From the IMG/VR virus record IMGVR_UViG_3300000116_009157, positions 1 through 25,225 of that record: a stretch of DNA of 25,225 nucleotides; one strand, 5' to 3'. Under the pieces are notes generated by a model that was not told the DNA's origin, searched no databases, and saw only the letters and a list, made by a program, of their open reading frames with translations. The translations under genes and the position numbers were made by a program. Positions 1-25,225 of the stretch are shown here, one piece after another. This DNA comes from a virus. How positions within the stretch are numbered: the first letter of the stretch is position 1; each line of letters opens with the position of its first letter.

Positions 1-1026
1 GACATCACGTGCAACTCCAGCGGAGAAGCCATTTTCAACCCCTTTGACTATTACAGAAATAGCATTGTGACTATGAAGCGATTCGTTATGAGAAGCTACA
101 ATCTTAAAATCTTTTATACGTTCATCTTTATCTAGACGTGAATAAAGAAGTCTAACAGCATCCTCAACAAACTTAAGGAAAGCTCCATTCTTCTCAGCAA
201 ATGCTTGCTCATCTTCACGCTTAACCATTACTTGAGTTTCAGTCTGAAGAGCATCTAAACAGAGCTCTTGAAGATCTTCAATCCAAAGCTTATCTTCAAA
301 CCTAACACTAACGCGAGCCACACTACGTTGACTATGAGGTACAGTAGCGCGATTACGATACTTCTCAGCATGCTCACTTAGCTCAAAGCTACAAGGACAA
401 GCAGATGAATATACAAAATCAAAGTGAAGATACTTCTTAAACTCACCATCCTTAGTAAGGTCTCCTTCTAGAACAACATCATAATACTGATAACCTTCTA
501 AACCACTACGTAGGCTAGTTTGTTTAATAGGATAAGATATCTTAAGCATAATGCGCGAGTCAAAGCTCTTAAGATTCTCTTTATAAGTTGTAAGAACATC
601 TTTAATCTTACTAATACTAAAAGTTTCATCCTTATGATCATAAAAACTACGCATAATACGAGACATATTAATACCCTTCTTATGTGCTTCTAAACTTACA
701 CTACCTGTGACACTGGTCTCAAGCTCAATAGTTTTACCATTACGCTTCTCATAATTAAGAGGTAACTTAAAGTTATGAATACCAACTTGCTGAATAGCGA
801 CTGGTGCACCTTGAATAAGACTTGAGGGTCCATTCTGTAGATCCGGTAGTGATGCAATATACTCTTTACTCGCATCCACTGTATCATCATACTCACGAAC
901 AGGTGGTACGTACCCATCAGCACATTCACTACCCATAATATCTTTTGCAATAGTATCTTTCTCACCGGTGAGCTCATCGTCATCACCTAGCCATTCATAG
1001 TTGGAGTTATTTTCTGTCTTACTCAT
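1..1026 (-). CDS. folE2: GTP cyclohydrolase IB (FolE2), 3' end beyond window
   Basis: An open frame of 342 codons runs from ATG at 1026 to the left edge with no stop, so the C-terminus is missing. FolE2 converts GTP to 7,8-dihydroneopterin triphosphate, the entry step to folate and to preQ0/queuosine. Family landmarks in order: 'IQQVGIHNFKLPL' near residue 78 (FolE2 N-terminal motif), 'HKKGINMSR' near 115, 'SACPCS' at 208-213 with the expected metal-binding Cys, 'HSQRS' at 231-235, 'VKREDEQAFAEKNG' near 268 (metal-ligand Glu region) and 'SLHSHNA' near 316. About 60 acidic residues precede the conserved domain, an extension not usual in bacterial FolE2. It is divergent from the queD-like gene, whose product would use its product, and has a good promoter at 1038-1065. 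Family assignment is confident; whether the pathway serves DNA modification, tRNA queuosine or folate is inference. Confidence 0.93.
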   Translation of the reverse strand, partial: MSKTENNSNYEWLGDDDELTGEKDTIAKDIMGSECADGYVPPVREYDDTVDASKEYIASLPDLQNGPSSLIQGAPVAIQQVGIHNFKLPLNYEKRNGKTIELETSVTGSVSLEAHKKGINMSRIMRSFYDHKDETFSISKIKDVLTTYKENLKSFDSRIMLKISYPIKQTSLRSGLEGYQYYDVVLEGDLTKDGEFKKYLHFDFVYSSACPCSFELSEHAEKYRNRATVPHSQRSVARVSVRFEDKLWIEDLQELCLDALQTETQVMVKREDEQAFAEKNGAFLKFVEDAVRLLYSRLDKDERIKDFKIVASHNESLHSHNAISVIVKGVENGFSAGVARDV

Positions 1027-1037
1027 AGTCAAATATA

Positions 1038-1065
1038 ATTATAACATACTGACTGTAGTAATCAA
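1038..1065 (-). promoter_or_regulatory. promoter of folE2
   Basis: On the - strand, TTGATT (1065-1060, preceded by G) is followed by a 16-nt spacer and a perfect TATAAT (1043-1038). The ATG lies 11 nt further on. It matches the GTTGAT[T/C]-N16/17-TATAAT pattern seen before other genes of this window. No Shine-Dalgarno sequence lies in the short leader. Confidence 0.7.
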
Positions 1066-1220
1066 CTAATCTCATTCATTTTTAACTTTTTTAAACTATT
1101 TTCCGGAAACACTTGCAATCAGGGTCTCAGATGAATAAATGGATTGTAGAGAATGTATAGAAGAACCTATTTCTCAGTCTTTCTAGAAATCAGTAATATA
1201 GAATAATTTAAACTAAGCAG

Positions 1221-1249
1221 TTGATTTACCCATTTGATCAGGTTATAAT
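1221..1249 (+). promoter_or_regulatory. promoter of the queD-like gene
   Basis: TTGATT (1221-1226, preceded by G), a 17-nt spacer and TATAAT (1244-1249). The start codon begins at 1256, only 6 nt after the -10, so initiation at the usual distance would fall on the ATG itself: a leaderless mRNA. The rest of the 1027-1255 divergent region is AT-rich and holds nothing else I recognise. Confidence 0.7.
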
Positions 1250-1255
1250 AATTAT

Positions 1256-1897
1256 ATGAAATTTACTAGTAACAAAGTAATTAACTTAGGTAGTACTGCA
1301 TTTAGGCAATGGAGATCTACTCATAGTCACTGTCAATTTATACATGGATATAATTTAACAGCAGATATTACATTTGAATGTGATAAGTTAGATGAACGTA
1401 ATTGGGTTATGGACTTTGGCGGTCTTAAAGATCTTAAAACAATTTTAGAAAATACGTTTGATCATAAGTTAGTTGTTGCTGGTGATGATCCTCAACTTGA
1501 TTTGTTAAAACAACTTGATGCAGTTGGTATTGCTGAATTAGTTATTTTAGAGTGTGGTGTAGGTTGTGAGCGTTTTGCAGAATTTGTTCTTAAGACGGCT
1601 GATACTTTTACAGACGAAGCAACTGATGGTCGAGTTAGAGTTAAGTCTGTACAAATTAATGAACATGAAAATAACTTTGCAACTTGTCATAGAGTAAGTG
1701 ATGATGTTAAGATATCATTTGTTGAAACTCAAAATAGTACTGAGCCAGTACAACTAGAAGATATACATGGACCTATTGCAACTGAAAAATCTGATCCGCC
1801 GGCAGCACCGGTAGTAGATCCACGAGCTGCTCCAATTGGTGGTAAGCCAAGTACAGCAACTAAAGGTGGTTGGTTTGATGGTACTACTTGGGGGTAG
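1256..1897 (+). CDS. queD: QueD/6-pyruvoyl-tetrahydropterin synthase-like enzyme
   Basis: A 213-residue member of the PTPS/QueD (T-fold) superfamily. QueD makes 6-carboxy-tetrahydropterin from dihydroneopterin triphosphate, step two of preQ0 synthesis. Visible: 'HCQFIHGYN' at 25-33 (CxxxHG motif, catalytic Cys26), 'VMDFGGLK' near 51, 'FDHKL' near 69 (catalytic Asp/His region), 'CGVGCERFAEFVL' near 100 (the PTxEN equivalent) and a Glu in 'QINEHE' near 140. The canonical three-His zinc site is altered: HGH reads HGY and the first His position has no His, although His23 and His25 lie nearby. The last 55 or so residues are a Pro/Ala/Gly-rich tail ending 'GGWFDGTTWG', beyond the enzyme domain. It lies opposite folE2 and 6 nt before tRNA-Gly, probably one transcript with both tRNAs. 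Superfamily is sure; exact reaction less so. Confidence 0.82.
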   Translation: MKFTSNKVINLGSTAFRQWRSTHSHCQFIHGYNLTADITFECDKLDERNWVMDFGGLKDLKTILENTFDHKLVVAGDDPQLDLLKQLDAVGIAELVILECGVGCERFAEFVLKTADTFTDEATDGRVRVKSVQINEHENNFATCHRVSDDVKISFVETQNSTEPVQLEDIHGPIATEKSDPPAAPVVDPRAAPIGGKPSTATKGGWFDGTTWG

Positions 1898-1903
1898 TTG
1901 TAG

Positions 1904-1978
1904 GCGGGTGTAGCTCAGTGGTAGAGCGCAACCTTGCCAAGGTTGATGTCGTGAGTTCGAATCTCATCACCCGCTCCA
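1904..1978 (+). tRNA. tRNA-Gly(GCC)
   Basis: Full cloverleaf: acceptor GCGGGTG/CACCCGC, D arm GCTC...GAGC, anticodon stem CAACC/GGTTG with loop TTGCCAA (anticodon GCC), T arm with TTCGAAT loop, discriminator T as usual for tRNA-Gly, and genomically encoded CCA at 1976-1978. Confidence 0.97.
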
Positions 1979-1985
1979 ATTTGAT

Positions 1986-2060
1986 GCCATCTTAGCTCAG
2001 TGGTAGAGCAGCTGATTTGTAATCAGCCGGTCGTCGGTTCAAATCCGACAGATGGCTCCA
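1986..2060 (+). tRNA. tRNA-Thr(UGU)
   Basis: Acceptor GCCATCT/AGATGGC, D arm GCTC...GAGC, anticodon stem GCTGA/TCAGC with loop TTTGTAA (anticodon TGT), T loop TTCAAAT, CCA encoded at 2058-2060. It starts 7 nt after tRNA-Gly and ends 2 nt before the stop of the convergent - strand gene. Its anticodon reads ACA, a codon frequent in this AT-rich genome. Confidence 0.97.
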
Positions 2061-2062
2061 CG

Positions 2063-2509
2063 TTAATCGTTTATGCTGACTTCTATATTTTCATCAGCAA
2101 TGTTTTCTTTACTTACATCTATTAAAGCATCTAGATCTTGTTGAATAAAGTCTTTACCAACTAGTATCTTATATAAATTAGACGCTCTATTGCCAATTGA
2201 GAATGGAATACCGGTAAATTCTTTTTCACCAATTTTAAAATCTAATTCAACTACAGGTCTATGTTCCATATTACCTGCACCAACGTTAATTGTTATTTCA
2301 CCCTTCTTTGGAAGTAGTAGTGTTTTACCATTTATAGTTCGGAAGAAAACTTTATCACCCTGTTCTTGAATATCTTCCCCATGCAATACATTGTAAGCAC
2401 CGTTACCAGAATCTAATTTGGCAGGTACTTTACCGATACCTTGAATATCGAAAAATTCAATAAGTCCTAAAACAGACTTTTCTTGTATATATTGCAAAAA
2501 TGTTTTCAT
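2063..2509 (-). CDS. RimK-associated protease-like (retropepsin-fold) protein
   Basis: 148 residues. The core resembles the 'ATP-dependent zinc protease' family linked to RimK (Pfam Zn_protease, retropepsin-like fold): 'GKVPAKLDSGNGAYNVLHG' at 26-44 carries the aspartyl-protease-like DSG with a following His, then 'HRPVVELDFKIG' and 'ILVGKDFI', the counterpart of that family's 'LLGR.FL' ending. The usual DTGA/DSGA reads DSGN. The N-terminus 'MKTFLQYIQE' looks like a T4-type capsid-targeting peptide with an IxE cleavage site after residue 10. It is the last gene of the - strand cluster, 17 nt after the upstream gene and tail-to-tail with tRNA-Thr. No clear Shine-Dalgarno. Fold assignment is from motif resemblance only; activity unproven. 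Confidence 0.6.
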   Translation of the reverse strand: MKTFLQYIQEKSVLGLIEFFDIQGIGKVPAKLDSGNGAYNVLHGEDIQEQGDKVFFRTINGKTLLLPKKGEITINVGAGNMEHRPVVELDFKIGEKEFTGIPFSIGNRASNLYKILVGKDFIQQDLDALIDVSKENIADENIEVSIND

Positions 2510-2526
2510 GTTTAATTACTAAAGCA

Positions 2527-3123
2527 TTAGCATTCACCATCTTCTGCACCGCAATCATATTGACTAACATCTTCATGACCTGCATTAAACATTGATGAGT
2601 GTTCACCACTAGCAAAATCATAATCTAGTTTGTGAAAAACAGAACCAAGATAGTCTGCTGCTTTGGTAATCTTAGAAGCTGTCCACCCTTCTAGAGCTGG
2701 TAGCTCCTTCATCATAAGACTAAGAGCACCTGCATACTTTTCAATTTTATAGAGCTCAGCAAGAGCCATTTTCATTTCAGAATCATCATGATGATTTACT
2801 CGGGGCATATTTTCACCATCCTCCATTTCTTCATCACCAGCAAGTCTACTAATACCTCTATCAACCGCTTGACCAGCTTTATCTAAACCTTTTATAGCAG
2901 CTTTACCAGCACCCATTGCAGCTTTACCAGCGACCTTTAAACCTTCTTTACCCACCTCACCTGCAACAATAGCAGCTTCTTTACCAACTGCTTTAAGACC
3001 GCGTTTAGCTAAATTACCAATACCACCAGCAATTGCACCAAGACCTTCATCGATTGTATCTTCTTGCGAAATTTGTGAATAAGCTTCAGCAATTAAACTT
3101 GCATCATTAAGTTTAGACTTCAT
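2527..3123 (-). CDS. Ala/Gly/Lys-rich protein with conserved phage helical domain
   Basis: 198 residues, no enzyme motif seen. Three parts: an N-terminal leader with 'LIAEAYSQI' (candidate IxE cleavage after residue 13); residues 27-95, a low-complexity amphipathic stretch of Gly-Lys-Ala repeats; and residues 118-168, a compact helical segment ('LPALEGWTASKITKAADYLG') of a kind that recurs in small proteins of marine T4-like phages. The C-terminus is acidic and Cys-containing. The basic amphipathic middle after a cleavable leader suggests a DNA-associated internal head or scaffold-like protein, as inference. A late-promoter-like octamer lies 5 nt before the ATG, overlapping the stop of the preceding gene. 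Confidence 0.55.
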   Translation of the reverse strand: MKSKLNDASLIAEAYSQISQEDTIDEGLGAIAGGIGNLAKRGLKAVGKEAAIVAGEVGKEGLKVAGKAAMGAGKAAIKGLDKAGQAVDRGISRLAGDEEMEDGENMPRVNHHDDSEMKMALAELYKIEKYAGALSLMMKELPALEGWTASKITKAADYLGSVFHKLDYDFASGEHSSMFNAGHEDVSQYDCGAEDGEC

Positions 3124-3128
3124 GCATA

Positions 3129-3136
3129 TATTTATG
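3129..3136 (-). promoter_or_regulatory. late-promoter-like octamer (CATAAATA)
   Basis: On the - strand CATAAATA, one mismatch from the T4 late consensus TATAAATA, exactly 5 nt before the ATG at 3123. The same 5-nt spacing is seen before the genes starting at 4897, 6731 and 8032. It overlaps the preceding stop codon, and the region is AT-rich, so chance is possible. Confidence 0.4.
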
Positions 3137-3683
3137 CCGCCAGGATAGATTTTATAGCATCTTTATCCGTTTCAGATACCTCTTCTGGGACAAAATAATC
3201 AATTGCCTCATCTAAGTTATTAGCAATTAACTCTCTGGTCTTAGTACCTGAAATACCTTCTGCTTGTAATGGAATCTTTGTAACACTTACAAGAGGATAT
3301 TTATCAGCGTTCTTTTCAAAGTATGAATATCGCTTTACATCTTCATCTTTATCACCTGCACCTACAATAATTTCAACCTCTTTATTTTCATCTGCATAAT
3401 CATAAACAGACTTTACTGGAGATATAGGCGCTAACATAACTTCGACAGGCTTATTAGAATATTTTGCATAGATATCCCAAATTGCCTTTGATTGCTCAGC
3501 TGTAATACCGTTCCTGTCTTTATTACCAATTACAACAATACCTTTATCAGCGCTTTCTAAAAGATATAGAAATGCTGAGAAGTGACCTTTCGTGGGTGGC
3601 TTATAACCACCAGGCATAAGAGCTATTCTCTCTTTGTCTCTTAGGTGCTCTCCGTCTTCATAAAATTCTCTAAACGTTTTCAT
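3132..3683 (-). CDS. NMNAT-like/cytidylyltransferase-family nucleotidyltransferase
   Basis: 183 residues. The HxGH-type nucleotidyltransferase signature appears as 'MPGGYKPPTKGH' at 23-34 (T/HxGH box following a GGYKP strand), with 'VVIGNKDRNGIT' near 50 and 'VEIIVGAGDKDED' near 103, and the adenylate-binding 'ISGTKTREL' near 144 (the ISxTxxR box). The family transfers a nucleotidyl group onto a phosphate, as in NMN adenylyltransferase or phosphopantetheine adenylyltransferase; the substrate here cannot be told. It starts 'MKTFREF', like T4 internal proteins, but has only a weak candidate cleavage site. The start codon overlaps the upstream stop (ATGA), so it is translationally coupled to the ligase-motif protein. 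Fold is sure, substrate unknown. Confidence 0.78.
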   Translation of the reverse strand: MKTFREFYEDGEHLRDKERIALMPGGYKPPTKGHFSAFLYLLESADKGIVVIGNKDRNGITAEQSKAIWDIYAKYSNKPVEVMLAPISPVKSVYDYADENKEVEIIVGAGDKDEDVKRYSYFEKNADKYPLVSVTKIPLQAEGISGTKTRELIANNLDEAIDYFVPEEVSETDKDAIKSILAA

Positions 3684-4897
3684 TTGGTAATTGGGGTAGA
3701 TGTTTGACCTCCACTAAAGTTAGCTCTACTAAACTCTAAGCGATCAACCAGCTTAACTGCATCACCTTCTTTACCAACAGCAACATAACCTTCAGGATTA
3801 GAAGCGGTAAGAGTACCGTCACCATTATCTAAAAAGTGTTTAGTATTGTAAACAGCATTATTGTATTTGTTAACAAAAATTTGTTTAGCTTGAGATAAGA
3901 GTTTACTTATCTTAAATAAATTTATAATATCTTTTTGACGTGATTTAATATCGGCTAGCTTCTTTTTAAATGCTTCTGTAATTCGCTCTTTACCGGTTTT
4001 AGATTTACGCTTAGCAATTTCCTTTTCCATCCGACCTTTCATCCAGTTCATGAAGCCTTTATATGAACCTTCTGCATCATCTAAAAATTTACCTTCACGA
4101 ATCTCTGAGTTAGCATAAATGTTAAGTAAATCTAATGGAAGATCTTTATATTTGACCTTAATACCGTCAGCAGTCTTTGCTAAATCTCTAACTTGCTTAG
4201 CCTCATCCTTGGTAAGAGTAACTGTTCCTGTGGCATCAGTAAATACAGCATCATCAACCCATACACCTGGTACTTTATTAAGACCTTTCACATTGATACC
4301 GTATTGAGGTGGTGAGTTTAAATCACTATAACCTGTATGAAAAACAATACCAAACACAGAATTGGCAATTTCTTTACCAAGATCTGAGTCTGCTTCAACT
4401 GCATACTTAATAGTATTAGGTTTAAATGCGATATGCTTAACACCATCTTGCATTACTACCTCAAGCATCGATGAATCAAACATGAAATCCCCTTGTAAAA
4501 TGCCCTTAATACCTAATTTTGGAAGATATTTAAGAGCTTTCTTAAGTTTATCAGCAAGTCCTGGTGCATGTCCGTGATTCATCTCAACATCAGCATCAGT
4601 ATAGTTGATTTTAGGCTCATTATTAAAGATAGATTTAGTACCAACAAAGAATTTACCAGTTTCTGGGTGCTTTCCAGCAAAAATAGCAGGAGCTCCATCC
4701 CATTTCACTGAAGTATTGACACTTCTCTTGGATTTACCCTGTAATTTAGAGAGAAGGTTGCTAATCATGGTACGGGCCACGTCATATCCCTTCTCTCCCT
4801 TGGTTAAAACCAGTTCTTCTAGGTGAGTTAAGTGGGTATTAGCTTTAGCCTCAGTTAAAAGCTGTGAATCTAAATGAAATTGTTTAAAACTGCGCAT
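3680..4897 (-). CDS. Phage protein with ligase-type KxDG motif (DUF6267-like)
   Basis: 405 residues. It resembles a family of uncharacterised marine T4-like phage proteins (recalled as DUF6267; not checked). Residues 62-72 'TSVKWDGAPAI' carry KxDG, the motif I nucleotidyl-lysine site of covalent DNA/RNA ligases and capping enzymes (Lys65). 'GTKSIFN' near 86, 'GILQGDFMF' at 132-140 (motif III-like) and 'IAFKPNTI' at 156-163 (motif IV-like) follow in plausible order; a basic 'IKVKYKD' near 246 could be motif V. Residues 285-345 are Lys-rich and helical, perhaps RNA- or DNA-binding. The leader 'MRSFKQFHLDSQLLTE' ends in an LxE candidate cleavage site. Coupled (ATGA overlap) to the nucleotidyltransferase. 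Ligase-like chemistry is inference. Confidence 0.62.
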   Translation of the reverse strand: MRSFKQFHLDSQLLTEAKANTHLTHLEELVLTKGEKGYDVARTMISNLLSKLQGKSKRSVNTSVKWDGAPAIFAGKHPETGKFFVGTKSIFNNEPKINYTDADVEMNHGHAPGLADKLKKALKYLPKLGIKGILQGDFMFDSSMLEVVMQDGVKHIAFKPNTIKYAVEADSDLGKEIANSVFGIVFHTGYSDLNSPPQYGINVKGLNKVPGVWVDDAVFTDATGTVTLTKDEAKQVRDLAKTADGIKVKYKDLPLDLLNIYANSEIREGKFLDDAEGSYKGFMNWMKGRMEKEIAKRKSKTGKERITEAFKKKLADIKSRQKDIINLFKISKLLSQAKQIFVNKYNNAVYNTKHFLDNGDGTLTASNPEGYVAVGKEGDAVKLVDRLEFSRANFSGGQTSTPITK

Positions 4898-4902
4898 TTT
4901 CT

Positions 4903-4910
4903 TAATTATA
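4903..4910 (-). promoter_or_regulatory. late-promoter-like octamer (TATAATTA)
   Basis: On the - strand TATAATTA, one mismatch from TATAAATA, 5 nt before the ATG at 4897. An AAGGAA sequence is present but about 17 nt from the start, too far for a normal ribosome-binding site. Confidence 0.4.
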
Positions 4911-4921
4911 TCGGGGTTCCT

Positions 4922-5974
4922 TTAAAAATTAAACTTGAAATTAGGGTAGAAGTCGTTAATTGAGTAGTTTGAAGTTACAAGTTTTTCAGTATCAATTAAT
5001 CCACCACTACGAAGAGCCTCTTCACGCTTAAACATAGCGTAGTTTAACTTTGTCTTATCGATAAAAATAAAATCTTCGTAATTATATTTACGTGCATAGT
5101 TATCTAAATTAACTTTTGTTATAGCTTTGCGAATATCACCACGTACAACCTTAATGCCCTGTTTTGTACTCACACTATCATAATTAACTCCTTCTAGATA
5201 TTCCATATTGCTATATGGATAAGCAGATTTTAAACCTTGTTTAAGGTCATTAACGAACGAACTCTCTTTACCTTCCGCTTGATAAGCTTTATAAAGTTGG
5301 TGTATAATTCCTTCTAATGAAACCGCTTGAATCTCAGGAGGGTTACTTAAATTAGAAATAAGAGCATCGGTATCAAATTTAATACCTCCTCTACCAGCTT
5401 GTTGACCTAATCGACCACCTTGACCTTTTACTTCTAAGGCTTCACCACTAATAGATAAATCACCACCACCGACAGCGTTAGTTACATCAGAAAAGGTAAG
5501 AGCAAGAAGAACTTCACCCGGACCAACATTACTACCACCTTTATCAACTGGTGTAAACCTAGCAACTTTCTTTGCCAGCTTCTCACTCATACCGTTTTTA
5601 GAGGCTAAATTAATAATATTGTTAACTCTATTATCAGCTAATGTTGGTTTATTATCGGATTCAATGTAAGTTTCAAACTCACCATCATCAAGCAAGCTAA
5701 TAAGAGTTTCGAAATCATCTTCACCCTTAAATGAATCCTGAGAATAAAATTTATCATTAAGATAAGTTGTAATCATTCCAGAAGTATTTTTACCTGATGC
5801 AATTCTTTGAACTTTGCGGTAAATATCTTCTGGAACATCTCCTACAGGGCTATATTTCTCACCATCTTTTATGTATAAGGTTACATCCTCATAAAGATGC
5901 TCAAGCCTTTTGCGAGGAATATGGCACTCATTATTCGTGAGTATTTTCTTAGTATATATATCTTCTAATTGCAT
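4922..5974 (-). CDS. Protein with PD-(D/E)XK-nuclease-like motif set
   Basis: 350 residues. No named family recognised with certainty. Residues 151-188 show 'GPGEVLLALTF', then 'GGGDLSI' and 'EALEVKGQGGRLG': Glu154, Asp172 and Glu181-x-Lys183 are in the order and spacing of the PD-(D/E)XK nuclease core (helix Glu, strand Asp, E-x-K). The N-terminal third is acidic and mixed; the C-terminal part has 'GIKVVRGDIRKAI' and ends in an aromatic 'YPNFKFNF'. ATG at 5974 is preceded by AGGG 4 nt away, one of the few plausible ribosome-binding sites here. It sits between a small acidic gene and the KxDG protein, so nucleic-acid-active functions cluster. Nuclease activity is inferred from motif geometry only. 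Confidence 0.58.
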   Translation of the reverse strand: MQLEDIYTKKILTNNECHIPRKRLEHLYEDVTLYIKDGEKYSPVGDVPEDIYRKVQRIASGKNTSGMITTYLNDKFYSQDSFKGEDDFETLISLLDDGEFETYIESDNKPTLADNRVNNIINLASKNGMSEKLAKKVARFTPVDKGGSNVGPGEVLLALTFSDVTNAVGGGDLSISGEALEVKGQGGRLGQQAGRGGIKFDTDALISNLSNPPEIQAVSLEGIIHQLYKAYQAEGKESSFVNDLKQGLKSAYPYSNMEYLEGVNYDSVSTKQGIKVVRGDIRKAITKVNLDNYARKYNYEDFIFIDKTKLNYAMFKREEALRSGGLIDTEKLVTSNYSINDFYPNFKFNF

Positions 5975-5996
5975 ATCCCTACTATATAAATGCTAA

Positions 5997-6308
5997 TTAT
6001 GCTTGTTCAAGAGTATCTTTTAAATCTTCTGCACCAATTTGTACGATGCTTGCAATTGTACTAATAACGTTGTTTGGATCTTCATCAACCTTAGATTGTA
6101 AATCAACCGCCGTTTGTGCGGCACTAGCATCAGGCTCGTGTAAGAATGCTTTAAGAATAAGATCAGCTAAGAATATTTTACCTTCTGCAGAAACTGGCTC
6201 CGGAGCCGGTGGTTGCTCAGCAACATCTGTAGCATCAGCTTCCATCTCAGGCTCATCAGCTTCATTATAAATAGCTTCGTATTTCTTAAATATATTTAAA
6301 GTTTTCAT
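5997..6308 (-). CDS. Small acidic protein, unknown function
   Basis: 103 residues, strongly acidic and rich in Ala, Pro and Glu at 16-43 ('EPEMEADATDVAEQPPAPEP'), then a predicted helical half. No known domain recognised. The N-terminus 'MKTLNIFKKYEAIYNEA' resembles the capsid-targeting-like leaders of its neighbours, though the residue three before the candidate Glu is Tyr rather than Leu/Ile. It lies 6 nt after the preceding gene and 22 nt before the PD-(D/E)XK-like gene. An acidic scaffold- or internal-head-type role would fit; this is a guess from composition and position. Confidence 0.5.
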   Translation of the reverse strand: MKTLNIFKKYEAIYNEADEPEMEADATDVAEQPPAPEPVSAEGKIFLADLILKAFLHEPDASAAQTAVDLQSKVDEDPNNVISTIASIVQIGAEDLKDTLEQA

Positions 6309-6314
6309 ATTTTA

Positions 6315-6731
6315 CTAAATGGTTTTTAAAACACTGTTGAGCTGATCTGCAACTTTTGAATATACCTTACCTATTGAGCGCTCTATCTTCTTTTTAGGAT
6401 TTTGAAATTGCATACCCCTTCTAGGATTATTTGCCCCAACAATCTTCTCAGCGGCGCTAACAGCCATGCCGATCCGCTCCATGTTATCAGTAGCATTCAC
6501 CGCAGCACCATCAGCAGCTTCATTATCCTCTATCTCAACAAATTCCTTAACCTCTAATTTGACAATACGTCCATCAGGTAAATGAATCATTACATCCTCT
6601 GATCGTTGATCCACGTCACATTTAATATCTTTCTCCATTAAGCATCGCTGTAATGCTCTTTTCGCAGCAATTTTTTCATCCAAATTTAGATCTGGGGTGT
6701 TTTCTTCAATAAGATCAAGAAACTTACTCAT
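6315..6731 (-). CDS. Small phage protein, unknown function
   Basis: 138 residues. Begins 'MSKFLDLIEEN', with LIE/IEE as possible prohead-protease cleavage sites at 7-10. A central segment 'DVMIHLPDGRIVKLEVKEF' (45-63) looks like a small beta hairpin domain; the C-terminus 'NPKKKIERSIGKVYSKVADQL' is basic and helical. Not recognised as a named family. It starts 8 nt after the preceding gene and has a late-promoter-like ATTAAATA 5 nt before the ATG. Context suggests a late structural or internal protein. Confidence 0.55.
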   Translation of the reverse strand: MSKFLDLIEENTPDLNLDEKIAAKRALQRCLMEKDIKCDVDQRSEDVMIHLPDGRIVKLEVKEFVEIEDNEAADGAAVNATDNMERIGMAVSAAEKIVGANNPRRGMQFQNPKKKIERSIGKVYSKVADQLNSVLKTI

Positions 6732-6736
6732 GTTAA

Positions 6737-6744
6737 TATTTAAT
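6737..6744 (-). promoter_or_regulatory. late-promoter-like octamer (ATTAAATA)
   Basis: On the - strand ATTAAATA, 5 nt before the ATG at 6731. It is identical in sequence and spacing to the octamer before the gene starting at 8032, which argues a little against chance. It shares TAAATA with the T4 late consensus. Confidence 0.42.
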
Positions 6745-7207
6745 GTATTAGCGATAATTTAACGTTATTATTTTTAGTAAAGTTTTTCTCTAAAGCTGTG
6801 AGATTATATCTTTTAAGAAGTTTTTTAAACTTCTTCCAGCATATTTTACTGGTATCAACCGGTATATATGGGTAGTACATGCAATCTTCTTTAATAAAAT
6901 CTTCAAACGATTGTTCTCTTACAACTAGACGTGAGGGTAACGCACTAAATATAAGTTTAATAACCTTAAATTCGGCATTATCATCACTATAATTGTAATA
7001 GAAGCATTTTTTATTTTTTGATTGTGTGCAAATAAAAAATATTTGCATTAATATAAAATGTAAACTAAGCTGCTTTTTGTCTTTAGCAGAAATATTATAT
7101 AACTCCGCTTCAGTCAAGTAGTATTGATATTCATTGTAAGATATATCTAAATATGACCGTAAATTAACGTATTCTACGTCATTCGTTAGGTCAAAGTAGT
7201 TTTTCAT
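6740..7207 (-). CDS. Hypothetical protein, Lys/Tyr/Phe-rich
   Basis: 155 residues, not recognised. Basic, rich in Tyr, Lys, Asn and Phe, with a hydrophobic segment 'FILMQIFFICTQ' at 51-62 that is short for a membrane span, and a basic C-terminus ('WKKFKKLLKRYNLTALEKNF'). 'YLTEAEL' at 30-36 contains an LxE followed by Ala, but deeper in the chain than in the neighbours. It is more AT-rich than flanking genes, perhaps a recent acquisition. ATG at 7207 has AGG 9-11 nt upstream and a TATAATTA 11 nt upstream. Confidence 0.45.
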   Translation of the reverse strand: MKNYFDLTNDVEYVNLRSYLDISYNEYQYYLTEAELYNISAKDKKQLSLHFILMQIFFICTQSKNKKCFYYNYSDDNAEFKVIKLIFSALPSRLVVREQSFEDFIKEDCMYYPYIPVDTSKICWKKFKKLLKRYNLTALEKNFTKNNNVKLSLIH

Positions 7208-7236
7208 TACTAGTTACCTAATTATAAAGCTGTTCC

Positions 7237-7665
7237 TTATGATAACAATAGCTTTGGTGGATTTTTAGTAAACTTTACTTTACCTATACGTACATTTAGA
7301 ATACCATTATAGTAATCCTCACGTAATAATGCTTCTGACTGGAATTGATAGAAGGTTTCCATGTAAGCTAGCTCACTTTTAGTACCGCAACTACGAATTA
7401 TCTCAAATTTAAACTTATCCTTACCAATTTTTTCGATATCTGCATTTAACCTGTCCGATGATCCAGTATATGTCTTCCAGTCTGACTCCCCAACTATAAT
7501 TCTCTTACGTTTTTTACCTTTAAGTGGAGGTCTCCTAGTTTTCTTGACTATTTGCTTTTTACCGATATACTTCATATCGTTTGAAAGGTTTGTAATAATA
7601 TAAACAAACCCAAACGGTAACTCAGTTAACGACTCTTTGCAAGTCCAGTGTCCTAAATCAAGCAT
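7237..7665 (-). CDS. GIY-YIG endonuclease (SegE-like)
   Basis: 142 residues if started at ATG 7665, which overlaps the upstream stop by 8 nt (ATGCTTGA). An in-frame ATG at 7707 would add 14 residues but lies deep inside the upstream gene; 7665 is preferred. GIY-YIG landmarks (numbered from 7665): 'GFVYIITNL' near 19 (the GIY strand as VYI), 'MKYIGKKQI' near 30 (YIG), a Lys/Arg-rich loop near 40-56, 'DWKTYTGSS' near 61-69, 'FEIIRSC' near 85 and the catalytic-type Glu in 'LAYMETFYQF' near 102. The family cuts DNA with one metal ion; T4 Seg proteins are free-standing homing endonucleases of this fold. Placement inside a head-like cluster could mean homing or recruitment as an injected nuclease. 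Confidence 0.8.
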   Translation of the reverse strand: MLDLGHWTCKESLTELPFGFVYIITNLSNDMKYIGKKQIVKKTRRPPLKGKKRKRIIVGESDWKTYTGSSDRLNADIEKIGKDKFKFEIIRSCGTKSELAYMETFYQFQSEALLREDYYNGILNVRIGKVKFTKNPPKLLLS

Positions 7666-8032
7666 TATTAATTTCGTGGCAATCGCAGTGGGGGCAGTCG
7701 GGTCCACATTTACACTTACTTACTGGCATGCCACAACAAGCATCAGGACACATTTTTTCTTCTGCATTTTCTCCTTTTAAGAATAATTTATCTATATTTT
7801 TTTTCTTCCTATCCTTTTTATTAATCTTACCCACAGCACCCCTCCTAGTAGCAACCTTTTTACCTAGAGCTTTAGGCACTCTAGCATCACCTGGCGCATA
7901 AGAATCACTAGAATTAATATTAGTAGGAGAAAAACCACCATTACCACTACCAACACCTGCGTCACCGGCGGACATATCCTCTTGTAATATGCGTTTGAAG
8001 TAACGAGCAAATTTACCAGTTGATTTTTCCAT
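7658..8032 (-). CDS. Small structural-like protein with Cys-rich tail
   Basis: 124 residues. The leader 'KFARYFKRILQEDMSAGD' contains an LxE candidate cleavage site at 16-18. 'DSYAPGDARVPKALG' at 43-57 is a motif I associate with small proteins near head genes of marine T4-like phages (recalled, not searched). The middle is very basic ('KINKKDRKKK' near 69). The last 35 residues hold nine Cys and two His in CxxxCC, CxC and CxxC spacing ('CPDACCGMPVSKCKCGPDC'), a likely metal site. It is the first gene of the - strand cluster, divergent from uvsY across 21 nt, with a late-like ATTAAATA 5 nt before its ATG, and overlaps the GIY-YIG gene. Confidence 0.6.
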   Translation of the reverse strand: MEKSTGKFARYFKRILQEDMSAGDAGVGSGNGGFSPTNINSSDSYAPGDARVPKALGKKVATRRGAVGKINKKDRKKKNIDKLFLKGENAEEKMCPDACCGMPVSKCKCGPDCPHCDCHEINNA

Positions 8033-8047
8033 ATAGTTATTTAATCT
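8020..8047 (+). promoter_or_regulatory. possible uvsY promoter (weak)
   Basis: TTGATT preceded by G at 8020-8025, 16-nt spacer, then TAATCT (8042-8047), a poor -10, 6 nt before the uvsY ATG. The -35 and both spacings match the stronger promoters here; the -10 does not. It would overlap the start of the divergent gene. Confidence 0.35.
8038..8045 (-). promoter_or_regulatory. late-promoter-like octamer (ATTAAATA)
   Basis: On the - strand ATTAAATA, 5 nt before the ATG at 8032, in the 21-nt divergent gap with uvsY. Same octamer and spacing as at 6737-6744. It would head the - strand cluster 8032 to 2063. Confidence 0.42.
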
Positions 8048-8053
8048 ATATAT

Positions 8054-8449
8054 ATGGAATTGCTAAAAAATTATTTTGAAGAGGTTGGCAAGGATCTTGT
8101 ACTTGATGATTTTAATATTAAAGAGCAGTCAATGCGGTTACCTGCGCGCAAGCATTATTGGGTAGCTAAACTTATTAAAGCTAAAATTGAACGTAATCAA
8201 ACGTTTGAAAAAAAGAGAAAACTTAAGAAAAATATTACTAAAGAAGTAATTGCAACATCACCAGTAAAGTTATCTCAATCAGCAGCAGAGCAAGCAGCTG
8301 AGAGACATGAGTCACTTTCATCACTAACTTCAAAGATAAAGGAGCTAGATATTATAATTGAATATTTAGAAAAGGTCGAAAAGACTATGTCTCAAATGGG
8401 ATTCGATATTAAAAATGCTGTTGAGATTATGAAGATGGAGCAAATGTAA
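8054..8449 (+). CDS. uvsY: UvsY-like recombination mediator
   Basis: 131 residues, against 137 in T4 UvsY. UvsY loads the UvsX recombinase on single-stranded DNA by displacing the gp32 coat. The match is by layout: 'DLVLDDFNI' near 14, 'KHYWVAKLIKAKIERNQ' near 33 followed by a basic run, and a C-terminal helix 'GFDIKNAVEIMKMEQM' at 116-131 that parallels the T4 UvsY ending. Adjacency to uvsW, with stop and start overlapping as TAATG, supports it, since uvsY and uvsW are neighbours in T4 as well. No Shine-Dalgarno; the ATG follows an AT-rich divergent gap of 21 nt. Confidence 0.78.
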   Translation: MELLKNYFEEVGKDLVLDDFNIKEQSMRLPARKHYWVAKLIKAKIERNQTFEKKRKLKKNITKEVIATSPVKLSQSAAEQAAERHESLSSLTSKIKELDIIIEYLEKVEKTMSQMGFDIKNAVEIMKMEQM

Positions 8450-9888
8450 TGATAGAGTTTGACTACAAAGGACCTACCGCAAGACAGCCTAGTAAATTAA
8501 TTATTAGATGTAATGACGCAGATTTATTTGATAATATACGCGAGCATTTTTCTGTAGAAAATACAGATGCTCGTTTTGCTAGGAGATATGCTCGATTTGT
8601 TCCAAGGCGTAAATACGTTATAACACCAACTGGTACATGTGAGTTAGGAATGTATTGGGAAGTACGTCAATACCTGATTAAAAATCAAATTAATGAGGAG
8701 GTAGTTTTAACAAATAAATTATCTAAAGCTATTAAAGTTGGTATTGAGGCTGATTTGTTTGATAAGTTTAAATTTACATTACGTGAATATCAAGAAGAAG
8801 TAATACGTAAAGCGATGAGAATTGGTACAGGTACTTGCGTGCTTGGAACTGGGGCAGGAAAGACATTTACTACTGCAGCATTGATTGAAAACTTCTTTAG
8901 AGTATCAAAAGACAAAGATACTTTTAAATGTTTAATGCTTGTACCAGATTTAGGTCTGGTGACTCAAACATATGAGGAATTTTTAAACTGTGGCACAACA
9001 TATAAACTTACAAAATGGACTGGTAAAAATAAACCAGATCTTACAGCTAATGTTATTATTGCAAACATTGGAATTATACAAAGTAGGTTTGATGATAATG
9101 ATTGGTTAAAGTATATTGATTTACTTATAGTTGATGAATGTCATAAAATTACTGCAGGTAATAAAATTTCTAAGATAGTGCAGCAGATTAATACTCCTAA
9201 CAAGTTTGGATTCACCGGTACCCTGCCAGAGGATCAACTTAATAAGTGGTCTATTATTGGAAAGCTTGGACCTGTTATTTATGAAAAATCATCCTTTGAA
9301 TTACGTTTGGAAGATTACCTTACAAATGTTAGCATTAAAATTTTAAATATTAAATATAGCCCAAAACCTCACTTTAGTGGTCAGACGGGCTATAGAGATG
9401 AACTAGAGTATATATATAGTAATGATAGACGAAATAATATTATCAAATCCCTTGTTAGTAAGCTATCTTCTAATACTCTTATCATGGTTAACCATATTGC
9501 TCACGGTGACGTTATTATGGAACATCTTAAAAAACTTCAAGATAAGAAAGTTTACTTTATTCAAGGATCGGTTGATGTTGAAGAGCGTGAAAAAATTAAA
9601 GCAATAATGGAAAGAGAAACTAATGTTGTTGTTGTAGCTATTAGTGCAATTTTTGCTACAGGAGTTAACATTAAGAATCTACACAATATTATTTTTGCTT
9701 CAGGTGGTAAGAGCTTTATACGTACAGTCCAATCTATTGGCCGCGGCCTTCGTAAACATGATTCAAAAGATAAACTTATTATTTTTGATATTTGCGATCA
9801 ACTTAAATATGGTATATCACATTGTGAAAAACGTATGGCCATATATGATAAAGAGAAGATTCAATATAAGGTGACAGAAATTAGTTGA
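8449..9888 (+). CDS. uvsW: UvsW-like RNA/DNA helicase
   Basis: 479 residues, a little shorter than T4 UvsW. UvsW is an SF2 helicase that unwinds R-loops, drives branch migration and fork regression, and helps switch T4 from origin- to recombination-dependent replication. Motifs: 'LREYQEEVI' at 111-119, Walker A 'LGTGAGKT' at 132-139, Walker B/II 'VDECH' at 228-232, III 'FTGTLP' at 255-260, IV region 'TLIMVNH' near 343, V 'VVVAISAIFATGVNI' near 394 and VI 'QSIGRGLRK' at 428-436. The first 100 residues are the small N-terminal domain seen in the UvsW family. The start ATG at 8449 shares a base with the uvsY stop. The -35 of the next promoter overlaps its TGA. Confidence 0.94.
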   Translation: MIEFDYKGPTARQPSKLIIRCNDADLFDNIREHFSVENTDARFARRYARFVPRRKYVITPTGTCELGMYWEVRQYLIKNQINEEVVLTNKLSKAIKVGIEADLFDKFKFTLREYQEEVIRKAMRIGTGTCVLGTGAGKTFTTAALIENFFRVSKDKDTFKCLMLVPDLGLVTQTYEEFLNCGTTYKLTKWTGKNKPDLTANVIIANIGIIQSRFDDNDWLKYIDLLIVDECHKITAGNKISKIVQQINTPNKFGFTGTLPEDQLNKWSIIGKLGPVIYEKSSFELRLEDYLTNVSIKILNIKYSPKPHFSGQTGYRDELEYIYSNDRRNNIIKSLVSKLSSNTLIMVNHIAHGDVIMEHLKKLQDKKVYFIQGSVDVEEREKIKAIMERETNVVVVAISAIFATGVNIKNLHNIIFASGGKSFIRTVQSIGRGLRKHDSKDKLIIFDICDQLKYGISHCEKRMAIYDKEKIQYKVTEIS

Positions 9889-9912
9889 TCTTTATTAAAT
9901 TAAGGCTATAAT
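9885..9912 (+). promoter_or_regulatory. promoter of gene 55
   Basis: TTGATC (9885-9890, preceded by G), 16-nt spacer, perfect TATAAT (9907-9912), then 8 nt to the ATG at 9921. The -35 overlaps the uvsW stop codon. Expected initiation is at or beside the start codon, so the leader is at most a few bases. Confidence 0.72.
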
Positions 9913-9920
9913 TATGTAGA

Positions 9921-10352
9921 ATGTCTAAAGCAGCTAAAGAAGAGTATTATATTAAACCAGCAGAATTCAGAGAAAGTTTGCGTAAGTATTACGACTCAGA
10001 TATTTTGACTGATGACCTTGCTGAAAATATTAAAAAGATTGCTTATGGTTTGAGCTATAACGGATCCTTTATTAACTATAGCTACAAAGACGATATGATT
10101 GGTGATGCATTAATTAAAATGTATGCTGCTTTAAAATATAAAAAATATAAGTTTGAGACTAAGTCTAATCCATTCTCATATTTTACAACTATTGCTTATC
10201 ACGCTTTTATAAATCGTATTAAGAAAGAAAAAAAGCATCATCAAACTATTACTTCATATAAGGAGAAGGTATACGAAGAGTATATGACAGATCCTAGAAA
10301 TACCCACGGTACTGTTTATGTGAAGCCTATTGATGATGATTCCGACTATTAA
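9921..10352 (+). CDS. 55: Late-transcription sigma factor gp55-like
   Basis: 143 residues, against 185 in T4 gp55. gp55 is the small sigma-like protein that directs host RNA polymerase to late promoters (TATAAATA in T4). The match covers the sigma region 2 core: 'KIAYGLSYNGSFINYSYKDD' near 43-62, 'MIGDALIKMYAALKYKKYKF' near 63-82 and 'NPFSYFTTIAYHAFINRIKKEKK' near 87-109, parallel to T4 '[23 protein letters not shown]'. The C-terminal tail is shorter and ends acidic ('KPIDDDSDY'), without an obvious copy of the hydrophobic motif by which T4 gp55 binds the gp45 clamp. It has its own promoter and overlaps the start of gene 47. Confidence 0.88.
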   Translation: MSKAAKEEYYIKPAEFRESLRKYYDSDILTDDLAENIKKIAYGLSYNGSFINYSYKDDMIGDALIKMYAALKYKKYKFETKSNPFSYFTTIAYHAFINRIKKEKKHHQTITSYKEKVYEEYMTDPRNTHGTVYVKPIDDDSDY

Positions 10353-11391
10353 AAAGAGTAAAGTTGCTATCTTCAGCGACTTACATCTTGGTGTACACTC
10401 TAATAGTTCAGAATGGCATAAATATGCTATTGAATGGGCTAACTGGTTCCGTGAAGAGTGTCGGGATAAAGGTATTAAAGACCTTATTTTTTGTGGTGAC
10501 TGGCATCACAACCGTTCAGAAATATCTGTTAATACCTTGCAAGTATCAGCAGATATTTTAGATATGTTTGAAGAGTTTAATCTTATTGCAATCACTGGCA
10601 ATCATGATATATACTATAAACATAGAACAGATGTAAACTCATTATCTATTTTTAAGAATAGAAAAAACGTTACTATATTAGAGCAATATCAGACGTTAGA
10701 AGCATTTGATAAAAAACTTTCTTTTTGTCCATGGAATACCCCAACTAAGGTTATTGAGGAGAGTGATGTAATTTTCGGTCACTTTGAAATTGAGACTTTC
10801 AAAATGAATGCTTTTAAGATTTGTGAAGAAGGTGTTCGTGTTAAAGATCTTCTTCACAAATCTTCACTAGTTATATCCGGTCATTTTCATACTAGACATG
10901 AAAAGCAGTTTGGTGCTGGTACTATTCTGTATGTTGGTAATCCCTTTCAGATGGATTTTGGTGACGCTGGTAATCGAAAAGGTTATCATATATTAGACTT
11001 GGATACTTTAGAATATGAGTTCTTTGAAAATAATGTTTCACCGTGTTATGAAAAAATTACTCTTAGTGAATTAGTAGAAGAGGGTGACATTACACCAATT
11101 GTTAAAAATAGAATTAGTAACAACATTGTTAAGTTAAAAGTAGATAAAAATATTTCGCAGGATGATATGGATATTCTTACTGCAGTATTTAATAAACTAC
11201 AACCAGAGCAGTTTTCGATTGACTATGATATTAACTTTAACCGTATTTTAGATAATAGGGAGGATATTGAGGATTTATCGGGAGTAGATGTAGAGCAAGC
11301 TATAGAAGAGTTTATCGGAACGATGGATTTAGACAATGCCAAGGCTATAATTGAATATACGTTAGGTTTATACGAGCGTTGCAAACAATGA
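10333..11391 (+). CDS. 47: Recombination endonuclease subunit gp47 (Mre11/SbcD-like)
   Basis: About 352 residues. gp47 is the metallophosphoesterase nuclease that works with gp46 (Rad50-like) to resect DNA ends for recombination-dependent replication. Phosphoesterase motifs in order: 'FSDLHLG' near 14-20, 'CGDWHHN' near 54-60, 'TGNHD' near 88-92, 'FGHFE' near 150 and 'SGHFHTRH' near 183-190, with all metal-ligand Asp/Asn/His present. The start is uncertain: ATG at 10333 or 10336 (a TTG at 10330 is in frame too); each overlaps the end of gene 55 by about 20 nt, and I use 10333. Its stop overlaps the gene 46 start as ATGA, so the two subunits are translationally coupled. Confidence 0.95.
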   Translation: MMIPTIKKSKVAIFSDLHLGVHSNSSEWHKYAIEWANWFREECRDKGIKDLIFCGDWHHNRSEISVNTLQVSADILDMFEEFNLIAITGNHDIYYKHRTDVNSLSIFKNRKNVTILEQYQTLEAFDKKLSFCPWNTPTKVIEESDVIFGHFEIETFKMNAFKICEEGVRVKDLLHKSSLVISGHFHTRHEKQFGAGTILYVGNPFQMDFGDAGNRKGYHILDLDTLEYEFFENNVSPCYEKITLSELVEEGDITPIVKNRISNNIVKLKVDKNISQDDMDILTAVFNKLQPEQFSIDYDINFNRILDNREDIEDLSGVDVEQAIEEFIGTMDLDNAKAIIEYTLGLYERCKQ

Positions 11392-13193
11392 AACAGGTAA
11401 ATTTTAAACGAGTTGCTATACAGCATTTCTTATCGGTAGGTGAAGAACCGGTAGTTGTAGACTTTAGTAAAGGCTTACATGTAATTACGGGTATTAATAA
11501 AGATAAGCCGGATAGACGTAATGCGATTGGTAAGAGTACTATTGCTGACTCTATTTACTTTGCAATATTTGGTGATACTCTTCGTGAGTTAAAAAAGGAC
11601 CTTATACCAAATAACATTACAGGAGGTAAGACTCATGTTGAGCTAGACTTTGAAGTTGTTAATACTAAAGAAACAAACAAGTATAAAGTAATACGTAATT
11701 TAAATCCATCAAAGGTGTTTATATTTAAGGATGGTGTAGATATAACACGAGATAGTATTTCAAATACTAATAAGTTTATTTGCGATGTAACTAGTGCTAC
11801 ACCATCAATATTTCAAAACTGTGTTATTATGACTGTTAATAACGCAGTACCTTTTATGGCAAAGGGTAAAATTGAAAAACGAAAGTTTATTGAGGATATC
11901 TTTGGTATGGAGGTGTTTAGTCAGATGTTAGCTCAACTTAGAGTTGAATATAACGAACTAAAGCGTGAGCATGATATAGTTCAAACAACTTTAACAGAAG
12001 TAAAAAATCATAATAATAACTATATTGCGCAGAAAGCAGCAGCTCTTACAAAAAGAGCTGAAAAGAAAAAGGTTTACTTAGAGCGTAAAGAGCATAATAT
12101 TATCGAAAAGGATAACCTTGGTAAGCGATTAGAGGAATTTGAAGATCTAGATACGTCTAAAATAGAGAATGATATTAGTCATTACAATGAAACTCTTTTA
12201 ACTGTTGATGAAAAGATTAATGAAAAAACGGTAGAGGTTAGTACTAAGAAGGCTGAATTGTCACATAGTAAAACTGCATATGATAAGATAGGTACAGATG
12301 AGGCTGAATGTCCGGTTTGTCTGCGACCAATGGAGGATCATGATGTGGAGTATATGGAGAAAGAGAAAGCAAGTCTTAGAGATAAACTTATTAAATTTGG
12401 CCAAGATATTAAATTACTTAATGAAGGTTTAGATAAAGCTAAGATGGCGAAAACTAAGTGTATGCAAGTTATACAAAGTCATACATCTAAGTTATCCGAA
12501 GCTAAATTAGCTAACCAAAAGCGAGAAAATATACAACAGCGTATTAAGCAACTAGATGGTTGGTTAGAGGAGTTAGATGTAGATCTTAAATCTGTAGAAA
12601 GTACTGAAACAGATTTCGATAATTTAATTGTTGAGTCTAATAAGAGACTCACAGAAACTGAAGCAAAAGTCGATAAATTTAAAAAGGATATTTCTAAGAT
12701 AGACATTGTCAAGTACGTTGTTTCGGAGGAAGGTGTTAAGTCGTTTATTGTTCATAAATTATTAGAGTTGCTTAATAATAAATTATTAACATATCTACGA
12801 AAGCTTGATTCTAACTCCATATGCATCTTTAACGAATATTTCGAAGAAGAAATCACAAATGAGAAGAATAAAATTTGTTCGTATTTTAACTTCTCTGGAG
12901 CTGAACGTAAGTCTATTGATTTGGCATGCTTGTTTACGTTCTCTGATATGAGACGTATGCAGGGTGGTGTAAAATATAATCTAGCTATTTATGATGAATT
13001 GTTTGATTCATCATTCGATGAAAAAGGTATTGAACTTGTAACACAAATACTTCAAGAGCGTACAGAAGAGTTAGATGAATGCTCTATAGTCATATCCCAT
13101 CGCAAAGAATCTATTAAAGCTGTTACAGGCGAGGTCGTATATATAGAAAAAGAGAATGGCATTTCACGTAGAGTGGCCTATACTGAACAATAG
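11388..13193 (+). CDS. 46: Recombination endonuclease subunit gp46 (Rad50/SbcC-like ATPase)
   Basis: 601 residues from ATG 11388, which overlaps the gp47 stop (ATGA); an upstream in-frame TTG at 11379 is less likely. It is the ATPase partner of gp47. Domains: N-terminal ABC half with P-loop ending 'RRNAIGKST' (43-51); coiled coil about 180-300 and 320-440; zinc hook 'CPVC' at 308-311 for dimerisation; C-terminal half with signature 'FSGAERKSIDLA' (502-513), Walker B 'LAIYDELFD' (532-540) and H-loop 'ISHRKE' (569-574). The P-loop is unusual: 'TGIN' at 34-37 and 'NAIGKS' at 45-50 are separated by extra residues, and the first Gly of GxxxxGK[ST] is not at its normal place. Confidence 0.94.
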   Translation: MKQVNFKRVAIQHFLSVGEEPVVVDFSKGLHVITGINKDKPDRRNAIGKSTIADSIYFAIFGDTLRELKKDLIPNNITGGKTHVELDFEVVNTKETNKYKVIRNLNPSKVFIFKDGVDITRDSISNTNKFICDVTSATPSIFQNCVIMTVNNAVPFMAKGKIEKRKFIEDIFGMEVFSQMLAQLRVEYNELKREHDIVQTTLTEVKNHNNNYIAQKAAALTKRAEKKKVYLERKEHNIIEKDNLGKRLEEFEDLDTSKIENDISHYNETLLTVDEKINEKTVEVSTKKAELSHSKTAYDKIGTDEAECPVCLRPMEDHDVEYMEKEKASLRDKLIKFGQDIKLLNEGLDKAKMAKTKCMQVIQSHTSKLSEAKLANQKRENIQQRIKQLDGWLEELDVDLKSVESTETDFDNLIVESNKRLTETEAKVDKFKKDISKIDIVKYVVSEEGVKSFIVHKLLELLNNKLLTYLRKLDSNSICIFNEYFEEEITNEKNKICSYFNFSGAERKSIDLACLFTFSDMRRMQGGVKYNLAIYDELFDSSFDEKGIELVTQILQERTEELDECSIVISHRKESIKAVTGEVVYIEKENGISRRVAYTEQ

Positions 13194-13207
13194 AATAATT
13201 AAATATA

Positions 13208-14428
13208 ATGATCGGATCATCTCCATTTCCACAACCGTTTGGTAGTCCTATAACTCAACCTTTCGGTATGACTACACCCCCACGTAAGTCTACACCAGAA
13301 AGACCAAGAGAAGAATCAATGCCTAGATTTGTTAATTACTTGGCTGATTATTCTGGTTGCGGTCATTGGCGTGTTCTATGGCCTGAAAATGTCATCAATA
13401 TGACGCAACGAGGTATTAGTCAATCTACTACTGCTATGGTGGCAGAGCCTAGATGGTATCAAAATGTAAAGGCAGTTAAACTTCAACGTCAAGCGGCACC
13501 CGCTCAGTTAGAGTTTATTAAGCATCTAAAAAAGATTCAGCAGGATCATGACTTTAAAATTATTTATGAAGTTGATGATGTGGTATTTCGTGAAGAGATT
13601 CCTGACTATAACAAATTTAAATTTGCATTTGATACTAAGGAAGTCAGAAAGACAGTTGTTGATATTATGGATTTGTGTGATGAAGTTACACTTACTTGTG
13701 ATTTTATGCGTAAGCTTTTTCAATCTAAACTTACCAATCAGAAAGTAACTGTTATACCAAACTTTGTACCATACAATTGGATGGGGTATTTGTTTAACCG
13801 TTCACGTATACAATCAGCATTTGAGAAATTTAAAAAGAAACCACGTATTCTATATACTGGGTCTGGTGCACATTACGATGTTGCGAATAAAACTGGTGGT
13901 AAAGACGATATGTCTGCAGTCAATCATATCATCCGTAAGACTGTAGATAAATATCAATGGATTTTTGTTGGAGCATATCCACCACCGTTACAGGATTTAG
14001 TTAAGTCTGGTAAAATTGAGTTTTATAGATGGAAGTCTTTATTAGAGTATCCACAGTTCATAACTAATCTAGACCCGCAGTTAATGGTAGCACCACTCAC
14101 TGTTAATAATTTTAACAACTCCAAGTCTGATATTAAATTTATTGAAGCTTGCACTATGGGTATTCCATGCTTATGTCAAGACATGCATACATATTCAACA
14201 GCACCAGATGATCTAAAGTTTAGTACACCAGAAGAGTTCGAGGAAAAGATTGATTGGATTGTTAATTGGAAAAATCGTAAGCGTTATTACAGTAACATTG
14301 GTATGCTTCGCGAAGTCGGAGTTAAACGATTTCTTGAAAATCCGGAAAATATAGGTGCTCATATGGAAGCCTTAACAACACCATACGGTTCACCAGATCG
14401 AAAGTATCTTAAAAAGTGGAACCCTTAA
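13208..14428 (+). CDS. GT-B fold glycosyltransferase (GT1/GT4-like)
   Basis: 406 residues. After a Pro-rich disordered N-terminus (1-35) comes 'YSGCGHWRVLWPENVINM' (50-67), a sugar-acceptor-type start seen in phage GT-B enzymes, then 'IIYEVDDVVF' near 118, 'VIPNFVPYN' near 180 (the IPN-V element of GT4-like enzymes), 'ILYTGSGAHYD' near 215 starting the second Rossmann domain, and 'KFIEACTMGIPCLCQD' near 315 (the E...G.P donor-binding motif). It would transfer a sugar from a nucleotide-sugar; acceptor unknown (DNA base, virion protein or cell-surface glycan). It sits between gene 46 and gene 43, a place where marine T4-like phages often carry a glycosyltransferase. A TATAAT overlaps its ATG and so probably is not its promoter. 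Confidence 0.8.
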   Translation: MIGSSPFPQPFGSPITQPFGMTTPPRKSTPERPREESMPRFVNYLADYSGCGHWRVLWPENVINMTQRGISQSTTAMVAEPRWYQNVKAVKLQRQAAPAQLEFIKHLKKIQQDHDFKIIYEVDDVVFREEIPDYNKFKFAFDTKEVRKTVVDIMDLCDEVTLTCDFMRKLFQSKLTNQKVTVIPNFVPYNWMGYLFNRSRIQSAFEKFKKKPRILYTGSGAHYDVANKTGGKDDMSAVNHIIRKTVDKYQWIFVGAYPPPLQDLVKSGKIEFYRWKSLLEYPQFITNLDPQLMVAPLTVNNFNNSKSDIKFIEACTMGIPCLCQDMHTYSTAPDDLKFSTPEEFEEKIDWIVNWKNRKRYYSNIGMLREVGVKRFLENPENIGAHMEALTTPYGSPDRKYLKKWNP

Positions 14429-14435
14429 GGAACTT

Positions 14436-14444
14436 TGCTATAAT
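14436..14444 (+). promoter_or_regulatory. extended -10 promoter of gene 43
   Basis: TGcTATAAT: an extended -10 (TG at 14436-14437) with perfect TATAAT (14439-14444), 8 nt before the ATG at 14453. No GTTGAT -35 is present (TGGAAC at the right place). The 8-nt spacing equals that before gene 55 and the gene at 24773. Confidence 0.55.
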
Positions 14445-14452
14445 GATATTAG

Positions 14453-17029
14453 ATGTATCGTAATGTAGTTTATAATGGCCGCGAAGGTACGGTTACTTTA
14501 TTTGGTTGGAGCGAATCTGGTGATCGTATTCGTAGAGAGTGTTCTTTTGAACCTTATCTATATACGGAAGATCCTCGTGGAGAAAAGACTTCTATTTTCG
14601 GTACTAAAGTAAAGAAACGTTCTTTTAATACTGGATACAATCGTTATAAGTTCCTTCAAGATTCTGGAGTTAAACGTGTCTTTGAGAACTCACCTCCAGC
14701 GCAGCAGTTTCTTCTTGATATGTATTGGGAAGAAAACGAAAAGCCTGAATTTAATAGTAATCCTATTAAGTATTGCTTTATTGATATTGAGACTTACTCT
14801 GTCGATACTTTTCCTGATGTAGATGACCCTACTCACGTTTGTAATGTTATAACAGTATGGGATAACTTTAGTAAAAAGTTTAACACGTTTGGTATTCATG
14901 AGTATACTGGTGATGGTCGTGATGATATGATCTATCATTACTGTAAGTCTGAGCGTGAAATGTTTTTAGCTTTTCTTAAGTATATTGAGAAGCAGCATCC
15001 TGATATCATTAGTGGTTGGAACTCTGAAGGATTTGATATTCCTTATATTGTTAATAGAATGGAGCGTATCTTAGGTCAAGAGTATGTAGATCGCCTCTCA
15101 CCTCTACGTAATGTTTATTTCCGGATGCGTAAAGGTACGTTCGGTCGCGAGCAAAAGCGCTACTATTTCGATGGTGTTGCTAATCTTGACTATCTTGATG
15201 TGTATAAACGGTTTTGTCTTAAGTTGCGGGAGTCATATAAGCTTGATGCTATTGGTGAACTTGAGTTAGGTCAGAAGAAGATTGATTATGAAGGCTTAGC
15301 TCTTCATGAACTTGCTGATCAAGACTGGAATAAGTTTATTGACTACAACGTTCAGGACGTTAACCTTCTTGTTGAGTTGGAAGAGAAGCTTCAATACATT
15401 CCTCTACTGAGAATGCTGTCTTACGTTGGTTTAACTACTCTTGAAGGTGCTATGGGTACGATTGGTGTTATTAACGGAGCGTTAACTGTCCGTGCGCGTA
15501 AGCGTGGTGAGGTTATTTCCACCTTTGTACGTAATGGTAATAAAGATCATAAGAATCCTGGTGCGTATGTTGCCGAACCTAAACGAGGTTTCAAAGAGAA
15601 TATTATATCGTTCGATGCTAACTCTCTATACCCTAATGTAATGATCTCTCTTAATACTTCACCTGAGACTAAGGTGGGTAAGATTGAGAAGAATGATGGT
15701 AAAGAAATTACTATTCAGCATAACTCTGGTAGATTGTTTACATTAAGTAAAAGAGACTTCGTAAAGTTCCTTAAAGATGAAAAATGCGCATTATCAAAAG
15801 CTGGTTTCCTTTTTAGTCAGAAGAAACGCGGTATTATTCCTGAGTTTCTTGAATACTACTACAATCAGCGTGTTGATATTAAGAAGAAGCTTTTTACTAA
15901 TACTAAAAAACTCAAGAAAGACCCGAACAATATTAACCTCAAATACGAAGTCGAGCGTCTCAACACCCAACAAATGGTTATCAAGATTTTGATTAACTCT
16001 TGCTATGGTTATATGGGTAATAAGAATGCTCCAATTGGTGATGATGACATCGCTGCAAGTGTTACTCTAACAGGTCAAGCAGTTATTAAATACTCTAACG
16101 AGTGTCTTAAGGACTTTATTCGTAACGAGGTTGGTTCAGACAATATATCTGAGCATAATCTTGAGGAGTGTATTGTCTATAACGATACTGATTCGTCTTA
16201 TATTTCTATTTCACCTTTAATCAAGAACGGTGTTAAGTTCTGGGAAGATGAATCTAAAGGTCTTATTCATCAGGAAACATATGATAAGATTCAAGAGATT
16301 GAGGACCGTCTTAACGAAGACATTACTGCTTGGGCCAAGAAAGCTCTTTTAACTGACGACCCACGATTTGTATTTAAGCGTGAGATGATTGCTGATGTTG
16401 CTACGTTCATTCAGAAGAAGCGTTATGTTATGCATATCCTTGATGATGAGGGTATTAAAGAAAATAAGTTCAAGTATACTGGTGTAGAAGTTGTCCGTAC
16501 TACTATGCCTAATGCTATTAAGCCTTACGCTAAGGGTATTATTGAGACTATGCTTACTACACAGGACTTGGGCAAGACTAATAAGATTTTTAACGAAGCT
16601 TATGAGACCTTTAAGACGTTATCGCCGGAAGAGATATCCTTTGTTATGGGTATTAAGGGTTATGAAAAGTATGCGGTACAATGTCGTGAATGGCAAACAG
16701 TAAAAGGTATGCCAGTGCATGCTAAGTCAGCCTATTACTATAATCAAATACTTGAAAAGCTTGGAACAGGTAACAAGTATGAGAGTATAAGCTCTGGTGA
16801 TAAGGTTCGCTTTATGTATATTGAAACTCCTAATAAATACGGTCTCCAGTCGATGGGATTCAAATATGAATGGCCGTCTGAGTTCAATGAGCTATTTAAG
16901 ATTGACTATGAAAAGATGTTTGATAAGATTCTCTTTCAATCGATTGCTCGGTTTTATGATAGTGTAGGATGGTCGATACGTAAACCATCTGAAAATGTTC
17001 AAACAGAACTATTTGATTTATTTGCGTAG
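14453..17029 (+). CDS. 43: DNA polymerase gp43, family B
   Basis: 858 residues; T4 gp43 is 898. Replicative polymerase with 3'-5' proofreading. Exo I 'FIDIETYS' (Asp111, Glu113), Exo II 'GWNSEGFDIPY' (Asp195), Exo III 'YNVQD' (Asp302); polymerase motif A 'DANSLYPN' (388-395), motif B 'KILINSCYGYMGN' (511-523), motif C 'YNDTDSS' (576-582, Asp578 and Asp580) and a later 'QKKRYV' element. All catalytic acids are present and the frame is unbroken, with no intein or split. The last residues 'TELFDLFA' match the clamp-binding C-terminal peptide of T4 gp43 ('SLFDMFDF'), so a gp45-type clamp must be encoded elsewhere. It has its own near-leaderless promoter. Codon use is less AT-extreme than in the glycan island. 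Confidence 0.97.
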   Translation: MYRNVVYNGREGTVTLFGWSESGDRIRRECSFEPYLYTEDPRGEKTSIFGTKVKKRSFNTGYNRYKFLQDSGVKRVFENSPPAQQFLLDMYWEENEKPEFNSNPIKYCFIDIETYSVDTFPDVDDPTHVCNVITVWDNFSKKFNTFGIHEYTGDGRDDMIYHYCKSEREMFLAFLKYIEKQHPDIISGWNSEGFDIPYIVNRMERILGQEYVDRLSPLRNVYFRMRKGTFGREQKRYYFDGVANLDYLDVYKRFCLKLRESYKLDAIGELELGQKKIDYEGLALHELADQDWNKFIDYNVQDVNLLVELEEKLQYIPLLRMLSYVGLTTLEGAMGTIGVINGALTVRARKRGEVISTFVRNGNKDHKNPGAYVAEPKRGFKENIISFDANSLYPNVMISLNTSPETKVGKIEKNDGKEITIQHNSGRLFTLSKRDFVKFLKDEKCALSKAGFLFSQKKRGIIPEFLEYYYNQRVDIKKKLFTNTKKLKKDPNNINLKYEVERLNTQQMVIKILINSCYGYMGNKNAPIGDDDIAASVTLTGQAVIKYSNECLKDFIRNEVGSDNISEHNLEECIVYNDTDSSYISISPLIKNGVKFWEDESKGLIHQETYDKIQEIEDRLNEDITAWAKKALLTDDPRFVFKREMIADVATFIQKKRYVMHILDDEGIKENKFKYTGVEVVRTTMPNAIKPYAKGIIETMLTTQDLGKTNKIFNEAYETFKTLSPEEISFVMGIKGYEKYAVQCREWQTVKGMPVHAKSAYYYNQILEKLGTGNKYESISSGDKVRFMYIETPNKYGLQSMGFKYEWPSEFNELFKIDYEKMFDKILFQSIARFYDSVGWSIRKPSENVQTELFDLFA

Positions 17030-17045
17030 TGGAGTAAATAATCGT

Positions 17046-17345
17046 ATGGCCTCAAGTTATTTAGATAAACCAGAAGATGATAATACCCCGAAAGCACACC
17101 CAGCATTTAACAGAGGTAAACTAGCGAGTACTGTTTATTTCCTTAAGTTAATTAAAGGAACCGTTTCAGGTACGGATGTTGGCGAAGGTCAAATAGGCTC
17201 ACCGCAGATTGAAGCTGCGCGGCGCGCTATTCTACATCTATCTAGCGCGTTAACACACGCTAGCGGTAAGTCTACATACCTATCAAGCCAAGCAAAAGAA
17301 GCTATAGAGAAAGCTCATGCAGAGCTCGAGAAAATTAACGTTTAA
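17046..17345 (+). CDS. Small hypothetical protein after gene 43
   Basis: 99 residues from ATG 17046, chosen over an in-frame ATG at 16995 that lies inside gene 43; a GGAG 10 nt upstream of 17046 is a plausible ribosome-binding site. No family recognised. The N-terminus is polar ('YLDKPEDDNTPKAHPAF'), a middle part reads 'LASTVYFLKLIKGTVSGT', and the C-terminal third is alpha-helical and Ala-rich ('QAKEAIEKAHAELEKI'). Probably co-transcribed with gene 43. Its stop overlaps the stop of the convergent glycosyltransferase gene by 3 nt. Confidence 0.6.
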   Translation: MASSYLDKPEDDNTPKAHPAFNRGKLASTVYFLKLIKGTVSGTDVGEGQIGSPQIEAARRAILHLSSALTHASGKSTYLSSQAKEAIEKAHAELEKINV

Positions 17346-18604
17346 ATGTTACCCTCTATTGGATCACCAAATCCATGCTCTTTGCTTTGTGGCCATACAC
17401 GCCACTTAGCAATATCCTCATCTGTTTCAAACCACCTCCAGAGTTTGCAGTAACCATCCGGATCTGATTTAAGCTTTTTAATCTCTTCCGGATCCACATC
17501 TTGTCTAAATATTTCTTTTCCCTCAACGTTAAAGAACGCTACCGCCCAAAAAATGTAATCATCGTAAGGTACTTGATCGTAGCTTAGGTCTATGCAATAT
17601 TTAAATAAACTGATAAAGGAATCGTCATACTCTTGCTTACTAACATATTCCGGATTTGGGGGGTATAATCTATCTTGTGTATAGTGTTGAATTTTCTGAT
17701 CTCTAAATCTAACACCTGCATATTTTTCATAGTCATTTAAAGTACGTGATTTACCTAAGCCGTATTCATTCTCTTTTTTTGTAAACCTTTCATTATTGAT
17801 ACCTAATAATTTTCTTACTCGTTGATAAGATTTTTTATTATCATCTTGCCATGTCTTACTATCATCCCAGTGTTTAGTAGCAGCTTTTCTACCGTAGTGA
17901 TGCCATGCTATTAATTGATGTGGGTAGTATATATCATAACCGTGGGTAAATGCTCTAACGGCAATACTTATTTCTTCTCCATGAAAATACATTTCTGGGT
18001 CATGTTGAACATTTTTACTAAATGCACCATCGGTAAATGCAAAGTGTGCGGAATAAAATCGTCCCTTAATTGGACCTCCTAACCCTTTCCAATTAGGTAT
18101 TTCTTCCGGTATAGTATGTAATGGTCCCTCTTTTGCAAAAAAGTTATATGATAACATCCAAGGATCCAAATTAATAGGCTTACTCGTTTCAATATCATAT
18201 GCAGGTAAATAGCTAGTAATTAATGGTTTTGGAGAGCCATTAAGCTGCAGCCCTGCATACATATTTTTAAGTTTTGTATCCCAACCTTTTACAAACCGGT
18301 GATGTGAGTCTATTTGAAACGTAAACTTTTCATCGTTATAATGTTGCTGAATGAGATTTCTAGCCCAACACGCTCCTTTTGAATCATTATAATCTATATC
18401 GAGTATAGTAAACCTTGAATCATCAATATAATCATCTAAATTGTCCCACTCATCATCTTGTGAGTGTTGCCAGCAAATACAAATGTGTAATAAGTTTGGT
18501 TTATCAGCTTTAGAGAGTAGATCTTTTAATGTAGGTAATAACTCTTTATCCCGATATGCCGCTATTTGAACAAACACAGAACCATTTGTATAGGCATTCT
18601 TCAT
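17342..18604 (-). CDS. GlcNAc-transferase-like glycosyltransferase (GT60-like), copy 2
   Basis: 420 residues, resembling Pfam Glyco_tranf GlcNAc (Skp1-type). 'VFVQIAAYRDKELLPTLKDL' at 10-29 is the family's typical start, 'DSKGACWARNLIQ' at 74-86 its SxGvxxAR element, and 'FQIDSHHRFVKGWD' at 96-109 its DxD-like metal site (DSHH). 'HGEEISIAVRAFTHGYDIY' near 215 and 'WHHYGRK' near 240 complete the catalytic core; residues about 330-420 form a second, unassigned domain. It is a paralogue of the protein encoded at 23443-24699 (same motif order, shared 'LNDYEKYAG' and 'GYD'). Last gene of the - strand glycan island; no Shine-Dalgarno before its ATG, 34 nt after the preceding gene. Confidence 0.8.
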   Translation of the reverse strand: MKNAYTNGSVFVQIAAYRDKELLPTLKDLLSKADKPNLLHICICWQHSQDDEWDNLDDYIDDSRFTILDIDYNDSKGACWARNLIQQHYNDEKFTFQIDSHHRFVKGWDTKLKNMYAGLQLNGSPKPLITSYLPAYDIETSKPINLDPWMLSYNFFAKEGPLHTIPEEIPNWKGLGGPIKGRFYSAHFAFTDGAFSKNVQHDPEMYFHGEEISIAVRAFTHGYDIYYPHQLIAWHHYGRKAATKHWDDSKTWQDDNKKSYQRVRKLLGINNERFTKKENEYGLGKSRTLNDYEKYAGVRFRDQKIQHYTQDRLYPPNPEYVSKQEYDDSFISLFKYCIDLSYDQVPYDDYIFWAVAFFNVEGKEIFRQDVDPEEIKKLKSDPDGYCKLWRWFETDEDIAKWRVWPQSKEHGFGDPIEGNI

Positions 18605-18638
18605 AAATATACTTAATAGGGATACTAAAAATTACCAG

Positions 18639-21047
18639 TTAGTTTTCACGTCGCTCGTCCGGTTGATAATGCATAATACGATCATGCCATATTGGAGATG
18701 CTAATAGTATTGCTGGCTTTAGCTCACCTGCTTTGGTTTGTTGATATATATGAGACATCCACGTTTGCTCATACGGGCTAGCCCATTTAGTATCAATAAA
18801 CATTTTTTTATTACCTTCTTTACTAACAATCATAGGCCAGTTGGCGTAATAAATTTCACCGTCGATATAAGTTAATTCATCTAAGTTATAAATATTATTA
18901 AAGTTAGTTTTAGGTACATTAGGATCTAATCCTGAAACTGGTAATTGATCATAATCTGGCCAGAACTTACTCCTTACCGTTTGAGGTACATTATACCATG
19001 AGCATTGTTTATCATTATCAAAATAAACCTCAGTAAAACTTAATTTAAGAAAATCAAACTTTTCTTTAAGCATAATTCGATGAACTAAATTATAAATATT
19101 AGGAATATATTTACGAAACCCATTTCTACAAAATTGACCTTCTAATTCTGGAGGGTTAACTGTCATATCATCCTCGAAAAAGAACATAAAATCTGCATCT
19201 GAATCGTGAAAATGCTCAGCTGCTGATTGTCTACCACCACATATACCTGTGTTACCACCTAAGTCTATATACCCGAAGTCATATTCTTTGGCAATAGCTT
19301 GATTGCGAGTTTTAGCTAATGCATCTGTAGAGTTATCTAGTAAAAATAAACTAGGCTTTGTTAACCATTCAGGATTCTTCTTCATAGACTCAATGGTATG
19401 AAGAATTTGCTCCGGAAAATTAAATGTAAGCATATATAAATGTGTCTTTACAGTACTTACATCTCGATCTGAATATTCTTTAGCATTTGGTAAGCGTGTA
19501 AAGGCAGGTTCTGCTAATTCTACACTATCATCAAGTAAAGCTTGTGTAAAAAGCATTATATGGCCATTTATATTTAATTCATATCGTCGATACACATCTG
19601 GCTCTAAATATGACATTATAGTAAACAAGCTTTCTTCTGTGCCCATTAAACCTTCACTTAAAGATCGATCTAATAAACTATAATATGTAGCATTAGCTTT
19701 ATTTACCTGATGTTTGTGACCACCAAATAATCCACCTCGACAGACGTATTCGACTTTAGCATTTGAATATTCGCACATTTTTGTGTATTCAAATCCATGT
19801 ATCTCACAAACATTAAAAGTGTACGGATAACTTAAAAACAAAAAGGGATTGCTAAATTCTGGTAATTTGTCTAATAAATCATAATATGTTAAATGGCTTT
19901 GAGGAACAGTATTAGTTATACCGGCATCTATCCAATAAAAATATTCTGTATCAAAAGGATTAATGATAGATACATCATTAAGCATAAACATTTTAGACTG
20001 TACAATAGGATTATACCACTCATTAGTAGCCTGCGGTGAATTCTTTAACCATTCAGCTTGACCAAGCCAACTCTCAGCAGTTCTAACTTGTTGTGTGCGA
20101 TCCCAGAACGGTAAGTATAAAGTCTTAAGATCTTCTAGCTCAAAAACTTTAACAAATGTATTTTTCCTTTCACGATGCTCCCATACTATATATTCATATT
20201 CTTTAGGAATATAAATAAATAAATTTTGAGGAATTTCTAAGAGCTGTATAAACGATTCTATATAGTGGTCAAAATCTCGTCCTGTACGATTAATATTCCA
20301 TAAACCAGTAACAATTGTTTGTTTATTGTTAGTTTCAGTTAATTGTTCTTTAGAATTAGAATTTATATCTCCTAAGTTAGCTAGAACATACTCTTTTATT
20401 TTTTTAATATCCCATAAGGCTAGGCTCTTTCTATTGCCTCTATCATAACCATCTACTTGAACTTGCTCTTCTATAAAAAGTTCCGGCTCTGGAAAGTTAA
20501 AAGGAGCTCCCATTAAATTTACAGGGTAAAACCTACCATAGTCAACACCTTCATTCTCTCTATGAATAGTATTTTTTTCTGGAATAGACCATACATCCCC
20601 CTTTTTACAAGCCCAAGTTGTTGATAATAAATATTTACAATTTGAATTTAAAATATTTTTAATCATATTTAACGCTACTTCTAAAGGTTGATGTCCTAAA
20701 ACATCTCTAACAATTAAAAGATCTGCGTCCGGTATATTGTCAGTTTCAAGATCTAAACATTGAAAATTATACTCAGGATATTCAATTTGATTTTCCCGTA
20801 TACATTCTTCTACTATATCGCACCCTATATACCTTTTAATATCTTTAAACAAATATTTTATCCAGTTTAAATCACCACAAGGTAAGTCAGTAACAGAATC
20901 TATATTATAGCGGTTTATAATAACTCTAATATGATCTATTATTTTTTCCGTCTCTGCTATTGTACTACCTGGCCCACTTCTAGATTCTGTAGATCCGAAA
21001 CCAAAATTTTCGTATATATTTTTAAAAATTTCCTTACTATTATTCAT
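18639..21047 (-). CDS. Tri-domain methyltransferase + HtrL/YibB-like + GT2-like glycosyltransferase
   Basis: 802 residues with three modules. 1-225: class I SAM methyltransferase, motif I-like 'VTDLPCGDLNWIKYL' (52-66), 'YIGCDIVEE' (73-81), 'ADLLIVRDVLGH' (108-119). 243-510: HtrL/YibB (WlaTC)-type domain, 'TIVTGLWNINRTGRDFDHYI' (244-263), 'PIVQSKMFML', 'INPFDTEYFYWIDAGI' and 'CRGGLFGG', a family of putative glycosyltransferases in surface-polysaccharide loci. 530-802: GT-A domain, 'HLYMLTFNFPEQILHTIESM', 'LFLLDNSTD', 'GNTGICGGRQ' and a 'FFEDDM' acidic site near 625. The three would build and methylate one glycan. Ends 5 nt before... the upstream gene order is coupled: its ATG at 21047 lies 5 nt after the carbamoyltransferase stop. 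Domain calls are by motif; the fusion itself is directly visible as one unbroken frame. Confidence 0.72.
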   Translation of the reverse strand: MNNSKEIFKNIYENFGFGSTESRSGPGSTIAETEKIIDHIRVIINRYNIDSVTDLPCGDLNWIKYLFKDIKRYIGCDIVEECIRENQIEYPEYNFQCLDLETDNIPDADLLIVRDVLGHQPLEVALNMIKNILNSNCKYLLSTTWACKKGDVWSIPEKNTIHRENEGVDYGRFYPVNLMGAPFNFPEPELFIEEQVQVDGYDRGNRKSLALWDIKKIKEYVLANLGDINSNSKEQLTETNNKQTIVTGLWNINRTGRDFDHYIESFIQLLEIPQNLFIYIPKEYEYIVWEHRERKNTFVKVFELEDLKTLYLPFWDRTQQVRTAESWLGQAEWLKNSPQATNEWYNPIVQSKMFMLNDVSIINPFDTEYFYWIDAGITNTVPQSHLTYYDLLDKLPEFSNPFLFLSYPYTFNVCEIHGFEYTKMCEYSNAKVEYVCRGGLFGGHKHQVNKANATYYSLLDRSLSEGLMGTEESLFTIMSYLEPDVYRRYELNINGHIMLFTQALLDDSVELAEPAFTRLPNAKEYSDRDVSTVKTHLYMLTFNFPEQILHTIESMKKNPEWLTKPSLFLLDNSTDALAKTRNQAIAKEYDFGYIDLGGNTGICGGRQSAAEHFHDSDADFMFFFEDDMTVNPPELEGQFCRNGFRKYIPNIYNLVHRIMLKEKFDFLKLSFTEVYFDNDKQCSWYNVPQTVRSKFWPDYDQLPVSGLDPNVPKTNFNNIYNLDELTYIDGEIYYANWPMIVSKEGNKKMFIDTKWASPYEQTWMSHIYQQTKAGELKPAILLASPIWHDRIMHYQPDERREN

Positions 21048-21052
21048 TGGTT

Positions 21053-22636
21053 TTATTTTTTAAAGTATAAATCTTCTAACAAAAGTCTATCCATGTGGGT
21101 CTCCCTATAAACTTTAACTGCATCTGAGTATGTAGATAATATAGGTTTACCATTTATGTTAAAGGAAGTATTAAGAAGAACTCCAACACCAGTTCGCTTT
21201 TCAAACTTAGTCAAAAGATTATATAACCAAGGATTTTGTTTTTTAGTGACTGTTTGTACTCTTGCTGTACCGTCAATATGAGTTATAGAAGATAATTGCT
21301 CCTTCCATTCATCTTTAACAGTTGGGCAAAATCCCATCCAACGACTTTCTCCCTCAAAATTAAAATACTTACTAACATCCTCTAATCGACATACAGGAGC
21401 AAAAGGTCTATACCACTCTCTATTTTTAACTTTTGAGTTTAAGATATCTTTCATTTCCGGGAACGCCGGATTACACAATATACTTCTATTACCTAAAGCT
21501 CTTGGGCCGTGCTCACATTTACCCCTTACAACACCTACAATACTGCCTTCCGCTAAATCTTTAACTAATGTTTTTATATTTAATTTATTACCTCTTAAGT
21601 CTTCATAATAAGACATTAAAGTATTTTTATCTAATATTTCAATACCCGCATATGTTATATCACAAGCCTTTTTGGGTTTAATATGATTAAGCATTAACCC
21701 TGTTGCAATTCCACAATCATTAGGGTTCGGAGGTACAAATACTTCTCTATCTAAGGTTTCATAAAGCATAGTATTTAACAATATATTTAACCCACATCCA
21801 CCAGATACTACTAGTGGTATATTAGGATACTTTTCAAGAAACGGGTTAATAATGCTCATAAATACGTTCTCAAAAGCTATTTGCGAAGTTTTAGCTATAT
21901 CCCAACCAGTTTGCTCAGTATATCTATTATTAATATCAAAAGTTAGCCCAGTTTTTTCGGATAAAGTTTCTAAATGAGCTTCATATGTAGGTCCGCAAGG
22001 TATGGCTCTATAGTACTCTTCAAATGCATCTAACCACTCTAATCGTAATTTACCATAAGATGCTAATCCCATTATTTTACCTGAATATACAAGATTACCT
22101 ATGCTAAGAGGCTCTTTTCGTATATCACCGAGATATTCACCGAAAGACATATAAGGGAATCCCAAATCTTCACCTGAGCTATATACATTTTCTATAGTTT
22201 TTCTATCTTTAGCATGGTATATATTAAAAAATCCATCATTACCACCACCATCATATGAAACAATTAGCGCTTCGGTATAATCACTTTGATAAAAACCACA
22301 AGCTGCGTGTGATAAATGATGCTTACCTTCTATAAATTCTTTTGCTGGGATTGTCATCTGATGGTGAATTAGACGCGCTTTGTCTCCCTGACCCTCACAA
22401 CTATCCGCATTTATGAAATAGCACTTATTGTATTCCTTTATACCAAACTCCGCCTCTATATATTTTACGATTGCTGGTATTATAGTTTTTCTACTATATG
22501 CAGGACTATATTGAGCTACGCCAATATTTTTTTGTGATAAGAAACGCTCTATTTCAATAACAGTAACAATTTTGTTATTTTTTTCAACAACTATTGCTGC
22601 GTTATGTGAGCCGTAAAAAGCTATATTTGCCATCAT
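21053..22636 (-). CDS. Carbamoyltransferase (NodU/TobZ/CmcH family)
   Basis: 527 residues from ATG 22636, which shares a base with the upstream stop (TAATG); a TTG at 22645 in the same frame lies inside the upstream gene and is less likely. The family transfers a carbamoyl group from carbamoyl phosphate, through carbamoyl-AMP, to a sugar hydroxyl (nodulation factors, tobramycin, cephamycin). The N-terminal Kae1-like domain has 'GSHNAA' near 9, metal-binding 'HHLSHAA' (106-112), 'VSYDGGGNDG' (127-136), 'VSGGCGLN' (277-284) and 'PPNPNDCGIATG' (302-313). The YrdC-like C-terminal domain has 'EHGPRALGNRSIL' (375-387), 'RPFAP' (410-414), 'DGTARVQTV' and 'NTSFNINGKPI'. All key motifs are intact. Neighbouring glycosyltransferases suggest a glycan acceptor. 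Confidence 0.94.
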   Translation of the reverse strand: MMANIAFYGSHNAAIVVEKNNKIVTVIEIERFLSQKNIGVAQYSPAYSRKTIIPAIVKYIEAEFGIKEYNKCYFINADSCEGQGDKARLIHHQMTIPAKEFIEGKHHLSHAACGFYQSDYTEALIVSYDGGGNDGFFNIYHAKDRKTIENVYSSGEDLGFPYMSFGEYLGDIRKEPLSIGNLVYSGKIMGLASYGKLRLEWLDAFEEYYRAIPCGPTYEAHLETLSEKTGLTFDINNRYTEQTGWDIAKTSQIAFENVFMSIINPFLEKYPNIPLVVSGGCGLNILLNTMLYETLDREVFVPPNPNDCGIATGLMLNHIKPKKACDITYAGIEILDKNTLMSYYEDLRGNKLNIKTLVKDLAEGSIVGVVRGKCEHGPRALGNRSILCNPAFPEMKDILNSKVKNREWYRPFAPVCRLEDVSKYFNFEGESRWMGFCPTVKDEWKEQLSSITHIDGTARVQTVTKKQNPWLYNLLTKFEKRTGVGVLLNTSFNINGKPILSTYSDAVKVYRETHMDRLLLEDLYFKK

Positions 22637-23421
22637 TATATCCAAGGTCTTTCTACTTCAGGGTTGTGATTTACTTCGAATAATTGCGAACCATCGCCAA
22701 ATTTCTGACCATCCAATATATTTAAAACATTATATATAGGTGCTAATATATATTCATTATTTACAGCGTAGGGCCCTTGAAACAAGTGTATACTATTTGT
22801 TGTATATAAAGTTTCTATAATATCATCCCAGATATTGAAAAATCGCATCATATAATCTATTGTATCAAAGCAGAATAATTTACCTGCCGCGTCAAAAATC
22901 ATTAATTTTTCATCAACTGTTAGATTATATTTTGTTTTGAGTAAATCTACTATAAGAGGCATGTTAAAATTACTGGTCGCTTCATGCCACCTACCGACGA
23001 CATTATATATTTTGTTATCTCTATGTTTTAAAGATTTATAAGAATTTAGCATAATATCAGTATCCGTGCCCAGTAACGCTACGTTTTTAATGTTATATTC
23101 TTTGGCTAATACAAAATTAAACCTATTAACGGAAAATGGAAATTTATATTGTATTTTTAAAAATTTTTTAGCATAATCTTCAGGACTTTTACTTTCTAGA
23201 AAACTTTCATATTTTTCAACATGAGGATACTCATTATAAAAATCTTTCAAGTTCTTAACAATTAAATTTTTACGTTTAACGTCTTTAAAATAATCAACAT
23301 CTTCAGTTATTACAAAGTAAAAAATATCTTTATTATCTTTGTGAAGATTAATTAATTTATCCCGGGCGGTTTTTCTATAAGTAGGCCCACAGCATGTGTA
23401 ACATATTGCTAATTTATCCAT
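22636..23421 (-). CDS. GT-A-like putative glycosyltransferase
   Basis: 261 residues. It begins 'LAICYTCCGPTYRKTA', then 'DIFYFVITEDVDYF', and near 115 'NVALLGTDTDIMLNSY', where DTD is a DxD-type metal/nucleotide-sugar site followed by a typical GT-A strand and turn. 'GPYAVNNEYIL' near 220 and 'QLFEVNHNPEVERPWI' end the chain. Most like bacterial GT6/GT8-type small glycosyltransferases, but I cannot fix a family. Its stop overlaps the carbamoyltransferase start and it lies between that gene and a GlcNAc-transferase-like gene. Very AT-rich, more so than gene 43. Confidence 0.55.
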   Translation of the reverse strand: MDKLAICYTCCGPTYRKTARDKLINLHKDNKDIFYFVITEDVDYFKDVKRKNLIVKNLKDFYNEYPHVEKYESFLESKSPEDYAKKFLKIQYKFPFSVNRFNFVLAKEYNIKNVALLGTDTDIMLNSYKSLKHRDNKIYNVVGRWHEATSNFNMPLIVDLLKTKYNLTVDEKLMIFDAAGKLFCFDTIDYMMRFFNIWDDIIETLYTTNSIHLFQGPYAVNNEYILAPIYNVLNILDGQKFGDGSQLFEVNHNPEVERPWI

Positions 23422-23442
23422 GTTAAGTTAGTTATTATTGTA

Positions 23443-24699
23443 TTAATATAAAGTATCATTTAATTTCTCTTCTACCCTTTCTGACCACCCCCGTGTGTTA
23501 GAATATCCCCAATACACAACTCTAACTGGTTGATTAGTCGTACAAAACATTTCTTCATAGTGAATAGTACTCCCCTGTAGAAATCGTATTAATCTATCAT
23601 CAGTAATATATGTTTGATGTATACCCTTACCTTCTATATCATCAAAAGAAACTAAAATATGCTCGTAATCCTTACCAGGTAACATTTCAGAGGTAATATT
23701 TACTAAATGATAGTAAGACCTTTTCCATTTATCAGTTGTTGGAGTAGTGGGAGGTAAATTATCTATTGTCTCTTGATGAAAAGATCTATTTTTAAAATTT
23801 ATACCAGCATATTTTTCATAATCTTTCAACCCCCTCGCTGTACCAAGGCTATACTCACCTAAATTATGACCACCGTCTTCAACTTGAAGTAATTGTCTAA
23901 TTCGTGAACGTGCTAGGTCATTACCAATACCTAATTGATTCTCACCCCGCTTGTGTTGATCATCCCACACTAACATACCACTACGCTCTTCTCTCATAGT
24001 AGCATGCCATATAACTACTCTATGCGGGTGAAATAAATCATAACCTTGAGTATAGGTTCTAACAGTTAAATTTAATTCTTCGCCTGCGAAAAATATGTTA
24101 GGATCGTGTCGTACATCTCTTGCCCATTTATTTGGACCAAAGGCAAAATGACCACTTAAAAAGCGAGCAGGGTATGGTTTTGTTAAATTTTGCCAGTTGG
24201 GTGTAGCTCCAGGCCGAATAAATATAGTTCCAAAAGGATAAAAGCATGCAGCATGCGACATCCATGGCTCTTGAACTCTGTCTTCAGGGTCATTAAAGGG
24301 ATTATACAGTGGTGAATATCCACCTATAACAGGATTATAACCATCCTCTACTAACTCATCATACCAATTAATTAAGGTAGTGTCCCAATTTTGAGTAAAT
24401 CTATGATGTGAATCTAATTGACATACAAAGTCTTCATCAGTAAGTAGAGTGTCATTTATTAATGCACGTGCATAAGGTAGACCTTTAGCTTTAGTATAGT
24501 GAATCTCCTCTATTTTAAATCTAGGATCGTCCTTATATTTAGATAAATCATCAAAACCATCGTCTGGATTATATTGCCTAAAAATACCAAAATGTATTCT
24601 TTCTGGAAACTCCGCCATATTCAAAGCATCCTCAATAGTCGGTATCAACTCTGGGTCGCGATAGGCTGGTAAATGTAGGAATATGGTTCGCTTTGACAC
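23443..24699 (-). CDS. GlcNAc-transferase-like glycosyltransferase (GT60-like), copy 1
   Basis: 418 residues, starting at GTG 24699; an in-frame stop lies just upstream and no ATG fits before the conserved 'IFLHLPAYRDPELIPTIEDA' start. 'KGLPYARALI' near 71-80, 'CQLDSHHRFTQNWD' near 93-106 (DxD-like metal site), 'FAGEELNLTVRTYTQGYDLF' near 200 and 'GLKDYEKYAG' near 292 match the paralogue at 17342-18604. The C-terminal 110 residues form a separate, unassigned domain that differs more between the copies. First gene of the glycan island, read from a promoter placed back-to-back with that of the + strand gene at 24773. Acceptor and sugar unknown. Confidence 0.8.
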   Translation of the reverse strand: MSKRTIFLHLPAYRDPELIPTIEDALNMAEFPERIHFGIFRQYNPDDGFDDLSKYKDDPRFKIEEIHYTKAKGLPYARALINDTLLTDEDFVCQLDSHHRFTQNWDTTLINWYDELVEDGYNPVIGGYSPLYNPFNDPEDRVQEPWMSHAACFYPFGTIFIRPGATPNWQNLTKPYPARFLSGHFAFGPNKWARDVRHDPNIFFAGEELNLTVRTYTQGYDLFHPHRVVIWHATMREERSGMLVWDDQHKRGENQLGIGNDLARSRIRQLLQVEDGGHNLGEYSLGTARGLKDYEKYAGINFKNRSFHQETIDNLPPTTPTTDKWKRSYYHLVNITSEMLPGKDYEHILVSFDDIEGKGIHQTYITDDRLIRFLQGSTIHYEEMFCTTNQPVRVVYWGYSNTRGWSERVEEKLNDTLY

Positions 24700-24705
24700 T
24701 AACGA

Positions 24706-24733
24706 TATTTAGGAAATAAAAAAGGTAAATCAA
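24706..24733 (-). promoter_or_regulatory. promoter of the glycan island (degenerate -10)
   Basis: On the - strand TTGATT (24733-24728, preceded by G), 16-nt spacer, TAAATA (24711-24706), then 6 nt to the GTG at 24699. The -35 and spacings match the promoters before queD and gene 55. TAAATA is a weak sigma-70 -10 but also the core of the late-type octamer, so both readings are possible. Confidence 0.45.
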
Positions 24734-24736
24734 CAG

Positions 24737-24764
24737 TTGATCAATAGATGTTATATGTTATAAT
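24737..24764 (+). promoter_or_regulatory. promoter of the gene at 24773
   Basis: TTGATC (24737-24742, preceded by G), 16-nt spacer, perfect TATAAT (24759-24764), 8 nt to the ATG at 24773. Its -35 is the right half of the inverted repeat AATCAACAGTTGATC (24728-24742) shared with the divergent promoter. Confidence 0.72.
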
Positions 24765-24772
24765 TGCATTAT

Positions 24773-25132
24773 ATGAGTGAAGAAATTACTACTATTGTTG
24801 ATCAAGTTGGACGTGTTGTTATTGGAGTTGAGACTGCTCAAACAGACGAAACACTTACCTTAAATAATCCAGTTATTGTACATGTGCAGCCTGACCAACA
24901 GTCAGGTCAACTTCAAGTACAAACTTTCCCTTACCTCTTTATGGAGTTTATTGAAGGTGATAGGACGCAAAATGATTGGACTTTTTATAAGTCAGCTATT
25001 GCTACATCAAACGTCTCTCTTACTGATCAGATTAAAGCGCAATATAGTGCTATTAATAACCCAGCGCCAGCAGCTACGGAAGAACCTGAGGTAATTAAGT
25101 TGTTTGGTGATGATGGTAAAGAGGCTAACTAA
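24773..25132 (+). CDS. Small phage protein, unknown function
   Basis: 119 residues from ATG 24773; a TTG at 24764 in frame is part of the -10 box and is rejected. Residues 8-65 look like an all-beta barrel ('QVGRVVIGVETAQ', 'LTLNNPVIVHVQPDQQSGQL', 'QVQTFPYLFMEFI'), reminiscent of small Sm-like or OB-like phage proteins, but I do not recognise a named family. The C-terminal 40 residues are Ala/Pro/Glu-rich and probably disordered. It is expressed from a strong near-leaderless promoter and followed 6 nt later by tRNA-Asn, so the two are likely co-transcribed, as with queD and its tRNAs. Confidence 0.6.
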   Translation: MSEEITTIVDQVGRVVIGVETAQTDETLTLNNPVIVHVQPDQQSGQLQVQTFPYLFMEFIEGDRTQNDWTFYKSAIATSNVSLTDQIKAQYSAINNPAPAATEEPEVIKLFGDDGKEAN

Positions 25133-25138
25133 TCCTTT

Positions 25139-25213
25139 TCGGGTATAGCTCAGCGGCAGAGCGGGTGGCTGTTAACCACTAGGTCCTTGGTTCGAATCCA
25201 AGTACCCGAGCCA
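25139..25213 (+). tRNA. tRNA-Asn(GUU)
   Basis: Acceptor TCGGGTA/TACCCGA, D arm GCTC...GAGC, anticodon stem GGTGG/CCACT with loop CTGTTAA (anticodon GTT), T loop TTCGAAT, discriminator G and encoded CCA at 25211-25213. Asn codons are frequent in this AT-rich genome. The remaining 12 bases of the window hold nothing I recognise. Confidence 0.97.
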
Positions 25214-25225
25214 AATTAACTACCG

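Follow-up and report, generated by a model that had tools for sequence, protein, structure and literature searches.

The window, that is, the whole stretch of DNA analysed here, is a 25,225-nt genome fragment of a marine T4-like phage (IMGVR_UViG_3300000116_009157, positions 1-25,225). At 2,063-8,032 it carries a minus-strand gene cluster for which ten proteins were counted; the genes are named by their low coordinates. Gene 2063 (2063..2509) encodes a retropepsin-like protease of the PF05618 family that starts with MKTFLQYIQE (2509-2480) followed by Lys. Gene 2527 (2527..3123) starts with the weak leader MKSKLNDASLIAE (3123-3085) followed by Ala; a late-promoter-like motif, CATAAATA, ends 5 bases upstream of its ATG, and similar motifs precede several genes in the head/tail region of relatives. 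The product of gene 3132 (3132..3683) is an NMNAT/cytidylyltransferase-like nucleotidyltransferase beginning with MKTFREFYED (3683-3654), in which residue 10 is Asp. Gene 3680 (3680..4897) encodes a DUF6267 protein with the leader MRSFKQFHLDSQLLTE (4897-4850) and then Ala, gene 4922 (4922..5974) a protein in a slot that varies between relatives, and gene 6315 (6315..6731) a protein with the leader MSKFLDLIEE (6731-6702). A small acidic protein is encoded by gene 5997 (5997..6308), whose N-terminus MKTLNIFKKYEAIYNE (6308-6261) is also followed by Ala. Gene 6740 (6740..7207) has no leader and served, through the N-termini of its relatives, as an internal control. Gene 7237 (7237..7665), read from the ATG common to its relatives (which begin MLDLGHW or similar), encodes a GIY-YIG endonuclease of the SegE type (PF19835, 7.8e-32) and overlaps gene 7658 (7658..8032). 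The latter combines a propeptide-like MEKSTGKFARYFKRILQE (8032-7979), a stretch copying the N-terminus of mature gp23 (7987-7865), a basic stretch and a Cys-rich tail. The original prediction had listed six T4-type leaders in this cluster. Every N-terminus it quoted was located in the minus-strand sequence, and that of gene 5997 is a seventh, absent from its list.

The leaders resemble those of T4 IPI, IPII, IPIII and Alt in having 10-19 residues, aromatic residues at positions 4 and 7, an IxE/LxE end and unrelated bodies behind them. In T4 IPIII, according to PMC9026906, residues 4 and 7 target the protein into the head and residues 8 and 10 serve its processing, while Asp at position 10 blocks cutting only and leaves targeting intact. 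Conservation in homologues, which the original prediction had itself named as a test, was found at residues 4 and 7 of genes 2063, 3132 and 3680. Among distinct sequences of the window's lineage, which is diverse, residue 4 is Phe in 24/24, 21/21 and 28/31, respectively, and residue 7 is aromatic in 24/24, 21/21 and 28/31. The leader ends in [IL]xE in 16 of 17 relatives for gene 2063, 19 of 23 for gene 3680 and 0/17 for gene 3132. Glu occupies position 10 in 22 of 24 distinct sequences for gene 2063, whose F4 is invariant in a 12-row alignment. For gene 6315, the eight distinct N-termini all have Phe at residue 4 and Leu at residue 7, and six have [IL]xE. Among 21 distinct relatives of gene 5997, all have [FYL]xx[FYL] within residues 3-14 and 14 have [IL]xE. 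Genes 4922, 6740 and 7237 have no T4-type leader: F/Y at both positions occurs in 0/17 relatives of gene 6740, and the looser [FYL]xx[FYL] in 9/17. As candidate targeting sequences, the leaders of genes 2063, 3680 and, in its targeting part, 3132 are graded strong, and those of genes 6315 and 5997 fair. The leaders of genes 2063, 3132 and 3680 follow the T4 residue rules for targeting; the N-terminus of gene 7658 is of another kind, a copied capsid junction.

The leader set exceeds chance. When residues 2-28 were permuted inside the ten cluster proteins, the observed six of ten with F/Y/L at both positions 4 and 7 was reached by none of 20,000 shuffles (one of the six is gene 6740, whose relatives do not keep the pattern). 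The three of ten with F/Y at both positions was reached by 2 of 20,000, and the four of ten matching a more relaxed pattern, aromatic plus [ILMV]xE, by 96 of 20,000. Outside the cluster, 1 of 15 window proteins satisfied the F/Y/L criterion (Fisher 0.007) and 0 of 15 the F/Y criterion (Fisher 0.052). In addition, residues 2-10 were scored with BLOSUM62 against the leaders of T4 IPI and IPII/III: genes 2063, 3132 and 3680 gave 24, 26 and 17, and none of the remaining seven cluster proteins exceeded 12; the background of 167 S-CREM2 proteins with no virion report has a 99th percentile of 14 and a maximum of 24. The bare [IL]xE triplet carries little weight, because it is common (33/219 S-CREM2 proteins within the first 16 residues).

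The bodies behind the strong leaders are of the kinds originally proposed, as judged from profiles, motifs and models, with the ligase fold only probable. The DSG motif of gene 2063 (2413-2405; D33-S34-G35) is invariant in 12 rows. PF05618, a family of putative ATP-dependent zinc proteases, is matched by 12/12 family members at E <= 0.01 (best 1.4e-10), the window's own member lying under the curated cut-off (20.8 vs 27 bits), and a solved relative, PDB 9g58, is matched at 9.7e-8. Unlike other members of PF05618, the window's protein is phage-borne and has a 10-residue leader. In gene 4922, Glu154, Gly171-Asp172 and Glu181-x-Lys183 are invariant in 13/13 rows, which we take to be a PD-(D/E)XK-like motif; its model gave no meaningful fold match.

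Gene 3132 matches phrog_395 at 5.1e-8 over residues 13-174, which covers the catalytic domain, and the closest PDB profiles, NMNAT and PPAT, match weakly (E 0.042); no Pfam match was obtained. In the lineage alignment (n=12) G33, H34 and R150 are invariant, and I144, S145 and T149 occur in >=90% of rows, presumably representing [HT]xGH and ISxTxxR-type motifs. The site in its leader had been described as weak. Its targeting residues are kept in all 21 sequences. Residue 10 is Asp in 12/21 and Glu in 2/21. Since Asp10 blocks processing and not targeting in T4 IPIII, the protein is predicted to be packaged uncut, and the leader should act in the same way in most relatives.

Gene 3680 is a full-length member of DUF6267 (PF19782, 3.3e-93; phrog_455, T4-GC71). 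Its KxDG adenylation motif (KWDG, 4705-4694; K65, D67, G68) is invariant in 22/22 rows. With the AF2 model (pLDDT 76.7), the best 27 solved-structure matches were all RNA/DNA ligases at Z 5.2-6.5, none reaching Z 8, and the best Foldseek match was T4 RNA ligase 1 (E 0.038, probability 0.13). The model thus suggests that the body probably has a ligase fold. DUF6267 also occurs in fusions. In 12 reading frames, of which 10 are distinct, it follows an upstream part and is preceded by a retained L[LI]TEAKANTH; in one DUF6267+NTase frame, L057, LIAE|D lies where the two parts join. The leader belongs to the window's lineage, whereas the DUF6267 proteins of S-SM1, S-CRM01 and S-PM2 have none, so packaging of DUF6267 is not general.

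About 40 residues of gene 7658 reproduce the major capsid protein sequence surrounding the site where that protein is presumed to be cut. Local alignment scores were 82 and 76 against the gp23 of relatives G004 and G003, vs 52 and 47 for the best of 300 shuffles, and identity to L121 gp23 was 58% over 43 aa (in a small database). Because it copies the gp23 junction, its N-terminus after cutting would resemble that of the mature capsid protein. Of 66 distinct gp23 segments from the wider lineage, 47 read C[IL]xE at the presumed site, with Ala next in 29; the other 19 include that of G004 itself. A gp21-type prohead protease (PF03420), as used by T4, was found in 8/16 records examined (4/12 among IMG/VR records), including G002, whose DUF6267 protein is 98% identical to the window's; the 25-kb window, a fragment, has no PF03420 match.

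Taken together, these results make it likely that this minus-strand cluster is a locus for head cargo, whose leaders would target enzymes into the prohead, to be cut there and later ejected. The leaders of the internal-protein type would direct the products of genes 2063, 3132 and 3680 to the prohead core, and the products of genes 5997 and 6315 would probably enter likewise. A gp21-type protease would then cut the cargo after [IL]xE, leaving the nucleotidyltransferase whole and cutting the gene 7658 product at its capsid-junction copy, and the cargo would leave together with the DNA. For the window's own phage, packaging, cutting and ejection are inferred from sequence. The set would differ from that of T4, in which IP1-3 inhibit restriction enzymes and Alt is an ADP-ribosyltransferase, in having ligase-like, nucleotidyltransferase and retropepsin-like bodies, one leader that seems to be targeting-only and one protein using a gp23-junction copy. 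It shares the idea of head-carried, injected enzymes with the myovirus NAD/ADP-ribose enzymes, polyvalent and head-packaged, of PMC9503650; in the available part of that report packaging is deduced from head-protein fusion and gene neighbourhood, and here from a targeting leader.

Alternatively, the N-termini may be true capsid targeting sequences on proteins that serve head assembly or DNA condensation and do not act on the host. Mutants in IPIII slow the assembly of T4 heads (PMC9026906), several bodies here are small and lack enzyme motifs, and gene 7658 copies a capsid junction. However, the DSG, KxDG and nucleotidyltransferase signatures are kept in three bodies despite sequence divergence and the upstream slot differs among relatives, and we regard this explanation as improbable.

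A narrower version of the cargo reading has almost an even chance: genes 2063, 3132 and 3680 would enter by targeting sequence and gene 7658 by mimicking the capsid, with genes 2527, 4922 and 6315 encoding ordinary cytoplasmic proteins. Genes 4922 and 6740 have no leader, and the leader claimed for gene 2527, with IAE and then Ala, is unproven in that none of its nine distinct N-termini has aromatics at residues 4 and 7 (21 further matches with a non-aligning N-terminus are omitted from this count). On the other hand, all nine keep [IL]xE within residues 6-24, gene 2527 sits between two tagged genes, and a flagged virion protein of S-SCSM1, gp089, has an LSEAY start that looks similar by eye.

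Further evidence for the head-cargo reading comes from published virion proteomes of cyanophages (mass spectrometry of purified virions; S-SM1, S-SCSM1 and S-CREM2 belong to the Kyanoviridae), which list nucleotidyltransferases, a SAM hydrolase, a kinase and a Cas9-like protein, and these bear leaders. The S-SCSM1 NMNAT (MKSFLQFLKE) and S-SM1 T4-GC190 (MKKFSAFLNE), both virion-reported phrog_395 members, have Ala after the leader. Like the S-CREM2 enzyme, they share an aromatic-rich leader with gene 3132. In these three cyanophage enzymes the last leader residues are LNE, LKE or LTE, with Ala next and cutting expected; in gene 3132 they are YED. The phrog_395 profile gives 2.4e-59 or better for all three, so the window's enzyme is distant kin, as is also indicated by tblastn, which returned Flavobacterium phage immuto only. 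The statement that no packaged nucleotidyltransferase had been described is not supported: such phage enzymes are already reported from virions, with the authors' caveat that proteins may be carried over through CsCl.

In S-CREM2, the pattern [FY]xxF[ILMVF]xE (drawn up after its leaders had been inspected) occurs within the first 16 residues of 4/219 proteins, namely the SAM hydrolase, the kinase, the cytidylyltransferase and gp136. All are virion-detected and non-structural: 4/28 of the virion-detected proteins of non-structural or unknown class vs 0/167 of the undetected ones. Twenty-three of the 28, many of which may be tail proteins, lack it in the first 30 residues, and a leader profile from the window's lineage gave no overall separation of S-CREM2 virion proteins (Mann-Whitney p 0.25). 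In S-SCSM1 the fixed pattern matched two annotated genes, only one a flagged virion protein, and four other virion-flagged proteins of the NMNAT block lack the motif at the N-terminus. If the N-termini served another end, for example as an early-translation or complex-docking helix, the cyanophage detections would be carry-over of abundant proteins, as those papers allow, and the start regions might be constrained otherwise since the mRNAs may be leaderless. Yet the constraint sits on amino acids 4 and 7, each encoded by more than one codon in the lineage, with synonymous and Phe/Tyr codon changes, and the S-CREM2 contrast is against this explanation, which we consider very improbable.

A head-cargo locus would offer a simple reason, the leader, for the recurrent nucleotidyltransferases, kinases and SAM hydrolase in cyanophage virion proteomes, which their authors could not tell from carry-over. 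In the literature searched, we found none naming the leader as the cause of virion presence, and no description of leaders on the DUF6267 ligase-like protein or a retropepsin, of fused proteins in which LLTE|A or LIAE|D forms an internal site, of an NTase leader with Asp10 or of the gp23-junction copy. If the reading is true, packaged effectors could be read directly from marine T4-like phage genomes via the leader, and three enzyme classes are named as candidate first-minute host-takeover or anti-defence factors. A role of the cargo against host defence within the first minutes is itself less likely than not. In such a role, NAD+ might be restored by the NMNAT-like enzyme and nicks in tRNA or DNA sealed again by the ligase-like enzyme, with a host protein as the target of the protease. 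Tentatively, marine T4-like phages may have a general injected-effector locus, where the portable leader and not the body would decide entry into the head and would move to new enzymes. Fused cargo would be a polyprotein with internal protease sites, and gene 7658 and S-CREM2 gp160 would keep copies of their own phage's capsid junction as capsid-anchored or decoy components. The kinds of enzymes bearing leaders in such a general locus would be ligase-like, NMNAT-like, retropepsin, SAM hydrolase, kinase and Cas9-like.

The plus strand of this 25,225-base virus record carries uvsY, uvsW, a late sigma factor, gp47, gp46 and the gp43 polymerase (PHROG matches), and the window is therefore part of a T4-like phage. 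On the minus strand, ten genes make up the block 2063-8032. Profile matches identified a PF05618 retropepsin-like protease (2063), a cytidylyltransferase-like protein (3132, here NTase), a DUF6267 protein (3680) and a SegE-type GIY-YIG nuclease (7237), all on the minus strand and named by their lower coordinates. The original prediction had read several N-termini of this block as T4-like capsid-targeting leaders, to be judged by their conservation in homologues. All six quoted N-termini are present in the window sequence. The relatives compared were 63 IMG/VR loci found through DUF6267 and 25 found through the nucleotidyltransferase (overlapping sets), together with four phage records; codon-level residue counts were taken over distinct 60-base starts. 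In a separate comparison of N-termini, which also covered 6740 and 7237, hits with non-aligning starts were left out (DUF6267 20, 2527 21, 4922 11, GIY-YIG 26, 6740 8, NTase 4, and one each for 5997, 6315 and 7658). Residue 4 was Phe in 24/24 protease, 21/21 NTase and 28/31 DUF6267 sequences, and residue 7 was Phe or Tyr in 24/24, 21/21 and 28/31 respectively, the DUF6267 counts including a few misaligned or leaderless sequences. At both positions synonymous as well as Phe/Tyr codon changes were seen. Residues 2, 3, 5 and 6 were more variable, with the exception of DUF6267 residue 5, which was Lys in 28/31. The two aromatics were not kept in relatives of 6740 (0/17) or 7237 (0/9). The leaders that had been proposed are a real feature, conserved in relatives.

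It was demonstrated previously that residues 4 and 7 of the T4 IPIII leader act in targeting and residues 8 and 10 in processing, and that Asp at residue 10 blocks processing and leaves targeting intact (PMC9026906). At the level of sequence, the leaders of 2063, 3132 and 3680 obey this rule. Residue 10 was Glu in 22/24 protease leaders; among the NTase leaders, 12/21 have Asp at this position and just 2/21 have Glu. By the T4 Asp10 rule, therefore, the NTase leader would predict packaging without cutting. The DUF6267 leader and that of T4 IPI (taken from the T4 record) are alike in layout, with an aromatic start, a spacer and TE/A (the slash marks the presumed gp21-type cut). Repeated N-termini of other kinds are shared by several proteins in Flavobacterium phage immuto (L004 6321-22958), among them MKKSELVKLIKEEL, MKKSQLREIIRKEL and MKKSQLRQIIKEAL, and MENFDLKKFLVENKLTTN, MADNFNLRSFLTENKLTKN and MENTFDLKKFLVENKLTNN; from their sequences they look like lineage-specific forms of this address label. 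By eye, a second recurring start of the approximate form [LM]xEAYxxV was noticed in the window (2527-3123), in virion-flagged gp089 of cyanophage S-SCSM1 and in an HTVC008M protein (L001 13486, MTRYTKTMAEAY).

The bodies behind three of the leaders are a nucleotidyltransferase, a retropepsin-like protein and probably a ligase-fold protein. In the DUF6267 protein, K65, D67 and G68 of the KxDG motif were invariant in 22/22 rows. Its AlphaFold2 model (pLDDT 76.7, pTM 0.66) best matched RNA editing ligase 1 (Z 6.5) and tRNA ligase Trl1 (6.3), followed by archaeal RNA ligases and DNA ligases. Ligases filled the first 27 rows of the fold comparison, in which no match reached Z 8; middling Z values are common in such comparisons. 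The sequence profile found no ligase in the PDB; ligases came from the fold comparison only. Judged by modelled fold and motif, the DUF6267 protein is probably a ligase-superfamily enzyme. The protease matched PF05618 in 12/12 rows and has a solved relative, 9g58. The NTase matched phrog_395 at 5.1e-8 (three cyanophage nucleotidyltransferases, those of S-SM1, S-SCSM1 and S-CREM2, gave 2.4e-59 to 5.9e-129) and, weakly, NMNAT and PPAT in the PDB. DUF6267 relatives were found in 455 phage records, for the most part of cyanophages. With tblastn, the window NTase gave four records, every one of immuto, and the protease gave a single weak match in Pelagibacter phage Mosig (MT647606.1 3378-3746). The latter is annotated as 'putative glutathione synthetase'; the name may reflect a fusion of the protease with an ATP-grasp protein or a confusion with one. 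In the slot upstream of DUF6267 (window 4922-5974), relatives' proteins are very different, with a rough common start MQWSLEKIY...P.R..L..L.E and a motif-like core common to all. This core, Glu...Gly-Asp...Glu-x-Lys, was invariant in 13 rows of an alignment that excludes L081, a locus of doubtful relationship, and a fold search with 4922 gave no meaningful match.

In 12 reading frames of relatives (10 distinct sequences) DUF6267 is preceded by an upstream part. A YPGRFQPM stretch was present in 10/12, the remaining two being cut by the contig end. Two of the fusions were scanned, and their upstream parts matched phrog_395 (1.3e-5 and 4.8e-5) and, weakly and below its cut-off, Pfam CTP_transf_like. 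Directly ahead of DUF6267, L[LI]TEAKANTH was found in 12/12 frames, and the complete frames start otherwise, with MKTLGHxIIEQML, MNLGKQIVQDLIFE and similar short starts. At locus L057 the NTase comes after DUF6267, with a single front leader and LIAE/D between the parts; at L035 an extended protein starts with the NTase leader. The phrog_455 family itself joins DUF6267 and cytidylyltransferase parts. By their sequences, the fusion frames resemble polyproteins whose parts are separated by protease sites.

A PF03420 prohead protease was present in 8/16 records, including G002, a relative whose DUF6267 is 98% identical to that of the window; the window itself gave no match, which would not be surprising for a fragment of 25 kb. 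For gp23, present in 6/16 records, we infer the cut site from its position. Segments after LLENQ were collected from 80 wider-lineage loci (69 segments; 11/80 loci gave none), and among 66 distinct segments the presumed site read C[IL]xE in 47, with Ala as the next residue in 29, and mostly C[FMV]E or similar in the other 19. In relatives G003 and G004 it would be CIEE/A and CFE/Q. Leaders, their conservation, the relatives' protease gene and matching sites are read directly from the sequences.

Residues 16-56 of 7658, LQEDMSAGDAGVGSGNGGFSPTNINSSDSYAPGDARVPKAL, align with lineage gp23 directly past the presumed cut. The window protein scored 76 against G003 gp23 and 82 against G004 gp23 (best of 300 shuffles, 47 and 52), and the relatives' copies scored 125 (best shuffle 57) and 65 (47) against their own gp23. 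The cyanophage equivalent, S-CREM2 gp160, scored 95 against its own gp23 (best shuffle 45) and is virion-listed with 7 unique peptides (PMC10665884); S-CRM01 gene 121 scored 96 against S-CREM2 gp23 (39). Two cross-phage comparisons with S-PM2 gp23 fell inside the shuffle range (40 vs 43, 42 vs 49). On this alignment, 7658 would be a protein in which the capsid cleavage junction has been copied and kept. A candidate mimic in Melnitz was rejected (41, shuffle maximum 48). At the C-terminus of 7658-8032 a Cys-rich tail (CPDACCGMPVSKCKCGPDCPHCDC), possibly metal-binding, lies past a basic stretch.

Tagged enzymes in virions of related phages have been reported by others. Cytidylyltransferase T4-GC190, reported in S-SM1 virions by Sullivan et al. 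(PMC3037559), begins MKKFSAFLNE/A, and NMNAT, which belongs to the S-SCSM1 virion proteome (PMC9602691), begins MKSFLQFLKE/A. For S-CREM2 virions, a cytidylyltransferase, a SAM hydrolase, a kinase, a Cas9-like protein and hypothetical proteins are listed (Table 3 of PMC10665884). The first three begin MKNFSSFLTE/A, MKDFDSFLEE/F and MKRFDAFLTE/E, two of the hypothetical proteins begin MKDLHSFLTE/Q and MQTFSMFFSE/D, and the Cas9-like nuclease gp12 (L111 7704-10313, minus strand) has an internal leader-like RFASFMAE/A at residues 18-26. Both proteome papers themselves caution about carry-over (PMC10665884, PMC9602691). In G002, an extra gene beyond the protease (17307-18038, L103), where the window has two tRNA genes, starts MINFKTFFES; this resembles by eye S-CREM2 gp156, which is virion-listed and has a nucleotidyltransferase match, and the G002 protein itself gave no nucleotidyltransferase Pfam match. 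Virion-flagged S-SCSM1 gp279 (L194 12627-12836, 69 aa) carries the leader-like TFKEFLEYIE at its C-terminal, not N-terminal, end; T4 Alt is reportedly processed at the C-terminus as well (PMC9026906).

The best separator, [FY]xxF[ILMVF]xE, was written after the S-CREM2 leaders were known, so its p values are exploratory. Within the first 16 residues it matched 4/219 S-CREM2 proteins, each of them a non-structural protein detected in virions (4/28 virion non-structural or unknown vs 0/167 undetected proteins, exploratory p 3.5e-4). Within 30 residues it matched 5/28 vs 1/167, being absent in 23/28. With T4 leaders alone as the reference, five S-CREM2 proteins scored at least 18, and four of these had been detected in virions. 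In a fresh test on S-SCSM1, two annotated genes matched the pattern and one was virion-flagged; the other, gp030 (44215-44535), is an unflagged 106-aa hypothetical protein starting MKTFKQFMSE, between two virion-flagged genes. Five looser patterns gave p 0.0017-0.028 in S-CREM2 and matched 3-12/167 undetected proteins too. The window-lineage leader profile did not separate S-CREM2 virion proteins overall (p 0.25); its top 10 included 4/28 (p 0.026) and its top 20 five (p 0.11). Bare [IL]xE was set aside as evidence. It occurs within 16 residues of the start in 33/219 S-CREM2 proteins: 8/28 of those that are virion-detected and non-structural or unknown, 5/24 of the structural and 20/167 of the undetected ones (p 0.027, or 0.064 when the first 30 residues are taken).

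The leaders would load cargo proteins into the prohead core, the prohead protease would cut the leaders, and the cargo would be ejected. T4 internal proteins inhibit restriction enzymes (PMC3012670, PMC12373910), and NAD and ADP-ribose enzymes have been proposed elsewhere as head cargo (PMC9503650); the leading guess is therefore counter-defence in the first minutes after injection, in which the cargo might supply NAD+, reseal cut tRNA or DNA, and cut a host protein. The general kind, T4 capsid targeting, is already known. The original prediction knew of no packaged ligase/nucleotidyltransferase set: this stands for the ligase-like protein, none being found described, and falls for nucleotidyltransferases, which are reported in virions (PMC3037559, PMC9602691, PMC10665884). 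As far as could be searched, no description was found of ligase-like or protease cargo, of such polyprotein fusions, of the Asp10 leader or of a copied gp23 junction. The open-access literature searched held no mention of DUF6267 and, among the matches listed, no paper tying a capsid-targeting leader to cyanophage virion enzymes; capsid targeting and cyanophage occurred together only in a T4 review, with cyanophage in its references.

Ahead of 2527 lies CATAAATA, which is weak when taken alone, since the minus strand of the window holds five [ACGT]ATAAATA matches, this one included. A scan for sigma-70-type promoters gave 30 sites vs 29.4 in shuffles, no excess. TATAAT stands within about 30 bases ahead of several start codons of plus-strand genes in the window. 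In the head/tail region of G003 and G004, CATAAATA or a similar sequence lies 5-8 bases ahead of several genes. Both arrangements leave little room for a ribosome site, and the mRNAs may be leaderless.
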